From Alistipes sp. dk3624 (GTDB taxonomy: Bacteria; Bacteroidota; Bacteroidia; Bacteroidales; Rikenellaceae), in assembly GCF_009557455.1 (NCBI RefSeq), contig NZ_CP045651.1, positions 1,240,001 through 1,304,000 of the forward strand: a stretch of 64,000 nucleotides of DNA, in the 5' to 3' direction. The notes beneath the pieces were generated by a model. It did no database searches, was not told where the DNA came from, and saw nothing but the letters and a program-made list of their open reading frames with translations. Shown here piece after piece: positions 1-64,000 of this stretch; within the stretch, counting starts at the first letter, position 1, and every line of letters starts with the position of its first letter. Both the position numbers and the translations under genes were made by a program.

Positions 1-540
1 GTGCTTCGGATCGAACAGCATCGCCGTGCACAGGCAGTTCTTACGTCCCTTGCTCTGCAGGATCGAATAGTTCACGCAACTCTCGCATCCTTTCCAGAAC
101 TGGTCGTCGTCGGTCAGCTCGGAATAAATGACAGGGCGGTAACCCAACTCGGAATTGATCTTCATCACGGCCATGCCGGTGGTCAACCCGAAAAGCTTCG
201 CTCCCGGAAACATCTTCAGCGAGAGGAAAAACGTCTTGGTCTTGATCGCCTTGGCCAACCCCAGCTTTCGGAACTTCGGGTTGATAATCAATCCCGAATT
301 GGCCACATAGTCGCCGTGTCCCCACGATTCGATGTAGCTGAAACCGGCCCATGTCCCGTCTTTATGGAATGCGATCACCGCTTTCCCCTGACGCATTTTG
401 TTCGAAACGTATTCGGCCGTACGTTTGGCGATACCCGTTCCGCGGGCTTTGGCGGATTCGGCCATCTCGTCACAGATAGTCTGTGCAAACTGAGTGTGTT
501 CCTCAGTGGCTACCAACACATTAAAATCATCAATTGTCAT
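1..540 (-). CDS. GNAT-family N-acetyltransferase, 3' end outside window
   Basis: The reading frame starts at an ATG whose complement is 538-540 and runs open for 180 codons to the window edge, so the C-terminus is missing. The protein starts MTIDDFNVLVATEEHTQFAQ and contains RGTGIAKR, an acetyl-CoA-loop-like segment, then GFSYIESWGHGDYVANSGLI and FGLTTGMAVMKINSELGY, an arrangement I recognise from the acetyltransferase gene that precedes argG in Bacteroides arginine clusters. It probably acylates an amino-acid-like substrate, perhaps glutamate at the first step of arginine synthesis, but that role is inference from remembered context; argG would lie to the left, off the window. A cysteine-rich stretch near the end (GCESCVNY) is visible. 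Confidence 0.75.
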   Translation of the reverse strand, partial: MTIDDFNVLVATEEHTQFAQTICDEMAESAKARGTGIAKRTAEYVSNKMRQGKAVIAFHKDGTWAGFSYIESWGHGDYVANSGLIINPKFRKLGLAKAIKTKTFFLSLKMFPGAKLFGLTTGMAVMKINSELGYRPVIYSELTDDDQFWKGCESCVNYSILQSKGRKNCLCTAMLFDPKH

Positions 541-614
541 TTCTACCAGCAAAAAAATTTAAACGCCAGAAAACGACGGATCTTCCGCCGCGTTGATTAT
601 ACAAATACAATTTG

Positions 615-622
615 CAAAAGTA
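615..622 (-). promoter_or_regulatory. -7 promoter box for the GNAT gene
   Basis: The plus strand reads CAAAAGTA, which is TACTTTTG on the minus strand and matches the Bacteroidota -7 consensus TAnnTTTG. It lies about 75 bases upstream of the start codon. No clear -33 TTTG is seen. Confidence 0.45.
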
Positions 623-937
623 TTAAAAAAAGATCAGATAAGTATGAAAAATGCCGCTAAATTATTTTTTAAAATTTCCCCGAATACCATGAACCCCACC
701 TACCCGGGAACCGGTCGCGATCCCCGATAGGAGGATTACGCTTCATTTATATAATATACTATTGTCAAAAATACAATAATAAATAAAATCCATCCCGGAT
801 ACCGGAAATAAAAATACAATATTTTATTAAAAAATTACCGCTATTACACTGTTTTATTGCGAAACATTGCATACATTTGTTGCGCAATTCGAACACACTG
901 GCAAACCAACACTCATTAATCGACTTAAAAAAATATT
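623..937. other. AT-rich divergent intergenic region with a promoter for the fimbrillin-like gene
   Basis: This stretch separates two divergent genes and holds no convincing coding frame. A TACATTTG box at 872-879 matches TAnnTTTG and lies about 58 bases before the ATG at 938, so it is the best promoter candidate for the plus-strand gene. The -33 region is not a clear match. Confidence 0.5.
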
Positions 938-1873
938 ATGAAAAAAATGTTATTCATTTCGGCACTGGCTGCAACGGCTTTGCTGAGCTGCTCGAAATCA
1001 TCCGACGATTCCGATAACAGAAAAGGAAATCTTTCCGACGATCCGATTCCGGTCCGATTCAGCCAAAGTATCGAGGCGGTCGTCAACCAAACTCCCGAAG
1101 CGGACAGCAAAGCAGTTGTCGACAACAAGTTCAACAACGAAGATTTTGTAGCGTATGCCGTAGAACACACCGGAACGCTTACCTGGAAGGCCGCTAACTT
1201 CATGGACGGGATCACGCTGAGCGCCGACGGAAGCGGAGCCATAACGTACAAAACCGCTTCGGAAATGAAATACTATTCGAATGCGGCCGATGCGCAGTAC
1301 CAGTTCTACGCGATCCATCCCTCGACGCTTACGATCGCCCCGGCAGAAGCAGGCAAAGCCCCTGTCGTCACCGTTCCGGCGGGAACGGACCTGCTGGTCG
1401 CTTCCGCAGCGTCAACCAAAAGCCAAAACGCGGTTGAACTTCCGTTCGTGCACAAAATGGCCCAGCTCGTTATCCACATCGAAACGGAACGTGTTCCGAA
1501 TCCCGAACTGAAAATCAATTCCGTCACGGTTTCGGTACAGACCGAAGGCACGCTTTCGCTCGGCGGGGAAGTACAGCCGGACGGTTCGGCCGCCGAAAAA
1601 GATTTCGTGACTTCGCCGCTGACCATAAACACGGCTACTACCACTGCGGTCGGAAATCCGCTTATTCTCCCGGCACAGAACATTTCAACGGTCAACATAA
1701 AGATCGGCGACCAAGTCTCAGCAACGGCCGTTTCAATTTCGCCCGCAGTAACGCTCGAAGCAGGGAAAACCTCTACCATTACACTGAAGATCAAAGATCA
1801 GGATATCTCTTTTAGCCACTCCATCACCGATTGGGTCGATGGAAACAATGGATCGGGAAATGTTCCCATGTAA
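938..1873 (+). CDS. Fimbrillin-family (Mfa-like) lipoprotein
   Basis: A 311-residue secreted lipoprotein. The N-terminus is MKKMLFISALAATALLSCSK, a signal peptide ending in an LLSC lipobox with the acylated Cys at residue 18. The body looks like a fimbrillin/Mfa_like_1 beta-sandwich: an early RFSQSIEA strand, then KAVVDNKFNNEDFVAYAV, DAQYQFYAIHP, a core-facing VELPFVHKMAQLVIHIE, and a late region ending in SHSITDWVDG. Such proteins form or anchor short fimbriae in Bacteroidales, or act as surface adhesins. It stands alone, with its own promoter and a strong terminator right after it, so it is not in an obvious fimbrial operon. The family call is from pattern recognition; the partner fimbrial subunits are not in the window. 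Confidence 0.75.
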   Translation: MKKMLFISALAATALLSCSKSSDDSDNRKGNLSDDPIPVRFSQSIEAVVNQTPEADSKAVVDNKFNNEDFVAYAVEHTGTLTWKAANFMDGITLSADGSGAITYKTASEMKYYSNAADAQYQFYAIHPSTLTIAPAEAGKAPVVTVPAGTDLLVASAASTKSQNAVELPFVHKMAQLVIHIETERVPNPELKINSVTVSVQTEGTLSLGGEVQPDGSAAEKDFVTSPLTINTATTTAVGNPLILPAQNISTVNIKIGDQVSATAVSISPAVTLEAGKTSTITLKIKDQDISFSHSITDWVDGNNGSGNVPM

Positions 1874-1913
1874 ACAGCGATAAGCCGTTCTCACGGATCG
1901 AACCAAGCAACCG

Positions 1914-1953
1914 AAAAAACAGCGGAAACAGGTATCTGTTTCCGCTGTTTTTT
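1914..1953 (+). terminator. Rho-independent terminator after the fimbrillin-like gene
   Basis: Perfect 11-bp stem AGCGGAAACAG (1921-1931), loop GTAT, complementary arm 1936-1946, then GTTTTTT. The A-run on the left pairs with the T-run, so it could work in both directions. Confidence 0.9.
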
Positions 1954-2025
1954 CCTAATATTTGTTATAAACCGACGGTAAAACGATATGAGCCGCAAAC
2001 CAGCTAAAAAAAATTTCTGAAACGC

Positions 2026-2422
2026 ATGGGCATGCTAATCGGCCTAAGCGCGGCGGCGGCATGTGCCGGGCGACGTTCAACGGATCGTTCCTGGACACGA
2101 AAACCCATGCGCTGTTCCATACTCCAACAAAGAAAACGAACCGTCGATCACGCTGCTGTACGACAAAGAGCGACAAGAATCCTACCCGATCGACCTGCTC
2201 AAAAGCAAAAATCCGTTTGCCTTTCAATTAATTATGACGGTACAGCGGCCGGGATCGACCTGGGACGACCGGGTGATCGTCGACCTTCAATCGCACCTGT
2301 TCTATTACGGCGACACTCCGGTCAACCGGAACATAATCCCGGAGAAAATGATGGAAGGCTACTCCGAAGACAGCAATCCCGTGCTGATGCTCGTTACGCT
2401 CAAAAGTCCCGAACAGAAATAA
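2026..2422 (+). pseudogene. Probable decayed small lipoprotein gene (frameshifted start)
   Basis: The signal-like segment MGMLIGLSAAAACAG, preceded in the same frame by codons for KKFLKR, reads in the frame of 2026 and looks like a lipoprotein signal with Cys in AAAC. The downstream part, which is the only long open frame (GTG at 2063 to stop at 2420-2422), reads NEPSITLLYDKERQ, DDRVIVDLQSHLFYYGDTPV and ends in VLMLVTLKSPEQK; this looks like real protein and lies in a different frame. Between about 2064 and 2140 the third frame also gives plausible protein (TFNGSFLDTKTHALFH). The simplest reading is one short lipoprotein gene broken by two small indels. I do not recognise the family. If GTG 2063 is a true start the product would be a 119-residue cytoplasmic protein. 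Confidence 0.45.
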
Positions 2423-2438
2423 TCGTTGCCGCAAACGA

Positions 2439-2468
2439 AACCGGGAGCCTCCGAAGGGGCTCCCGGTT
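2439..2468. terminator. Stem-loop between convergent genes
   Basis: Perfect 11-bp stem AACCGGGAGCC / GGCTCCCGGTT around the loop TCCGAAGG, between the stop at 2422 and the end of the convergent rubrerythrin gene. No long T-run follows, so termination is likely but not certain. Confidence 0.55.
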
Positions 2469-2486
2469 CGCCTATTACCGAAACTG

Positions 2487-3068
2487 TTAATATTTGTCGC
2501 AGCGAATTTCGAAAAACGCCTGCGGATGCAGGCAGACGGGACACTTTTTCGGAGCCTCCTTGCCGACATGGATATGGCCGCACTCCAGACAGCGCCATAC
2601 GATCTCCTCCTCCTTATGGAAAATCCGGTCGGCCTCGAGGGTTTCGTACAAGCCGCGGAAACGTTCTTCGTGGGTTTTCTCGATCTCGGCGATCTGGTAG
2701 AAGCGCATCGCGATCTCACGAAATCCTTCGGCCTCGGCCACCTTGCCGAAACCGGGATACAGATCCATCCACTCGTCGTATTCGCCCTGGCGCGCCTCTT
2801 CGAGGTTTTGCAGCGTCGTGCCGATGATCCCGGCCGGATACGATGCCGTGATCTCGACCATGCCTCCTTTCAGGAACTCGAAATAAATCTTGGAATGCCT
2901 CAATTCGTTGTGTACGGTCTCTTCGAAAAAGTCGGCGATTTTTTCATAACCGTCCTTGCGGGCCTGTTTCGCATACATGCGGTAACGGTTGGCGGCCTGC
3001 GACTCCCCGGCGAACGCCTTCAGCAGGTTCTGTTCGGTCAGACTGCCGATCAAATCTCTTTTTTCCAT
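2487..3068 (-). CDS. rbr: Rubrerythrin
   Basis: A 193-residue non-haem iron peroxidase that reduces hydrogen peroxide in the cytoplasm of anaerobes. The N-terminal ferritin-like four-helix part carries [12 protein letters not shown] and [19 protein letters not shown], then a second ligand set at [17 protein letters not shown], together supplying the Glu/His di-iron ligands. The C-terminal rubredoxin domain has two CxxC pairs, CLECGH and CPVC, separated by 12 residues. Length is normal for the family. It is divergent from sodB with about 120 bases between start codons, so peroxide and superoxide defence genes share one regulatory gap. Confidence 0.97.
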
Positions 3069-3100
3069 AATTCGGTCAATTAATAATTATTAAACGGGTG

Positions 3101-3135
3101 TTTGCTATATGGTATTAAATTTGTTATTATCTTTG
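3101..3135 (+). promoter_or_regulatory. Promoter of sodB
   Basis: TTTG at 3101-3104 and TATCTTTG at 3128-3135 match the -33 and -7 boxes, with a 23-base spacer, slightly long. A second -7-like box, TAAATTTG, lies at 3116-3123. Transcription would begin near 3142, which excludes the first in-frame ATG at 3109 as start of sodB. Confidence 0.6.
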
Positions 3136-3186
3136 GTACAATCAATTTATACAATCACAATGTCAATCATCAATACTTTATTACTT

Positions 3187-3771
3187 ATGGTACATGTACT
3201 GCCCCAGCTCCCCTACGCGGCGGATGCGCTTGCTCCGAAGATGAGCAAAGAAACCATCGAATATCATTACGGAAAACATCATCAGGCTTATGTCAACAAC
3301 CTGAACAACCTGATCCCGGGCACTCCGTACGAGAACATGCCGCTCGAGGAGATCATCGTCAAAGCCGAAAGCGGCCCGATCTACAACAACGCCGCACAAG
3401 TGTGGAACCATACGTTCTTCTTCTTCACACTCTCACCTACTCCAAAATCGATGCCAAGCGGCAAACTGGCCGAAGCGATCAATCGTGATTTCGGTTCTTT
3501 TGATGCTTTTAAAGAGCAATTTACGAAAGCGGCGGCCGGGCTGTTCGGCTCGGGATGGACATGGCTGGCGGCCGACGACAACGGCAAACTGTCGATCGTG
3601 TCGGAATCGAACGCAGGCAATCCGCTGCGCAAGGGGCTGCATCCGCTGCTGACCGTCGACGTGTGGGAACACGCCTACTACATCGATTACCGCAACGTGC
3701 GGCCCGATTATCTGAAAAATTTCTGGGAACTGGTCGACTGGAACACCGTCGAAAAACGATACGAAAAATAA
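3187..3771 (+). CDS. sodB: Superoxide dismutase (Fe/Mn family)
   Basis: A 194-residue enzyme that converts superoxide to peroxide and oxygen. The start at 3187 gives MVHVLPQLPYAADALAP, matching the usual family N-terminus; the frame is also open upstream (ATG at 3163 and 3109), but the promoter position and family length favour 3187. Metal ligands are visible: His in YHYGKHHQAYVNN, His in WNHTFFF, and Asp and His in DVWEHAYYIDY. The GSGWTWLA segment is characteristic. It is monocistronic with a strong terminator and lies divergent to rubrerythrin. Fe versus Mn cannot be decided with certainty; FeSOD or a cambialistic enzyme is usual in Bacteroidales. Confidence 0.96.
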   Translation: MVHVLPQLPYAADALAPKMSKETIEYHYGKHHQAYVNNLNNLIPGTPYENMPLEEIIVKAESGPIYNNAAQVWNHTFFFFTLSPTPKSMPSGKLAEAINRDFGSFDAFKEQFTKAAAGLFGSGWTWLAADDNGKLSIVSESNAGNPLRKGLHPLLTVDVWEHAYYIDYRNVRPDYLKNFWELVDWNTVEKRYEK

Positions 3772-3797
3772 ATCCGCCCCGTGCGGGACATTCGCCG

Positions 3798-3832
3798 AAA
3801 AGGCCGGATGCAATGTCGCATCCGGCCTTTTT
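3798..3832 (+). terminator. Terminator after sodB
   Basis: Perfect stem AAAAGGCCGGATGC / GCATCCGGCCTTTT with loop AATGTC; the T-rich arm ends in TTTTT. Because the left arm begins with A's it may also serve the convergent channel gene. Confidence 0.92.
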
Positions 3833-3912
3833 GTTCGATCTGCCTCCGGGCGTTTCGCCCGACGCGGCAAGCGGCTGCACTTTCCCGGAAATACGCCCCG
3901 GCAACCCCGCCG

Positions 3913-5178
3913 CTAAATTTCTCCTTTCAGATCCCGCACATCGCTGCCTGCGGGGTTCTGAAATACCCGCAAGCCGAATTCCGGGATAACCGCCAGCACA
4001 TGGTCGAACACATCGGCCTGTACTTTTTCGTAAACCGTCCACTCGGTCACTTTCGAAAAGAAATAGAGTTCGACGGGCAATCCCTTCTCGGTCGGCTGCA
4101 ACTGGCGCACCATCAGCATCATCTCCTGGTTGATTCCGGCAAGGCTGCGCAGGTAGCGTTCCAGATAAGCGCGGAACACGCCCAGATTCGTCTGGTGCAG
4201 ACCGTTGACCGGTTCCGGATCGTTCTCCACCCCGGCTTGCTCGTTGCTCTCGGCGATCAGGCGTTCCGTTTCGTCGATGTAATCCTTCAACAACCGGATT
4301 TTCCGAAAGCGGTCGAGCATCTCCGGCGTACAGAAACGAACGCTGTTCATGTCGATATTGACCGACCGCATCACGCGCCGTCCGCCCGAATCCTGCATCG
4401 GGCGCCAGTTCTGGAACGAGTCGCTGATCAGCAGGTACGGCGGCACGGTGACGATCGTATTGTCCCAGTTACGCACTTTCACCGTATTCAGCGTCACTTC
4501 GGTCACCCGGCCGTTGACGCCGTATTTCGACATCGAGATCCAGTCGCCCACATGCAGCATATCGTTTGCGGTCAACTGGATACCGGACACGAGTCCCATA
4601 ATGCTGTCCTTGAAGACCAACATCAAGATCGCTGCCGAAGCGCCCAGCCCGGCCAGCAGCCGCGCCGGCGACTTGTCGATCAGGATCGATATAATGAGTA
4701 TGATGCAAACGAAAAAGGCGATCACCTGTCCGGTCTGCATCAGTCCTTTCAGCGGTTTCCCCTGCAATTCCTCCTTCTGGTCGGCCACATCGTGCAGCGC
4801 TTTGAGAAAAGCGTTGACAAACCGCAACACCACGGCGATCACGTAGATCAGCAGCAGTTTCAGCACGAACGCCACCATGCCGGATTCCGGCGGAAAGGCC
4901 AGCGGCAACAGGAAATAGATCAACACCGGCGGCACGATGTGACACAGCCGCCGCAGCACCCGGTCTTCGAACAGGATATCGTCCCAGGTCGCCTTGGTGC
5001 GCGCGACGATCCGCTTGACCACCCGCAGCAACAACTGCCTGCAAACGAAGTCCGACACGAAAGCGATCGCCACGATAAAACCCAGCACCACCCAGCGGTC
5101 CCATACATCGGCCGTCTCCACGGAAAAACCCAGTTCCCGCAGCACCCCGTACATCCATTCGTCTACAACAGGCTCCAT
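3913..5178 (-). CDS. MscS-family mechanosensitive channel (YbdG-like)
   Basis: A 421-residue inner-membrane protein. Hydrophobic segments appear at about residues 28-48, 80-98, 100-118 and 150-168, followed by the pore-lining helix LLAGLGASAAILMLVFKDSI, the hallmark of MscS channels. After it come the beta domain (DWISMSKYGVNGRVTEVTLN, VRNWDNTIVTVPPYLLISDS) and a long C-terminal alpha/beta domain. Length and the insertion after the beta domain resemble E. coli YbdG (miniconductance channel) more than the 286-residue MscS. It would relieve turgor on osmotic downshock. It is followed closely on the same strand by nothing and preceded by ychF with 42 bases between them, so the two may be co-transcribed (ychF first). 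Confidence 0.93.
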   Translation of the reverse strand: MEPVVDEWMYGVLRELGFSVETADVWDRWVVLGFIVAIAFVSDFVCRQLLLRVVKRIVARTKATWDDILFEDRVLRRLCHIVPPVLIYFLLPLAFPPESGMVAFVLKLLLIYVIAVVLRFVNAFLKALHDVADQKEELQGKPLKGLMQTGQVIAFFVCIILIISILIDKSPARLLAGLGASAAILMLVFKDSIMGLVSGIQLTANDMLHVGDWISMSKYGVNGRVTEVTLNTVKVRNWDNTIVTVPPYLLISDSFQNWRPMQDSGGRRVMRSVNIDMNSVRFCTPEMLDRFRKIRLLKDYIDETERLIAESNEQAGVENDPEPVNGLHQTNLGVFRAYLERYLRSLAGINQEMMLMVRQLQPTEKGLPVELYFFSKVTEWTVYEKVQADVFDHVLAVIPEFGLRVFQNPAGSDVRDLKGEI

Positions 5179-5220
5179 AACAGTCTGTTTATAAATTCGT
5201 TCCGCAACAACGCCGTCCGC

Positions 5221-6318
5221 CTACACGTTGAACAGGAAATGCATGATATCGCCGTCCTGTACGACGTACTCCTTGCCTTCGATGGCGATCTTACCCGCCT
5301 CGCGGCACGCTTTTTCAGAACCGAGACGCACGTAATCGTCGTATTTGATCACCTCGGCGCGGATAAAGCCACGTTCGAAATCGGTGTGAATGATCCCGGC
5401 GGCCTGCGGCGCCTTCGTTCCTTTCGCATACGTCCAGGCGCGGGTTTCGTCCGGGCCGGTCGTAAAATAGGTTTCGAGATTCAACAGACTGTACGCCGCC
5501 CGGATCAACCGGTTGACGCCCGATTCTTTCAGTCCGACCTCCTCGAGAAACATCTGTCGCTCCTCGTAAGTATCCAATTCGGCGATATCGGCCTCGGTAG
5601 CGGCCGCTACGATCAGCAGTTCGGCATTCTCTTCGCGGATCGCGCCGCGTACCGCCTCTACATGAGCATTCCCGCCAACCGCGCTTTTTTCGTCCACGTT
5701 GCAGACATAGAGCACCGGCTTATCGGTCAGCAGATGCAAATCGTAGACCAGCTTGCGGTCTTCCTTGTCCAGTTCGACGGTGCGGGCGCTTTTGCCCTGC
5801 TCCAGCGCCGACTTGTAACGCGACAGGATGTCGAACAGCCGTTTGGCGCTCTTATCCCCGGTCGCAGCCTGCTTCTGCACTTTGGCAATGCGGCTCTCGA
5901 CCGTTTCGAGGTCTTTCAGTTGCAGCTCGGCGTCGATGATCTCCTTGTCGCGGACGGGATCGACGCTGCCGTCTACGTGCGTGATGTTGTCATCGTCGAA
6001 ACAGCGCAGCACATGAATGATAGCGTCCGTCTCGCGGATATTGGCCAGAAACTTATTGCCGAGACCCTCGCCCCGCGAAGCCCCTTTGACCAGCCCCGCG
6101 ATATCGACGATCTCGATGGTCGTAGGGATCGTCTTTTTCGGATTGTCGATCTTTACCAGGTTCACGATCCGCTCGTCGGGCACCGTAATCACGCCCACGT
6201 TAGGCTCGATCGTGCAAAAAGGAAAATTCGCCGATTGCGCTTTCGCATTCGACAGGCAGTTGAACAGGGTCGATTTGCCGACGTTCGGCAGCCCCACGAT
6301 TCCGCATTGTAAAGCCAT
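5221..6318 (-). CDS. ychF: Ribosome-binding ATPase YchF (OLA1 family)
   Basis: A 365-residue Obg-like P-loop NTPase. The G1 motif GLPNVGKST is at residues 8-16, switch/G3 is [10 protein letters not shown], and the usual GTP-specific NKxD is replaced by NVDE (in YVCNVDE), which explains ATP preference in this family. The C-terminal TGS domain follows ([34 protein letters not shown]). Length is typical. It binds ribosomes and is linked to oxidative stress. It is upstream of the MscS-like gene on the same strand. Confidence 0.97.
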
Positions 6319-6497
6319 CTATATTGTTTTTAATAATTTCGACAGAGTGACAAAGGTACAAAAATATGCAATTCGCCGCCCCACCTTCTCCGAAGAATTA
6401 TCCCCGCGACGACATCCCCGGGACGGCAATCCGGCGGATTCCGCGCCGGAGCGCCGCGATATTCCGGAAAAATCATTACTTTTTAGACAAAAAGAAC

Positions 6498-6505
6498 TAC
6501 TTTTG
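6498..6505 (+). promoter_or_regulatory. -7 promoter box of the GT32-like gene
   Basis: TACTTTTG matches TAnnTTTG and lies 18 bases before the ATG at 6524, giving a very short leader. Confidence 0.5.
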
Positions 6506-6523
6506 CACCATACCTGACAAATT

Positions 6524-7150
6524 ATGATACCGAAAATTATCCATTACTGCTGGTTCGGACGCGGTCCGATGCCGGAAGACAACCTGAAGTGCATCGAATC
6601 GTGGAAAAAATTCCTGCCCGACTACAAGCTGATGCTCTGGAACGAAGACAACTACGACGTAAACTCGATCAAGTTCACGCGGCAGGCCTACCAAAAAAAG
6701 AAATATGCGTTCGTCATTGACCCGGTCCGGCTGCAGTTATTGCGGGAGCACGGCGGCATCTGGCTGGATACCGATATCGAAATCATCAAAAACCTCGATC
6801 CGCTGCTGGAACTGCCCGCCTTCATGAGTTTCGAATCCGACACGCTGCTGCACACCGGGATCGTCGGCAGCGAGAAAGGAGCCGCATGGACCGACGAGTA
6901 CTGGAAATACATGAACAGGAAACCGTTCATCCGCTGGAACGGCCGGTTGAACAAAACCCCGAGCACGGTCATAATCTCGCGCATTCTGAAAAAGCGGGGC
7001 GTAAAACTGGACAACACGTTCCAGATTTACGACGACTCCCTGCACATCTTCCCGAAAGACTACTTCTGCCCGAAAGATTACAAAACCGGAAAAATCACGA
7101 TAACGGACAACACGTACTGCATCCACCACTTCGCCGGTTCGTGGAAGTAA
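6524..7150 (+). CDS. Glycosyltransferase, GT32-like (DXD sugar-binding)
   Basis: A 208-residue cytoplasmic glycosyltransferase. It opens with MIPKIIHYCWFGRGPMPED, a segment typical of the Gly_transf_sug (GT32) family, and carries the metal/nucleotide-sugar DXD motif in GGIWLDTDIEIIKNL at about residues 79-93. The end has HHFAGSWK, a conserved closing motif. Members add hexoses to capsular or lipopolysaccharide oligosaccharides. It is alone, with its own promoter, and is followed by a tRNA gene, so the glycan it serves is not evident here. Confidence 0.9.
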   Translation: MIPKIIHYCWFGRGPMPEDNLKCIESWKKFLPDYKLMLWNEDNYDVNSIKFTRQAYQKKKYAFVIDPVRLQLLREHGGIWLDTDIEIIKNLDPLLELPAFMSFESDTLLHTGIVGSEKGAAWTDEYWKYMNRKPFIRWNGRLNKTPSTVIISRILKKRGVKLDNTFQIYDDSLHIFPKDYFCPKDYKTGKITITDNTYCIHHFAGSWK

Positions 7151-7234
7151 TCCGGCCGGGAGGCAGAAACGGCGGTACGGAAACGGCCGCCGGAACGGGA
7201 TTCTGCAAATTTTAACACTTAATCGGCGTCAAGA

Positions 7235-7266
7235 TTTGTATTAAATCCGAAAATGTTGCATCTTTG
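7235..7266 (+). promoter_or_regulatory. Promoter of tRNA-Arg
   Basis: TTTG at 7235-7238, a 20-base spacer, then CATCTTTG at 7259-7266 (one mismatch to TAnnTTTG). The tRNA begins 19 bases downstream. Confidence 0.6.
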
Positions 7267-7284
7267 TGCTGCAATTCGAAGACC

Positions 7285-7356
7285 GCCCCTGTAGTTCAAT
7301 GGATAGAATGGCAGATTCCGGTTCTGGTGATATGGGTTCGATTCCCGTCGGGGGTA
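7285..7356 (+). tRNA. tRNA-Arg (anticodon CCG)
   Basis: A full cloverleaf can be drawn: acceptor GCCCCTG with CGGGGGT, anticodon stem CAGA/TCTG around loop TTCCGGT, and T-arm ATGGG-TTCGATT-CCCGT. Anticodon CCG reads CGG. CCA is not encoded. The discriminator is A at 7356. Confidence 0.93.
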
Positions 7357-7358
7357 CT

Positions 7359-7387
7359 AATAGCGTTGACAATCAACGCTATTTTTG
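7359..7387 (+). terminator. Terminator of tRNA-Arg
   Basis: Perfect 11-bp stem AATAGCGTTGA / TCAACGCTATT with a 3-base loop, followed by TTTG. It starts 3 bases after the tRNA. Confidence 0.85.
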
Positions 7388-7486
7388 TTTCCGAATACCG
7401 TACGCGGTACTTTCTGAAAGAGAAAGTGTTTTCTGAGATATCACATTCGCCTGCAAACTTCAAAATTTTCCAATTAACTTACGATA

Positions 7487-10400
7487 ATGACGACGACGCT
7501 TAGAACCACCGCCTTTGTATTGAACTTGCTGGCCACCGTTAGTCTGCTATCCTCCTGTACCGTACAGCCTGAAACGAAAGTGTGGCTGGATGAAGATTTT
7601 TCACAGGGACAGGCTCTTTCCGGATGGAAATTTACGCCCGAAACGTCATGGAGCATAGATACTTTGGAAGGAGTGATCGGAAAAGGCTCCCTTAAAGTGG
7701 CAGGGGACGGCATGAAAAGTTATGCCGACGCTTCCGTTACTTTCGAATTCGACTCCCTCCGAGGGGAATTCATGCGCCTGGGGGGATGGGTTAAAACGGA
7801 GAAGGTAAATTACCGGCGGGACGCCATTGTAGAGCTTACTTTTTCGGGAGAAGGATTCACATATACACTCTCCCAATACAATCGGAATACACCTTTCAGC
7901 TATCTCGAACGTACGTTCAGGGTTCCGCCGGGACTGGATAAAGGCACTCTTACGATAAAATTCTATGGTTCTGCGGGTACGGCCTGGATAGACGGTCTGA
8001 GACTGGAATCCGTAGACGAACCGCTTATCGCGGAACTCCCGAAAGAGAACCGCTACGACATCGTCGAAAAGCGCCTCCGCTCCGACGGCAATTGGGCGGC
8101 GCCCGAGTTACCGTACAGGATAACCGGCAGCACCGACGACAACAGCGCCGGAGCGCCCGTATGGGCGGATCTCGATTTTGCGAGACTATTGCTGGCGGCG
8201 GGGCAAAACCGGCCCGTAGATCCCGCTTCCGTACGTATTTTCGCCGTAGACACGGATGGAAAGAAAACCGACTGTCCCGTCTCTTTCGGCGATCCGCTGT
8301 CGTCGCTGAGCGACCATTACCTGCGCAACGGCACCCTCAAGTGGAAAGCTCCCGAAGGAGCCGCCGGATACGAGATATACTTTGCCGCCTCCCATGCGGA
8401 AGGCCCCCGACCGCAGGCCGGAAACCTCAACCTCGGAGTCGGCGAACTGCTGACCTACGATGCCTCGGAGCCTAACATGTCATGGCTCGGATGGCCGGGC
8501 ATGCAATTCGAAGCGGTCGATGCGGACGGAGACGGCGATTTCGATATTTATGGGATAAGAACGGACGGGGGAACCTGGTTGCAACGCAACATAGGCAGCA
8601 ACAGCGAACCCAGGTTCCTGCCCCGCAGCCGTGCCCTGCCCACCGACCGACTTCCGTCGCCGGAACTTTCGTATATAACGCTCGACTGGGATGGCGACGG
8701 CGTGTCCGACCGCGTCCGATTCCGCAGGCATCCGCGCACCAACCGTTACCACAATATGAAAGGAGACATCGTTGTGGAACTCACCCGTAACGGCAAACGT
8801 ACGCCGCAGGTCGTTCATACTCCCGACGGCCGTCCCGTTGAATTTCCCAATTCGTCATGGTCTGCGCTGAAGGCGGCAGACATGGATAACGACGGCCGTC
8901 CCGACCTTCTGGTAGGCACGGCCAACAGCGACTTGTTCGTATTGACGAACAAAGGTGTGGACGGCGAGCTGCCTGTTGCGGAAGTGAACAAAGTACCTTT
9001 CGGATATTTCGGTGACGATCCATATATTTCGGGTGACATGTCGCTCAAACCCTTCCCTTTGGATTGGGACGGCGACGGATACGTCGATATCGTATGCACG
9101 GCATGGCAAGGATTCTACTGGCTGTTCCGCAACAAGGGCGTTCAGGGCAGTCTCGAATTCGAAGAGCCGATAAGATTCTTCCAGCAAGGCGGGGTACTCG
9201 TGCATAACGACTCGCCGACCCCCTACGCCGTGGATTGGGACGACGACGGCGACCTCGACCTAATATCGGGAGGATGCGGCGGCAACATCATGCTGTTCGA
9301 GAACACCGGGACGCCTACTCAGCCGAATTATAAAGGCGGCGTATTCTTGCAAGACGATTCCGGGGAGCCATTCTTTTTCAATGCCGTGGAGAACGGCGGT
9401 ACCGTACAGGGTATGGAAGAACAGTATTGGGGATACCTCTCATGCGTTCCGAGGGATGTGGACGGCGACGGCGACCTGGACATCATTATTTCCGACTGCC
9501 TGGGCAAAGTCCGGTGGATAGAGAATACCGGAACGCGACAAAAACCGGTACTGTCGAAGAATGTACGCAATTTCTATTACGGGAGTCAGCCGCTCGTGAC
9601 CCCATGGCGCAACAGGCCCGGCGTCGCCGACTGGAACGGCGACGGACGACTGGATTTTATAGTACTGGACGACCGGAGCGACCTGATGATGTATTCGCAG
9701 TCCGCACATAATCCGGAAGTCTTGGAAAACAAACGCAAACTGCGCAAAGCCGACGGCTCGGTTTTCCATATAGGACGCCTGACCCACCCCGGCGGTCAGG
9801 GACGTTTCAATATGGACGTCGCCGATTGGAACGGAGACGGTCGTTTAGACCTGATAATGGGCGAGCCGCGCAATTACCTGGGCGGCGGAAACATGACTAT
9901 CGCCATAAATGTCGGCACGAACGAAGATCCCGTATTCGAATACGATTATATGATGGCGCGCGGCGGTTACTTTGTGGAATGGACCGGTTCCGACGGCCAT
10001 GACGCCTGGCACTGTTGTATGCCATGCGTGTTCGATTTCGACGGCGACGGCCGCCCCGACCTGCTGGTGGGTACCGAATCGGGACGCATATCGCTCTACT
10101 CTCACGATTATTTCGATGGCGAAAAATTCCCAATATTCAAAGCTGCGAATTTCGACCGCAAACAGGGGAACAAAGTCTTCAGGATACTCGATTTCGAAAA
10201 CCTGACCGAAAAGACAAAGGGCCTCAATACGCGCAACGTCCAATTACAGAAACTGCCGGAACAATCGGAGGAATACCTGACGGGCGAAGGTATCAAAGTC
10301 GAAATAGTCTCCCCGACCGTGGGCATCGTATTGTCCGGCAAAGTCCCTTACGTCGCGACGGTCACGGGAAATAAATCTGTCACGGGAGTCGATTTTTATA

Positions 10401-10576
10401 TTAACGGAGAAAAAATTTGCACGGAAAAATCCGCTCCTTACGTGGCCTACGGCGACGACAACTTATGGGATACCGCCGAGGTGCCGGACGGGCACTGCAT
10501 CCTGAAAGTAATCGTACATACGGCCGACGGGGAAAGTTATGAAACGGAAAGCGGGTTCGAAGTGAAAAACAAATAA
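7487..10576 (+). CDS. Large lipoprotein with FG-GAP/VCBS repeats
   Basis: A 1029-residue secreted lipoprotein. The signal peptide ends in LLSSC (lipid-attached Cys at residue 24). Residues about 35-180 form a carbohydrate-binding-like jelly-roll candidate (EDFSQGQALSGWKF through AGTAWIDGLRLES). From about 345 to 870 there are nine calcium-loop FG-GAP-type repeats with cores such as DADGDGDFD, DWDGDGVSD, DMDNDGRPD, DWDGDGYVD, DWDDDGDLD, DVDGDGDLD, DWNGDGRLD (twice) and DFDGDGRPD, expected to build a beta-propeller. The end (about 933-1029) is Ig-like: VEIVSPTVGIVL, GVDFYINGEKI, VPDGHCILKVIV. No catalytic residues are recognisable; it may bind or cleave polysaccharide at the cell surface. It is monocistronic, not in a recognisable operon. 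Confidence 0.85.
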   Translation: MTTTLRTTAFVLNLLATVSLLSSCTVQPETKVWLDEDFSQGQALSGWKFTPETSWSIDTLEGVIGKGSLKVAGDGMKSYADASVTFEFDSLRGEFMRLGGWVKTEKVNYRRDAIVELTFSGEGFTYTLSQYNRNTPFSYLERTFRVPPGLDKGTLTIKFYGSAGTAWIDGLRLESVDEPLIAELPKENRYDIVEKRLRSDGNWAAPELPYRITGSTDDNSAGAPVWADLDFARLLLAAGQNRPVDPASVRIFAVDTDGKKTDCPVSFGDPLSSLSDHYLRNGTLKWKAPEGAAGYEIYFAASHAEGPRPQAGNLNLGVGELLTYDASEPNMSWLGWPGMQFEAVDADGDGDFDIYGIRTDGGTWLQRNIGSNSEPRFLPRSRALPTDRLPSPELSYITLDWDGDGVSDRVRFRRHPRTNRYHNMKGDIVVELTRNGKRTPQVVHTPDGRPVEFPNSSWSALKAADMDNDGRPDLLVGTANSDLFVLTNKGVDGELPVAEVNKVPFGYFGDDPYISGDMSLKPFPLDWDGDGYVDIVCTAWQGFYWLFRNKGVQGSLEFEEPIRFFQQGGVLVHNDSPTPYAVDWDDDGDLDLISGGCGGNIMLFENTGTPTQPNYKGGVFLQDDSGEPFFFNAVENGGTVQGMEEQYWGYLSCVPRDVDGDGDLDIIISDCLGKVRWIENTGTRQKPVLSKNVRNFYYGSQPLVTPWRNRPGVADWNGDGRLDFIVLDDRSDLMMYSQSAHNPEVLENKRKLRKADGSVFHIGRLTHPGGQGRFNMDVADWNGDGRLDLIMGEPRNYLGGGNMTIAINVGTNEDPVFEYDYMMARGGYFVEWTGSDGHDAWHCCMPCVFDFDGDGRPDLLVGTESGRISLYSHDYFDGEKFPIFKAANFDRKQGNKVFRILDFENLTEKTKGLNTRNVQLQKLPEQSEEYLTGEGIKVEIVSPTVGIVLSGKVPYVATVTGNKSVTGVDFYINGEKICTEKSAPYVAYGDDNLWDTAEVPDGHCILKVIVHTADGESYETESGFEVKNK

Positions 10577-10745
10577 CCTCAAGGTCATGGATCTCGTCAA
10601 AATAATCTGAAAATCGCTGAATAAATTAACGACGGCTTTCAACAAAAACAGAGCGGGAAATTCGCTCCATTTTGACGTATTTTTAACATTTCTGTTCGCA
10701 CGTAGTCGTATTATCTCACTTAAACAGACCGAAGGTAGGTTCAAA

Positions 10746-10776
10746 TAAGGCGTAAAGGGAGTCCCTTTACGCCTTA
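10746..10776. terminator. 14-bp perfect stem-loop, probable terminator
   Basis: Arms TAAGGCGTAAAGGG and CCCTTTACGCCTTA flank the loop AGT. There is no U-run, and it lies 170 bases after the FG-GAP gene, so it may end that transcript or be processed. Confidence 0.5.
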
Positions 10777-10880
10777 CGAACATCTATGCGGTACTACCGA
10801 CCGAAAAATCCCGAAAAACACGTTGTCGCGATTAATCGCTATTTTATAAAATATCTTCCGTTCACGTTCGTCAGGGAATA

Positions 10881-10898
10881 CGGGCGAACGTTCGCCCG
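10881..10898. promoter_or_regulatory. Perfect 18-bp palindrome, candidate operator of the sigma operon
   Basis: CGGGCGAACGTTCGCCCG is perfectly self-complementary with no loop and ends 30 bases before the ATG at 10929. The absence of a loop favours a protein-binding dyad over an RNA hairpin. Confidence 0.45.
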
Positions 10899-10928
10899 CG
10901 AAGAACAAAACGACAAAAACACGATACC

Positions 10929-11303
10929 ATGAAAAACAAATTTCTGAGAGGCCTGATCGGAACGTCGATCTTCATCGCCGTATTCGGCGCGGCATCTACC
11001 GCGGTCATGTTGCTGTGGAACTGGCTCGTCCCGCAGATCATCGGCTGGACGGCCGTTACCTTCTGGCAGGCGGCGGGCCTGGTGCTGCTGAACAAACTGT
11101 TGTTCGGCGGGATGGGAAGGCACTGTTTCGGCATGAACGCCCTCCGCCGGTCAGGGCCTACTTTCCCCACGTGGAAAGAGCGCGCCGCGATGCGGGACAG
11201 GATCCGGGCGATGGGCAAAGAGGAACGCAGGGAGTACATCCGCCGGCAGATGTTCGGCTGCGGCCCGGATCAACCGGAAAAAACCGACCATGACAGCCGT
11301 TAA
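10929..11303 (+). CDS. Small membrane protein coupled to an ECF sigma factor
   Basis: A 124-residue protein with two hydrophobic segments, at about residues 8-30 and 36-60 (including LLWNWLVPQIIGW and TFWQAAGLVLLNKLLFGG). The rest is charged and cytoplasmic-looking, with a helix rich in Arg/Glu (KERAAMRDRIRAMGKEERRE). The gene overlaps the following sigma factor gene by 14 bases, so translation is probably coupled. I recall similar small WNWL/TFWQA proteins next to sigma genes in Bacteroidota but know of no assigned function; a role as a membrane-anchored modulator of the sigma factor is inference. Confidence 0.8.
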   Translation: MKNKFLRGLIGTSIFIAVFGAASTAVMLLWNWLVPQIIGWTAVTFWQAAGLVLLNKLLFGGMGRHCFGMNALRRSGPTFPTWKERAAMRDRIRAMGKEERREYIRRQMFGCGPDQPEKTDHDSR

Positions 11304-11871
11304 AAAGAAACGGAGACTCGACTCCCGAAGCGACCTGCCGCTGGTCTACGATCAGTACAAGCCGGAGCTCGAAGGGTATATCCGACATAGGGTGGACTCG
11401 GCGGAAGATACGGAAGACATCCTCCAGGACGTTTTCTACAAACTGACGAAAACGGATCTGCAGGAGAATCCCATCGAATACCTGTCGGCCTGGCTCTACC
11501 AAGCGGTTACAAACCGCATCATCGACCGCCGGCGAAAGAAACGGGAGCAGGCGCTACCCGAAACCCGGCAGGAAAACGAGGACGACTATTTCCTCGACTC
11601 GCTGTCGGACTTCCTGGCCGACGACGGGAACGATCCGGAGATCATGTTCCGCAACGAACTGATCCGGGAAGAAATCGAACTGGCGCTGTCGGAGCTTCCG
11701 CCCGAGCAACGTTCGGTATTCGAACTCACCGAATACGACGGGATTCCCTACAAAGAGATCGCCGAAACGACCGGGGTTCCCGTTCCCACGCTGTTGTCGC
11801 GGAAACACTACGCGATCGGCCTCCTCCGCAAAAGGCTACAACAGCTTTACCGGGAAATCGTCCCCCGATAG
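11290..11871 (+). CDS. ECF-type RNA polymerase sigma-70 factor
   Basis: A 193-residue sigma factor with only regions 2 and 4. Region 2 spans about residues 18-85, with EDILQDVFYKLTK and LSAWLYQAVTNRIIDRRRKK. Region 4 spans about 130-190: ALSELPPEQRSVFELTEYDG, then the helix-turn-helix YKEIAETTGVPVPTLLSRKH. The acidic linker DDYFLDSLSDFLADDGNDPE joins them. No FecR-type anti-sigma gene follows, unlike the SusCD-linked sigma systems common in the phylum; the only partner is the overlapping small membrane protein upstream. Target promoters are unknown. Confidence 0.93.
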   Translation: MTAVKKKRRLDSRSDLPLVYDQYKPELEGYIRHRVDSAEDTEDILQDVFYKLTKTDLQENPIEYLSAWLYQAVTNRIIDRRRKKREQALPETRQENEDDYFLDSLSDFLADDGNDPEIMFRNELIREEIELALSELPPEQRSVFELTEYDGIPYKEIAETTGVPVPTLLSRKHYAIGLLRKRLQQLYREIVPR

Positions 11872-11896
11872 CGGACCGCCGGAACGAACCGATCCG

Positions 11897-13066
11897 TCAA
11901 AACGACGGAATCGCTTTCAGATGCGCGCCGCCGTCGGCCTTGAAATAGGAGTTATCGGCCCCTACGTTCGATTTGACGATGTGGTAATACAACGTGCCGT
12001 ACAAATGGTTGTCCGGATCGTCTACAAAACAGCGGTAGTTGAAATCGACCGGCTTCTGACCGCTGTTCACCTCGATGCCTACCTGTTCTATTTTCAAAAA
12101 AGCGTCTCCAACGCCGTGTCCGGCGAACTCCACGTTCAACGACGAAACGATGTTCGCGCAATTCTGGGCGTGGATCCGACCGAACCAGGCGGAATGATCC
12201 ATTCTCGAAAAGACGAAAGCGTTGTCGCAGTTCCACGCCGACAGGTTGTTTCCGTTCGCATGTTCGGAAAAGACGAAGCCGAACCGGAAGGCGCTTTTGA
12301 CACAGATATTCCGGAATTCCTGCTCCGGATTGCACCAGGTGCGCGGAGCGATGAATCCGGCCGAATAGTGCCCGTCCCCGGTCGGCGAGGTCAGCGCCAT
12401 ATTTCGGATCGACGAATAAATCAGGATATTATCGGTATATACGGTCGCCGCATAGGCCATGTTCACACCGGACAGGTACGGGTATTTTCCCGCTTCGGCT
12501 TTCACCTGGAACGCGAGATCCTGCAGCCTTACGACCGCCTGGTTCAGCAGATAGAGATTGTCTCCGGCTCCGGCGGCCAGGACGGATACGGGGACTTGCG
12601 CAGGATCGGTCTGCAACTCGCCGACCGCGTCCGAAACCAGGACGGTGCCGTTTTTCCACACTTCGGCTTTATCCTCGGTCGTATGACTGGCATACGAGCA
12701 CGGGGTAACGACGCTGCTTTCGCCCTGCAGCCGGATCATCACGTAATCGCGGCGGCCCGGACTTTGGCGGGGCTTCACGATCAGGTGGGCCCGCACTTTG
12801 CACGTATCCTGCAACGTAGCGAGCCGGTACAGGCCGTTCGGGAAATAAACCGTACCGCCCCCGTGATCCACCGCATAATCCAGGGCGGACTGGATGGCGC
12901 GCGTATCGTCGGTCACGCCGTCGCCGACAGCTCCGAAATTTTTCACATCGTAAACCAAACCGCCGTCCGTTTTCATCGGATCGACCGCGCCCGCCCGACT
13001 GCGATCCGCACGTCCGGCACAGGCGCACAGCAGGACGGCACAAGCAACGTAAAATATCTTTTTCAT
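11897..13066 (-). CDS. Pectate-lyase-fold (GH28-related) lipoprotein
   Basis: A 389-residue lipoprotein; the signal MKKIFYVACAVLLCACAG carries a lipobox ending at Cys 16. YDVKNFGAVGDGVTDDTRAI at about residues 39-58 is the classic N-terminal signature of Pectate_lyase_3/GH28-like right-handed beta-helices, followed by GGGTVYFPNGLYRL. The rest is beta-rich with repeated N and V ladders. A catalytic polygalacturonase Asp set is not evident to me, so lyase, hydrolase or binding roles are all open. It lies downstream of the GH36-type pair but after a hairpin and a 158-base gap, so it may have its own promoter (a weak TATCTTTA on the minus strand at 13126-13133). Confidence 0.8.
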   Translation of the reverse strand: MKKIFYVACAVLLCACAGRADRSRAGAVDPMKTDGGLVYDVKNFGAVGDGVTDDTRAIQSALDYAVDHGGGTVYFPNGLYRLATLQDTCKVRAHLIVKPRQSPGRRDYVMIRLQGESSVVTPCSYASHTTEDKAEVWKNGTVLVSDAVGELQTDPAQVPVSVLAAGAGDNLYLLNQAVVRLQDLAFQVKAEAGKYPYLSGVNMAYAATVYTDNILIYSSIRNMALTSPTGDGHYSAGFIAPRTWCNPEQEFRNICVKSAFRFGFVFSEHANGNNLSAWNCDNAFVFSRMDHSAWFGRIHAQNCANIVSSLNVEFAGHGVGDAFLKIEQVGIEVNSGQKPVDFNYRCFVDDPDNHLYGTLYYHIVKSNVGADNSYFKADGGAHLKAIPSF

Positions 13067-13168
13067 CCGTTTTATATTTTTAATTTCGATTCAGACTCCT
13101 TTTTACCCGACTCGGCCAGGCGTGTTAAAGATACGGATAACATCCGAATATTCTACACGAACCGTACG

Positions 13169-13203
13169 ACAAGGCGGGAACATCCGAAGAGTTCCCGCCT
13201 TGT
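13169..13203 (-). terminator. Stem-loop after the GH36-type operon
   Basis: Perfect 13-bp stem ACAAGGCGGGAAC / GTTCCCGCCTTGT with a 9-base loop, 21 bases beyond the stop of the upstream GH36-type gene. No T-run on the minus strand, so it could terminate or stabilise the 3' end. Confidence 0.55.
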
Positions 13204-13224
13204 ACGATAACATACGGGCAGACG

Positions 13225-15300
13225 CTATTCGGCCCGGTATTTCAACAGCAGCGAACTGCGCGGCTGGTCGAGCGTCAGCACGAACCCTTCGGCCAGTTCG
13301 AGGCCGCTCTTGGATACCGTTTCGCCGGTATCCTTATTCGTAACGGAATAAACCGCATCCGGATCGAGGCCCGACAGCTTTACGGTGTGGGTCTTGTCGG
13401 GACAGGCTTCCCGGCGGAACGCCACGACGAAACCGCTCTTGTCGGACGGCCGGTAGAGCTGGTATGCCATCCAGATATTATCGCCGGTGATGTCGCCGGA
13501 ACCGGTCAGCGGATAATAATCTTCGTAGAAATAGGGACGCACTTCGCGGAACTCCTTCATGCAGTCCTGGATTTCATAGAACGACGAGGAGCCGTTGGTG
13601 ATCTTCCAGTTATAAACGACCGAAGTGCCTAGGCTCGAACGGAACGTAAACTTGTCTGTCTTCTGCACGCCCGTACCGTGCTGCGGCAAGTACATTTCCA
13701 GCCCGTAGGTATGGCACTGATAACCGACCGGTTCGCCGTAATTGTAATCGGTACGCCACATCGGGGCGCTGCGCGAAGTGGCCTCGAGGTCGATCCGGCG
13801 GCCGCCGCTCGCGCAGTTGTCTATCAGCAGGCCCGGGAAACGCTGCCGCAGGTAATCCCAAAACGCGTACAGGCCTTCTATATGCCGGATTTCACGGATT
13901 CCGGTACGGCCCGGTTCGTCGTTCTTCCGCCAGAAGATATCCGGTTCCATATTGAAATCCTGACGATAGTAATCGATGCCGTTCTGCTCGATCAGTTCCC
14001 CGATCTGGTCGCAGAACCATTCGAGCGCCTTCGGGTTCCCCAGGTCGAACAGGTAGGCATCCGTCCCGGCGTCCAACATCCACTCGGGATGCTCCTCGGC
14101 CCATTGGGAGCCCTTGATCACCCGCTCGGGCTCGAACCACACCATAAATTTGGCCCCGGCCTTGTGCGCTTCGTCGGAAACCGGCTTCAGTCCGTCGGGG
14201 AATTTCTCGCGGTCGACCGTCCAGTTGCCCACCGTATTGGCCCAGTTCTTATGATTCTTATAGTCGGCCGCCTGCGAATACCATCCGGCATCGAGCCAGA
14301 ACACTTCCGGTACGATGTCGAACTGCTTGTAACGCCGGATCAGCGCGATCGCATAATCGGCCGTCAGGCAGGTGTATTCGTTGCACGGAGACGGGTCGCC
14401 GTAGTTGAAACTCGACGATTCGGGAAAAAGGGCGGGTTTGCCGTCCACCTTCGGCGTATGATGCGCCATCACGAACCGGCGGAACCGGTTGTGTCCGACC
14501 ATCCGATCGTCGCCTTTCCAGAACAGCAGACAGATGCTCGGCGTGCGGATCGACTCCTGCGGATAGAGATACGTATCGAGGTATTTCATGCCCGAAGCCA
14601 GCGTCACGCTACGGTCGGTCTTACCGGCGATATCGGCGAACCATGTTCCCGTCCAACCGACGGCCACCATCACGCCCTGCCCTGCGGGAGACTCGATGTT
14701 GAAGAACGGGAAAGCCATCTGCGACGAACGTCCGCCCTGCGGGGCCATGTACAGCGAATCGCCCGGCGCGAGCACTTTGGTACGCTGGTGAAAATCGTGT
14801 TTCGAGACATGGCTTCCGTCGGCATAGTGCAGGATAAAATCGCCCTTTTGCGGGGATTCGAAATCGAGATCGACCACCTTGACCTGAGAAATAGGTGCGG
14901 AATTGGCCTGCGAGTCGTTCTTAAAATTCAAAACCCACTCGACCGCATCGAAATCGGTAAAACCTTTCACCCGGCATTCGACCTGAAGTCCGGTCGAACG
15001 ATCCAGGTACGTATACAGGTATTCGACCGCCTCCGGTTCGCCGGATTCGACGCGGGCGGCCGTGTACTTCCACTTTTTCAGCAGCTCGCGGGACGGTTTT
15101 CCGTCGTAAACGAAAGAGAACGGAGGAATTTTTCCTTTGGCAAAATGCGTCTCGATCCAACGGGTCACATCGAACGGCTTATCGGTCATGGCGGATTTGG
15201 CCTGTCCGGAAACGAACTGCGGGAATACCGCCAGCGTAAGCAGTGAACAAACGAACGACCGGAATTTCGACCGGAATGTATGGATTGTATTTCGTATCAT
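13225..15300 (-). CDS. Secreted GH36-type alpha-galactosidase, copy A
   Basis: A 691-residue enzyme with a signal peptide (FVCSLLTLAVFPQFVSGQA). It has the clan GH-D layout: N-terminal beta-sandwich (FDAVEWVLNFKN, GDFILHYADGSH), (beta/alpha)8 barrel from about residue 310, and a C-terminal sheet domain. Barrel motifs include PEVFWLDAGW, KFMVWFEPERV, the nucleophile Asp in DYYRQDFNMEP and the acid/base Asp in LIDNCASGGRRIDLE. Known members hydrolyse alpha-galactosides or alpha-GalNAc; the exact substrate here is not predictable. It follows copy B by 28 bases and is the last gene of the leftward operon before a hairpin. The two copies are clearly paralogous. Confidence 0.9.
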   Translation of the reverse strand: MIRNTIHTFRSKFRSFVCSLLTLAVFPQFVSGQAKSAMTDKPFDVTRWIETHFAKGKIPPFSFVYDGKPSRELLKKWKYTAARVESGEPEAVEYLYTYLDRSTGLQVECRVKGFTDFDAVEWVLNFKNDSQANSAPISQVKVVDLDFESPQKGDFILHYADGSHVSKHDFHQRTKVLAPGDSLYMAPQGGRSSQMAFPFFNIESPAGQGVMVAVGWTGTWFADIAGKTDRSVTLASGMKYLDTYLYPQESIRTPSICLLFWKGDDRMVGHNRFRRFVMAHHTPKVDGKPALFPESSSFNYGDPSPCNEYTCLTADYAIALIRRYKQFDIVPEVFWLDAGWYSQAADYKNHKNWANTVGNWTVDREKFPDGLKPVSDEAHKAGAKFMVWFEPERVIKGSQWAEEHPEWMLDAGTDAYLFDLGNPKALEWFCDQIGELIEQNGIDYYRQDFNMEPDIFWRKNDEPGRTGIREIRHIEGLYAFWDYLRQRFPGLLIDNCASGGRRIDLEATSRSAPMWRTDYNYGEPVGYQCHTYGLEMYLPQHGTGVQKTDKFTFRSSLGTSVVYNWKITNGSSSFYEIQDCMKEFREVRPYFYEDYYPLTGSGDITGDNIWMAYQLYRPSDKSGFVVAFRREACPDKTHTVKLSGLDPDAVYSVTNKDTGETVSKSGLELAEGFVLTLDQPRSSLLLKYRAE

Positions 15301-15328
15301 CGTTTTAAATTTTTAATGAATGCAGAAA

Positions 15329-17398
15329 CTATTCGACGGGTTTATATTGCAGCAACAACGAACTTTTCGGCTCGGCGAGCGTCAACTCGAAACCGGATGC
15401 CAGTTCCGCCCCGGTCTTGACGACCGACTCGCCGGTATCGCGGTTGCGCACGTCATAACGCTTCGCGGCATCCAGTCCCGACAATCTCACCGTAATGCTG
15501 CCGTCCGGATTGGCGGCGCGGCGGAATGCCACGACAATCCCCGTCCCGTCCGACGGGCGGTTCAACTGGTAAGCCAGCCAGATGTTGTCGCGGGTCAGGT
15601 CTTCGCAGCCCGTCAACGGATAATAATCCTCGTAATAATAGTCGCGCACTTCCTGATACTCTTTCACGCGCTCCTGCATATCGAGGAACGAAACGCCGGG
15701 CTCGGTGATCTTCCAGTTATAGATCAACGCGCTGCTGATACTCGACCGGAACGAATATTCGTCGGTCTGCAAAATCCCGGTTCCGTGGATCGGCAGGAAA
15801 AAATTCAGTCCGTAAGTGTGTCCCTGGTAGCCGTCCGGATCGTCGTAGTGGTAATAGTCGCTGCGCCACAGCGGTGCGCTGCGCGAGGTCGTCTCCAGGT
15901 CGAGCCGGCGACCGCCGCTCGCGCAGTTGTCGATCAGCAGGCCCGGAAACCGTTCCAGCAGATAATCCCAGAATGCGTAAAGTCCTTCGACATGACGAAT
16001 CTCCTTCATACCGGTACGCCCCGCCTCGTCGTGTGCGGCCCAGTATTTATCGGGTTCCATATTGAAGTCCTGGCGGTAGTAATCGATGCCGTTCTGCTCG
16101 ATCAGATCGCCGATATAACGGCACAGCCACTCGCGGGCCTCTTTGTTACCCAGGTCGAACAACAGGTAGGTTCCGTCGGGTTCCGACGGCAGGTCGAGCA
16201 TCCAATCGGGGTGTTCGACGGCCCACTGCGTCCCTTTGATCACGCGCTCGGGTTCGAACCAGACCATAAATTTGGCTCCGGTCTCATGCACGGCGTCCGC
16301 AACGGGTTTCAGCCCGTCCGGAAAACGGGTCGTATCGACCGTCCAGTTACCGGTGGTATTGGCCCACGACTTGCCGTTTTTGTAATCGGCGGCACCGGTA
16401 TGCCATCCGGCGTCGAGCCAGAACACTTCCGGAACGAGTTCGAATTGTTTATAACGTTTGACCATCGCGATCGCCCAGTCGGCCGTCAGGCACGAATACT
16501 CGGTGCACGGAGCCGGATCGCGGTAGTTGAATCCGCTGCACAGCGGATATTTCTGCATCTGCCCGTCCACTTTGCGGGTATGATGGGCGAGGACGAAACG
16601 ACGGAAACGGTTGTGGCCGGCCATCCGGTCGTCGCCGTTCCAAAACATCAGGCTGATGCTCGGCGTGCGGATCGACTCGTCGGGATGCAGGTACAACCGC
16701 ATGGTTTTCATCCCTGAAACGAGCGTCGCGCCGCGGTCGCCGGTCTTGGTCAGATCGGCGTACCACATACCGGTCCATCCGATCCCCACCACTACGCCCT
16801 CTTTGCCCGACGGAGCCGTCAGGTTGAAGAACGGAAGGAAATCGCCCTGCGACGAACGCCCCCCTTCGGGCGCCATCCGAAACGGCTCGGTCGTACTCAG
16901 CACGGTCGTCCGGGGATGGAAATCCTCCTTCGAAATGTGATTTCCGTCGGCATAGTACAGCGTGAAGTCGCCGGCGGCCGGCGCCTGCATATCGAGATCG
17001 ACCACTTTCACTTGCTCGAGCACCCGCGAATCGCTTTTGCCCGTGTTGGTAAAGTGCAGCACCCATTCGACGGCATCGAACGCCGGAAAGCCGGTAACAA
17101 AACACTCCACCTTCAGCCCCGACGGACGTTCGGTATAAGTATAAAGGTATTTCACTACGTCCGGATCGTCACCCGGCAGGCGTTTCATCGAATAATTCCA
17201 GCCGGGGAGCAGACTTTTAGACGATTTGTCGCCGTAAACGAATGAGAACGGCGGAACCTTTCCCCGCGCGAAGCGGGTTTCGATCCAGCGGGCGGCATCG
17301 ACCTGTCCGGCGGACATTTTCATAGAAGCCTGACCGTGCGCGAACAACGGCAGGATGAGCATGATTAAAAAACTGTAACGGATTGCAGTTCGTTTCAT
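15329..17398 (-). CDS. Secreted GH36-type alpha-galactosidase, copy B
   Basis: A 689-residue paralogue of the adjacent gene, estimated by eye at around 60% identity, aligned end to end. Signal peptide: FLIMLILPLFAHGQA. It keeps the same catalytic motifs: nucleophile Asp in DYYRQDFNMEP, acid/base Asp in LIDNCASGGRRLDLE, and PEVFWLDAGWHTGAADYKNG. It differs from copy A in loop sequences, for example DLPSEPDGTYLLFDLGNKEA in place of DAGTDAYLFDLGNPKA, which adds residues near the barrel rim and suggests altered specificity. It lies 21 bases after the MFS gene. Confidence 0.9.
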   Translation of the reverse strand: MKRTAIRYSFLIMLILPLFAHGQASMKMSAGQVDAARWIETRFARGKVPPFSFVYGDKSSKSLLPGWNYSMKRLPGDDPDVVKYLYTYTERPSGLKVECFVTGFPAFDAVEWVLHFTNTGKSDSRVLEQVKVVDLDMQAPAAGDFTLYYADGNHISKEDFHPRTTVLSTTEPFRMAPEGGRSSQGDFLPFFNLTAPSGKEGVVVGIGWTGMWYADLTKTGDRGATLVSGMKTMRLYLHPDESIRTPSISLMFWNGDDRMAGHNRFRRFVLAHHTRKVDGQMQKYPLCSGFNYRDPAPCTEYSCLTADWAIAMVKRYKQFELVPEVFWLDAGWHTGAADYKNGKSWANTTGNWTVDTTRFPDGLKPVADAVHETGAKFMVWFEPERVIKGTQWAVEHPDWMLDLPSEPDGTYLLFDLGNKEAREWLCRYIGDLIEQNGIDYYRQDFNMEPDKYWAAHDEAGRTGMKEIRHVEGLYAFWDYLLERFPGLLIDNCASGGRRLDLETTSRSAPLWRSDYYHYDDPDGYQGHTYGLNFFLPIHGTGILQTDEYSFRSSISSALIYNWKITEPGVSFLDMQERVKEYQEVRDYYYEDYYPLTGCEDLTRDNIWLAYQLNRPSDGTGIVVAFRRAANPDGSITVRLSGLDAAKRYDVRNRDTGESVVKTGAELASGFELTLAEPKSSLLLQYKPVE

Positions 17399-17419
17399 CG
17401 GTTCGTTTGATTTCAGGAT

Positions 17420-18577
17420 TTATGCTTTTGTTTTGATTTGTCCGGTCAGCCAGACCATATACAGCCAGGCGGCGGCCAGCATGATGACGGCGGCCAGTTG
17501 CGTGGCGAACAGGTCGGTCACCACGCCGAGCAGCGGCGGCAACACCGCGCCGCCCGACACGCCGACGATCAGCAACGCCGAAACTTCGTTGGCTTTTTCG
17601 GGAACCCGTTTCAGCGACAGCGAGAAAATGATCGAGAACAGGTTCGCATAGCCCACGCCGAACACCGCAACGCATCCGAGGATAAACCACAGGTTCTCGC
17701 TCAGCAGCATCAGAACGAGTCCGAGCAGCGCGATGTAGGTGCTGTACGTAAAGAACTTGCTTTCGGAATACTTCATCAGGAGAATACCGCCGAGGAAAGC
17801 TCCGACCGTGCGGGCGAAGAAATAGACGCTGTTACCCATACCGGCGTCGGTCAATTCCAGGCCGCACCGCTCCATCAGCAGTTTCGGGAACGTCATGTTC
17901 ATGCCGACATCTACGCCGACCAGCACCAGAATACCGATAAAATAAGCCACGATCCGGCTGTCGCGCAGCAGGTCGAAAGTCGCCCGAAACGAAATATTCG
18001 TCGACTTCTCGCGGATATCCCGGATCGGCGTCAACCACAGCCACAGCAACGCCACGAGCGAGGCGCCGGCATAAATCGGGAAGATCATCTTCCACCCGAA
18101 GAACGTCCCGGCGGCCCAAGCGGCCAGAATCGGCCCGACGAACGAGCTGACGGCCTTGACGAACTGCCCGAGGGTCAGCGTTCCGGTCAGCTTGTCTTTG
18201 GTAACGACTTCCATCACCAGCGGGTTCATCGACACCTGCAGCAACGTGTTGCCGATCCCGATCAACCCGAAAGCGATCAATACCGACGCGAAATCGTAAG
18301 CGATCAGCGGCATACACATCGCCAGCACATGGACGGCGAAACTCAGCAGCACGGTGTTTTTGCGCCCGATGCGGTTCATCAGCATCCCCGTCGGGATCGA
18401 CAGCACCAGGAACCACAGGAAACATGACAACGAGATCATATTCACCACCGAGTCGCTCAGGCCCGCGAAATCGCTCTTGACATAACTGGTCGCGATACCG
18501 ACGATGTCGACGAAACCCATGATGAAAAATCCGAACATCACGGGCAATATTTTCAGCAACGAAGTTTTCGAATTCAT
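17420..18577 (-). CDS. Sugar MFS transporter
   Basis: A 385-residue, about 12-helix major facilitator transporter of the inner membrane. The loop LMNRIGRKNTVLL is the MFS signature between helices 2 and 3, and VFGVGYANLFSIIFS lies in the second half. It resembles the FucP/NarK-type permeases often found in Bacteroidota sugar loci. Its place between the isomerase gene and the glycosidases suggests uptake of the sugar released in the periplasm. Because the cluster has no SusC/SusD pair, this is the only transporter visible in the locus. Confidence 0.88.
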   Translation of the reverse strand: MNSKTSLLKILPVMFGFFIMGFVDIVGIATSYVKSDFAGLSDSVVNMISLSCFLWFLVLSIPTGMLMNRIGRKNTVLLSFAVHVLAMCMPLIAYDFASVLIAFGLIGIGNTLLQVSMNPLVMEVVTKDKLTGTLTLGQFVKAVSSFVGPILAAWAAGTFFGWKMIFPIYAGASLVALLWLWLTPIRDIREKSTNISFRATFDLLRDSRIVAYFIGILVLVGVDVGMNMTFPKLLMERCGLELTDAGMGNSVYFFARTVGAFLGGILLMKYSESKFFTYSTYIALLGLVLMLLSENLWFILGCVAVFGVGYANLFSIIFSLSLKRVPEKANEVSALLIVGVSGGAVLPPLLGVVTDLFATQLAAVIMLAAAWLYMVWLTGQIKTKA

Positions 18578-18614
18578 TTGTTTTTGGTTTTAGGTTATCC
18601 GGCCCGTCGCCGGT

Positions 18615-19205
18615 TTATCGCTTCGCATCCGAAGCGTAAAAGATCGCGTCTTCGAGCGCTTCGATCAGAATGTGAATCACTTTGATATGGATCTCCTGGA
18701 TGCGGTCGGAGTGCGGGGTGCGCGGAGCGCAGATCGCGACGTCGGCCAACTCGGAGAGCTTGTTCCCCCCTTTGGCGGTCAGCGCAACGACCTTCATACC
18801 GCAGGCTTTGGCCTTCTCGATCGCCATCACCACATTGCCCGAATTGCCGCTGGTACTGATTGCCAGCAGCACGTCGCCTTCGCGTCCGAACGCCTCGACC
18901 CAACGCGCAAAAATCTGGTCGAAACTGAAATCGTTGCCCACGCAGGTCATGTAAGCCGCGTCGTTGATCGCCATGGCCGGCAACGGACGGCGGTCGCCTC
19001 GGAAACGCCCGGTCAGCTCTTCGGCAAAATGCGCGGCATCGCACAGCGAGCCGCCGTTGCCGCAACTGATGATTTTACACCCTTTATCGAGCGCCTGTTT
19101 AAAAATTGCGACCGCCTTTTCCATCAGCACGGGCGTCTGCGGGTCCGAAATGAACTCGTGCAACGCCGTCTCCGCCTGATGCAAACTGTTTTCTATGATT
19201 CCCAT
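18615..19205 (-). CDS. gmhA: GmhA-type phosphoheptose isomerase (SIS domain)
   Basis: A 196-residue SIS-domain isomerase. Similarity to E. coli GmhA (sedoheptulose 7-phosphate isomerase) is strong throughout: SCGNGGSLCDAAHFAEELTG, CVGNDFSFDQIFARWVEAFG, GREGDVLLAISTSGNSGNV and RIQEIHIKVIHILIE. The zinc/active-site residues known in GmhA are present: His and Glu in HFAEELTG, Gln and His in RIQEIHIKVIH. Its start is 2 bases beyond the ROK kinase stop codon, so the two are translationally coupled. Presence in a glycosidase operon is unusual, because GmhA normally belongs to heptose synthesis for LPS; it may act on a catabolic ketose phosphate here, or supply heptose from a co-opted promoter. Confidence 0.9.
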   Translation of the reverse strand: MGIIENSLHQAETALHEFISDPQTPVLMEKAVAIFKQALDKGCKIISCGNGGSLCDAAHFAEELTGRFRGDRRPLPAMAINDAAYMTCVGNDFSFDQIFARWVEAFGREGDVLLAISTSGNSGNVVMAIEKAKACGMKVVALTAKGGNKLSELADVAICAPRTPHSDRIQEIHIKVIHILIEALEDAIFYASDAKR

Positions 19206-19207
19206 AA

Positions 19208-20179
19208 TTATTCCTTTATTAAATCCGCGGCTACCGAAAGCGCCGCATAATCACCGATCTGTTCGCCGAGCGCAGCCGGATGGATCGAACAAACCCGCCG
19301 GGCGTGCGACAGCGCCTCGCGCTCGATCTCCCGCAGCACGAAAGGCTCCATCATCTCCCGGTTGCGCGTATAAATGCCCCCGATAACGATCACCTCCGGA
19401 TTGATCAGGTCGATTACGATCGCAAGCCCGCGGCCGAGGTACGTAGCCGAAATCCGGTAGATCTCAAGAGCCAGCTCGTCGCCGGCAGCGGCCGCATCAG
19501 CCACGTCCCGAGCCGTAATCTCATCCAGTTGTCCGGGCGCGCACCAGCTTACCCGTTGGCCCATCTGATGCTTCTCGCTCACTTTGAACCGCGCGAGCTG
19601 CGCGATCCCGCCGCCGCTGGCGAATCCTTCGAACGAACCGCACTTACCGTAGCCGACCGGGCCGAAATCTGACAGACGGATATGCCCCAGCTCGCCGGCG
19701 TTGTCGTTCGTTCCGGCATAGAGCTTCCCGTCGAGGATCAACCCTGCGCCGAGCCCCGTGCCGAAAGTCAGAAAAGCCATGTTCCGCGCACCGATGCCGG
19801 CCCCGAATTTCCATTCGGCCAACGCGCAGGCGTTCGCATCGTTATGAATCCCCGTGCGGATACCGAAACGATCGCCCAACAACTTGACGATCGGGATGTT
19901 GTCCCAGCCAGGCAAATTCGGCGGCGACATCACTACGCCGGTACGGCTGTCGAGCGGACCGCCGCAACTGACTCCTATCGCGGCCGTATTGCCGGCCGTC
20001 AATCCGTTCTTTCGCATCACATCGTCCACTGCGCGGACGATGTTGGCGATCGTCTCGTCGACATCGGTCGTCGCAAACCGGATCTTCTCCCGGATATGCA
20101 GCTCGAAACCTTCCTTTTGCCCGTAGGTCACCGCACATTTGGTTCCCCCGACATCCACTCCGATGATATTCGTTTTCAT
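19208..20179 (-). CDS. ROK-family sugar kinase
   Basis: A 323-residue actin-fold ATPase of the ROK family. N-terminal phosphate loop GVDVGGTKCAVTYG, glucose-type binding IHNDANACALAEWKFG with the catalytic Asp in NDAN, and LTFGTGLGAGLILDGKLYAG. ELGHIRLS provides the Glu-His pair. The usual cysteine-rich zinc motif (CxCGxxGCxE) is degenerate: it reads GYGKCGSFEGF with a single Cys. No N-terminal helix-turn-helix is present, so it is a kinase rather than a ROK repressor. It probably phosphorylates a monosaccharide released by the locus enzymes, feeding the adjacent isomerase. It follows the GH2 gene by 12 bases. Confidence 0.9.
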   Translation of the reverse strand: MKTNIIGVDVGGTKCAVTYGQKEGFELHIREKIRFATTDVDETIANIVRAVDDVMRKNGLTAGNTAAIGVSCGGPLDSRTGVVMSPPNLPGWDNIPIVKLLGDRFGIRTGIHNDANACALAEWKFGAGIGARNMAFLTFGTGLGAGLILDGKLYAGTNDNAGELGHIRLSDFGPVGYGKCGSFEGFASGGGIAQLARFKVSEKHQMGQRVSWCAPGQLDEITARDVADAAAAGDELALEIYRISATYLGRGLAIVIDLINPEVIVIGGIYTRNREMMEPFVLREIEREALSHARRVCSIHPAALGEQIGDYAALSVAADLIKE

Positions 20180-20191
20180 GTCAACCGACCG

Positions 20192-22615
20192 CTATTTATC
20201 TTTGTTCGTATACATTTTCGTCTTGTCGAGCCATCCCTTGTACTCTTTCAGCTTGTAGGGCGGTTCGCCGTACAGGAAGTGGTTGCTGCAACTTTCGCCG
20301 TTCGCATCGTAACGGATTTGCAACATTCCCTGTCCCTTCATCACGGGCAGGTTCGAAACGCACTGCCGCCCGTTGGGGCCGACATTGTAGCTGCCCTTGA
20401 ACACTTCCTTGCCGGTCGCCACGTCGGTAACCGTCACCGTCCCTTCGGCCGGAAGGCGCGTATCGTTCACCGCAACCAGCGGATAGGCCCCGTCGACCGG
20501 ATCGTTGATCAGCAGGCAGACGTTTTTCTGCACGTTCTGCAGGAAATAGTAAGCCAACTTTTTCGAACCGTAATAGTCGACCACGGCGTCCGAAATGATC
20601 GGCCAGCCGTCGCGCACATTCCACCAGATAATGCCCGTACGTTCGAACTTACGACTGCGCCACATCTCGACGAAATACTTCATCGCCTCGGCCTGTACCG
20701 ACTGCGATGCGAAAACGAAATCGTCCAAATCGTCCGGAACCGATCCGAACAGAATGTTCACCTGATTCAGCATCAGATTGTTGCGATCCATCGTCGGCCC
20801 CCACGCCTCGTAGCGGCGGGTCGACTTGGTGATCCATTCGTCGTTCCATTTACGGCCTTCGGTCCACGGATAGACGCCCTGTTTGGTCATCATCTTCTCG
20901 ATGCTGCTGCGGTTCGGACAGCCGTGATAGCCGATCTCGCTGACGAACGTGCAGGGAGCCGTCGTGTAGAACTTGTCTTTGTAATATCCCCGCGGTCCCC
21001 ACAAGTGGTTTTCGGGCAGGTATTGTTCGAGGCTCCCCTTCTCCCACACGGCTTCGCTGTAATAGGGCGAGCTGGGCAGGTAAGGGCGCGTCGGATCGAA
21101 CTCATAAAGGACTTCGGGAATCACATGGCGCGAAACCTGGTCGCGGTTCGGATCGAGATGGAACGGCTGCAAGCGGCTCCAGAACAGATTCGCATCGTCC
21201 TCGTTGTTACCGGCCCACAATGCGAGAGACGGATGGTTACGCAGTTTCAACACGACCGAGGTGACCTCCTCGCGAAGCTGATCCAGGAAATCGGCGCGCT
21301 GCGGATAGAACGAGCATCCCATCGCGAAATCCTGCCAAACCAGAATGCCGTTCTCGTCGCACAGGTCGAAGAAGCGGGTATCCTCGTAAACGTTCCCGCC
21401 CCAGCAACGCACCATGTTACAATTGGCGTCGGTCACCAATTTCATCGCGCTCTCGTACTGCGCCGCGTCGCGGCTGTGCAGCGCGTCGAGGGGAACCCAG
21501 TTCGTGCCGCGTACGAAAATTTTCTCGCCGTTGACGATAAAACAGAATTTTCCGCGCTCGTCGGGCAAATGAATATCGGAAAGATCGAGTTGCACGATAC
21601 GCAGGCCGATCCGCTTGACATCCGTATCGAGCACCTGTCCGTCGGCGCCGATCAATTCGCCTTTGGCTTCGTACAGGGCCGGTTCTCCGTACCCCCGCGG
21701 CCACCACAGGTCGGCCTTTTCGAGGTTCACGACGATCCGTCCGGCATGCGCGAACAGCACTTGCTCGCCCCGGTAGGCTTCCTTGCCGTCACGCGTCAAC
21801 GTAAAACGGACTTTCGCCTTGTCGTATTGATCGAAAGGCAGTCTCGTCTGGAAATCGACGAACAAACTCACGTTGCGCGAAGCCGTATCGACGTGCGTCG
21901 TCACCCAATTGACGTCGGTGAAACGCGCGGGATTGAGCGTGCGCAGTTCGACGCCGCGCCACAGTCCGGCGCTCACCAGACGGGGCATGATGTCCCAGCC
22001 GTACATGTGCGGCGCCTTGCGGATATAGACCGATTCTTCGGTCGCGAAATTACCCATGCTGAACGAGCCGAGCAGGTGATCCTGCGCGCCGAGCACAACC
22101 GGACGGATGATAACCTGTACCGTATTGCTGCCGCCCTGTTCGATCAGATCGGTCACGTCGAAACTGCGCTCGATCAGCATATCGGCCGACGAGCCCGCAT
22201 GTTTGCCGTTGACCCAGACGTCGGCCAGGCAGTCGATCCCGCCGAACCAGAGTTCGGCGCGCTGTCCGGGCTCCAGTTTCGGAGCGTCGAACCGGCGCGT
22301 ATAGCACCATTGATACCCCTCCCAGGCGCGCAGTTTGTTCACGTTGGCTCCGATCATCGGGTCGTCGATCAGGCCGGCGGCCAGCAGGTCGAGTTCGACG
22401 TTACCGGGCACCTTCGCAGGAATGGTTTTCACTTCGATCCCGGAGAGCGCCGCCGGATCGGTCACGGCTTTTTCGGGTTGGGGCCAGTAAGAGAGTTCCC
22501 ACTCGCCGTCCAGCGAAACCGGAGCCGCCGGCGCAGTCGCGCCCGATGCGGACGCGACCGTCCCCAGCAACAACAACTGACTCAGACAAAATCCGAGTAT
22601 TCGGTTCTTTTTCAT
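20192..22615 (-). CDS. Secreted GH2 beta-mannosidase-type glycosidase
   Basis: An 807-residue exo-glycosidase with a signal peptide (ILGFCLSQLLLLGTVASASG). Order: sugar-binding jelly-roll (SLDGEWELSYWPQP; ELWFGGIDCLADVWVNGKHA), Ig-like domain, and TIM barrel from about residue 340 (VRGTNWVPLDAL, NMVRCWGGNVYEDTRFFDLC). The acid/base Glu is in LWAGNNEDDANLF and the nucleophile is Glu in FVSEIGYHGCPN, the mannosidase-type subgroup pattern of GH2. The C-terminal domains are short. It probably removes beta-mannosyl or related residues from a plant or host glycan. It is the second gene of the leftward operon, 27 bases after the rhamnosidase gene. Confidence 0.92.
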   Translation of the reverse strand: MKKNRILGFCLSQLLLLGTVASASGATAPAAPVSLDGEWELSYWPQPEKAVTDPAALSGIEVKTIPAKVPGNVELDLLAAGLIDDPMIGANVNKLRAWEGYQWCYTRRFDAPKLEPGQRAELWFGGIDCLADVWVNGKHAGSSADMLIERSFDVTDLIEQGGSNTVQVIIRPVVLGAQDHLLGSFSMGNFATEESVYIRKAPHMYGWDIMPRLVSAGLWRGVELRTLNPARFTDVNWVTTHVDTASRNVSLFVDFQTRLPFDQYDKAKVRFTLTRDGKEAYRGEQVLFAHAGRIVVNLEKADLWWPRGYGEPALYEAKGELIGADGQVLDTDVKRIGLRIVQLDLSDIHLPDERGKFCFIVNGEKIFVRGTNWVPLDALHSRDAAQYESAMKLVTDANCNMVRCWGGNVYEDTRFFDLCDENGILVWQDFAMGCSFYPQRADFLDQLREEVTSVVLKLRNHPSLALWAGNNEDDANLFWSRLQPFHLDPNRDQVSRHVIPEVLYEFDPTRPYLPSSPYYSEAVWEKGSLEQYLPENHLWGPRGYYKDKFYTTAPCTFVSEIGYHGCPNRSSIEKMMTKQGVYPWTEGRKWNDEWITKSTRRYEAWGPTMDRNNLMLNQVNILFGSVPDDLDDFVFASQSVQAEAMKYFVEMWRSRKFERTGIIWWNVRDGWPIISDAVVDYYGSKKLAYYFLQNVQKNVCLLINDPVDGAYPLVAVNDTRLPAEGTVTVTDVATGKEVFKGSYNVGPNGRQCVSNLPVMKGQGMLQIRYDANGESCSNHFLYGEPPYKLKEYKGWLDKTKMYTNKDK

Positions 22616-22642
22616 CGTTTCGTTCTTTAAGTTTATCGTTTT

Positions 22643-25279
22643 TTAAAATTTGAATTCATGCACGCCGGCGGAAACCGGAATCTCTTTGTCCCCGACGATT
22701 ACCGTCCCGGTCGTATTGACCGGAACATCGACGGTCAGCCGCACTTTTCCGCCGTCCCGCTTCCACTCGGAACGAATCGGGCCGTTGACCGAACGGTATT
22801 CGGCTTTCACCCAGTCGAGTCCCTCGACAAAATGGGGCCGGAAAAGAATGTGACGGAAACCGGGCTGCTGCGGATCGAAATTGATCCCGGCCAGGTCGTT
22901 ATACATCCAGGCGCTGACATCGCCCAGGAACACGTGGTTGATCGACGCGTCGCGGAACTCTTCGGAAAGCTGCCACGTTTCGGCCAGCGTCGTGAACCCG
23001 CGGTTGATCCACCCGCCCCACGACGGGCAGTCTTCCTGCGCCGCCATCCGGTACGCGAGGTCGGCATATCCGTATTTGGTCAACATCCGCAGCGCGAACT
23101 TGCTGCCGAGCATCCCGAAATCGAGGTGTCCGTTCGACGCTTCGACCGACTGTGCGAGCCGGTCGGCCACTCGCTGTTCGTACTGCTGCGGCACGAGCCC
23201 GAGCGCCAGCGCCGTCGCAAGGGCGGCCTGCGAACCGTTGGCATAGGTCGCGCTGTCGGCGTTGAAATATTTCTTATTGATCAATTCCTTAAGATTTTCC
23301 GCTTTTTTGGCATAGGCTGCTCCGTCGCGACCGGTCAGTTCCGCAAAACGCGTCATCAACGCCTGGTCGAGGTAATAGAAACAGGTGGTCGTGTAATCCG
23401 TCGGGGTCTGGGTCTTGTAGGGCACCCAATCGCCGATTCCGTAAGTCACCGTACCGTCCTGGTCTTCGCGCGCCTGCAAGTAACCCAGGTATTTTTCGCA
23501 CACCGGGTACATTTTCTCGATCGCCCGCTTGTCGCCGTAATAGTCGTACAACGCATTCGGAATAATGAACATAGCCGCATCCCATACCGGGCCGATCCAG
23601 TCGGCGTAACCCCATCCCGAACTCGGGATAATCCCCGAGATGCTTCCGTCCTCGCGCTGGTTGTCGACGAAGTCGTCGAGCCATTTTTCATAGAAACGAA
23701 TGCCGTCGAAGTTCAGCAGCGCCAGGTCGATCGAAATGTGCGCATCGGCCGTCCAACCGTTCTTTTCGCGCTGCGGGCAGTCGGTCGGGATGCTGTGCAG
23801 ATTCGACAGGTAAGATTGGTTGGTGGCCTTCCAGATTTTGTTCATCAATTCGTTCGAGCAACTAAAAGTGCCGACCGGCTCGACAGCCGTATGCACGAAC
23901 AAGGCCGTCAGACTCTCTTCGTTCAACTTCACGGGACGGTCGGATTTGACCTCGACATACTGGAAACCGTGATACGTAAAATCCGGCGTAAACGTCTCGA
24001 CGCCTTCGCCCTTCAGCGTATAGGTATCGGTCTGGAAAGCGAGACCCGGCAACGGTTTGTAATAGATGTCGATATTCCCCATTTCGACGCGGCCGTTCGC
24101 TTTCTGCAATTCGCCGTGCTGCATCGTGATCTTCGTACCCTTCTCTCCCTGCACCGACAAACGGCATACTCCGGCCATGTTTTCGCCGAAATCGAAAACA
24201 TACACCGTATCGCCGAACGATTTTACCGCAACCGGACGGATCTCGCGCGTCGCACGGATCGCCGGGGCGGTCTGCGCCACCAGCAGCGGTGACGGAGCCT
24301 CTATCTCGACGGCCGCGCTCCACGCCGCATCGTCGAAACCGGGTTCGTCCCAACCCGGAATCTCCAACCGGGCGTCATACGTATCGCCGCTGTAAATGTT
24401 GTTCTGCACGTACGGCCCGGTAGCCGTTTTCCACGTGCCGTCCGATGCGACGACCTGTTGCGAACCGTCCGCATAAACGATATGCAGCTCGCCGATCATC
24501 CGCGCCCGGTCGCGCCAGCGCGCGTTTTCGAAATCCCAGGTAGCGACCGGTGCGTCTTCGTTATAAAACCCGTTGCCGAGAACGGCCGAAAGCACGTTTT
24601 CACCCGGAACGAGCAACCCGGTCACGTCATAGGTACCGTACAGGTTCCGTTTGTCGTAATGCGTATAACCCGGCTCAAGGCGGTTCGGCGTAACCGGCTT
24701 GCCGTTCAACCGCATCTTCCCGTAAGCCGCTGCGCTCATGTAAAGACGCGCGTCGCGTACCTCTCTGGTTACGTCGAACGATTTGCGCAGCATCGGCGCC
24801 GCAGCGAAGCGCTTGTCGTGTCCGTCGGTAATCCAGCGGGCCGTCCAGCCCGACAGGTCGGCCTGCGCCGTTTCGAAGCTGTCGACCGGCGACACGACGA
24901 TCCGTCCGTCATCGCCCCAGGCCACCGCATTCCAATAATAACGGGTACGGGGCTCCAGCGGCTGCGGCGCGTCGTACTGCGCGAAACCGTTCACCGAAAC
25001 GATCTCCGGAGAAGACCATACGTCGCCGTCGGCCAACGAATCGGCCAGCGCCGCTTTCGTCGAAGCGACGCGCACGCGGCAGCGCTGCTGCACGAAATCG
25101 TCGTCGCCCGTATAATTCCATGTAAACCGCGGCGGGGTATTCGCGCCGATTCCGATCGGGGAACTCATGTATTCGCACCGCATATCCGCGATTTCCGCCC
25201 GACGCTGCGCGCAGCCGGACAACAAAAACACCGTCAGCGCCGCCCCGGCGCAAACCGTATTTATCCGATATCCTGTCAT
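22643..25279 (-). CDS. GH78 alpha-L-rhamnosidase lipoprotein
   Basis: An 878-residue lipoprotein when started at the ATG complementary to 25277-25279, which gives MTGYRINTVCAGAALTVFLL and a lipobox LSGC; the frame is open further upstream but would bury the signal. Domains: fibronectin/Bac_rhamnosid_N with SPIGIGANTPPRFTWNY, beta-sandwich (EPGYTHYDKRNLYGTYDVTG), a second sandwich (YGTYDV...VLGNGFYNEDAP), then an (alpha/alpha)6 barrel (TDCPQREKNGWTADAHISID) and a C-terminal sheet. The general acid Glu lies in CPQREKNGW and the candidate base Glu in LAETWQLSEEF. It would release terminal alpha-L-rhamnose. It is the first gene of the leftward operon and has a LacI operator in front. Confidence 0.92.
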   Translation of the reverse strand: MTGYRINTVCAGAALTVFLLSGCAQRRAEIADMRCEYMSSPIGIGANTPPRFTWNYTGDDDFVQQRCRVRVASTKAALADSLADGDVWSSPEIVSVNGFAQYDAPQPLEPRTRYYWNAVAWGDDGRIVVSPVDSFETAQADLSGWTARWITDGHDKRFAAAPMLRKSFDVTREVRDARLYMSAAAYGKMRLNGKPVTPNRLEPGYTHYDKRNLYGTYDVTGLLVPGENVLSAVLGNGFYNEDAPVATWDFENARWRDRARMIGELHIVYADGSQQVVASDGTWKTATGPYVQNNIYSGDTYDARLEIPGWDEPGFDDAAWSAAVEIEAPSPLLVAQTAPAIRATREIRPVAVKSFGDTVYVFDFGENMAGVCRLSVQGEKGTKITMQHGELQKANGRVEMGNIDIYYKPLPGLAFQTDTYTLKGEGVETFTPDFTYHGFQYVEVKSDRPVKLNEESLTALFVHTAVEPVGTFSCSNELMNKIWKATNQSYLSNLHSIPTDCPQREKNGWTADAHISIDLALLNFDGIRFYEKWLDDFVDNQREDGSISGIIPSSGWGYADWIGPVWDAAMFIIPNALYDYYGDKRAIEKMYPVCEKYLGYLQAREDQDGTVTYGIGDWVPYKTQTPTDYTTTCFYYLDQALMTRFAELTGRDGAAYAKKAENLKELINKKYFNADSATYANGSQAALATALALGLVPQQYEQRVADRLAQSVEASNGHLDFGMLGSKFALRMLTKYGYADLAYRMAAQEDCPSWGGWINRGFTTLAETWQLSEEFRDASINHVFLGDVSAWMYNDLAGINFDPQQPGFRHILFRPHFVEGLDWVKAEYRSVNGPIRSEWKRDGGKVRLTVDVPVNTTGTVIVGDKEIPVSAGVHEFKF

Positions 25280-25317
25280 AGTTTTTATTTTTAATTCCGG
25301 GGCATTCCGACCCGGAT

Positions 25318-25354
25318 AAAAGTTACTTAATCGTTTAAGTTTCTTGCCCTCAAA
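25318..25354 (-). promoter_or_regulatory. LacI-type operator inside the promoter of the GH78 operon
   Basis: ACTTAATCGTTTAAGT (25325-25340) is a near-perfect dyad centred on CG, typical of LacI-family operators. On the minus strand the -33 TTTG lies at 25351-25354 and a -7-like TAACTTTT at 25318-25325, so the operator sits between and touching the promoter boxes. The spacer of 25 bases is longer than usual. Confidence 0.7.
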
Positions 25355-25364
25355 AAAAGTCCCG

Positions 25365-26387
25365 TCAATCCCGGAAGCAGAGTTCGCAGGGCAGCACGAG
25401 CGACTCAAACTCCCGATCGGCAGACCGCGGCAGACTGCCCCGGTTCCGGATATCGCCCAGCAGCATCCGCACCGCGTTGCGTCCGATCTCCCCGACCGGC
25501 ATCCGCGCCACGTTCATCGCAGGAGCCAACACGCTCATCGCAGGCACCTCGTGAATACAGGCCAGCCCGTAACCGTCGTTGATGTCGATCCGGCGGCCGT
25601 GGAAATAACGGAACGCCTCGAGCGCCAGGATATGGGTCGTAAAGAAAAAACCGTCCACGTCGGGCGCCTTGGCGAAAATCCGGTCGAGCGCGCGGAACAC
25701 GTTCTCTTCGTAACCGACGAACGCCGCCTCGCCGTACAGGTCGGGATCGACAGGAAGACCGGCTTCCGTCAGCGCCCGGGCATAACCGGCACGCCGCTGA
25801 TCCATCGTGGTCAGATGCGGGTTGGTCGTCACGATGGCGATCCGGCGGGCTCCCCGCTCGATCAGGTGGCTCACCAACCGGTAGCTGCTCTGTTCGTTGT
25901 CGATAATTATATAATGGGTTTTCAGTTCCGAAAAATAACGGTCGAAAACGACCAGCGGGAACGCGTCGTCAACCAACTGCCGGATCTCCGTCTTCGAAAT
26001 CTTGGTCGGGGCCAGAATGATCCCGTCGACCTGCTTGGCGCGGAACATCCGGATCATCCGGTTCTCCCGCTCGCCTTCGGACTCCGAACTGCATATCATC
26101 AGCGAATAGCCGTGCCGTTCGGCTTCCATCTCGACTTCGCGGGCGACTTGCGAATAAAACGAGTCGGAAATAGAAGGAAGAATCAGGCCGATCGTGCTGG
26201 ACACCCCGGTATTCAGGCTACGAGCCAGCAGATTGGGCTGATAGTTCATTCGCCGGGCGCACTGCTTGACCCTGTCCTGAGTCGCCTGGCTGATCCCGCG
26301 CTCGTTTCCACGACCTGAAAGCACCCACGAAACGGTCGTTTTCGACAGGCGAAGCTCTTCGGCGATATCTTTCAACGAAGTTTTCAT
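25365..26387 (-). CDS. LacI-family transcriptional regulator
   Basis: A 340-residue repressor. The helix-turn-helix is at the N-terminus: SLKDIAEELRLSKTTVSWVL, followed by the hinge MNYQPNLLARSLNTG. The remainder is a periplasmic-binding-protein-like effector domain (TIGLILPSISDSFYSQVARE; DGIILAPTKISKTEIR; YIIIDNEQSSYRLVSHLIER). It is upstream of the GH78-led operon and divergent from the 767-residue secreted protein gene. Two matching operators flank it, one in each direction, so it probably represses both units and itself until a sugar from the target glycan binds. The effector is unknown. Confidence 0.95.
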   Translation of the reverse strand: MKTSLKDIAEELRLSKTTVSWVLSGRGNERGISQATQDRVKQCARRMNYQPNLLARSLNTGVSSTIGLILPSISDSFYSQVAREVEMEAERHGYSLMICSSESEGERENRMIRMFRAKQVDGIILAPTKISKTEIRQLVDDAFPLVVFDRYFSELKTHYIIIDNEQSSYRLVSHLIERGARRIAIVTTNPHLTTMDQRRAGYARALTEAGLPVDPDLYGEAAFVGYEENVFRALDRIFAKAPDVDGFFFTTHILALEAFRYFHGRRIDINDGYGLACIHEVPAMSVLAPAMNVARMPVGEIGRNAVRMLLGDIRNRGSLPRSADREFESLVLPCELCFRD

Positions 26388-26433
26388 ACGATCGGAAAAA
26401 CGGGATATGCTACCCCGAATCGACTTTTAAATC

Positions 26434-26449
26434 ACTTAATCGGTTAAAT
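26434..26449. promoter_or_regulatory. Second LacI-type operator, divergent region
   Basis: ACTTAATCGGTTAAAT shares ACTTAATCG and the TTAA spacing with the operator at 25325. It lies about 47 bases upstream of the LacI start and 130 bases before the divergent gene, fitting autorepression and possibly divergent control. Confidence 0.6.
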
Positions 26450-26548
26450 CCGCACTAAATTACTTCTTTTTCCAAAAATAACAAATTAAATCGCAAAAAA
26501 ACGGAACAAAGCGGATATTTTTTTCAAAAATCTATCCTATTTATTTAT

Positions 26549-26556
26549 TACTTTTG
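26549..26556 (+). promoter_or_regulatory. -7 promoter box of the divergent 767-aa gene
   Basis: TACTTTTG matches TAnnTTTG, 22 bases before the ATG at 26579. The -33 region is only T-rich. Confidence 0.5.
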
Positions 26557-26578
26557 ACAAACCCAAAACTTAACCCGC

Positions 26579-28882
26579 ATGAAAAAAAACATTTACAAGA
26601 TCATCGCTCTTTCGTTGCTGCTGACGCCCGGCGGCGCAGCGGCGGAAGACGCCCGGACGCGTCTCGTCGGAGACGGATGGTTCGAAATGCCGTTCCGGCC
26701 CTCGCAGCAGAATCCGCAAGGCGAATACATCTATTTCGTCGGAGGATACAACTCGGAAGACCGCGGCACCCCGCCCTGGGGCAGTCTCGTGGAATCGGAA
26801 AACCTGTTCATCGGCGACCGGGCCGGCGAGATCGTGATCGCCTACGCGGACGGAACCGCCGACGTAATTCCGCTGATCTTCGGTTATACCATGTGGTTCA
26901 AAGCGAACTGGCGCGACGGAGGAGCCCCGTTCAAAACGGAAGAGGCGGAACCGGCCATGACGGCCTGCCTGCGGAAAGCGCTTCAGTTGCAGGGCGGATT
27001 CGAAGGAAACGACCAGACCGTCATCAAAGTGAAAATACAATCCAAACCGATCCGCGAAATCCGGCTCGCCGACAATCCCCGCAAAGCAGGGGAACCGGTG
27101 TTCGACGGCGGATATCTGCTCCGTTCGGACGAGCGGAAAACGCTCTCCGGCGGCAAACCGGTCGATGCGGCCGATCCGTTTTTCGACACGCATACGATCG
27201 ACAGCCGACGCCCGGACACGATGCGCCGCGAGATCGAACGAATGCGCCGCCGCCTTTACACATTCGAAAGCGATTTTAAGAAAGCTCCTGCATTCAAATA
27301 TCCCGAAACCTACGAACGCGCCCGGATTTCGTTTACCGGCAACCGTTTCGCCGACATCCTGACGCAGGTGTACTACTACAACGTCGAGGATATCCTGACC
27401 AAAATGCGCGACGACGGAATGATCGACGAAAGCTCGCCGGGAGCCCCGTCATGGCGGTACGACGGCTTCGGAACCTGGGTTCCGCAAGCGAACAGCTATT
27501 GCGGAGCGATGTATTCGCGGAACCGGGCGCTGGGAATCCTCTCCTACCTGGATCTGCTGCCGAAAACGCAGAAATCGGTCGATTTTCTGCACAAATGCCT
27601 GATGTATTACCCGGACAACGGACTGACGATGCTCGGCAAACGGATTCCGGGGCACTGGAGCGTCATCCCGAACAAACCGATGGAATACTCGAAAGTGCTC
27701 GTCCCGGTAGCCAACTGGCCGACGCAGTACACAAAAGAACTTTTCGGGGACGACTACCAGAACTTCGGCAACAGCGAACCGGACGGACACGGACTGACCA
27801 TGATGAGCATCGCCAACGTATGGCGCAACGGCGGAGCCGACCCGCAGTGGGTGCTCGACAATTGGACATACGTCAACGAAGCGGTGCACTACATCGACTG
27901 GGCGATGAAAAACCCCGACATATCGTTCAACAAGAACGGACTGATGTACGGCGAAACGGAAGCCGCCATGATGGACTACACGATGTTCGCCAACATCCCG
28001 TGCTACCTCGGCGTGCGGATGTACGTCGAAATGGCGCAGGCGGCCGGCAAAACCCGCGAAGCGACGGTATGGACCGAACTGGCCGACCGGATGGAGCGGG
28101 CGATCCTCGACGGATTCTCCGACGGGCGACAGTGGAACCCGGAAAAGTTCGGATTTTTCCACGACCCGTCGATGTCGATCTACGCCGACTACGTGGGCTA
28201 CGACGTCCGCAACGACGCGCCCGCAGCATGGTATTCGCTCTGCGACAACACCTACCGGAGCGATATCGACCGTTATATCGGCAACGCGTTCTTCGGGCCG
28301 CGCGGACTCGGATACGACCACAACATCATCACGCAGACCTCGATGCTGCTCGACCGGAGCGACGATTACGACCGGTTCCTGACCAATCTTTCGAAACTGT
28401 GTTACAGCCCGAGGTTGCCGAAGCCGTTCATCGTCCCGGAAGGCGCGTCGTACAGCCGGGAGCAGGGAATGTACCGGCGCCAAGGCGATCTCGGCAATTT
28501 CGTGCAGCAGAACGAAACCGTCCGGACGATCCTGATGGCGGCCGGCACTTCGAAAGCGCAGGGCAACGTCGTCAAGATCATGCCCCGGCTGCCGAAAACA
28601 TGGAACGTCGAAGTAAACGACCTGACCGTTCCCGGCAGCGAAGCGAAAATCAGCTACCGGGCGACCTATCCGGAAAATAACGTGCAAACCGCCTCGTTTT
28701 CGATCGAAAACAAAGGAAACCTGGATACGCTGAAATTCAGGGCCGGCCCGTTCACGTGCGACCGGATTACCGTGAACGGCACGGTCGTCCGCACCGAACC
28801 GGCCGGAGACGCGCGATGGGCATGGATTACCGTCGACCGATTGCAGAACGGAGAGAAGTACACGTTCAATATCCGGCCGTAA
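26579..28882 (+). CDS. Secreted six-hairpin-type enzyme of unrecognised family
   Basis: A 767-residue exported protein; signal peptide KIIALSLLLTPGGAAAED. The first about 200 residues look beta-rich (WFEMPFRPSQQN, GYNSEDRGTPPWGSLVESEN). From about residue 240 to 650 it is helical with aromatic and acidic loops that suggest an (alpha/alpha)6 toroid: YYYNVEDILTKMRDDGMIDE, YGETEAAMMDYTMFAN, GFFHDPSMSIYADYVGYDVR, FGPRGLGYDHNIITQTSMLL. The last about 120 residues form a beta-sandwich (KTWNVEVNDLTVPGSEAKIS). Acidic residues in DSRRPDTMR, DYTMFAN and NIITQTSML could be catalytic, but I cannot assign a family. The LacI operator context links it to the neighbouring glycosidases. Terminates at a hairpin just after the stop. 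Confidence 0.75.
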   Translation: MKKNIYKIIALSLLLTPGGAAAEDARTRLVGDGWFEMPFRPSQQNPQGEYIYFVGGYNSEDRGTPPWGSLVESENLFIGDRAGEIVIAYADGTADVIPLIFGYTMWFKANWRDGGAPFKTEEAEPAMTACLRKALQLQGGFEGNDQTVIKVKIQSKPIREIRLADNPRKAGEPVFDGGYLLRSDERKTLSGGKPVDAADPFFDTHTIDSRRPDTMRREIERMRRRLYTFESDFKKAPAFKYPETYERARISFTGNRFADILTQVYYYNVEDILTKMRDDGMIDESSPGAPSWRYDGFGTWVPQANSYCGAMYSRNRALGILSYLDLLPKTQKSVDFLHKCLMYYPDNGLTMLGKRIPGHWSVIPNKPMEYSKVLVPVANWPTQYTKELFGDDYQNFGNSEPDGHGLTMMSIANVWRNGGADPQWVLDNWTYVNEAVHYIDWAMKNPDISFNKNGLMYGETEAAMMDYTMFANIPCYLGVRMYVEMAQAAGKTREATVWTELADRMERAILDGFSDGRQWNPEKFGFFHDPSMSIYADYVGYDVRNDAPAAWYSLCDNTYRSDIDRYIGNAFFGPRGLGYDHNIITQTSMLLDRSDDYDRFLTNLSKLCYSPRLPKPFIVPEGASYSREQGMYRRQGDLGNFVQQNETVRTILMAAGTSKAQGNVVKIMPRLPKTWNVEVNDLTVPGSEAKISYRATYPENNVQTASFSIENKGNLDTLKFRAGPFTCDRITVNGTVVRTEPAGDARWAWITVDRLQNGEKYTFNIRP

Positions 28883-28896
28883 CCGGCCGTATCAAA

Positions 28897-28930
28897 CAGA
28901 AAAGGCGGAAGATTTATCCCGCCTTTTCTG
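28897..28930. terminator. Terminator after the 767-aa gene
   Basis: Perfect 12-bp stem CAGAAAAGGCGG / CCGCCTTTTCTG with loop AAGATTTATC. It lies between convergent genes and can serve both. Confidence 0.75.
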
Positions 28931-28999
28931 CCACAACCCAAAATCAATATTTTACAAACCAGCCGCTTACAGCCGAGACGAACATCGGACCAAAAGGAA

Positions 29000-31306
29000 T
29001 CAGCACTTCCGGTAAGGAAAATTAAACCGGAATATCGAACCTTCGCCCAGTTTCGATTCGGCCCATATTTTCCCATGCTGCCGTTCGACGATCATCCGGC
29101 AGATGGCCAGTCCGAGCCCCGTTCCCGCAATGAATGAATTCAATTTCGTGAAACGGGTAAAAATCGTGCTCAGTTTGTCCTCCGGAATCCCCAGGCCGGT
29201 ATCCGCCACATAGAACTCGACCCGATCCTCCCTGAGCCGATACCCGTAACGGATGAACCCTTCTTTGGTAAATTTGATCGCGTTGGTAATCAGGTTGACG
29301 ATCACCTGCGACAACCGGCCCGGGTCGCAAAGCGTCACCAGATTGTCGAAAGCGCCCTCGAATACCAGTTGCACGCCCGGAGCCGTCTTCTCGATCAGCG
29401 TGCAGTAAATATTCTGGCACAGATCGGTCAGGTTCGCCGGGATGTCCACGAACTCGATGGTTCCCGCCTCGATCTTCGACAGGTCGAGGATGTCGTTGAT
29501 CAACATCAGCAATTGATCGGAATTGGTGTCGATGATATTGATGATCGAAGCGCGCTCCATCTCGTCGGTAATTTCGGGCAGTATCTTGGCAAAGCCGACG
29601 ATGGCATTCAGCGGCGTCCGGATTTCGTGGCTCATGTTGGCCAGGAAAGCGGTTTTCAACTGGTCGGACTGCTCGGCCTTCACTTTAGCTTCGAGCAACT
29701 CGGTCTCGATCACCTTGCGTTCGGTAATATCCCACGAAATCCCCATCAGCAGCGGCAGCTTGCGTTCCTCGACCGGAACCAGCATCTTCACCGTATTGAC
29801 GATCCGCTTCTGGCCGGTTACGACGGAATACTCCTCTTCGAAAGGCGGCAACTCGCCCCGCTTCAACAATTCGAGATCGTCGCGCTGGAAATGAGCCGCA
29901 TCGGCCGGATTCGGAAAAATTTCGAAATCGGTCTTCCCGATCACCTGCGAAGCCGGAATTCCCGAATGCTTGACGAACGACTGGTTCCAGTACAGATAAC
30001 GGAACTCGTCGTTCGGGTCTTTCACGAACAGGTATACCGGGATATTATCGAGAATCGCTTCCATCAGCCGGTTCAGTTCTTTCAACTCGTTCCCTTGTCT
30101 GACTCGCTCGGTAACGTCCCGGCAGAAAAACCAGACGACCTTCTGATCCGAAAACGAATCGTCCAACAGGTAAACCATCGACTCCATCGTGATCGACTCG
30201 CCGTCGGGCAATTCGTAGGAGCACGTATTCTGCAACACCCCGCCGTTCCGCCGCAACCTATCGACCAGGGCCTCGAAACCGTCCGGAGCATACTGTCCCT
30301 CTTTGAGATCGTTCAGACTATATTTCGCGACGTCGTCCGTAATCCGGTGGTGCGACAGGAACGTCCGGTTGGCAAAACGGAACATGCCGTCCAGCGAGCA
30401 GCAGAAAATCTCTTCGCTGGCATTATTCACCGCATATTTCAGGATTTCCAGTTCATGGTAACGCTCGATAATCGGCGTTACGTCTTGCACGTACCCTTCG
30501 ACGACGCGATGTCCTTTTTCGACGGACTCCCGAAGAACCCGGTGACGCAGGTATTTGACTTTGTCGTCGGTAACGATCCGAAACTCGATGTAATCTTTTT
30601 CTCCCAGCTCCAGATTATAATGCAGCAACTGGCGCGCTTTTTCACGGTCGTCCGGATGGACGAAATGCTCGAAATAGTAGTCGGCATTCACAGAATCGGC
30701 TCCGCTCTCCCGTTCCAGCAGTACCGGCAGGATATCCGGGGCATAAAATTCGTTGGTTTCCGAATAATAGAACCAATACCCGAGCGAAACCACCTGCTCG
30801 ATCAGCTTCATCCGCTTGTTGGCGTCGTTCATCGCCTTTTGGGTACGCACCGCCTCGGTGATATCCCGGCACATACACAACACTTTGTCCCGGTCGAGCG
30901 GCCAGATCCGGTTTTCGTAATGCCGGAGTTCGCCGTCCACGGTCAGGTCGTGCCGCCCGGTAGAACCTCTTTTCGTTTCGAGCACGTGATCCAGATTGGC
31001 CCGCACGTTTCGATAAGCCTCCTCCGGCAACAGCTCCCGGATATTCATCCCGATGAACCGTTCGGACGGAACGCCCACATGATTGGTCTCTTCGGACGAA
31101 ATCAGATCCGTAATAACCCCCGAATTGGTCCACACCGTCATCATATCGGGCAAGGTATCCAATATCCGATCCGCGTATTTGGCCCGGGTTTGTTCGGCGG
31201 CGCCGTCGACGGCGCCGGAAGTACGACGATTCAGTTGTGTGCGAAGCTTCTCGTTTTCCGTTTCCAGTTCCTGAATTCTTTTCAGCAATTGCTCTTCCCT
31301 GACCAT
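29000..31306 (-). CDS. Soluble multi-PAS sensor histidine kinase
   Basis: A 768-residue kinase without transmembrane segments, hence probably cytoplasmic. N-terminal coiled coil (residues 1-30, RIQELETENEKLRTQLNRRT), then four PAS-like sensor units at about 40-155, 165-290, 290-400 and 415-520 (repeated endings CRDITEAVRTQ, VQDVTPIIERY, CRDVTERVRQG and WDITERKVIE). The HisKA phosphoacceptor is His in FLANMSHEIRTPLNAIVGFA; the HATPase has N-box NLITNAIKFT, G1 DTGLGIPEDK and G2 TGLGLAICRMI. No receiver domain is attached and no response regulator gene is adjacent, so the partner is unknown. Its C-terminus faces the 767-aa gene convergently. Confidence 0.93.
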   Translation of the reverse strand: MVREEQLLKRIQELETENEKLRTQLNRRTSGAVDGAAEQTRAKYADRILDTLPDMMTVWTNSGVITDLISSEETNHVGVPSERFIGMNIRELLPEEAYRNVRANLDHVLETKRGSTGRHDLTVDGELRHYENRIWPLDRDKVLCMCRDITEAVRTQKAMNDANKRMKLIEQVVSLGYWFYYSETNEFYAPDILPVLLERESGADSVNADYYFEHFVHPDDREKARQLLHYNLELGEKDYIEFRIVTDDKVKYLRHRVLRESVEKGHRVVEGYVQDVTPIIERYHELEILKYAVNNASEEIFCCSLDGMFRFANRTFLSHHRITDDVAKYSLNDLKEGQYAPDGFEALVDRLRRNGGVLQNTCSYELPDGESITMESMVYLLDDSFSDQKVVWFFCRDVTERVRQGNELKELNRLMEAILDNIPVYLFVKDPNDEFRYLYWNQSFVKHSGIPASQVIGKTDFEIFPNPADAAHFQRDDLELLKRGELPPFEEEYSVVTGQKRIVNTVKMLVPVEERKLPLLMGISWDITERKVIETELLEAKVKAEQSDQLKTAFLANMSHEIRTPLNAIVGFAKILPEITDEMERASIINIIDTNSDQLLMLINDILDLSKIEAGTIEFVDIPANLTDLCQNIYCTLIEKTAPGVQLVFEGAFDNLVTLCDPGRLSQVIVNLITNAIKFTKEGFIRYGYRLREDRVEFYVADTGLGIPEDKLSTIFTRFTKLNSFIAGTGLGLAICRMIVERQHGKIWAESKLGEGSIFRFNFPYRKC

Positions 31307-31348
31307 CCTTGTCCGTGTGAATAAATTAATCTGCTATAACTAATTTTA

Positions 31349-31356
31349 CAAATATA
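31349..31356 (-). promoter_or_regulatory. -7 promoter box of the histidine kinase
   Basis: CAAATATA on the plus strand is TATATTTG on the minus strand, matching TAnnTTTG, 43 bases before the ATG. Confidence 0.5.
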
Positions 31357-31569
31357 CAACTTCGTAATGAGAATCATCGGAAATTCGTGAAAAAGTTCAC
31401 TTTTTTATAGTCCCGCAATCCTCTTGCAGATACATATTTACATCCTAAAATAACGCAAAACGTCGCCACCGGCGCATTCCCGGCCCGAAAACTTCGGAAC
31501 AATCGGCTCGTTCGCTTACCGTCCAGACCTTTTTATATTATTCGCCTTATTCGCCGAAAACGGAATCAT

Positions 31570-32238
31570 TCAGACGCCGACCTGACGTTTGGCCTCCATC
31601 AGGATCGTAAATGCCCGGTGAATGTCCTCGTCGCCGATCACGACGGTAAACTCGTTGGTCGTACTGATTACCTCCGCAATATTGATATTGTCCCACGCCA
31701 GCTCCTTGAAAATATAGTAATAGACGCCCGGACAGATGGTGTTTTCGGCCGGCAGCTTCACCGTAATCGACGAAAGGTTCTCGGTTTTGGCGATCTCGGT
31801 CTCTTCGGCGAAAATTTCGTCCACCAACTTGACGATCGAACTGCTCACGACGAGGGTCGTCTCGTAGATCCCCTGCGAAAAAGTGCAAAACACGTCCTTC
31901 ATCGCCCGCACGCGGTCGAGCAGCTTGGCCTGCCGTTCGTAAAGGGTCGGGGAGTTGACGAAAGCGTAATCGGCCAGGTTCGAGCGCACGATGATGTCCC
32001 CGATGTTTTCGACCACCTTTTTGAACTTCATCGCCGACATCAACTCCAGACGCGGAACCAGCCTGTTCAGCGCCATGATGACGGCGCTGTCGTTTACCTC
32101 CTTTCCTACTTTTTTCTCTATTTCGGGCTTCAGTTGCCGGGCCAACGCCGAAAGATTGACCAATCCTTCAACGAGCGCGCCTTCCAGAAAAGGCTTCTTT
32201 TTGATCACCTCTTCGACCGCATTCGGAATCGTGAGCAT
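31570..32238 (-). CDS. ACT-like protein beside lysC
   Basis: A 222-residue cytoplasmic protein. The N-terminal 100 residues are helical (AVEEVIKKKPFLEGALVEGL; LALNRL-type segment MALNRLVPRLELM), and the C-terminal part has the ACT-like beta-alpha-beta pattern, with YYYIFKELAWDNINIAEVIS and FTVVIGDEDIHRAFTILMEA. I do not know a characterised member. It is divergent from lysC, whose product also ends in ACT domains, so an amino-acid-sensing regulatory role for the aspartate pathway is plausible but unproven. No catalytic residues are evident. Confidence 0.65.
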   Translation of the reverse strand: MLTIPNAVEEVIKKKPFLEGALVEGLVNLSALARQLKPEIEKKVGKEVNDSAVIMALNRLVPRLELMSAMKFKKVVENIGDIIVRSNLADYAFVNSPTLYERQAKLLDRVRAMKDVFCTFSQGIYETTLVVSSSIVKLVDEIFAEETEIAKTENLSSITVKLPAENTICPGVYYYIFKELAWDNINIAEVISTTNEFTVVIGDEDIHRAFTILMEAKRQVGV

Positions 32239-32381
32239 ATCGTTATTTTTTATGTGACAATACCAACCGGATCCGTCGCCGCACAGGACGCTTCCCTGCC
32301 CGGGCCGTGTCTAATTTTTCACTCCGACCCGCTTTGTTGCAAAAAAAATAAAATTACCCGATAAAAACAAACAATTCATTC

Positions 32382-32389
32382 TATTTTTG
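32382..32389 (+). promoter_or_regulatory. -7 promoter box of lysC-lysA
   Basis: TATTTTTG matches TAnnTTTG. Transcription would begin about 42 bases before the lysC ATG. Confidence 0.55.
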
Positions 32390-32437
32390 TGCGAAAAATA
32401 AATTCTTGTTTGATTTTACAACTTATTGATTGTTTTT

Positions 32438-33745
32438 ATGATTAAAGTGTTGAAATTCGGAGGCACGTCGGTGGGTTCGGCCGCGAATATGAAGAAAGTA
32501 GCCGAAGTAGTCCGTCACGAAGGAGCGAGGATCACGGTGCTGTCGGCGATGTCGGGCACGACCGACGCTCTGGTGAAGATCGTGGCGGCAGCCGCAGCCG
32601 GAGACCGGGACACGGTGGAAAGCCAGCTCGCGATGTTGACCGATAAATATACGACCTGCATCGACGGGGTGCTCGGCGCGCACCGAGACGAGGCCCTCGG
32701 ACGGATGAAAGCCGCCTTTGAACTGATTCGCAGCGAAGTCGGCGCATTCCGCGAATACACTTCCGAACGCACGATCATCGCGCAGGGCGAACTACTGACC
32801 TCGGCGATTTTCACGCTGTACCTGAACGAAACCGGCATGAAGGCCGTATGCCTAAACTCGCCCGACTTCATGGTGACCGACGAAGACGGGAAAGTAGATA
32901 CTTGCCGTCTGAGGGAAGCGCTGGCTCCGGTAGCGGCCGACCAGGATACTTTCTACGTGGCGCAGGGTTTCATCTGTACGAACAACCGAAGCGAAATCGA
33001 CAACCTCGGACGCGGCGGCAGCGATTACAGCGCGGCGCTGATGGGCGCGGCGATCGACGCGAACGAAGTGCAGATATGGACCGACATCGACGGAATGCAC
33101 AACAACGATCCGCGCATCGTCGACCACACCCACCCGATCCGAAACATGAGCTTCGACGAGGCGGCCGAACTGGCTTACTTCGGGGCGAAGATCCTGCACC
33201 CGGCGACCATACAGCCCTGCAAAGACAAAGGGATCGCCGTGCTGCTGAAAAATACGATGGACCCGAAAGCCCCGGGCACGACGATTTCCGACCGCGACGA
33301 CGATTCGAAATCGTTCCACGCGGTGGCCGCCAAAGACGGAATCACCGTGATCCGTATCCACTCGGCGCGTATGCTGATGGCCTACGGCTTCCTGCGTAAG
33401 GTATTCGAGATTTTCGAACAGTACCGCACGCCGATCGACATGATTACCACGTCCGAAGTGGCCGTATCGCTGACGGTCGACAACGACAAGCACATCGACG
33501 AAATCGTCGCCGAACTCGAAAAGCTCGGCACGATCGAGATCGAACGCAACAATTCGATCGTGTGCGTCGTCGGACGAATGGAACACGGCGACGCGGGACT
33601 GGCCGCCAGCGTTTTCAAAAGCGTCCAGTCGATTCCGATCAAAATGATCTCGTACGGGGCAAGCCACCGCAGCCTGGCGATGCTGATCAGCACCGAATAC
33701 AAGAAACAAACCTTGCAATCCCTTAACGACGGACTTTTCGAATAA
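32438..33745 (+). CDS. lysC: Aspartate kinase
   Basis: A 435-residue kinase producing aspartyl phosphate, the first step of lysine, threonine and methionine synthesis. The start ATG 32438 gives MIKVLKFGGTSVGS; an upstream TTG would add four residues. The kinase core includes KFGGTSVGS and NLGRGGSDYSAALMGAAIDA, TDIDGMHNNDPRIV. Two ACT modules occupy about residues 300-435 (ITVIRIHSARMLMAYGFLRK; MITTSEVAVSLTVD; IVCVVGRMEHG), so feedback inhibition by lysine or threonine is expected. It is followed by lysA after 2 bases. Confidence 0.95.
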   Translation: MIKVLKFGGTSVGSAANMKKVAEVVRHEGARITVLSAMSGTTDALVKIVAAAAAGDRDTVESQLAMLTDKYTTCIDGVLGAHRDEALGRMKAAFELIRSEVGAFREYTSERTIIAQGELLTSAIFTLYLNETGMKAVCLNSPDFMVTDEDGKVDTCRLREALAPVAADQDTFYVAQGFICTNNRSEIDNLGRGGSDYSAALMGAAIDANEVQIWTDIDGMHNNDPRIVDHTHPIRNMSFDEAAELAYFGAKILHPATIQPCKDKGIAVLLKNTMDPKAPGTTISDRDDDSKSFHAVAAKDGITVIRIHSARMLMAYGFLRKVFEIFEQYRTPIDMITTSEVAVSLTVDNDKHIDEIVAELEKLGTIEIERNNSIVCVVGRMEHGDAGLAASVFKSVQSIPIKMISYGASHRSLAMLISTEYKKQTLQSLNDGLFE

Positions 33746-33747
33746 TT

Positions 33748-34905
33748 ATGAGCGCACGAAATTACATCAAACAGTTAGCGGAACTGCCCACGCCGTTCTA
33801 TTTTTACGACATGGAACTGCTAAACCGCACACTGAACAAGGCGACCGAAGCGTCATCGCGTTACGGCTATAAAATACATTACGCGCTGAAATCGAACTTC
33901 GACCCGCGCATCGTCGAAGCCGTGCGCCGCGCCGGCATGGGCATGGACTGCGTCAGCGGCAACGAGGTGCGGATGGCCGTCGAAAACGGGTTTGCGGCAT
34001 CGGAGATCGTATTCGCCGGCGTCGGCAAAACCGACCGGGAGATCGAATACGCGCTCGGCCAGGAAATCTTCTCGTTCAACTGCGAATCGTTGCACGAATT
34101 GCAAGTCATCAACGAAATCGCCGGACGAATGGGCAAAAAGGCGCGAATCGCGCTTCGGATCAACCCCGATGTCGATCCGAAAACGCACCGCTACATCACC
34201 ACCGGCAAAGCGGATAACAAATTCGGCATCTCGTACGACGAAATCGACGCGGCGATCGCTTCGCTCGAAAAACTCGCAAACCTCGAAATCGTCGGGCTGC
34301 ACTTCCACATCGGCTCGCAGATCCGCGATATGCAGGTGTTCGAAACGTTCAGCAAACGGGTATTCGACATCAAGGAGTGGTTCCGCGAAAAGGGCATCGT
34401 TTTGAAACACCTCAACATGGGCGGCGGACTCGGCATCGACTACGACGACCCCGACCGGGAACCGATGCCCGACTTCGAAACCTATTTCGACATCTTCCAC
34501 CGCAACCTGAAAATCGACGAAGGCCAGACCGTGCATTTCGAACTGGGCCGCTCGCTGGTCGCGCAGTGCGGCGAATTGATTACGCGCGCGCTTTACAACA
34601 AAGAAACGTCGGCCGGTACGAAGATCGTGATCGTCGACGCAGGAATGACCGACCTGATCCGGCCGGCCCTGTACGGCGCGAAACACAAGATCGAAAACCT
34701 GACTTCCGCGACCGGGAGCGAAAAATATACGATCGGCGGCCCGATCTGCGAATCGTCGGATATTTTCGGCCGCGACGTCGAACTGCCGGTCACCTCGCGC
34801 GGAGACCTGCTGACGCTGCGTTCGGCAGGGGCTTACGGCATGGCGATGGCATCGCGCTACAATCTGCAGGATCTGCCCGGAGCCGTATACAGCGATAAAC
34901 TATAA
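33748..34905 (+). CDS. lysA: Diaminopimelate decarboxylase
   Basis: A 385-residue PLP enzyme that makes lysine from meso-diaminopimelate. The PLP lysine is in KIHYALKSNFDP. HFHIGSQI and GGGLGIDY are fold-III PLP-binding motifs, and CESSDIFG with the C-terminal GAYGMAMASRYN complete the active site across the dimer. The start ATG is 2 bases after the lysC stop, so the two form a tight operon, ending at a hairpin. Confidence 0.95.
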   Translation: MSARNYIKQLAELPTPFYFYDMELLNRTLNKATEASSRYGYKIHYALKSNFDPRIVEAVRRAGMGMDCVSGNEVRMAVENGFAASEIVFAGVGKTDREIEYALGQEIFSFNCESLHELQVINEIAGRMGKKARIALRINPDVDPKTHRYITTGKADNKFGISYDEIDAAIASLEKLANLEIVGLHFHIGSQIRDMQVFETFSKRVFDIKEWFREKGIVLKHLNMGGGLGIDYDDPDREPMPDFETYFDIFHRNLKIDEGQTVHFELGRSLVAQCGELITRALYNKETSAGTKIVIVDAGMTDLIRPALYGAKHKIENLTSATGSEKYTIGGPICESSDIFGRDVELPVTSRGDLLTLRSAGAYGMAMASRYNLQDLPGAVYSDKL

Positions 34906-34929
34906 AAACATATTTTTATAAACTACCGA

Positions 34930-34961
34930 ATAAAGCGCTCATTCATAGCGCTTTATTTTTT
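34930..34961 (+). terminator. Terminator after lysA
   Basis: Perfect 10-bp stem ATAAAGCGCT / AGCGCTTTAT with loop CATTCAT, then TTTTT. Confidence 0.9.
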
Positions 34962-35231
34962 GATGTGCGATTTTCCGTTCGGAAGCACCTCGGTGACGAC
35001 GGAACCCGGTATCGCTGCCGGAGCTTGTGAAGATAAGGAATGAGCCGCCGCCGTCCGATACGAATTATCCGCATTTATCGCCGGGCGTACCCGCTGAAAT
35101 TAGATACTTTGTAAAACTTTTCGTAACTTTCGCACCTATTTCAGGCGACCGGAACACCGGCCGATTTCCGGAGGAAAGCCCGACTGCCCGAAACAATCGA
35201 CGACAAATTAAAAGGAAAACAAGATAGAACG
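34962..35231 (+). other. Gap before pheT
   Basis: No credible gene is seen. A TTTG at 35108-35111 and a TAACTTTC near 35124-35131 are weak promoter-like sequences with short spacing; the pheT start is about 100 bases downstream. Confidence 0.3.
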
Positions 35232-37694
35232 ATGAAAATTTCATTGAACTGGCTGAAAGCCTATATCAAAACCAACCTGAACGCCGAACAGATCTCCCGG
35301 ACACTGACCCAGATCGGACTCGAAGTCGAGGGATTCGAAAAAGCGGAATCGATCCGCGGGGGACTCGCCGGACTGGTCGTCGGCGAAGTGCTGACCTGCG
35401 ACAAACACCCGGACGCCGACAAACTGCACGTAACGACGGTCGACCTCGGCGACGGGCAGCCGACCCAGATCGTATGCGGCGCGCCGAACGTAGCGGCCGG
35501 ACAGAAAGTGGTCGTAGCGACGATCAACGCCATGCTGTATCCGACCGGCGAAGAGAACGGCTTCAAGATCAAAAAAAGTAAAATCCGCGGCGTCGAATCA
35601 TTCGGTATGCTGTGCGCCGAAGACGAGATCGGCGTGGGAACGAGCCACGAAGGAATCATCGTACTGCCGGCCGACGTGAAAGCGGGAACTCCGGCGAAAG
35701 AATATTTCCAATTGGAAGACGATTACCTGCTCGAAATCGGCCTGACGCCGAACCGGGCCGACGCGATGTCGCACTACGGCGTAGCGCGCGACCTGGCCGT
35801 CTACCTGAAGGCCAACGACATCCCGCACGAACTGATCCTGCCTGCGGTCGACGCGTTCGGCCGGGACAACGATTCGAAAACCATCGCCGTGGAGGTAGCC
35901 GATTCCGAAGCCGCGCCGCGTTACATGGGCGTAACGATGACCGGAATCAAAATCGCGCCTTCGCCGGACTGGTTGCAACAACGCCTGCGAGCTATCGGCA
36001 TTAACCCGAAAAACAACGTGGTCGACATCACGAACTTCATTTTACACGAAACCGGACAACCGTTGCACGCATTCGACGCGGCGAAAATCAAAGGAGACAA
36101 AATCGTCGTGAGAACCTGCCCGGAAGGGACGCCGTTCGTTACGCTGGACGGTGTGGAACGCAAACTGTCGGCCGAAGACCTGATGATCTGCAACGCCGAA
36201 GGGCCGATGTGTATCGCCGGCGTGTTCGGCGGACTCGACTCGGGCGTATCGGACTCGACGACCGAAGTATTTATCGAGAGCGCCTATTTCAACCCTGTCT
36301 GGATCCGCAAAACGGCCAAACGCCACGGACTGAGTACCGACGCGTCGTTCCGCTACGAACGCGGAATCGACCCGGACATGACGCCTTACGCGCTCAGGCG
36401 CGCCGCGCTGCTGATCCGCGAACTGGCCGGAGGCGTCGTTACTTCGGCCGTAACCGACATCTACCCGGTGCGGATCGAGCCGTTCCGGTTCGAGGTGTCG
36501 TACGACCGGATCGTCCGGCTGATCGGCAAAGCGATCCCGGAGACGACCGTCCGGAAAATCATCGACGCGCTCGGCGTGACGATCGAATCGGAACGCGACG
36601 GCGCATGGCAGGTCTGCGTACCGCCTTACCGCGTCGACGTGCGGCGCGAGGCCGACCTCGTGGAAGACATCCTGCGGATTTACGGCTACGACAACGTAGA
36701 GATCCCGATGCACGTCAACTCGACGCTCTCCTACGCTCCGAAGCCGAACCGCGACAAGCTGATCAACATGCTCTCCGATACGCTGAGCGCCAACGGATTT
36801 TTAGAGATTATGAGTAATTCGCTGACTAAAGCGGCCTATTACGAAAACTTATCGGCCTACAAAGCCGAAAATTGCGTGCAGATTCTCAACCCGCTCAGCA
36901 ACGACCTGAGCGTAATGCGTCAAACACTGTTGTTCAACGCAATGGAGGCGATCCAACTGAACGTCAACCGCCGCAACGGAGACCTGAAAATCTACGAATT
37001 CGGCAACTGCTACTCTTACGATCCGGCAAAAGCCGAAGAGGGAGGGCTCGCGCCGTACAGCCAGCGGGCAATGGTTTCGATGGCCATAACCGGCGCAGAC
37101 CACGCGGCTTCGTGGAACGTTCAATCGCAGCCGAGCACTTTTTACACGCTACGGAGCGCGGCTGAAAAAGTGCTGAAAAAATTCGGTGTCGACCTGAACG
37201 ACGCGACCACCGAACCGCTCGACAGCGACCTGTATGCCGAAGCGGTCCGCTGCAAATTCAACGGCAGACAACCGCTGCTCGAAATGGGCGTCGTGTCGCG
37301 GAAGATCCGCAACCTGTTCGACGTTAAAGCGGACGTTTATTACCTCGAACTGAATTTCGACGCGCTGGTCAAACTGACCCGAAACCATACGGTCACGGTC
37401 AGCGAACTGCCAAAATACCCGGAAGTGAAACGCGACCTGGCACTGCTCGTGGACAAGAGCGTCAACTTCGCGCAACTGCGCAGGATTGCTTTCGCGACCG
37501 AGAAAAAACTATTGAAGAGCGTATCGCTGTTCGACGTATACGAGGGCGACAAGCTGCCGGAAGGCAAAAAATCGTACGCGCTGAGTTTCGTCCTCGAAGA
37601 CCGTGAAAAAACGCTGACCGACCAAGTGATCGACCGGACGATGGGCAATCTGATCCGCGAATTCGAACGGCAGGCCGGAGCGCAGATCCGCTAA
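35232..37694 (+). CDS. pheT: Phenylalanyl-tRNA synthetase beta subunit
   Basis: An 820-residue subunit of the alpha2beta2 synthetase that charges tRNA-Phe. N-terminal lead MKISLNWLKAYIKTNLNAEQ; tRNA-binding OB domain at about residues 40-150 (VVGEVLTCDKHPDADKLHVT); B3/B4 domain (editing pocket) around 210-400 (NVVDITNFILHETGQPLHAF; GLSTDASFRYERGID); B5 (RFEVSYDRIVRLIGKAIPE); catalytic-like core (SNGFLEIMSNSLTKAAYYEN region); and C-terminal FDX-ACB anticodon-binding domain from about 725 (ELPKYPEVKRDLALLVDKSV). Length is normal. pheS is not in the window. guaA follows after 27 bases on the same strand. Confidence 0.96.
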   Translation: MKISLNWLKAYIKTNLNAEQISRTLTQIGLEVEGFEKAESIRGGLAGLVVGEVLTCDKHPDADKLHVTTVDLGDGQPTQIVCGAPNVAAGQKVVVATINAMLYPTGEENGFKIKKSKIRGVESFGMLCAEDEIGVGTSHEGIIVLPADVKAGTPAKEYFQLEDDYLLEIGLTPNRADAMSHYGVARDLAVYLKANDIPHELILPAVDAFGRDNDSKTIAVEVADSEAAPRYMGVTMTGIKIAPSPDWLQQRLRAIGINPKNNVVDITNFILHETGQPLHAFDAAKIKGDKIVVRTCPEGTPFVTLDGVERKLSAEDLMICNAEGPMCIAGVFGGLDSGVSDSTTEVFIESAYFNPVWIRKTAKRHGLSTDASFRYERGIDPDMTPYALRRAALLIRELAGGVVTSAVTDIYPVRIEPFRFEVSYDRIVRLIGKAIPETTVRKIIDALGVTIESERDGAWQVCVPPYRVDVRREADLVEDILRIYGYDNVEIPMHVNSTLSYAPKPNRDKLINMLSDTLSANGFLEIMSNSLTKAAYYENLSAYKAENCVQILNPLSNDLSVMRQTLLFNAMEAIQLNVNRRNGDLKIYEFGNCYSYDPAKAEEGGLAPYSQRAMVSMAITGADHAASWNVQSQPSTFYTLRSAAEKVLKKFGVDLNDATTEPLDSDLYAEAVRCKFNGRQPLLEMGVVSRKIRNLFDVKADVYYLELNFDALVKLTRNHTVTVSELPKYPEVKRDLALLVDKSVNFAQLRRIAFATEKKLLKSVSLFDVYEGDKLPEGKKSYALSFVLEDREKTLTDQVIDRTMGNLIREFERQAGAQIR

Positions 37695-37721
37695 ACGCAC
37701 GAAAAACACATCTAACAGAAT

Positions 37722-39251
37722 ATGCAGGAAAAAATCTTGATTCTCGATTTCGGTTCACAGTACACGCAGCTGATCGCACGCCGCGTGCGCGAGCTGAACG
37801 TCTATTGCGAAATCCATCCGTACAACCACTTCCCTCAGCCGGACGAATCGGTCAGAGGAGTGATCCTCTCCGGAAGTCCTTATTCGGTACGGGACGCCCA
37901 GGCGCCTCAGGCAGACCTGTCGGCGATCAAGGGACGCTTTCCGATGCTGGGCGTCTGCTACGGGGCCCAGTACCTGTCGCAACAATTCGGCGGCGAGGTA
38001 AGACCATCGGCCACAAGGGAATACGGACGCGCGATACTATCGAAAGTCGTTGCGAACAACCCGCTGATCGCAGGCCTTTCGGACAGGACGCAAGTATGGA
38101 TGTCGCATGGAGATACGATCGTGAAGATTCCGGAAAACTACCGCATCATCGCCAGCACGGACACCGTTCCGGTCGCCGCCTTCCAGATCGAAGGCGAACA
38201 GACCTGGGGCATCCAGTTTCACCCGGAAGTGTACCATTCGACCGAAGGCAAACAACTGCTGAAACATTTCGTCGTGGATATCTGCGGCTGCCGCCAACAG
38301 TGGACGCCCGACTCGTTCATCGAATCGACCGTCCGCGAACTGCGCGACAAGATCAAAGGCGACAAGGTATTGCTGGGACTCTCCGGCGGCGTCGATTCGT
38401 CGGTGGCGGCCGAACTGCTGCACAAAGCGGTAGGCGATCAGTTGGTCTGCATCTTCGTCGATATGGGCCTGCTTCGCAAAGACGAATTCGAATCGGTGCT
38501 GAAATCCTACGAGTCGATGGGACTGAACGTAATCGGCGTACGGGCCGGCGATAAATTCCTCGCCGACCTGGCCGGCGTGACCGACCCGGAAAAGAAACGG
38601 AAGATTATCGGCCGCGATTTCATCGAAGTATTCGACGCCGAGGCGCAGAAACTGACCGACGTGAAGTGGCTCGCCCAGGGAACGATCTATCCCGACGTGA
38701 TCGAATCGATCTCGGTCAACGGCCCGTCGGCGACGATCAAATCGCACCACAACGTAGGGGGGCTGCCCGAAAAGATGAACCTCAAAATCGTCGAACCGCT
38801 GCGACTGCTGTTCAAGGACGAAGTACGCCGCGTGGGACGCCAGTTGAACGTTCCGGCGGATATCCTCGGGCGCCATCCGTTCCCGGGGCCGGGACTCGGC
38901 ATCCGTATCCTCGGCGAAGTGACGGCCGAGAAAGTCCGTATCCTGCAAGAAGCCGATAAAATCTTTATCGACGGACTGAAAGAGTCGGGACTGTACGATC
39001 AGGTCTGGCAGGCGGGCGTGATGCTGCTGCCGGTTCAGTCGGTCGGCGTGATGGGCGACGAACGCACTTATGAAAACTGCGTAGCGCTGCGCGCGGTCAC
39101 CTCGACGGACGGCATGACCGCCGACTGGGTACACCTGCCCTACGATTTTCTCGCTAAAGTCTCGAACGACATCATCAACCGCGTAAAAGGAATCAATCGC
39201 GTCGTTTACGACATCAGTTCGAAACCGCCCGCAACGATCGAGTGGGAATAG
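37722..39251 (+). CDS. guaA: GMP synthase (glutamine-hydrolysing)
   Basis: A 509-residue enzyme that aminates XMP to GMP. The N-terminal class I glutamine amidotransferase has the nucleophile Cys in [15 protein letters not shown] and the His/Glu pair in [13 protein letters not shown]. The ATP pyrophosphatase domain carries the P-loop [16 protein letters not shown]. The C-terminal dimerisation domain ends [19 protein letters not shown] and PPATIEWE, normal for the family. It follows pheT closely and ends with a hairpin. Confidence 0.97.
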
Positions 39252-39270
39252 GACGATTCACCGAATCAAA

Positions 39271-39308
39271 CGCCCGGACGTTCATACAGGAACGATCCGG
39301 GCGCTTTT
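39271..39308 (+). terminator. Terminator after guaA
   Basis: CGCCCGGA-CGTTC pairs with GAACG-A-TCCGGGCG (one bulge), followed by TTTT. Confidence 0.75.
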
Positions 39309-39520
39309 CATTCGGTCAGCGCGGCAGGCCAATTCGGATCGTTCGCATCGGCCGTAGCCAAACGAATGTCGTAAACGATGCCGTCGCCGCAATAAGTGTA
39401 GTACAGATAAATCGGTCCGTCCTTAACGACCATGCAGGAGCCTCCGGTCCCGTAAGCCACTTTATGAATTAATTCGTTCGTACCCGCTACCAGCGGATCG
39501 GTGTCCTTCCGATACTTTGC
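39308..39520 (-). pseudogene. 3' remnant of a glycosidase-like gene
   Basis: An open frame ending at 39308 reads NELIHKVAYGTGGSCMVVK, GPIYLYYTYCGDGIVYD and IRLATADANDPNWP, a pattern I associate with the last blades of GH43/GH32-like beta-propeller enzymes. The 5' part of the frame runs into the ung coding region (ung stops at 39487) and is not like protein there. So only the C-terminal about 65-70 residues survive downstream of ung. The family assignment is tentative. The frame is free of stops, which may mean recent truncation. Confidence 0.55.
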
Positions 39521-40149
39521 AGGTATTGATTCGCCTGACTGAAATGACGGCACCCGAAAAAGCCCCGGTAAGCCGACAGCGGGGACGGATGCACGGTCTT
39601 CAGGATACAATTCCGCTGCGGATCGACCATCGACGCCTTACGCTGGGCGTAAGACCCCCACAGCATGTAGACAATCCCCTGTTTTTGCCGCGCGATAGCC
39701 TGTACGACGGCATCGGTAAACTGCTCCCACCCTTTTCCGGCATGCGAAGTCGCCTCGTGGGCGCGCACCGTCAACACGGCGTTCAACAGCAACACACCCT
39801 GTTCGGCCCAACGGTCGAGGTTGCCGCTCTGCGGAACCGGCGTCCCCGTATCGGCGTTCACCTCCTGGAAAATATTGACCAGCGACGGCGGAAACTGCAC
39901 CCCGTCGTTTACAGAGAAACACAGGCCGTTGGCCTGCCCGACGCCGTGATAAGGGTCCTGCCCGATAATCACGACCTTCAGATCGTCCGGATCGCACTTA
40001 TCGAACGCCCGGAAAATATTTTTCCCGGCGGGAAAAACCTGCCTCGTGGCATATTCCTGTTTGACGAACGCGGCAAGCTGCTCGAAATAGGGTTTCTCAA
40101 ACTCCGCTCCGATCAGATCTTTCCACCGCGGAGCTATCTTTACGTTCAT
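39487..40149 (-). CDS. ung: Uracil-DNA glycosylase
   Basis: A 220-residue family-1 UDG that removes uracil from DNA in base-excision repair. The catalytic water-activating motif IGQDPYHGVGQANGLCF is at about residues 61-77, the uracil-recognition segment is LLLNAVLTVRAHEATSHAGK, and the DNA-minor-groove loop is TVHPSPLSAYRGFFG. Length is normal. It starts 21 bases after the stop of the S24 regulator gene, so the two are probably co-transcribed. Confidence 0.96.
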   Translation of the reverse strand: MNVKIAPRWKDLIGAEFEKPYFEQLAAFVKQEYATRQVFPAGKNIFRAFDKCDPDDLKVVIIGQDPYHGVGQANGLCFSVNDGVQFPPSLVNIFQEVNADTGTPVPQSGNLDRWAEQGVLLLNAVLTVRAHEATSHAGKGWEQFTDAVVQAIARQKQGIVYMLWGSYAQRKASMVDPQRNCILKTVHPSPLSAYRGFFGCRHFSQANQYLQSIGRTPIRW

Positions 40150-40170
40150 ATCGCTATAAATTTAGGTTAG

Positions 40171-40869
40171 TTACCGGATCGAGTTCATCCGTATGCTGGC
40201 TTTCACGAAAGCCAGCGCACGGATTCTGGATATTTCGACGTCCTTGTCGGCATGATGGACATTCTGGCTCACCAGTCTGACGCACCCCTCCTTGTCGGAC
40301 TTCTGGATATATTTGACCGTAATGTACTCCTCGCCGTCGATGTCGATCGAAAGCAGGTACATATCGCCCCAGAAAATGTCGTTGATGTCGTTCAACTGCT
40401 TGTACAGCACGATATCGCCGCTTTTGAGCAACGGATACATGCTGTCGCCTACGACATAAATCGCCCCGTCGCACTTCGGCAGATTCGGAATGTGGATGTA
40501 ATCCACCGGCTGCCGGGACGCCTTGTCCAGAAATAGCGGAACGAGGCCCGCCGTCCCCTCCACGTTGTACAGCGGCACGCTCTGCGATCCGACCGGGCGG
40601 TCGCTCCCCTTCAGGAAAGTCCGCTCGGGGAACTGCTCGTTGAACATGGCTCCCGTTCCGGATTCAAGCCATTCCGGATTGACATTCAATGTTTGAATCA
40701 AAATATTGCGGTTTCGTTCCGACAACGACGCCCTTCCGGTTTCGATCATCGACAACGCGCTTTTACCGATCCCTATGATACGGGCCATATCTTCTTGAGT
40801 CATCGACAATTCAGAGCGAATCATACGCAGCCGGTCGCACAAAATACGGATATCGTTATTTTTTTGCAT
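40171..40869 (-). CDS. XRE/S24 LexA-like regulator in operon with ung
   Basis: A 232-residue regulator; ATG at 40867-40869 was chosen because the only upstream start is TTG. The N-terminal XRE helix-turn-helix is MTQEDMARIIGIGKSALSMI. The C-terminal half is a LexA/S24 peptidase-type fold: VVGDSMYPLLKSGDIVLYKQ carries the Ser and a Lys lies in EEYITVKYIQ, about 40 residues further on, as needed for a Ser-Lys dyad. Between them (about 80-110) lies a linker with no obvious Ala-Gly cleavage bond that I can be sure of, so RecA-stimulated self-cleavage is only possible, not shown. Phage CI-like repressors and chromosomal SOS regulators share this layout. It is followed by ung. Confidence 0.88.
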   Translation of the reverse strand: MQKNNDIRILCDRLRMIRSELSMTQEDMARIIGIGKSALSMIETGRASLSERNRNILIQTLNVNPEWLESGTGAMFNEQFPERTFLKGSDRPVGSQSVPLYNVEGTAGLVPLFLDKASRQPVDYIHIPNLPKCDGAIYVVGDSMYPLLKSGDIVLYKQLNDINDIFWGDMYLLSIDIDGEEYITVKYIQKSDKEGCVRLVSQNVHHADKDVEISRIRALAFVKASIRMNSIR

Positions 40870-40908
40870 TTTTTCAGGCAAAAATGTGTTTTATTAAAAT
40901 ATTGAACT

Positions 40909-40952
40909 TATATTTGTACTGCAAAGTTAAACAGTTTTACACAAAATTCAAA
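40909..40952. promoter_or_regulatory. Overlapping divergent promoter boxes of the S24 gene
   Basis: CAAAGTTA at 40922-40929 reads TAACTTTG on the minus strand, with TTTG at 40949-40952 after a 19-base spacer. TATATTTG at 40909-40916 on the plus strand is a -7 box facing the small gene at 41070. The minus -33 lies inside an ATTCAAA repeat. Confidence 0.5.
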
Positions 40953-41057
40953 TAGAAATTGATATAAAGACTATTACAAGCTTTCCAAATTCAAATCTTA
41001 GATTCAAAAATTGTATAATCCATTTCGAACCGTTCTTATTTAATCTTTGTATTCAAA
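40946..41057. repeat. Four ATTCAAA direct repeats, candidate operators
   Basis: ATTCAAA occurs at 40946, 40989, 41002 and 41051 in a 112-base divergent region. They lie near the S24 promoter and before the gene at 41070. They may be operator half-sites, though the AT-rich context makes chance repeats possible. Confidence 0.4.
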
Positions 41058-41069
41058 ACTGCAAGAATT

Positions 41070-41348
41070 ATGATCACGATCACCAAACAAATTTACGAAG
41101 AAATTGCGGAACTTCTATTGGAAAAAATTCGGGAAAAAGATTTTTTTAACGGCACCGTCGAATACGACACCGACGAATTCTATTCCTCGCTGACCTGTAC
41201 GCTGATCATTTGCCGCGCCCCGGAAACCGGAATCATCCTCTCGGTACTCCCGGTGTGGTGGAACTACGACATCGCCCTGATCGATGGGGAGCAGCAAAGC
41301 GATTTCAGTTGGAACACCCTGAACCGATTCCTCGAAAGCCGGTTCTAA
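41070..41348 (+). CDS. Small unknown protein of the terminase module
   Basis: A 92-residue cytoplasmic protein: MITITKQIYEEIAELLLEKI, then a beta-rich middle (EFYSSLTCTLIICRAPETGI) and LPVWWNYDIALIDGEQQSDF, ending in a helix. No family recognised. It begins about 200 bases from the S24 gene on the opposite strand and is followed by the TerS-like gene after 19 bases, so it probably belongs to the same rightward operon. Confidence 0.65.
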   Translation: MITITKQIYEEIAELLLEKIREKDFFNGTVEYDTDEFYSSLTCTLIICRAPETGIILSVLPVWWNYDIALIDGEQQSDFSWNTLNRFLESRF

Positions 41349-41367
41349 ACATCGGAGATCCTGCCTT

Positions 41368-41907
41368 ATGAACATGACAGGTCCGGCGTACAGGTCCGGC
41401 GGGAAACGCATCCCGGTCGCGCGACCGCCCCGGCGCTCCGACCCGGAAACAAGTACGGGAAGCGCATCGGCGCCCGACGCGCTTCCCGGCACAAACCGAA
41501 AAACCATGACCGATTCCGAAAAAGCTTCCGTTTCGTCCGTTTCCGCAGGGGCTCCCGCCCCGGCCCGGCAGGAGAAGGCATCCTCCACGTTATACCCCAA
41601 AGCCCTGAAAAGCCTCGAAAAACGAATCCGGGGCTACCTGCTGAAAGAGGTCAAGACGACCTACGAATACGACGGAGACGGCAACAAACGAATCAAAAAC
41701 GAAACGATCACCCGCAAGCAGGTCGCCCCCGACCTGGCGGCGATCACATTCGCGCTGTCGAACCTCGATCCGCAACGATGGCGCGCAAAATCCGCTGCCG
41801 ACACGGGCAGTCCTCCGGACAACGACACTGCGGACGACGACCGTCCCGACCTGTCGGGACTGTCCGAACAAGCGCTCCGTGAAATTTCGGGATTGTCGGA
41901 ACTCTGA
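41368..41907 (+). CDS. Phage terminase small-subunit-like protein
   Basis: A 179-residue protein from the ATG at 41368, which has a GGAG 10 bases upstream; ATG 41506 is an alternative giving 133 residues. The first about 50 residues are low-complexity (Pro/Ser/Arg-rich). The core ITRKQVAPDLAAITFALSNL and DPQRWRAKS resembles the small terminase proteins of Bacteroidota phages (a DNA-binding segment before DPxRW), and the tail DLSGLSEQALREISGLSEL is a typical small-terminase ending. It would bind phage DNA and recruit TerL. It lies 105 bases before the terL-like gene. Confidence 0.7.
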   Translation: MNMTGPAYRSGGKRIPVARPPRRSDPETSTGSASAPDALPGTNRKTMTDSEKASVSSVSAGAPAPARQEKASSTLYPKALKSLEKRIRGYLLKEVKTTYEYDGDGNKRIKNETITRKQVAPDLAAITFALSNLDPQRWRAKSAADTGSPPDNDTADDDRPDLSGLSEQALREISGLSEL

Positions 41908-42012
41908 CGAACCGGTCGTACCCGTCCGAAATTTACTCCGGAGTACGACCGAATCCGACTCCGGTAAAATGGAAACCGCCCCCGTAACTTTTCGTCTTAA
42001 CCATACCGATCT

Positions 42013-43470
42013 ATGCTGCTTTCAAAACGACAGGCAGCGGCGGAACTCGCCCGCCGCTCGCTATGCGATTTCGCGCGGGTCTGCCAGCCGGCGATCCGCC
42101 TGACCCCGTTCCATCGCACTTACTACAATACGCTCGACCGCTTCGCGCACGGACAAATCCGCAGGCTGATCGTTTCGGTGCCGCCGCAACACGGCAAATC
42201 GCTCGGGTCGTCGGTGCTGCTGCCGGCTTACCTGCTGGGAATCGCACCGCAGACCCGAATCGCGCTGGCCTCGTACAACCTGCGGCTCGCGTCCCGCTTC
42301 AACCGCCGGGTACAACGTTTGATGAGCGAACCCGCCTACCGGGACGTTTTCCCCGCGACACGGCTCAAGACGTCCTCCGCAAAACAACCGAACGTGATCC
42401 GCACGAGCGACGAATTCGAACTGATCGGCGCTCCGGGCGGTCTGCTCAGCGTCGGGCGCGAAGGAGCGCTGACCGGCAACCCGGTCGACGTTTTCATCCT
42501 CGACGACCTATATAAAGACGCGGCCGAAGCCAATTCGCCGCTGATCCGCGACCATGCGTGGGAATGGTACAATGCGGTCGTCAAAACCCGGTTGCACAAC
42601 GATTCGCGCGAACTGATCGTCTTCACGCGCTGGCACGAAGACGATCTGATCGGACGGATCGCCGCCCACGAACCGGTACTCGAACTGACCGCCTCCTCGG
42701 AATCTTATAACGGAAAAACGCAGGCGGAACAATGGCTGCACCTGAACTTCGAAGCCGTCAAACAAAGTCCCCCCACCCCTTCCGACCCGCGAAAGCCCGG
42801 CGAAGCGCTGTGGCCGGAACGCCACGGCATACGGTTACTGGAACAAAAACGCAGACTCGACCCGCTGCTGTTCGAGACAATGTACCAGGGACATCCCGCC
42901 GTACGCGAAGGACTGCTATACGGCGACAATTTCAAGACCTACGACCGCCTGCCGGAAGATACCGTCCGCCGGGCCAACTACACCGACACGGCCGATACCG
43001 GCGAGGACTACCTGTGCTCGGTCTGTTACGAGGTGGGGCGCGACGGTATCGTCTACATTACCGACGCGGTCTATTCGCCGCTCGGCATGGAGGAGACGGA
43101 GATCCTGGTAGCCGACATGCTGCTACGCAACGGCACCGTCGCAGCCCGCATCGAAAGCAACAACGGCGGCCGCGGATTCGCCCGCGAAGTAGCGAAACGA
43201 TGCCGCGAAGTACGGGTCGAGTGGTTTCACCAGAGTCACAACAAGGAAGCCCGTATCCTGTCGAACGCCCCGGCCGTACTGAACCGCATTGCGATGCCGG
43301 CCGGATGGCAGATCCGCTGGCACGTCCTGTACGGCGACCTGGTCACCTTCCGGCGGCTGTTCCGCGCAAACCGGCGCGACGACGCGCCGGACGTGCTGAC
43401 CGGCATCATCGAGACGGAAAGCGAAACCGCTTCGCGAAAAAATATCCGGGCCGTCGGATTCAGCCGGTAA
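42013..43470 (+). CDS. Phage terminase large subunit
   Basis: A 485-residue packaging motor. Walker A is VSVPPQHGKSLGSS at about residues 54-67 and Walker B is VFILDDLYKDAAE near 158-170; FTRWHEDDL follows as a coupling motif. The C-terminal RNase H-like nuclease is suggested by LCSVCYEVGRDGIVYITDAV, RIESNNGGRGFAREVAKRC and the final DDAPDVLTG, with acidic residues in place. It cleaves concatemeric DNA and pumps it into capsids. No portal, capsid or integrase gene follows; transcription ends at the hairpin at 43573. Confidence 0.93.
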   Translation: MLLSKRQAAAELARRSLCDFARVCQPAIRLTPFHRTYYNTLDRFAHGQIRRLIVSVPPQHGKSLGSSVLLPAYLLGIAPQTRIALASYNLRLASRFNRRVQRLMSEPAYRDVFPATRLKTSSAKQPNVIRTSDEFELIGAPGGLLSVGREGALTGNPVDVFILDDLYKDAAEANSPLIRDHAWEWYNAVVKTRLHNDSRELIVFTRWHEDDLIGRIAAHEPVLELTASSESYNGKTQAEQWLHLNFEAVKQSPPTPSDPRKPGEALWPERHGIRLLEQKRRLDPLLFETMYQGHPAVREGLLYGDNFKTYDRLPEDTVRRANYTDTADTGEDYLCSVCYEVGRDGIVYITDAVYSPLGMEETEILVADMLLRNGTVAARIESNNGGRGFAREVAKRCREVRVEWFHQSHNKEARILSNAPAVLNRIAMPAGWQIRWHVLYGDLVTFRRLFRANRRDDAPDVLTGIIETESETASRKNIRAVGFSR

Positions 43471-43572
43471 CGACCGGCGGGTCGGCACGACCGCCGGCAG
43501 TTATGCGACACAGAATCGCCGCGGCCGCCGCATCGCATGTTCCGTAAGAGACGGATCGCTGAACACAAAACC

Positions 43573-43604
43573 CTCCGGGCGTTGCAAGAACGCCCGGAGA
43601 GTTT
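43573..43604. terminator. Terminator between terL and exbD
   Basis: Perfect 11-bp stem CTCCGGGCGTT / AACGCCCGGAG with loop GCAAG, followed by AGTTT on the plus strand; convergent genes meet here. Confidence 0.75.
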
Positions 43605-43626
43605 CATTCCGGCATCGATCATCCGG

Positions 43627-44043
43627 CTATTTTTTCTCAACAAACAGCAACATTTTCAACTGAAGCCTGTTCGCTATATCGATCAGATCTACGACCGGCT
43701 GTAGGTTCAGCGACATGTCGGCCTGCAGCAAGACGACATACTCGATCTCCGCATTCCCCTCTTTCTTGTTCTTGACCATCGAGGCCAGCGCCGGCTCGAT
43801 CTCCTTGAACTCCACTTTCCGGTCGTCGATGAAATACTGACGGTCGGCCGTGACCGCCAGCATGATATTCTTTTTGGTAATCACCTTCTCGGCCGTGCTC
43901 GAATGCGGCAGCATCACCTTCAGCGCCACCGGCGTGACCATCGTGGAGATAATCAGGAAAAACAGCAGCAGGAAGAACATGATGTCGTTCAACGATGCCG
44001 TGTACACCTCGGCGAGCCTTGTTTTTCTGCGTTCGATTTTCAT
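43627..44043 (-). CDS. exbD: ExbD/TolR-type biopolymer transport protein
   Basis: A 138-residue inner-membrane protein with one helix near the N-terminus (IMFFLLLFFLIISTMV), preceded by SLNDI with the Asp that is conserved in ExbD/TolR and contributes to proton movement. The remaining periplasmic domain has VMLPHSS and ADRQYFIDDRKVEFKEIEPA. It couples the proton gradient with ExbB to power TonB-dependent transport. It starts 3 bases after exbB. Confidence 0.9.
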   Translation of the reverse strand: MKIERRKTRLAEVYTASLNDIMFFLLLFFLIISTMVTPVALKVMLPHSSTAEKVITKKNIMLAVTADRQYFIDDRKVEFKEIEPALASMVKNKKEGNAEIEYVVLLQADMSLNLQPVVDLIDIANRLQLKMLLFVEKK

Positions 44044-44046
44044 CGG

Positions 44047-44748
44047 TTACGGTTTAACGGCGTGATCCCGGTCGGCGCGGATCGCCTTCAGCGCTTCGTT
44101 GGCGACAACGTCCATCTGCAACACGATCTTGTCGATCCGGTTATTGAGCAGCGAATACCCCGAATAGGCAATGATCCCGACCAGCAGCCCGGTACCGGAG
44201 CAGATCATTTTTTCGTACAGACCGTTCGAAATCGTGGAAATATCCAGCACGCCGGACTTCGAAATGTCGTAGAAGATCCGGATCACCCCGAAAATCGTTC
44301 CCAAAAAACCCAGCATCGGCGCGACCGACGCGGTAATGGCGAGGTAATTCATCCCTTTTTCCATTTTGGAAATCTGCAAACGCGCCTGAATCTGCATCGA
44401 CTCTTCGACGTCCTGCAAAGTCCGGTTGTCGTTTTTCAATCCCGCTGCGACCACCTTGAACGACGGGAAAGTCCGGCTCGCGGCAAATTGGCCGGCTTTA
44501 TCGGAATCGCCGGCATAGATCAGTTTCAGCAGGTAGCCGAACGCCCGGCTGTCGTGCTTTCCGAGCTTGCGTAGCATGTACCATTTATCGGAAATAATGA
44601 AAATCGCCAAACCCGCCAGCAGGAAAATCGGGATCAGAATCAGCCCCCCCTTCATCAACAGGCTGAAATAACTCTCGCTATGAACCGCGGCGGCCGGCTC
44701 TGCCGGAAGGTTTGCGACGGCCTGCAAGAAAATACACAGTAAACCCAT
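44047..44748 (-). CDS. exbB: MotA/TolQ/ExbB proton channel
   Basis: A 233-residue membrane protein with about three helices: near residues 30-50 (GGLILIPIFLLAGLAIFII), 130-150 (LAITASVAPMLGFLGTIFGV) and 170-190 (ICSGTGLLVGIIAYSGYSLL). This is the ExbB/TolQ arrangement, and GMNYLAITASVAPMLGFLGT is the family core. It forms the channel with ExbD downstream. No tonB gene is adjacent in the window. A TATTTTTG promoter box on the minus strand lies about 65 bases upstream of the start. Confidence 0.9.
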   Translation of the reverse strand: MGLLCIFLQAVANLPAEPAAAVHSESYFSLLMKGGLILIPIFLLAGLAIFIISDKWYMLRKLGKHDSRAFGYLLKLIYAGDSDKAGQFAASRTFPSFKVVAAGLKNDNRTLQDVEESMQIQARLQISKMEKGMNYLAITASVAPMLGFLGTIFGVIRIFYDISKSGVLDISTISNGLYEKMICSGTGLLVGIIAYSGYSLLNNRIDKIVLQMDVVANEALKAIRADRDHAVKP

Positions 44749-44811
44749 ATTCGTTCGATAAATTTATGGGACGACGACACGCACGACGCTCCGCAATCCC
44801 GCTATGACCTA

Positions 44812-44819
44812 CAAAAATA
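44812..44819 (-). promoter_or_regulatory. -7 promoter box of exbB-exbD
   Basis: CAAAAATA on the plus strand is TATTTTTG on the minus strand. No matching -33 is visible. Confidence 0.45.
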
Positions 44820-44924
44820 TATCTTTTCCCGGTTTCGGAATCACTTTTCGGAAATAAACTTCACCCGAGTCTCAAAAACGGGCAAAACGCCATCGGCCTG
44901 CGCCCGAATCCGGCGAACGATCGG

Positions 44925-44960
44925 AAATAAAAAACTCCTAAGTCCGAAAACTTAGGAGTT
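44925..44960 (-). terminator. Terminator of the tRNA-Leu genes
   Basis: Perfect 11-bp stem AACTCCTAAGT / ACTTAGGAGTT with a 6-base loop. On the minus strand it ends in TTTTTTATTT, just after the tRNA-Leu(CAG) gene. Confidence 0.85.
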
Positions 44961-44967
44961 CAAACGG

Positions 44968-45050
44968 TGCCCAGGAAAGGACTCGAACCTTCACATCATC
45001 ACTGACACTAGTACCTGAAACTAGCGCGTCTACCATTTCGCCACCTGGGC
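44968..45050 (-). tRNA. tRNA-Leu (anticodon CAG)
   Basis: On the minus strand: acceptor GCCCAGG with CCTGGGC, D-arm containing AAATGGTAGAC, anticodon stem CTAGT/ACTAG around loop TTCAGGT (CAG), long variable arm as expected for class II, and T-arm with GGTTCGAGTCC. CCA is not encoded as CCA (ACC follows). Reads CUG. Confidence 0.92.
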
Positions 45051-45089
45051 AATCCAATACCTCAAAAAACTCAAACCCTTCGGTTCCCG

Positions 45090-45174
45090 TGCCCAGAACA
45101 AGACTCGAACTTGCACGTCGTAAACCGACACTACCCCCTCAAAGTAGCGTGTCTACCAATTTCACCATCTGGGC
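45090..45174 (-). tRNA. tRNA-Leu (anticodon GAG)
   Basis: On the minus strand: acceptor GCCCAGA with TCTGGGC, D-arm AAATTGGTAGACAC, anticodon loop with GAG, long variable arm, T-arm GTTCGAGTC. It lies 39 bases upstream of the other tRNA-Leu on the same strand, so both are probably one transcript. Reads CUC and CUU. Confidence 0.9.
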
Positions 45175-45266
45175 TTATATCTTATTTACAACAGGAATAA
45201 AGTTCATTCAAAATTCAAAGGAAAGCTACAGAAAGAGAAAAATCTCACTTCTGCGGCATTTTCCTT

Positions 45267-45308
45267 CTACTAACCTAAAACTACTAACCTAAAACTACTA
45301 ACCTAAAA
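45267..45308. repeat. Three perfect 14-bp tandem repeats
   Basis: The unit CTACTAACCTAAAA occurs three times without mismatch (45267, 45281, 45295), followed by TGAACCTAAAAC as a degenerate fourth. On the minus strand the repeats lie between the candidate promoter at 45328 and the tRNA-Leu genes. The role is unknown. Confidence 0.85.
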
Positions 45309-45327
45309 TGAACCTAAAACTTCGTTG

Positions 45328-45359
45328 CAAAGATAAAACTTTTTTCCGAATCGTCCAAA
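45328..45359 (-). promoter_or_regulatory. Promoter of the tRNA-Leu genes, candidate 1
   Basis: On the minus strand TTTG (45356-45359), 20-base spacer, then TATCTTTG (45328-45335): a full consensus match with ideal spacing. Transcription would start about 145 bases upstream of the first tRNA-Leu and cover the repeats. Confidence 0.65.
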
Positions 45360-45422
45360 ACTTTTTTCCGTCCGGATCATTCTTTTGAGAACGCCCTTTA
45401 CGTGTATCCCGTAAAAGTGCTG

Positions 45423-45452
45423 CAAAGGTAACCAAATTTGGAATAATCCAAA
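45423..45452 (-). promoter_or_regulatory. Promoter of the tRNA-Leu genes, candidate 2
   Basis: On the minus strand TTTG (45449-45452), 18-base spacer, then TACCTTTG (45423-45430). A second full match upstream of the first. Confidence 0.5.
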
Positions 45453-45502
45453 ATATCAGGACATAATTTTTTCGATTTTTTTTATTTTCCCGTTATTAAT
45501 CC

Positions 45503-45510
45503 TATCTTTG
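45503..45510 (+). promoter_or_regulatory. -7 promoter box of rplY
   Basis: TATCTTTG matches TAnnTTTG; the -33 region is only T-rich. Transcription would begin near 45517. Confidence 0.55.
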
Positions 45511-45521
45511 CGGCTGCAAAA

Positions 45522-45573
45522 GGCGCGATGGGGCGACAGAGTTCGAATCTCTCTTCTGTTTCTGAGTAGCGCC
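45522..45573 (+). promoter_or_regulatory. Structured leader of rplY
   Basis: GGCGC (45522-45526) and GCGCC (45569-45573) can close a stem around 42 bases. Within it AGAG-TTCGAAT-CTCT forms a 4-bp stem with a 7-base loop that resembles a tRNA T-arm. It may be an autoregulatory site or a tRNA remnant. Confidence 0.4.
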
Positions 45574-45598
45574 GGATAACACAAACACAATCAAAATT

Positions 45599-46183
45599 AT
45601 GGAAACGATCAAAATCGCCGGCGTGAAACGTAACGCATTCGGCAAAAAAGAGAGCAAAGCCGTACGTAAAGAAGGCATGGTGCCGTGCGTAATCTACGGA
45701 AACGGGGAGACCATTCATTTCGCAGTGGAAACGCGTTCGCTAAGGCCGCTGATCTACACCCCGCAGTCGTACCTCGTGGAATTCGACATCGACGGCAAAA
45801 AAGAAGTAGGCGTAATGCGCGAAGTACAGTATCACCCGGTAACGGATAACGTGTTGCACGTGGATTTCTTCCATGTAATCCCCGGCAAACCGATCTCGAT
45901 CGACGTTCCCGTGAAGTTGACAGGCAACTCGGAAGGCGTCAAACTGGGCGGTAAGCTGATCCTCAGCAAACGAAAAGTACGCATCAGCGCCACCATGGAG
46001 AACCTGCCCGACGAAATCGTCGTGGACGTAACCAAACTCGGCCTGGGTAAAAGCATTTTCGTGGGCGACCTGCAATACGACAACATCGCGATCCTGACCC
46101 CCGCGTCGACTGCGATCTGCGCCGTTAAGATGACGCGTGCCGCCAGAGGCGCCGCCGCATCCGAAGCTGCCGCAGCGAAGTAG
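45599..46183 (+). CDS. rplY: Ribosomal protein L25 (Ctc form)
   Basis: A 194-residue two-domain L25/TL5/Ctc protein that binds 5S rRNA. N-terminal five-stranded domain, METIKIAGVKRNAFGKKESK, with PCVIYGNGETIHFAVE; C-terminal TL5 domain, GKPISIDVPVKLTGNSEGVK through MTRAARGAA, ending in an Ala-rich tail. It has its own promoter and structured leader and is followed by a terminator. Confidence 0.95.
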   Translation: METIKIAGVKRNAFGKKESKAVRKEGMVPCVIYGNGETIHFAVETRSLRPLIYTPQSYLVEFDIDGKKEVGVMREVQYHPVTDNVLHVDFFHVIPGKPISIDVPVKLTGNSEGVKLGGKLILSKRKVRISATMENLPDEIVVDVTKLGLGKSIFVGDLQYDNIAILTPASTAICAVKMTRAARGAAASEAAAAK

Positions 46184-46223
46184 GACGACCGCGGAACGAC
46201 CGCGACGACCGACATACCAAAAC

Positions 46224-46267
46224 GCCCTGTCGCGAAGCCCCTGTAAGGGAAGCGACAGGGCTTTTTT
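46224..46267 (+). terminator. Terminator after rplY
   Basis: Perfect 10-bp stem GCCCTGTCGC / GCGACAGGGC with an 18-base loop containing a small inner hairpin, then TTTTTT. Confidence 0.9.
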
Positions 46268-46284
46268 CCTAAAAATCCGACACA

Positions 46285-46848
46285 TTGAAATATCTGATCG
46301 CAGGGCTCGGAAACATCGGAGCCGAATATACGGAAACCCGCCACAACATCGGGTTCAAAGTGGTGGACGCGCTGGCGAAAGCCGCCGGCGTAGCGTTCGA
46401 AACGGGCCGCTACGGATCGGTCGCCGAACTGAAATACAAAGGGCGCACCTTCATCCTGCTGAAACCGTCGACTTACATGAATCTCAGCGGGAAAGCCGTC
46501 GGCTACTGGCTGAAGACCGAAAAAATCCCGATTGAGAACCTGTTCGTCGTCGTAGACGACATCGCCCTGCCGTTCGGCACGCTCCGCATCCGCGGGAAAG
46601 GAAGCGACGGAGGACACAACGGACTGAAAAACATCGCGGAATCGCTCGGGCACAACAACTACGCCCGGCTGCGTTTCGGGATCGGCGGAGACTTTCCGAA
46701 AGGGTTTCAGGTGGACTACGTCCTCGGCACCTGGACAAAAGAGGAGGCCGACGCCCTGCCCGAACGGCTCGATATGGCCGGAGAGGTCATCCGGTCGTTC
46801 GCAACGGCCGGACTCGAACGAACGATGAACGCATTCAACAACAAATAA
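46285..46848 (+). CDS. pth: Peptidyl-tRNA hydrolase
   Basis: A 187-residue hydrolase that releases stalled peptides from tRNA. The start appears to be TTG at 46285 ([20 protein letters not shown] follows directly), since no upstream in-frame ATG is present before the terminator. Motifs: [18 protein letters not shown] with the catalytic His, [27 protein letters not shown] and [11 protein letters not shown]. Length is normal. It follows rplY's terminator by 18 bases and is 9 bases before hslR. Confidence 0.94.
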
Positions 46849-46857
46849 GACAAAACG

Positions 46858-47283
46858 ATGGGCGAAGATTTCTCGGTAAGAGTTGACAAATGGCTGTGGG
46901 CCGTGCGGATCTTCAAGACCCGCAGCGATGCGGCGGATGCGTGCCGCACGAACCGGGTATTGATCAACGGAGCTTTCGTAAAGCCTTCGCGGGAGATCAA
47001 AGTCGGAGATACGGTGACCGTAAAGAAGATGCCGGTCACTTACACATACCGCGTCGCGGCGATGGTCTCTTCGCGGCAACCGGCCAAGAATGTGCCCGAT
47101 TACGTCGAAAATCTGACGTCCCAGGCGGAACTGGACAAGTTGCACATCCCGAAACTGACCGTTTTCGTACAGCGCGACCGGGGAACCGGCCGCCCCACCA
47201 AACGCGAACGCCGGGAGATCGATTCGCTGATGGGAGAGATTTACCTCGACGACGATTCGGAAACGTCCGGCGATTCAGAATAA
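46858..47283 (+). CDS. hslR: S4-domain RNA-binding protein, Hsp15-like
   Basis: A 141-residue protein with an N-terminal S4 fold, VRVDKWLWAVRIFKTRSDAA, ACRTNRVLINGAFVKPSREI and VGDTVTV, as in Hsp15 (heat-shock RNA-binding protein that acts on stalled 50S subunits). The C-terminal part is charged (GRPTKRERREIDSLMGEIYL). It starts 9 bases after pth and ends at a strong hairpin. Confidence 0.9.
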   Translation: MGEDFSVRVDKWLWAVRIFKTRSDAADACRTNRVLINGAFVKPSREIKVGDTVTVKKMPVTYTYRVAAMVSSRQPAKNVPDYVENLTSQAELDKLHIPKLTVFVQRDRGTGRPTKRERREIDSLMGEIYLDDDSETSGDSE

Positions 47284-47302
47284 TCTTTTTCCGGTATAAC
47301 AA

Positions 47303-47332
47303 AAGAGGAGCGCATGGGAATGCGCTCCTCTT
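47303..47332. terminator. Bidirectional terminator between hslR and tatC
   Basis: Perfect 13-bp stem AAGAGGAGCGCAT / ATGCGCTCCTCTT with loop GGGA, at the junction of convergent genes. Confidence 0.85.
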
Positions 47333-47354
47333 CGTTATTTTATAACGAAAGCGG

Positions 47355-48227
47355 TTATTCTTCCAGGTCTTCCTGCGGCACGTCCACCGGATAACCGTTC
47401 GCAGCCTCCTCTTTCGCCTTTTTCCGTTCGACATGGCGGGCGAGGAATATACTCAGCTCATACAGCGAATAGAGCGGCAGAATTACCAGCACCAGGCTGA
47501 ACAGGTCGGGCGGCGTGATTACCGCCGAAACGATGGTCAGCAGGATGATCGCATGTCGGCGGTATTTTCGTAGGAAAGCGGCCGTCACGATACCCATCTG
47601 CGTCAGGTAATAGATCAGCAACGGCAGTTGGAACACTGCGGCGCACGCCACCGACACGGTCAGTACGGTAGTCAGGTACGAGCGCACGTCGATCATGTTC
47701 GTAATATCGGCGCTGGCCTGATAACCGGCGAAAAAATTGATCGACAGCGGAACGATCAGAAAATAGCCGAACAACAGTCCGCAAAAGAAGCACACCGAAA
47801 CGTAGAACACGAACATCCGGCTTTTGTAACGTTCGTAGCTGGTCAGGGCCGGAGCCACGAAGCGCCAGATTTCCCACAGCAGGTAGGGAACCGCCAGTAC
47901 GACGCCCGTCACCATCGACACCTGCATATGCAGGTTGAACTGCCCGCCGAGCGCCGTATTCACCATATTCAGTTTGATATGGTTGATACACAAGGTGTCG
48001 TCGCCGAACAGCCGGTGCGATAACTCGCACAGCCAGCGGTTGGTCGGAAAGTCGGGGGACTGAGGCCCCATCAGCACCATATCGATGATAAACTTCTTGG
48101 CGACGAATGCGACGATCATGATGATGAACAACGCCGAAAAACCACGCACCAAATGGGGACGCAAAGCATCGATATGTTCAAAAAAAGTCATCTCGTTATC
48201 GGATGACTTTTCCTGTTTATCGGTCAT
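47355..48227 (-). CDS. tatC: Twin-arginine translocase subunit TatC
   Basis: A 290-residue membrane protein with about six helices; the ATG at 48225-48227 is used because the upstream frame starts at TTG. MTFFEHIDALRPHLVRGFSA is the usual N-terminal signature, the Glu being conserved. Hydrophobic segments appear near 25-45, 105-125 (VVLAVPYLLWEIW), 140-160, 190-210, 220-235 and 240-260 (SAVITPPDLFSLVLVILPLY). It exports folded proteins with TatA. It is 87 bases downstream of tatA on the same strand. Confidence 0.93.
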   Translation of the reverse strand: MTDKQEKSSDNEMTFFEHIDALRPHLVRGFSALFIIMIVAFVAKKFIIDMVLMGPQSPDFPTNRWLCELSHRLFGDDTLCINHIKLNMVNTALGGQFNLHMQVSMVTGVVLAVPYLLWEIWRFVAPALTSYERYKSRMFVFYVSVCFFCGLLFGYFLIVPLSINFFAGYQASADITNMIDVRSYLTTVLTVSVACAAVFQLPLLIYYLTQMGIVTAAFLRKYRRHAIILLTIVSAVITPPDLFSLVLVILPLYSLYELSIFLARHVERKKAKEEAANGYPVDVPQEDLEE

Positions 48228-48314
48228 AATATTCAAACGGTTAGCATACGATACACATTCGCGGTTCCGTAGAACCGCGCAAAGGCCCGGGCCCCTGCCG
48301 TATCCTGCAAGATT

Positions 48315-48560
48315 CTAATTCTTGGTAGTCTCGTCGGTCGGTTTTGCAGCGGGCGCAGAGGGAGCCGTCGTCTCGTTCTTGGGAGCTTCGGCCGTATAAT
48401 CCTTGTTAATAGCGTCCTTGAACTCCTTGATACCGCGTCCCATGCCACGCATCAGTTCGGGAATTTTCTTGCCACCGAAGAAAATAACGACCAGCGCCAC
48501 GATCACTAAAAGCTGCCACGGCCCGATCACACCCATTATCAACAAAGGTAAGTTAAGCAT
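48315..48560 (-). CDS. tatA: Twin-arginine translocase subunit TatA
   Basis: An 81-residue protein with one N-terminal helix (IGPWQLLVIVALVVIFFGGK) and an amphipathic helix with KIPELMRGMGRGIKEFKDAI, followed by a disordered Ala/Pro/Thr tail. Fits TatA/E. There is no separate TatB in this locus, as usual in the phylum. tatC follows. Confidence 0.93.
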   Translation of the reverse strand: MLNLPLLIMGVIGPWQLLVIVALVVIFFGGKKIPELMRGMGRGIKEFKDAINKDYTAEAPKNETTAPSAPAAKPTDETTKN

Positions 48561-48763
48561 AATTTACATATTAGGTTTCACACTCAGGTTATTGCGGTCC
48601 GGGCCCCGATTCGCGTTTCCCGAAAGCCCGTTCGTCTTGCAAATATAACACAAAAAACAGATTTTTGTTGTTCGCAGGGCATTTATTTTAGCCTGTCCCC
48701 ATTCCCGCGCATTCCGGTCGTTACGCATTCGACCGTCCAAACGGAAAAGCCGGCTTACAAAAA

Positions 48764-48788
48764 ACCCCGCCGTTCGATCGGGCGGGGT
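48764..48788 (-). terminator. Terminator of the GH78 gene
   Basis: Stem ACCCCGCC / GGCGGGGT with loop, followed on the minus strand by TTTTTTG. It lies just past the stop of the gene at 48813. Confidence 0.85.
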
Positions 48789-48812
48789 CTTTTGTTTTTT
48801 CGGTACGTAAGC

Positions 48813-51587
48813 TTATTTCCCGGCCAGGAAATCGAAAGTTCCCGATCCCGCTTCGACCACCACGAAACCGTCGGCCGCATTGACGGACTTCACCGCTGGA
48901 TTCTGCAACAGCGGCTTGCCGCTTTCGGTGACCTTATCGGCCGATGCGGCCGGGATGCGGATGCTGGCCGTCGTATTGGCAGGAATTACGACTTTCCACG
49001 AAAGTCCGTTCTCACCCTTCTTCCAATTGCTTTCGATCGGGCCGTACAGCGATTCGTACGACGCGTTCACCCAATCGAGCCCGTCGGGGAAATAGGGAGC
49101 CATAACGATTTTCTTGAAACCGACCTGCTGCGGATCGCTCTTGATCCCGGCCAGGTTCTCGTAATACCACGTCATCAGGTCGCCCAGCAACATCACGTGG
49201 TTGCCCGAGTTCATCGCCGGATCGGCCGTATCGCCGTTCCACAATTCCCAGATCGTCGTGGCGCCCTTGTCGATCATATAACCCCAACTCGGATAGGTAC
49301 GGTTCGTAGCGATCGTGTAAGCCAGGTCGCCCTTGCCGTGCTCGGTCAGGCCGCGCATCAGGAACTGGATTCCGATCAGGCCGGTGCTGACATGGCTGTC
49401 GAATTCGCCCTGGGTTTTTTCCACGATATTTTCGAACACCTTGCCCTGCAACGAATCGGGGGTCAGATCTTGCATCAGCGACAGGATGTTGGCCGTCACC
49501 GTGTTGTTGGCGTACTGACCGGTTTCGGCATTCAAGAACATCTGGTTATAAGCGCTCTTAATATTGGCGGCGAGCTCCTGGTAAGCCGGAATATCGGCCT
49601 CGTTGCCGCTGATTGCGGCGAATTTGCTCATAATGTTCAACAAACGGTAGTAGAAACTGGTCGCGAGCAGGCGGCCGTCGGTTTTGCGGGCCGGATCGGC
49701 CGAGTGGATCAGTTCCTGGCTTTCGGGAGGCATACACCAGTCGCCGTACACGTCGTTGATAACGACATTATCCTTCATCTGCGTGTCGCGGATGAAATCC
49801 ATCCACTTTTTCATCGAAGCGTAATGCTCCTTGATCGGGCGGCTGTCGCCGTACTGGTTGTACAACATATCGGCCACGCAAATGTAAGCGGCGGGCCAGG
49901 TTACGTTGCCGGAGTGCTGGTCGAACGTCCAGAAAGCCGGAGCCACGTCGGGCACGCAACCGTTTTCGCTCTGGATCTGTTCGATATCCTTCAGCCACTT
50001 TTCGTAAAGCAGCGCATGACGGAACATGAAACTTTCGCCGATGCAACCCATCGCGCGGTCGCCGAGCCATCCCATACGCTCGTCGCGCTGCGGACAGTCG
50101 GTCGGCATACTGCGGTAATTGCCGCGAATACCCCAGAACGCATTGTGGTAAATCTGGTTGATCGTCGAATCGGACGACTCGAACGAACCGACCGTTTCCA
50201 TCCGGTCGTAATTGACTTTCCCTTTGAAATTTTTCAACTCGGGCTTGTAGTTCAGTCCGGTAATCTCTACGAAACGGAACCCGTGATAGGTGAAACGGGG
50301 TTCCCAGCTAAACAGGCCGTCCGACGCAGGCGTATAGATGTCGGTCACGTGCGCGCCGCGCAGGTTGTCCATATACAGGCTGCCGTCGTCCTTCAGCGTT
50401 TCGGAGAAACGCATCTTGATCGGCTTGTCCTTCTGCCCTTTCAGCGTTACGGCCAGCCATCCGACCAGATTCTGCCCCATATCGACGATGTAGGTACTGT
50501 CGTTCAACTGGTTGATCGAAACCGGGTCCACCGTATCCATCGTCATGATGTTCGGATTGCGCTGAGCGACCAATTCGCCTCCCGGAGCGCCTACCTTCCG
50601 GGCCTGCATCCACGCGCTGTCGTCGAAGCCGTTTTCGTTCCAGCCCTTCATCTCATAATTGGCGTTATACTCCTCGCCGTCGAATTCGTTGTTGGCGATG
50701 ATCGGGCCGTTGGTGGTCAGTTTCCAACTGTCGTCGCTGACTACGACCGTTTTCGAACCGTCTTTATAAGTGATTTCCAGTTGTGCCAGCAGCTTCGGGT
50801 AGCCGAACTGACGCAGCGAACCGAGCAAACCGGCAGAAGGATCGCCCAGACGCATCGAGAAATAGCGCCCGTTGCCGAGGATCACCCCGATCGTATTCTG
50901 CTTGTCCTTCAGGAACTCCATCACGTCGAAAACATTGTAGTTGACCGACTTCGTATAGTCGGTAGCCGTCGGTGCGAAGATGTCCTCGTTGATCTTGCGG
51001 CCGTTCAGGTAGCATTCGTAAAAGCCCAGTCCGCTAATGTATAAACGCGCCGAAGCGACGTTCCCTTCCACCGGGAATTCCTTGCGCAGGTAACGGGCGG
51101 CCAGACGGCTGTCGCCGGTCAGGCGATCCGTCGCGTTCAGCGAACTGTCGATCCCGATCCACTGCGCCTGCCAGTCGCCGTCATCGAGCAGCGCCATCGA
51201 CCACTGCGCGGCATCGCTCCACAGCGAGTCGCCCTTATTGGTGGTAATCAGCACCTTCCAGTAGTAATCCTTGCGGGATTCGAGCTGAGATCCCGCGTAA
51301 GGAACGAACGTAGACTGGTCGGACGAAACGACGCCCGAATCCCACACCAGATTTTCCGCTTTGTCGAGATCGGTCTTCGTAGGAGCCACCATGATCCGAT
51401 AGGAAGTCTGCATCACGTCGTCCTGATCGGATTCGATCCGCCATCCGAAACGGGGATGCTGCTCGTCGAGCCCGATAGGGTTCTCCTGCAACTCGACAGT
51501 CAAATCGACGACGCCCGCCGGTTTTTCACCGCAGCCCATAAAAAACAACGCCGCGCAAACCAGTGATAAAAGTTGATTTTTTTTCAT
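48813..51587 (-). CDS. GH78 alpha-L-rhamnosidase lipoprotein, second copy
   Basis: A 924-residue lipoprotein with signal MKKNQLLSLVCAALFFMGCG (Cys 19). Same layout as the GH78 at 22643 but distant in sequence: N-terminal Ig-like domain (ELQENPIGLDEQHPRFGWRI), two beta-sandwiches (LYISGLGFYECYLNGRKINE; EPRFTYHGFRFVEITG), then the (alpha/alpha)6 barrel with the acid Glu in CPQRDERMGWLGD, MGWLGDRAMGCIGE, and the candidate base Glu in TIWELWNGDT, and a C-terminal sheet (YGPIESNWKKGENGLSWKV). Alone in its transcript, with no regulator next to it. Confidence 0.93.
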   Translation of the reverse strand: MKKNQLLSLVCAALFFMGCGEKPAGVVDLTVELQENPIGLDEQHPRFGWRIESDQDDVMQTSYRIMVAPTKTDLDKAENLVWDSGVVSSDQSTFVPYAGSQLESRKDYYWKVLITTNKGDSLWSDAAQWSMALLDDGDWQAQWIGIDSSLNATDRLTGDSRLAARYLRKEFPVEGNVASARLYISGLGFYECYLNGRKINEDIFAPTATDYTKSVNYNVFDVMEFLKDKQNTIGVILGNGRYFSMRLGDPSAGLLGSLRQFGYPKLLAQLEITYKDGSKTVVVSDDSWKLTTNGPIIANNEFDGEEYNANYEMKGWNENGFDDSAWMQARKVGAPGGELVAQRNPNIMTMDTVDPVSINQLNDSTYIVDMGQNLVGWLAVTLKGQKDKPIKMRFSETLKDDGSLYMDNLRGAHVTDIYTPASDGLFSWEPRFTYHGFRFVEITGLNYKPELKNFKGKVNYDRMETVGSFESSDSTINQIYHNAFWGIRGNYRSMPTDCPQRDERMGWLGDRAMGCIGESFMFRHALLYEKWLKDIEQIQSENGCVPDVAPAFWTFDQHSGNVTWPAAYICVADMLYNQYGDSRPIKEHYASMKKWMDFIRDTQMKDNVVINDVYGDWCMPPESQELIHSADPARKTDGRLLATSFYYRLLNIMSKFAAISGNEADIPAYQELAANIKSAYNQMFLNAETGQYANNTVTANILSLMQDLTPDSLQGKVFENIVEKTQGEFDSHVSTGLIGIQFLMRGLTEHGKGDLAYTIATNRTYPSWGYMIDKGATTIWELWNGDTADPAMNSGNHVMLLGDLMTWYYENLAGIKSDPQQVGFKKIVMAPYFPDGLDWVNASYESLYGPIESNWKKGENGLSWKVVIPANTTASIRIPAASADKVTESGKPLLQNPAVKSVNAADGFVVVEAGSGTFDFLAGK

Positions 51588-51625
51588 TTTTGGTTTTGTT
51601 AAGGTTAGTTCGTAAAAATATCGTT

Positions 51626-52624
51626 TTATTTTTTATTTTCCAAAATTCTATCCGCAACGGACTTGCCGGCGCTTCCTTCTTCCAGGAAGCGTTTGGCCAC
51701 GACCACCCGGACGGCGCGGTCGATGATCTCGAACTCGAACGGCGAATATCCGAGCGCTTCGCCGTCAACCTCCAGCGCGATCTCGGGCGACGACTCGATC
51801 CGGATGCGCCTTCCCCGGTTCAGGCTCGTCTTGCTCAACCTGTAAATTTTCCCGTTGAACAGCACCTTGAAATGGAACAGCACCGAGAGCCAGCTCATTT
51901 TGCGAATCACGGTCAGGTCGAACAACCCGTCGTCGGCCACGGCGTCCGGCGTTTGTAACATCCCGCCGCCGTTGTACCTGCCGATCCCGATCGTAGCGCT
52001 GTAAACCAAGTCGTTAACGACCAATTCATCGTCGACATACACCTTGACGCCGGTCGAAGAGTAGCGCAGCAGGGCTTTCAGCGTGCTCCACAGATACAGC
52101 CATTTACCCCGCTTCCCTTCCTCTTTCAGGTGGTTGTAACGACGGTTCACGACGGCGTCGAAGCCCACCCCGGCCACGTTGGCCATATAACGCTCCTGCT
52201 TGTAAGTCGCCTTGTGGTACGAAACCACGCCGACGTCCTGCAAAAAAGAGTGTCCTTCGACGATCGCCCGGATCGCTTCGGAATATTTGCGCGGAATCCC
52301 GAACATCCGGATCCAGTCGTTGCCGGTACCGACGGCGATCACGCCTACCAGCACCTCGGTCGTAGGAACCGCCTTTTGAATAAACAGGCCGTTGACCACC
52401 TCGTGGATCGTCCCGTCGCCGCCGACCACCATGATCTTGCGGAAACCGTTGTTGACCGCCTCGACGGCCAGTTCGATCGCATGGTACTTGCGTTCGGTGA
52501 ACGCATACTCCGGCACGATGTGGTGATCGCGCAATAACTTGCTGATCAGCGGCCAGTCGCTCAGTCCCTTGCCGCTTCCGGCGACGGGATTGACGATGGC
52601 AAACCATTTATCGAACGTCTCCAT
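51626..52624 (-). CDS. Diacylglycerol kinase-type lipid kinase (YegS/BmrU-like)
   Basis: A 332-residue lipid kinase; ATG at 52622-52624 is used (METFDKWFAIVNPVAGSGKG). The nucleotide-binding motif GGDGTIHEVVNG is near residues 66-77, and GTGNDWIRMFGIPR is in place. The C-terminal region (VYVDDELVVNDLVYSATIGI; LFDLTVIRKMS) completes the DAGK fold. It would phosphorylate diacylglycerol or a related lipid at the inner membrane. It follows pepD by 5 bases. Confidence 0.93.
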   Translation of the reverse strand: METFDKWFAIVNPVAGSGKGLSDWPLISKLLRDHHIVPEYAFTERKYHAIELAVEAVNNGFRKIMVVGGDGTIHEVVNGLFIQKAVPTTEVLVGVIAVGTGNDWIRMFGIPRKYSEAIRAIVEGHSFLQDVGVVSYHKATYKQERYMANVAGVGFDAVVNRRYNHLKEEGKRGKWLYLWSTLKALLRYSSTGVKVYVDDELVVNDLVYSATIGIGRYNGGGMLQTPDAVADDGLFDLTVIRKMSWLSVLFHFKVLFNGKIYRLSKTSLNRGRRIRIESSPEIALEVDGEALGYSPFEFEIIDRAVRVVVAKRFLEEGSAGKSVADRILENKK

Positions 52625-52629
52625 AACCT

Positions 52630-54093
52630 TTACGATCTGAACGGTACATTGCGGAGCGTGGCCAGCAGATACTGCCAGAAACGGCCGACCGACGCGACGT
52701 TCACTTTTTCGTCGGGCGAATGCGGGTGCAGGATCGTCGGGCCGAACGAAATCATATCCAGCGCAGGGTAATTCGTACCGATGATCCCGCACTCCAGTCC
52801 GGCATGGATGGCCGTAACGACCGGTCGGCGACCGAACAGCGACTCGTACGACGCGATCATCGTATGCAGAATCGGCGAATCCGGATTCGGATTCCAGCCG
52901 TCGTAACCGCCCTCGAGCGCGACTTCTGCTCCCGCGAGTTCGAATACCCCGGCGATCCGGTCGCCCAGATCGGCCTTTTCGCTATCGAGCGAGCTGCGTA
53001 ACAGGCAGTGCACCAGAATCTCCCCGCTTCCGGCGGTGACCCGGGCCAGGTTGGACGAAGTCTGTACCAGCCCCGGCATCGACGGATTCATCCGGATTAC
53101 GCCGTCGGGACATCCGCGTACGGCCCGGATCAATTGCCGTTGCGATTGCGGGTCGATCAGCGAATCGGGCCGCCGGGCATCCGTAATCCGAACGGTCACC
53201 GCATCGTCGACGCCCCGGAACTCCTCTTTCAACACCGATTCGAGACCGGCGGCCAGCGTCCGAAAAACATCCGAGACAGCGTCCGGAACGACAACCGTCG
53301 CCGTCGCCTCACGCGGAATGGCATTGCGCAGGCCGCCGCCGTCGACCGACGCCAACCGCAAGCCGCACTCCCGCTCGCACTTTCTCAACAGCCGGAACAA
53401 AATCCGATTCGCATTGCCGCGTCCCAGATGGATATCGATGCCCGAATGTCCACCTTTCAAACCGCCTACCGCAATCCAGAAAGCCTTATATCCTTCAGGA
53501 ACAATATCTTCACGATACGTCATGCGCACCGAAGCATCCAAACCGCCAGCGCATCCGACATACAGTTCGCCCTCCGTCTCGGAATCCAGGTTAACCAGTA
53601 TCTCGCCGTCGAGCATTCCGCCTTTCAGACCGCGGGCCCCGTCCATGCCGGTCTCCTCGGTCGCGGTGATCAGCGCTTCCAACGGCCCGTGCACGACGTC
53701 CTCAGACTCCATAACGGCCAAAATCGCAGCAACTCCGATCCCGTTGTCGGCTCCGAGCGTCGTTCCGTCGGCCCTTACCCATTCGCCGTCGACACGGACT
53801 TCGATGGGATCTTTCGTAAAATCGAACCGCTTGTCGCCGTTTTTCTGCGGAACCATGTCCATGTGCGCCTGCAGAATGATCCCCTTGCGGGACTCCATGC
53901 CCGGCGTAGCCGGTTTGCGCAGGATCACGTTCCCGGCATCGTCGACCGTACAGGCGATGCCGTGCGTCCGCGCTTCGGCGACCAGATACGCCCGAATCGC
54001 CTCCTCGTGCCGCGACGGACGCGGCACACGAGCGATCTCGGCGAATTTTTCCCACACCTCGCGGGGCGAAAGCCCATCCAGATTCGTATTCAT
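52630..54093 (-). CDS. pepD: Aminoacyl-histidine dipeptidase (PepD)
   Basis: A 487-residue M20-family zinc dipeptidase. Metal and catalytic residues are in ILQAHMDMVPQ (His, Asp), LGADNGIGVAA (Asp), TATEETGMDGARGL (Glu pair), LVNLDSETEGE (Asp) and the final FGPTILHPHSPDEKVN (His). The lid domain spans about 205-395 (IHLGRGNANRILFRLLRKCE). It breaks down Xaa-His and other dipeptides. It lies 5 bases before the lipid kinase gene on the same strand. Confidence 0.93.
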   Translation of the reverse strand: MNTNLDGLSPREVWEKFAEIARVPRPSRHEEAIRAYLVAEARTHGIACTVDDAGNVILRKPATPGMESRKGIILQAHMDMVPQKNGDKRFDFTKDPIEVRVDGEWVRADGTTLGADNGIGVAAILAVMESEDVVHGPLEALITATEETGMDGARGLKGGMLDGEILVNLDSETEGELYVGCAGGLDASVRMTYREDIVPEGYKAFWIAVGGLKGGHSGIDIHLGRGNANRILFRLLRKCERECGLRLASVDGGGLRNAIPREATATVVVPDAVSDVFRTLAAGLESVLKEEFRGVDDAVTVRITDARRPDSLIDPQSQRQLIRAVRGCPDGVIRMNPSMPGLVQTSSNLARVTAGSGEILVHCLLRSSLDSEKADLGDRIAGVFELAGAEVALEGGYDGWNPNPDSPILHTMIASYESLFGRRPVVTAIHAGLECGIIGTNYPALDMISFGPTILHPHSPDEKVNVASVGRFWQYLLATLRNVPFRS

Positions 54094-54128
54094 AAAAACC
54101 CGTTTTATCTAAGCTCTCCGAACAAACC

Positions 54129-55082
54129 TCAGCGCAGCCGTGCCAGCATGTTCTTTACATTATTTTCGATCCGCGAAGTGATATCGGCCGCTTCGTCCTT
54201 GACGAATTGCTCGCCGGTGATCTTCTCGTACAGCTCGATGTACCGGTCGCTGACGCTCCCGATGAACTGGTCGGTCATCTGCGGAACCTGCTGTCCGGGC
54301 TTCCCCTGGAAACCGTGGTCCATCAGCCATTCGCGGACAAACTCCTTCGACAACTGACGCTGCGGCTCGCCTTTCGCAAAACGTTCCTCGTAACCGTCGG
54401 CATAGAAATAGCGCGAACTGTCCGGCGTATGAATCTCGTCGATCAGGTAGATCTCGCCGTCCTTCTTGCCGAATTCGTACTTCGTATCGACCAGGATCAG
54501 GCCGCGCTCGGCAGCCATCTTGCTTCCGCGATCGAACAACGCCAACGCGTATTTTTCGAGCATTTCGTAATCGGCCTTCGAAACCAGTCCTTTGGCGATG
54601 ATCTCCTCTTTCGAAATATTCTGATCGTGCTCGCCGATCTCGGCCTTGGTCGTCGGCGTGACGATCGGGTGCGGGAAACGCTGGTGTTCGCGCATTCCGT
54701 CCGGAATGGGCACGCCGCAGATCTCCCGGGCGCCGGCTTTGTAATCCCGCCACGAACTGCCGGTCAGGTAAGCGCGCACGATCATCTCGACCGGAAACGA
54801 GTCGCAGCGGTAACCGACCGTCACCATCGGATCGGGCGAAGCGATTTTCCAGTTCGGGCAGATATCGGACGTGGCGTCGAGAAATTTCGACGCGATCTGG
54901 TTCAGCACCTGTCCTTTGTAGGGAATCCCTTTCGGCAGGACGACGTCGAACGCCGAAATCCGGTCGCTCACGACCATCACCAAATACTGGTCGTCGATAT
55001 TGTAGACATCACGTACCTTTCCTTCATACAGGCTCTTCTGCCCGTCAAACCGGAAATCGGTTTTTACGATTGCTTTTGTCAT
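54129..55082 (-). CDS. purC: Phosphoribosylaminoimidazole-succinocarboxamide synthase
   Basis: A 317-residue SAICAR synthetase of purine synthesis, the longer form. Motifs: [59 protein letters not shown] and [20 protein letters not shown] with [12 protein letters not shown]. It lies 26 bases after phoH on the same strand. Confidence 0.96.
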
Positions 55083-55108
55083 GTTTGTTTCGATTTATAT
55101 GTTTCGAG

Positions 55109-56068
55109 TCATTCTTTCTCGGAGTTGCCGGCATGTCGTTCGAAGGCTTCCACGATGTGCTTTACCAGCCGGTGACGGATGATGTCGCGGTTGTCGAATG
55201 CGACGATCCCGATACCGTCGATCCCTTTCAGCATCTCCACAACGGGCATCAGACCCGAATCGCTACGCCGCGGCAGGTCGATCTGCGTGATGTCGCCGGT
55301 AACGATAAACCGGGCGTTGCGCCCCATGCGGGTCAGGAACATTTTGATCTGGGCGACCGTCGTATTCTGCGCTTCGTCCAGGATGACGAAAGCGTTGTCG
55401 AGCGTCCGCCCGCGCATATAGGCCAACGGCGCAATCTGCACCGTGCCGTCTTCCACGTATTTACCGAGTTTCGCTGCCGGAATCATGTCGTTCAACGCAT
55501 CGTACAGCGGCTGTAAGTAAGGATCGAGTTTCTCCTTCATGTCGCCGGGCAGAAAACCGAGCTTTTCGCCGGCTTCCACGGCGGGACGCGTCAGAATGAT
55601 GCGTTTCACTTCGCGGTTCTTCAGCGCCCGAACCGCCAGCGCGATCGCCGTATAAGTCTTGCCCGAACCGGCCGGGCCGATGGCGAAAATCAGGTCGTTG
55701 CGGTCGTACAGGTTCAGCAGGCGCTCCTGGTTGACGGTGCGCGCCCGGACGACCAGGCCGTTGTTGCCGTAGACGATCACATGCTGGTCTTCCGGATCGT
55801 CCTGCACCGCAGAGAGTCCCCCGTCGTAAATCTGGTCGATCACCTGCGGGGATATATGGCCGTAACGCTCGTAATAAGCCAGCAGTTCGGCAAGCTTCTT
55901 GTCGAACCGCACGATCTCGCTCTCCTCCCCCATCACCTTGATGGCGGAACCGCGCGCCACGATTTTCAGTTTCGGAAATTTACCGCCGATTTTTTCGATG
56001 TTGGCATCGGCGAGGCCGTAAAACTCCACCGGGTCGATCCCTTCGAGAAGAATTACTTTTTCGGTCAT
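55109..56068 (-). CDS. phoH: PhoH-family ATPase
   Basis: A 319-residue YbeZ/PhoH protein. The N-terminal part (KVILLEGIDPVEFYGLADAN) carries a KH-like RNA-binding region; the ATPase has Walker A FAIGPAGSGKTYTAIALAVR near residues 130-149 and Walker B AFVILDEAQNTTVAQIKMFL, then GDITQIDLPRRSDSGL. It probably acts with YbeY in rRNA and RNA metabolism. purC follows, and the beta-barrel gene precedes it by 13 bases. Confidence 0.93.
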   Translation of the reverse strand: MTEKVILLEGIDPVEFYGLADANIEKIGGKFPKLKIVARGSAIKVMGEESEIVRFDKKLAELLAYYERYGHISPQVIDQIYDGGLSAVQDDPEDQHVIVYGNNGLVVRARTVNQERLLNLYDRNDLIFAIGPAGSGKTYTAIALAVRALKNREVKRIILTRPAVEAGEKLGFLPGDMKEKLDPYLQPLYDALNDMIPAAKLGKYVEDGTVQIAPLAYMRGRTLDNAFVILDEAQNTTVAQIKMFLTRMGRNARFIVTGDITQIDLPRRSDSGLMPVVEMLKGIDGIGIVAFDNRDIIRHRLVKHIVEAFERHAGNSEKE

Positions 56069-56081
56069 CCGCGTACAGGAT

Positions 56082-56699
56082 TTAGAACAGGTAGCTAATG
56101 TTCAACTGCCACTGATTCATGCTCGTCTTGTAAGTGCGGGCCTGCTGCTCGCCCTTGACCACGGTGAGCTCCGGCTTTTTGAACTGGCCGCCGTAACGCA
56201 TATCCACGTTGACGCGCCCGAATTCGACGCCGCCGCCCAGTTGATAACCGACCAACGATTTTGCGAGTTCGGTATTGATCGCCGCCGAAGTATTTTTCAA
56301 CTTGTTGCCGGTATCGTTCATCAGCGTGAAAACGGGGCCGGCAAACAACCGCACAAATGCGATTTTCCACCCCACGAGGATCGGCAGCTCAATGTTGTTC
56401 ACTTTTACCTTCGTCGTGGCGCCGTCCTCCATATCCATCGTAAAGCGATGCTTGGCATAGTTCAACTCCGGTTGTATATACAACATCGGAAAATTGATCC
56501 TGGCCACGAAGCCGAACTGATAACCGAAATCCTTATCGGCCGAAAACACGCCGAGCACCTCGTCTTTCGAAGCGTGAAGACTCTGGCTCTGGATACCGGC
56601 CTTGATCCCGAAACGAATCGGGCCTTTGGCCCCGGCATTGTTCGTTATTCCGCATAAAATCAATGCGATCGCAGTCGTGAGCAAACACCTTTTCTTCAT
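56082..56699 (-). CDS. Outer-membrane beta-barrel protein (PorT-like)
   Basis: A 205-residue protein using the ATG at 56697-56699 (or the ATG at 56706-56708), because the promoter box at 56729-56736 excludes the first open codon. Signal peptide: CLLTTAIALILCGITNNAGA. Then alternating strands typical of an eight-stranded OMP_b-brl (IRFGIKAGIQSQSLHASKDE; YQFGFVARINFPMLYIQPEL; YQLGGGVEFGRVNVDMRYGG), ending in NQWQLNISYLF with a terminal Phe as outer-membrane proteins require. Function unknown. The gene leads into phoH. Confidence 0.88.
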   Translation of the reverse strand: MKKRCLLTTAIALILCGITNNAGAKGPIRFGIKAGIQSQSLHASKDEVLGVFSADKDFGYQFGFVARINFPMLYIQPELNYAKHRFTMDMEDGATTKVKVNNIELPILVGWKIAFVRLFAGPVFTLMNDTGNKLKNTSAAINTELAKSLVGYQLGGGVEFGRVNVDMRYGGQFKKPELTVVKGEQQARTYKTSMNQWQLNISYLF

Positions 56700-56728
56700 A
56701 GATTGCATATTTACACCGTTAAACATTT

Positions 56729-56736
56729 CAAAGGTA
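56729..56736 (-). promoter_or_regulatory. -7 promoter box of the beta-barrel gene
   Basis: CAAAGGTA on the plus strand is TACCTTTG on the minus strand, about 30 bases before the start. Confidence 0.55.
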
Positions 56737-56866
56737 GAAAAAATTTCAGGAACTTTTTTCAATTTATTCCGACAATGAGAAATAACCGTCGAAAATACGA
56801 CGAAAACAGTCTTTTCAACAAATCGGAATTTTCCGCATCCGATAACGAAATCCGGAATAAAAATCG

Positions 56867-56874
56867 TAAATTTG
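56867..56874 (+). promoter_or_regulatory. -7 promoter box of the DUF6624-like gene
   Basis: TAAATTTG matches TAnnTTTG and lies 27 bases before the ATG at 56901. It makes starts further upstream unlikely. Confidence 0.55.
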
Positions 56875-56900
56875 GAAACACCATCAAACCGGATCGACCG

Positions 56901-57842
56901 ATGAAAAAAAAGTTATTGATTTTACTGGGCGTCCTGACGACCCGATGCATTGCAGCCGGGCAACCAACCGGCTGCGAACCTTACGAAGTTTTGCAGCGCC
57001 GGGCTGATTCTTTGTTTCTATCCGGAAATTATCAATCTTCCAGCGAAATTTTCGAACGGATCCTTTCTACGAAACAGAGGCAAAACAAGGATTTTTATAA
57101 CGGAGCCTGCGCCGCTGCCCTGGTCGGAGATACGGCAACCGCTTTCGAGCGGTTGAACCGGCTACTATCCGAAAACAAACGGTGGTACTCCGTGCGGATG
57201 CAGGATGACCCGTACCTGGTCTCGCTGCATCGAGACGAACGTTGGAAAACGCTGATCGAAACAATGGAAAAACGTAGAGCGAAGGCTGAAGCGAATTTCG
57301 ACAAACCATTACGAAAGGAGCTGCTGGAAATTTTCAACGAAGACCAACGGATCAGAAGAGAATTTATCGAAGCCCGCAATCCGCTACATCCCGATCCCCA
57401 AAAAGCGGATAGTCTCGCCCGGGAGATGCGAATCACTGATAGCCTGAATCAAAGCAAAATCATTCGGATACTCGATACCCAGGGATGGGTCGGCAAAGAC
57501 AAAGTGGGCAATGCGACGAAGGCCTTCTTCATCGTCCTCCAACATGCCAGCACGGATATCCAGAAAAGATACCTGTCCCTGGCGCGCAAAGCCGCGAAAC
57601 GGAAGGATATTTCCGGGGTACAGCTCGGTATGCTAGAAGACCGCATCGCCGTTTCCGAAGGACGGAAACAAAAATACGGTTCCCAAATCATCACAGATGA
57701 AAACGGTATCCAACGCATCGCCCCGCTCAAGGATCCGGCCCGAGTTGACCGGTGGCGAAAATCAGCTGGATTTTCGCCGCTGTCGGACTATATCAGACGG
57801 ATGGAATTGGAATGGGGCTCTCGGATCGAACGTTCCGAATAA
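56901..57842 (+). CDS. Secreted TPR-like protein with a DUF6624-type domain
   Basis: A 313-residue protein started at ATG 56901, just after the promoter box. A signal-like segment opens it (LLILLGVLTTRCIAAG). Residues about 20-115 look like a TPR-type helix array (VLQRRADSLFLSGNYQSSSE; CAAALVGDTATAFERLNRLL). From about 130 the sequence fits DUF6624: ELLEIFNEDQRIRREFIEAR, RILDTQGWVGKDKVGNATKA, FFIVLQHASTDIQKRYLSLA and LEDRIAVSEGRKQKYGSQII. Function unknown. It ends exactly where the convergent cardiolipin synthase gene ends, with no base between the two stop codons. Confidence 0.75.
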   Translation: MKKKLLILLGVLTTRCIAAGQPTGCEPYEVLQRRADSLFLSGNYQSSSEIFERILSTKQRQNKDFYNGACAAALVGDTATAFERLNRLLSENKRWYSVRMQDDPYLVSLHRDERWKTLIETMEKRRAKAEANFDKPLRKELLEIFNEDQRIRREFIEARNPLHPDPQKADSLAREMRITDSLNQSKIIRILDTQGWVGKDKVGNATKAFFIVLQHASTDIQKRYLSLARKAAKRKDISGVQLGMLEDRIAVSEGRKQKYGSQIITDENGIQRIAPLKDPARVDRWRKSAGFSPLSDYIRRMELEWGSRIERSE

Positions 57843-59312
57843 CTACAGCAACGGGCTGAACAACCGCGACAACGCTTCGTAAAAACTATGCAGCGCGGGA
57901 CGACTCTCCCAGTAGTCGCGCGTTACCATGCGGCTCTGATCGAGGTCGTGCAGGAACTCCGCTTCCAGCTCCTGCGTGATCTTCCGGTCGTACAGCAACG
58001 CCGACACTTCGAAATTGTCTTCGAAACTGCGGATGTCCATATTGGCCGTGCCGACCGAACTGAACTGCCCGTCGATCATAATCAGCTTCGAATGGTTGAA
58101 TCCCCGGCGGTACAGGTACACCTTCACGTTGGCGTCGATCAGTTCGCCGATGTACGAGCGGGAGGCCCAGTAAACCACCTTCGAATCGGAACGGCTCGGG
58201 ATCATGATCCGCACGTCGATCCCGCTCAGCGCAGCCACTTTGACCGCCGTCAGAATCGCCTCGTTCGGAAGGAAATAGGGCGACGAAATATAGATATGGT
58301 GCTGCGCATGCGTGATGGCCGAGAAAAACGCCTGCATGATCGACGCCCAGTCGGAATCGGGTCCGGACGTGGCGATCTGGATCATCGTCTCCTCCTTGAC
58401 ATGCGTTTTGGGCAGGTATTTCGGATAGTCGTTCAACAACTGCTTGCTGACGAAAAACCAGTCGGCGATGAATACGATCTGCAACATGCCGACCGCTTCG
58501 CCCTCGAGCCGCAGGTGGGTATCGCGCCACGGCCCCATTTTCGTCCCGGTGACGTACCGCTGGGCGATGTTGATCCCGCCCGTGAACCCGATCTTGCCGT
58601 CCACAACCAGGATCTTGCGGTGATTCCGGTAATTGACGTGACTGGTCAGCCACGGGAAGACCACCTGCATGAAACACTCTACCCGGACGCCGGCCTTGCG
58701 CAGCCGGCCGATGTACTTGCGCCCGAGCCCCCAACTGCCCACGTCGTCGTAGATCAGCCTCACCTCGACTCCCTGCTGCGCCTTGGCGATCAAAATGTCG
58801 GCGATCTCGCGGCCCAGCGGATCGTCCTCGATGATGTAATATTCCAGATGGATCGACGAACTGGCCGACCACAGCGCCTTGCGGATTTCGTCGAACGTCT
58901 CCGTTCCGTCGTTCAGCAGCTTCACCCGGTTATGCACCGTCAGCAGCGCCTTGTTGCTGTTGAGCAGCAGCGTAATGATATCGCGGTTGTCGCTGATCTC
59001 CGGTTTGTGCAGCACCGCGGCGTTGTTGATCTCGTAGATTTGCTGCCGGCTCAGCGTGTCGATCTGTTCGAGATCGCTCAGTTCCTTGCGGCTGAACAAT
59101 TTTTGCTTGCGGTGGTTGCGCCCGAAAACGATGTAAAAGATAAATCCGACGACCGGCAGCAATGAAATCACGATGATCCACGACAGCGCCTTCACCGGAT
59201 CGCGCTTGTCGTGAATGATCACGGCGATCGTGATAATCACGAAAACGATGTACCCGAAACTCAGGTAAGGCTTCAGGTCGATCAGGGCGAAAAGTAAAAA
59301 AGTATCCGGCAT
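57843..59312 (-). CDS. cls: Cardiolipin synthase
   Basis: A 489-residue phospholipase-D-superfamily enzyme that makes cardiolipin in the inner membrane. Two N-terminal helices (FGYIVFVIITIAVII; LSWIIVISLLPVVGFIFYIV) precede two HKD motifs: NYRNHRKILVVDGKIGFTGG near residue 225 and FNHSKLIMIDGQFSSVGTAN near 405. Length is normal for bacterial Cls. Confidence 0.95.
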   Translation of the reverse strand: MPDTFLLFALIDLKPYLSFGYIVFVIITIAVIIHDKRDPVKALSWIIVISLLPVVGFIFYIVFGRNHRKQKLFSRKELSDLEQIDTLSRQQIYEINNAAVLHKPEISDNRDIITLLLNSNKALLTVHNRVKLLNDGTETFDEIRKALWSASSSIHLEYYIIEDDPLGREIADILIAKAQQGVEVRLIYDDVGSWGLGRKYIGRLRKAGVRVECFMQVVFPWLTSHVNYRNHRKILVVDGKIGFTGGINIAQRYVTGTKMGPWRDTHLRLEGEAVGMLQIVFIADWFFVSKQLLNDYPKYLPKTHVKEETMIQIATSGPDSDWASIMQAFFSAITHAQHHIYISSPYFLPNEAILTAVKVAALSGIDVRIMIPSRSDSKVVYWASRSYIGELIDANVKVYLYRRGFNHSKLIMIDGQFSSVGTANMDIRSFEDNFEVSALLYDRKITQELEAEFLHDLDQSRMVTRDYWESRPALHSFYEALSRLFSPLL

Positions 59313-59849
59313 GGCGTTCCAAATAGCAGTATTTGATACAAATATAATAAACCCCTCCGGAAAAAAGAGGCGGTCTGCCGAAAAATTGCAAAACGGCTCG
59401 CCTCCGTTCCTTTTCGATCGAAATAAAATAACCGGAACTTTGCATAAAAATATATCGGACCGTTGGATTATCTTGAATTTTAATTATATTTGCATCATAA
59501 AGTTATGTAGTTATAACTATATTTATAATAAATTTTATTAAATCAAGGATCGAAAAGTACGATCAGGACGAATAATCCGGAGAAATCGCGGCGTCGGACG
59601 TACTGTAAACAAATGATTATGCCCTTCTTCCATTCACAGCGAACTACAGAACAGCCTCAACGGATTACGATCCGGAAAACGGAGAAAGTATGCTTTTGTC
59701 CGACCGATACCGGGCGGTCTCGTGCGACCGCTCCCGAAGTCCGCATCGGTTCCGCCGGGAAATGCCGTACCGCAAACGGGAATACGGGCAAATGCGTTCT
59801 CGTCGCAAGCGGGAGCAATCGTTGATCGATCCTACAAAAAGTCATCATT
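59313..59849. other. AT-rich leader region before a small unknown gene
   Basis: No gene I trust lies in these 537 bases. A TATATTTG promoter box at 59485-59492 faces the gene at 59850; right after it, TAGTTATAACTA (59508-59519) is a 12-bp palindrome. A short open frame at 59613-59825 is Arg-rich, with no recognisable domain, and is probably not a gene. Confidence 0.55.
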
Positions 59850-60332
59850 ATGAACAGAGAAAAACGATTGTACCGGGACACCGAGAAATTTTTGAAAGCC
59901 CACACGTCGGACATCGTGTTCGCGCAAGAGATCCCGACGCGCCTGTTGATATTCTGGCTCGGGAAACGCAACAACCGCCGCGATCGGATTTTCAAACTCG
60001 CATTACAGAATTATCAGGATTTTACGGGACGCCAGCTCGTATTCCTGCCCGATTACAATGCGTTCATGGATCGGCTCTGTTCGGGAAAATACCAGTGGAA
60101 CGGATTCCTGATCAACAAATACGAACGACTGGTGGATCCGAAAGATCCGTCCGTCGTTTATTGTTGCGATAAAGAGTACGACGACCTATACACGCTGTTT
60201 TTCATATTCGTCAGCAAAATCGTATGGGGACGGTTGCTCCCGTGGCGGCGCCGGCGCGACGAAATGACCATCTTCGCATTCGACGATTATCCCATGCTCT
60301 TTACGTACCGCCAAGCCCAACTGCGCGCCTGA
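59850..60332 (+). CDS. Unknown 160-residue protein
   Basis: A small, probably cytoplasmic protein, MNREKRLYRDTEKFLKAHTS at the start, with aromatic-rich stretches: TGRQLVFLPDYNAFMDRLCS, VVYCCDKEYDDLYTLFFIFV, then RRRRDEMTIFAFDDYPMLFT. I do not recognise the family. It is preceded by a leader of over 300 bases from the promoter at 59485 and convergent with the flippase gene, which ends 3 bases away. Confidence 0.65.
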   Translation: MNREKRLYRDTEKFLKAHTSDIVFAQEIPTRLLIFWLGKRNNRRDRIFKLALQNYQDFTGRQLVFLPDYNAFMDRLCSGKYQWNGFLINKYERLVDPKDPSVVYCCDKEYDDLYTLFFIFVSKIVWGRLLPWRRRRDEMTIFAFDDYPMLFTYRQAQLRA

Positions 60333-60335
60333 CCG

Positions 60336-61826
60336 TTAAGAGCGGCGGACGAAAATCCGGCGAAGCAGGCCTTCGAGCATCCGGTTCAGCGCCGGAGAAA
60401 TCTTCGAATAATAAATTCCCGTACCGAATACGAGCGAAATCAGCGTCGTCCGGATCGTTCCGTCGACGATGAAATTGTCTTGCCGCGGAATCAGCATCGA
60501 GACGCCGATCATCGCGGCTCCCCACAGGACGACGAGGACATCGCGCCACGACAGTGAAAAAATCCGGTAGAACTTCCATACGAACGCAACGTGCCCGACG
60601 TTGAAAACCAGCAGCGAGATCATCGTCGCCAGCGCCGCCCCGTTCATCCCCCAGCGGGGAATCATCAGCGCGTTGGTCAGGACGGTCAGCCCGACCAGCA
60701 GGATCGAAAGCATGAACTCATAGCGGTATTTCTTGGAAGTCATCAGAATCGTGCTGTTCAGTCCCACGTACATATTCACGACCCAACCCAGGCCGAGGAA
60801 CAGGAAAACGTAACGCCCGCTGGCGTACGACTCCGGCATCAGCGAAAAGATATTGTCGAGGTTGACCCAGATGACGACGAACAGAAAGCAACCGGCGATC
60901 AGGTTCATCAGCGACGCATCGCGCGAGATTTTGCGCATACCTTCCATGTCGCGCTCTTTCCACAGGTTCGTAACCACCGGCGTAGACACCTTGACGATCG
61001 AACGGTAGGGCATCTGCATCGCGCTGGTCATATAGATGATCGTGGTATAGATCCCTCCTTCCGCCAGCCCGCAGATCCCGGCCAGCATCGTCTGGTCGAC
61101 GATCGGTACGATATACATCGAAGCCCCTCCGAGATACTGCCACAATCCGTATACCGCCGTGATCGAAAGCAACCTGCGCACGCGCGGAGTGACCGGAACC
61201 GGCCGGAACCGCGTTTGCCGTATCGTCGCCATATAAACCAGCAGGATCGCCGCCGGTACGAAATAGATCAGCACGTACCCCACGACGAATTGCTCGAACG
61301 TAATCAGCCGCAACGCATACAGCGAAATTTCGATCGAAATCAACAGGCGCAGCAGAATCTCGTTGACGAAAGAGGTGACGACCGTCTTGTAAAATGCCTG
61401 CAACCACGAACTGAAAAAATTATAGGACAACGTAGCCAGCCCCAGCGGAATCAGCATCAGGTAGTGCTCGGACAGTAGCGGAGATTCTTTCGAATAGTAC
61501 GCCATGACCGGTTCGCGGAACGCCAGGAACAGAACCGTGAACACGACGAACCCGGCGCCGACACCCAGCGCCGACCAGAAAAAGAAACCGTTGTCCCGCC
61601 GGTCGGGCGTCCGGAAAAACGGGAAGAATTTGACGACCGAAAAATTGATTCCCAGCGCGGAAAACTGGGCGTACAGGACGGCCAGCCCGGTCAGAATATT
61701 GACCAGTCCGACCTGCTCCTCGGTCAGGAAGTTCGTCAGCAACAGGATCTTGTTGACATATCCGATCAGGATCCCCAGGTAGGACAGGATCGTGATCGTG
61801 ATGCTGTTGCGTTGTACGATGCCCAA
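60336..61826 (-). CDS. Polysaccharide flippase (Wzx/MATE-like)
   Basis: A 496-residue membrane protein with about 12-14 helices. SITITILSYLGILIGYVNKI opens it, and LGINFSVVKFFPFFR fits the polysaccharide biosynthesis (RfbX/Wzx) family. Later segments: GLWQYLGGASMYIVPIVDQT; MQMPYRSIVKVSTPVVTNLW. It would flip lipid-linked sugar units across the inner membrane. No glycosyltransferase cluster is adjacent in the window. argS precedes it by 33 bases on the same strand. Confidence 0.9.
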   Translation of the reverse strand: MGIVQRNSITITILSYLGILIGYVNKILLLTNFLTEEQVGLVNILTGLAVLYAQFSALGINFSVVKFFPFFRTPDRRDNGFFFWSALGVGAGFVVFTVLFLAFREPVMAYYSKESPLLSEHYLMLIPLGLATLSYNFFSSWLQAFYKTVVTSFVNEILLRLLISIEISLYALRLITFEQFVVGYVLIYFVPAAILLVYMATIRQTRFRPVPVTPRVRRLLSITAVYGLWQYLGGASMYIVPIVDQTMLAGICGLAEGGIYTTIIYMTSAMQMPYRSIVKVSTPVVTNLWKERDMEGMRKISRDASLMNLIAGCFLFVVIWVNLDNIFSLMPESYASGRYVFLFLGLGWVVNMYVGLNSTILMTSKKYRYEFMLSILLVGLTVLTNALMIPRWGMNGAALATMISLLVFNVGHVAFVWKFYRIFSLSWRDVLVVLWGAAMIGVSMLIPRQDNFIVDGTIRTTLISLVFGTGIYYSKISPALNRMLEGLLRRIFVRRS

Positions 61827-61859
61827 GGCCGTATCGGTTAAAGGCTGCGGAAAGCCGGT

Positions 61860-63641
61860 TTACATGCGTTGCGGAACTCCGATACCGAGCAGCGCCATCG
61901 CCGAAGCGATCACGCGGGCTACGGTTTCGGAAAGCGTCAGACGCATCGTCTGTTTCTGCGCATCGGCCTCCCGCAGGATCGGGAAATCGTGGTAATAGCT
62001 GTTGTACGCTTTGGCCAATTCGTAAGCGTAATTCGCGATCACCGACGGCGAGAACGTCGCGCCGGCCTGCGCTACGGCGCCCGGATAGTCGGCAAGCATC
62101 TTGATCAGGCCGACCTCTTCAGTCGAAAGCGCCGAGCTATGCAGCTCGGAAGCCGGAACGATCCCGCGCTCGGCCGCCTTGCGCAACACCGACTTGATCC
62201 GGGCGTGGGTGTATTGGATAAACGGCCCGGTATTGCCGTTGAAGTCGATCGACTCGCGCGGGTCGAACAGCATCGTCTTACGCGGATCGACTTTCAGAAT
62301 GAAATATTTCAACGCGCCGAGTCCTACCATCCGGCTGATCCGCATCGCCTCGTCCGGCGTCGCATCGTCGAGTTTGCCGAGCTCCTGCGACATGTCGTAA
62401 GCCGTCCGCACCATCTCGTCGATCAGGTCGTCGGCGTCCACCACCGTCCCCTCGCGCGACTTCATTTTTCCTTCGGGCAGCTCGACCATACCGTACGACA
62501 GGTGCGTGATATGATCGGCCCAGCCGTAACCGAGCTTACCGAGGATCAGTTTCAATACCTGGAAATGATAGTTTTGCTCGTTGCCGACGACGTAGATCAT
62601 GTCGTCCAGGCGTTCCTCTTTGAAACGAGTGTAGGCCGTGCCGAGGTCCTGCGTCATGTAGACCGACGTACCGTCGCCGCGCAGCAACAGCTTCTGGTCG
62701 AGACCGTCGGCGGTCAGGTCGCACCAGACCGAGCCGTCCTCCTTACGGAAAAACACCCCTTTATCCAGTCCCTCCTCGACGATCGATTTGCCGAGCAGGT
62801 AGGTATTCGATTCGTAATACACCTTGTCGAAGCTGACGCCCATCGCTTCGTACGTCTTGTCGAAACCTTCGTACACCCAGCCGTTCATCGTCTGCCACAA
62901 CCCGTAAATCTCCGGGTCTTTGGCCTCCCACTTGCGCAGCATCGCCTGGGCCTCTTTCATAATCGGCGCTTCGCGCTTGGCTGTTTCTTCGTCCATACCG
63001 CCGGCCGTCAGTTCTTTGACTTCGGCCTTATAAGCCTTATCGAAGGCCACGTAGTATTTCCCGACCAGGTGATCGCCCTTCATGCCGGACGAAGCGGGCG
63101 TCTCGCCGCCGCCGAACTTCCGCCACGCGAGCATCGACTTGCAGATATGGATTCCGCGGTCGTTGACCAAATTCACTTTCAGCACCTTATTACCGCCCGC
63201 CTCCAGAATCCGGGCCACCGAGTAGCCGAGCAGGTTGTTGCGAATATGACCCAGGTGCAACGGCTTATTGGTGTTCGGCGAGGAGTATTCGACCATCACC
63301 GTCCGCCCGGTCGGAGCGGCCTGCCCGTAAGCGGGATCGGCGAGGATTTCGTTCACACGTTCGCTCCAGAACAGCTCGCTGAGGGACAAATTCAAAAATC
63401 CTTTGATTACGTTGAAACTTTTGATTTCGGGCGTCGAGGCGACCAGCGCTTCGCCGATCTCCGTTGCGGTGACTTCCGGATTTTTGCGGCTGAGTTTCAG
63501 CAACGGGAAGACCACCAGCGTCATATCGCCGTCGAATTCCTTGCGGGTTTTCTGTATCTGTACCTGTCCGGAGGCGGGTTCGCCGTACAGCGCGGTCACT
63601 GCGGCCCGCACTTTATCCTGCAAAAACTGTTCGATATTCAT
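61860..63641 (-). CDS. argS: Arginyl-tRNA synthetase
   Basis: A 593-residue class I synthetase; the ATG at 63639-63641 is used (MNIEQFLQDKVRAAVTALYG), with the promoter box about 30 bases upstream. HIGH motif: SPNTNKPLHLGHIRNNLLGY. The KMSKS equivalent is EGKMKSREGTVVDADDLIDE. DALR-type anticodon domain: FIQYTHARIKSVLRKAAERG to the end. It charges tRNA-Arg; one tRNA-Arg lies at 7285. Confidence 0.96.
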   Translation of the reverse strand: MNIEQFLQDKVRAAVTALYGEPASGQVQIQKTRKEFDGDMTLVVFPLLKLSRKNPEVTATEIGEALVASTPEIKSFNVIKGFLNLSLSELFWSERVNEILADPAYGQAAPTGRTVMVEYSSPNTNKPLHLGHIRNNLLGYSVARILEAGGNKVLKVNLVNDRGIHICKSMLAWRKFGGGETPASSGMKGDHLVGKYYVAFDKAYKAEVKELTAGGMDEETAKREAPIMKEAQAMLRKWEAKDPEIYGLWQTMNGWVYEGFDKTYEAMGVSFDKVYYESNTYLLGKSIVEEGLDKGVFFRKEDGSVWCDLTADGLDQKLLLRGDGTSVYMTQDLGTAYTRFKEERLDDMIYVVGNEQNYHFQVLKLILGKLGYGWADHITHLSYGMVELPEGKMKSREGTVVDADDLIDEMVRTAYDMSQELGKLDDATPDEAMRISRMVGLGALKYFILKVDPRKTMLFDPRESIDFNGNTGPFIQYTHARIKSVLRKAAERGIVPASELHSSALSTEEVGLIKMLADYPGAVAQAGATFSPSVIANYAYELAKAYNSYYHDFPILREADAQKQTMRLTLSETVARVIASAMALLGIGVPQRM

Positions 63642-63672
63642 GATTTGCGGTTTCGTGATTTCAAAATCAGCA

Positions 63673-63690
63673 CAAAGATAGCTATTTTTG
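63673..63690. promoter_or_regulatory. Divergent -7 boxes of argS and the dus gene
   Basis: CAAAGATA (63673-63680) is TATCTTTG on the minus strand for argS; TATTTTTG (63683-63690) faces right for the dus gene. Two bases separate the boxes. Confidence 0.55.
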
Positions 63691-63707
63691 CCGTCAAAAT
63701 ACAACCG

Positions 63708-64000
63708 ATGCGGATAGCCGACATAGATTTAGGGGACAAGCCGCTGTTCCTGGCCCCGATGGAAGACGTGACCGATCCGTCGTTCCGATACGTGTGCAAG
63801 CGGTTCGGAGCGGACATGGTCTACACCGAATTCATATCGAGCGACGGACTGATCCGCGACGCGGCCAAATCGGTCGCCAAACTCCGCACTTACGACTACG
63901 AACGCCCGGTGGGCATCCAGCTCTACGGCAACGAGATCGAACCGATGGTCGAGGCGGCGCGGGTCGCCGAGGCGGCACGGCCCGATCTGATCGACATCAA
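63708..64000 (+). CDS. dusB: tRNA-dihydrouridine synthase, 5' part
   Basis: 97 codons before the window ends. PLFLAPMEDVTDPSFRYVCK is the FMN-binding opening of Dus enzymes, followed by RFGADMVYTEFISSDGLIRD and PVGIQLYGNEIEPMVEAARV. It reduces uridine to dihydrouridine in tRNA D-loops. The DusB label within the family is the usual one for this start but cannot be confirmed without the rest. Confidence 0.88.
   Translation, partial: MRIADIDLGDKPLFLAPMEDVTDPSFRYVCKRFGADMVYTEFISSDGLIRDAAKSVAKLRTYDYERPVGIQLYGNEIEPMVEAARVAEAARPDLIDI

Follow-up and report, generated by a model that had tools for sequence, protein, structure and literature searches.

What is a phage DNA-packaging motor doing among housekeeping genes, with neither portal nor capsid beside it? 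The window, a stretch of 64,000 nucleotides of Alistipes sp. dk3624 (G000:C1:1,240,001-1,304,000 of a 3.02 Mb chromosome), carries such a motor, described in a first-pass annotation as an orphan terminase module that was either the remnant of a prophage or a domesticated DNA-packaging system. We put at roughly three in four the probability that it is the regulator and packaging module of a gene transfer agent (GTA) that is found throughout the Rikenellaceae and split between loci. The module comprises the following features, in window coordinates:

40171..40881, minus strand: S24 repressor (HTH + S24 peptidase, CI/LexA type); PF00717 E 2.8e-12, HTH_19 E 5e-11
40894..40906, no strand assigned: predicted S24 operator TTAAAATATTGAA, overlying the -33 region of the module promoter
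40909..40916, plus strand: -7 element TATATTTG, of the Bacteroidota TAnnTTTG type, in the predicted promoter to sm92-TerS-TerL; read in the sequence
40922..40929, minus strand: -7 element TAACTTTG of the predicted divergent S24 promoter; read in the sequence
41003..41015, no strand assigned: possible second operator TTCAAAAATTGTA near sm92; read in the sequence, and also in L023, L027, L035, L037 and L038
41070..41348, plus strand: sm92, 92 aa, in the S24-TerL interval, with Y..PVWW and DF invariant in the family
41368..41907, plus strand: terminase small subunit (TerS)-like protein, 179 aa; PHROG 309 terminase small subunit, E 9.5e-8, residues 81-148
42013..43470, plus strand: terminase large subunit (TerL), 485 aa, ATPase and nuclease domains intact; PHROG 38 E 1e-85, Pfam Terminase_6N above cut-off
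43573..43599, plus strand: terminator-like GC hairpin in the interval between TerL and the convergent ExbD gene; 11 pairs, loop 5

These assignments bear out what the first-pass annotation had read from the letters: a small protein, a TerS-like protein and a full-length TerL between chromosomal genes, with PHROG and Pfam support for both terminase subunits, and an S24 repressor on the opposite strand, facing away. The terminator it placed after TerL is a strong GC hairpin with a weak T-run, which may be bidirectional. The module is flanked by housekeeping genes (PheT, GuaA, uracil-DNA glycosylase, ExbD, ExbB and two tRNA-Leu), and Pfam finds no portal or capsid among them, with GuaA and the glycosylase on one side and ExbD and ExbB on the other. 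The uracil-DNA glycosylase gene (39487-40149) is on the same strand as S24, follows it after a 21-bp gap, and adjoins it in several other genomes. A search for the triplet in relatives, as had been proposed, recovered 69 loci in which the order of S24 (leftward), then sm92, TerS where present, and TerL (all rightward) is near-universal; sm92 occupies the S24-TerL interval in 61 of them. Because this order is constant while the outer flanks change, we regard the genes as a unit. No relative of sm92 was found in Pfam, PHROG or PDB.

Is the module decaying? Of the 112 Rikenellaceae genomes that are 90% complete or more, 108 encode TerL, almost always as a single copy and with no internal stops, as against none of 24 genomes from other families of the order. 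The Walker motifs and nuclease-like acids that had drawn attention in the window sequence do not vary across 26 family members, and the TRW motif is equally fixed. They comprise Walker A (PPQHGKS), Walker B (DDL) and RNase H-like D325, D328, E381, D457 and D460; such a degree of conservation cannot be due to chance. The proposed comparison of synonymous with nonsynonymous change gives dN/dS values of 0.045-0.15 for TerL in pairs of close species, indicating purifying selection, and the base composition and GC3 of the gene resemble those of host genes. The TerL tree of 26 species has 13 of 23 splits in common with the PheT tree (the best of 2000 random trees had 4), and TerL is correlated with the host (Mantel r 0.66, p 0.0001). 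When 44 Rikenellaceae TerLs were placed among 74 viral TerLs, the family formed one clade (SH-aLRT 98), sister to the phage contig L057 and inside a Bacteroidota phage group that includes B40-8; the most economical interpretation is that the gene was acquired once, long ago, and has been inherited vertically since. A complete prophage at this spot in relatives, accompanied by frameshifts, had been named as the observation that would speak for decay, and it is not what the family at large presents, TerL being broken in 2 of the 28 loci inspected closely (G014 and G013, both metagenome assemblies). Plain decay is refuted by the 108 open frames, the low dN/dS (0.05-0.15) and the host-like tree, and of the two possibilities originally offered it is the domesticated packaging system that survives.

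Several other TerL sequences deserve mention. The TerL of the metagenome 'G021' (L050, 38% identity) was set aside as phage, and a second, distant TerL outside the window (G000:C1:1605071-1606375, L051, 36% identity) probably belongs to a separate prophage. The TerLs of G001 and G004 (L049, L048) carry an insertion of ~35 aa after residue ~225 that is absent from all other members. In the sm92-TerL interval, L190, L195, L196, L200 and L207 have in common an ORF start with a CCTCTGCGG...CCGCAGAGG palindrome before TerL, which may add an N-terminal extension to TerL.

If the motor is under selection, what does it fill? The first-pass annotation had suggested looking for a portal or capsid gene elsewhere in the genome, and both are present in a family-wide, single-copy cluster, so that its 'orphan' label holds locally and fails genome-wide. 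A Pfam Phage_portal search found a match in 12 of 12 complete family genomes, and the head, tail and lysis cluster is conserved in all 12. In the window's own genome it has this composition:

G000:C1:1,057,848-1,069,149: head/tail/holin/lysozyme cluster, ~11 kb, ~216 kb from the TerL module
First part, in order: 108-aa, 257-aa and 143-aa proteins, 334-aa and 790-aa tail-type proteins, 202-aa and 88-aa proteins
Second part, in order: scaffold remnant, capsid, 178-aa protein, portal, 155-aa connector-like protein, holin, lysozyme, spanin-like protein
Portal: PHROG 11226 E 4.5e-21; Pfam E 1.3e-7
Capsid: PHROG 1623 virion structural protein E 2e-8; PHROG 212 major head protein 5e-4
Holin: PF05105 E 8e-13
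SLT lysozyme: PF01464 E 1.4e-10
Spanin-like lipoprotein: after the lysozyme

Most other genomes of the family encode a ClpP-type head maturation protease (PHROG 94, E to 5e-40). In G000 (G000:C1:1063757-1064106; L249:5757-6106), G008, G002 and G005 the protease domain is gone and a scaffold-like C-terminus is left. Since a search for a substitute in this sub-clade found none besides host ClpP, its predicted particle would have to mature without that domain. Despite the loss, TerL, portal, capsid and the 790-aa protein remain under strong constraint between G002 and G005 (dN/dS 0.025-0.067).

The tail is less clearly drawn. A tail role for the 334-aa and 790-aa proteins is suggested by their position and by the relation of the latter to a 993-aa tail protein of L057 (E 2.4e-10). 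The tape-measure-like gene is short or unrecognised; the C-terminus of a 202-aa ORF (G000:C1:1062862-1063470) resembles by eye the end of Bacteroidota phage tape-measure proteins, which suggests that the tape measure is much reduced and the tail short, and no tail genes were recognised in G020 or G034. AlphaFold modelled both the capsid and the 790-aa tail protein with low confidence (mean pLDDT 50-52), and we give little weight to the Foldseek result in which phage head and capsid proteins top the viral library for this capsid model (E 4e-8 to 1e-4); against PDB they did not come first. The leader of the structural operon (G000:C1:1057750-1058225, and in G069, G002 and G005) contains repeated TTATCGACA/TTATnCACA-like words that resemble DnaA boxes.

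Do the two loci belong together? Portal and capsid are each present in 108 of the 112 near-complete family genomes, practically as single copies, and TerL and portal co-occur (Fisher p 0.006). All three genes are absent from G016 and G028, portal and capsid from G111 and G127, and TerL from G120 and G122; some of these absences may be assembly gaps. Among 146 genomes from other families of the order, 3 have this portal; the best of these homologues, in G266, was discarded because it belongs to a phage whose TerL is of another type. Both portal and capsid follow the host tree (Mantel r 0.90 and 0.91, respectively, p 0.0001), with dN/dS of 0.011-0.107 and 0.025-0.28. G020 has the genes contiguous: S24 leftward, then a 78-aa protein, an 88-aa TerS, TerL, a 91-aa protein, protease-scaffold, capsid, portal and connector; in G034, TerL, capsid and portal all lie within 6 kb. 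These are basal genera, in which the terminase is still beside the head genes; the terminase and structural blocks are about 4-6 kb apart in G136 and G002, and in Alistipes the loci are separated, by 216 kb in G000. A portal of the B40-8 type was also considered as the partner of TerL and dropped, as it is absent from the 25 Rikenellaceae genomes searched apart from a 45-residue fragment in G017.

This pattern bears on the idea that the terminase module acts on its own, as a DNA-repair nuclease or translocase or as a satellite-like module that hijacks a helper, and that the distant cluster is unrelated. The distance between the loci in most genomes is compatible with it, as are the DNA-damage-type repressor next door and the uracil-DNA glycosylase that adjoins it in some genera, the window's among them; yet the near-identical phyletic distribution of TerL and portal/capsid, the adjacency of TerL and head genes in G020 and G034, and the lack of an integrase or other satellite genes make it very unlikely. 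A PICI-like phage satellite was excluded because the flanks hold no integrase and the same genomes have their own portal and capsid, and a tailocin or other phage-tail bacteriocin because the family retains its portal, capsid, prohead protease and TerL.

Could all this still be a prophage, either decaying or mobile and present in all species by chance? Every gene is phage-derived, and IMG/VR lists the cluster as a provirus (L290). Set against this, the genes occur in 108 of 112 genomes, in single copy, with open frames, host-congruent trees and low dN/dS, at two separate loci of which neither has an integrase, and we find such a prophage barely credible. For a temperate prophage in particular, the distribution is not patchy, and in G000 the TerL module has no integrase for 168 kb around it and the cluster none for ~14 kb, the closest being at 1,450,989 (169 kb away) and 1,042,714 (15 kb away), respectively. 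The IMG/VR record, a 12.9-kb provirus from an identical genome (L290, IMGVR_UViG_2814123265_000003), comprises the structural cluster. What the genome comparison shows is that phage genes for head, tail, lysis and packaging form an ancient, family-wide, single-copy set, vertically inherited and selected, at two loci and with a CI/LexA-like repressor as judged from its predicted protein.

How might such a set be controlled? S24 has a predicted catalytic pair (S147/K190) and a predicted self-cleavage site (A111-G112); among family members Ser is kept in 54 of 59, Lys in 56 of 59, and the Ala-Gly site in 53 and 57 of 59. The repressor is itself constrained (dN/dS 0.02-0.10 in close-species pairs), and it follows the host tree more loosely than TerL, portal or capsid (r 0.25, p 0.07). 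The operator consensus TTCAAwwwTTGAA is found in 53 of 58 S24/sm92 intergenic regions, the -7 element of the module promoter occupies the same place after the operator in most family members, and, for the S24 -7 element, a CAAAGTTA block is conserved in most of these regions. Near the structural operon the exact pattern proved too strict and had no match, and we used a weight matrix instead, which yielded operator candidates upstream of the operon in 5 of 19 genomes (G000, G002, G005, G136 and G069); in G002, G005 and G000 the best match of the entire structural locus precedes the operon by 318-351 bp. In most of the 19 genomes the matrix found no such link, and in several genomes the structural operon has a conserved predicted promoter of its own (TTGACA...TATATTTG). 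With operator candidates present in the window's genus and missing from most other genomes, co-regulation of both loci by S24 is suggested in that genus and not established.

The strongest pointer to the packaging of host DNA, as we infer it, is what has happened to TerS. Of the two parts of a phage TerS, the window protein has retained the C-terminal domain (residues ~72-176) and lost the N-terminal HTH. In phage contigs the family profile picks out TerS immediately upstream of TerL (E to 2.6e-21), and in the alignment the TerS proteins of phages with related TerLs show an N-terminal HTH ahead of the domain that the window protein shares with them. Low-complexity sequence replaces the HTH here and in most relatives; the HTH is still visible only in G019, and in many Alistipes the gap from sm92 to TerL (2-270 bp) leaves no room for TerS at all. 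In RcGTA, TerS has no specific DNA-binding domain, and the random packaging by RcGTA is attributed to that lack (PMC7947584). Because the HTH is lost, or TerS is absent in many Alistipes, there would be no choice of a pac site, and packaging would probably be near-random and headful.

Taken together, these elements would compose the following cycle. S24, bound to TTCAAwwwTTGAA operators, would keep the sm92-TerS-TerL operon silent until DNA damage induces its self-cleavage, as in CI/LexA. The other locus would supply the prohead from the ClpP-type protease/scaffold, HK97-like capsid, portal, connector and tail proteins; TerL would dock on the portal and fill the prohead with host DNA, near-randomly and by the headful where the TerS HTH or TerS itself is missing. 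Holin, lysozyme and the spanin-like protein would then lyse the cell, and the released particles would deliver their DNA to relatives.

How closely does this fit a GTA? GTAs are defined as tailed-phage-like particles of Caudoviricete-derived proteins whose genome is fully endogenised, often at several loci, with mostly vertical inheritance and co-diversification with hosts; they package mostly random host DNA, and not their own genome in full, the head being too small, and deliver it to other cells (PMC9662315). At the level of genes, tailed-phage-like proteins are present (TerL, TerS, portal, capsid, ClpP-type protease, holin, lysozyme), the genome is endogenised (108 of 112 genomes, two loci ~216 kb apart in G000), and inheritance is vertical (13 of 23 splits; Mantel r 0.66-0.91). 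These are three of six definitional features, all read from sequence, for a predicted GTA. Loci 216 kb apart could presumably not be packaged together in a tailed-phage-sized head.

A domesticated particle need not serve gene transfer; it might be used for altruistic lysis or the killing of competitors, empty or filled with DNA, or for interference with infecting phages. The same conservation data fit such uses, since sequence cannot separate delivery from non-delivery, and the cluster includes lysis genes. Killing, though, needs no portal, capsid or catalytically intact TerL, yet all of these are under purifying selection, and PADLOC assigns no defence family to TerL, TerS or sm92, which led us to reject an antiphage-defence reading. 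We consider a non-transfer particle improbable, if the most serious of the competitors to a split GTA.

Experimentally proven GTAs include RcGTA (Rhodogtaviriformidae), BaGTA, Brachyspira VSH-1, Dd1, DsGTA and CcGTA. In them, as in the Rikenellaceae, phage-derived head, tail and packaging genes are fixed and vertically inherited, often at several loci (PMC9662315, PMC7947584, PMC11841831), and RcGTA resembles the window in its TerS without a specific DNA-binding domain (PMC7947584). By contrast, the Rikenellaceae system belongs to another phylum, its TerL lies in a Bacteroidota phage clade in the tree of 74 viral TerLs, its terminase has a repressor-controlled locus of its own, often without TerS, and its function is predicted. 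FpGTA of Faecalibacterium (PMC12946183) is likewise a candidate GTA of a gut bacterium, with TerL, portal, capsid and a TerS without an obvious DNA-binding domain, but it belongs to the Bacillota and is a single 10.5-kb operon containing TerL. Among phages, Bacteroides phage B40-8 and Parabacteroides phage PD691P4 have TerLs 45-49% identical to that of the window, whereas they are complete lytic-type phages with a portal of another family. The nearest phage TerL (53%) is on the 33-kb IMG/VR contig L057, sister of the Rikenellaceae clade (SH-aLRT 100), whose 993-aa tail protein is related to the 790-aa protein of the cluster; unlike the cluster, L057 is a phage contig bearing replication-type genes and a capsid of its own.

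Proven GTAs are few, and reviews hold their prevalence outside Alphaproteobacteria to be open, since such loci are mistaken for prophages (PMC11841831); L290 entered IMG/VR without recognition of the family-wide conservation of its cluster. A 2026 study of faecal particles reported GTA activity in Ruminococcaceae and Oscillospiraceae, and none in Rikenellaceae, though the family was among the donors' most abundant (PMC12946183). We found no GTA described in Alistipes, the Rikenellaceae or the wider Bacteroidota in the open-access literature that we searched, a scope that makes priority uncertain. On balance we lean, by a little, towards a broader proposal: that this is an ancient, independently domesticated GTA and a core trait of all Rikenellaceae, the first in Bacteroidota as far as we could find, with its motor in a separate module under a LexA/CI-like repressor and, in many Alistipes, without a recognisable TerS at the locus, so that TerL alone would package host DNA.

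If this is true, the Bacteroidota would offer a fresh, independent case of domestication, with intermediate stages preserved in living genera: the locus joined or split, and TerS with its HTH, without it, or lost. Alistipes, abundant in the human gut, would have built-in gene exchange and would provide a route of horizontal transfer there, one that standard prophage detection would file as a provirus, as IMG/VR does for L290.
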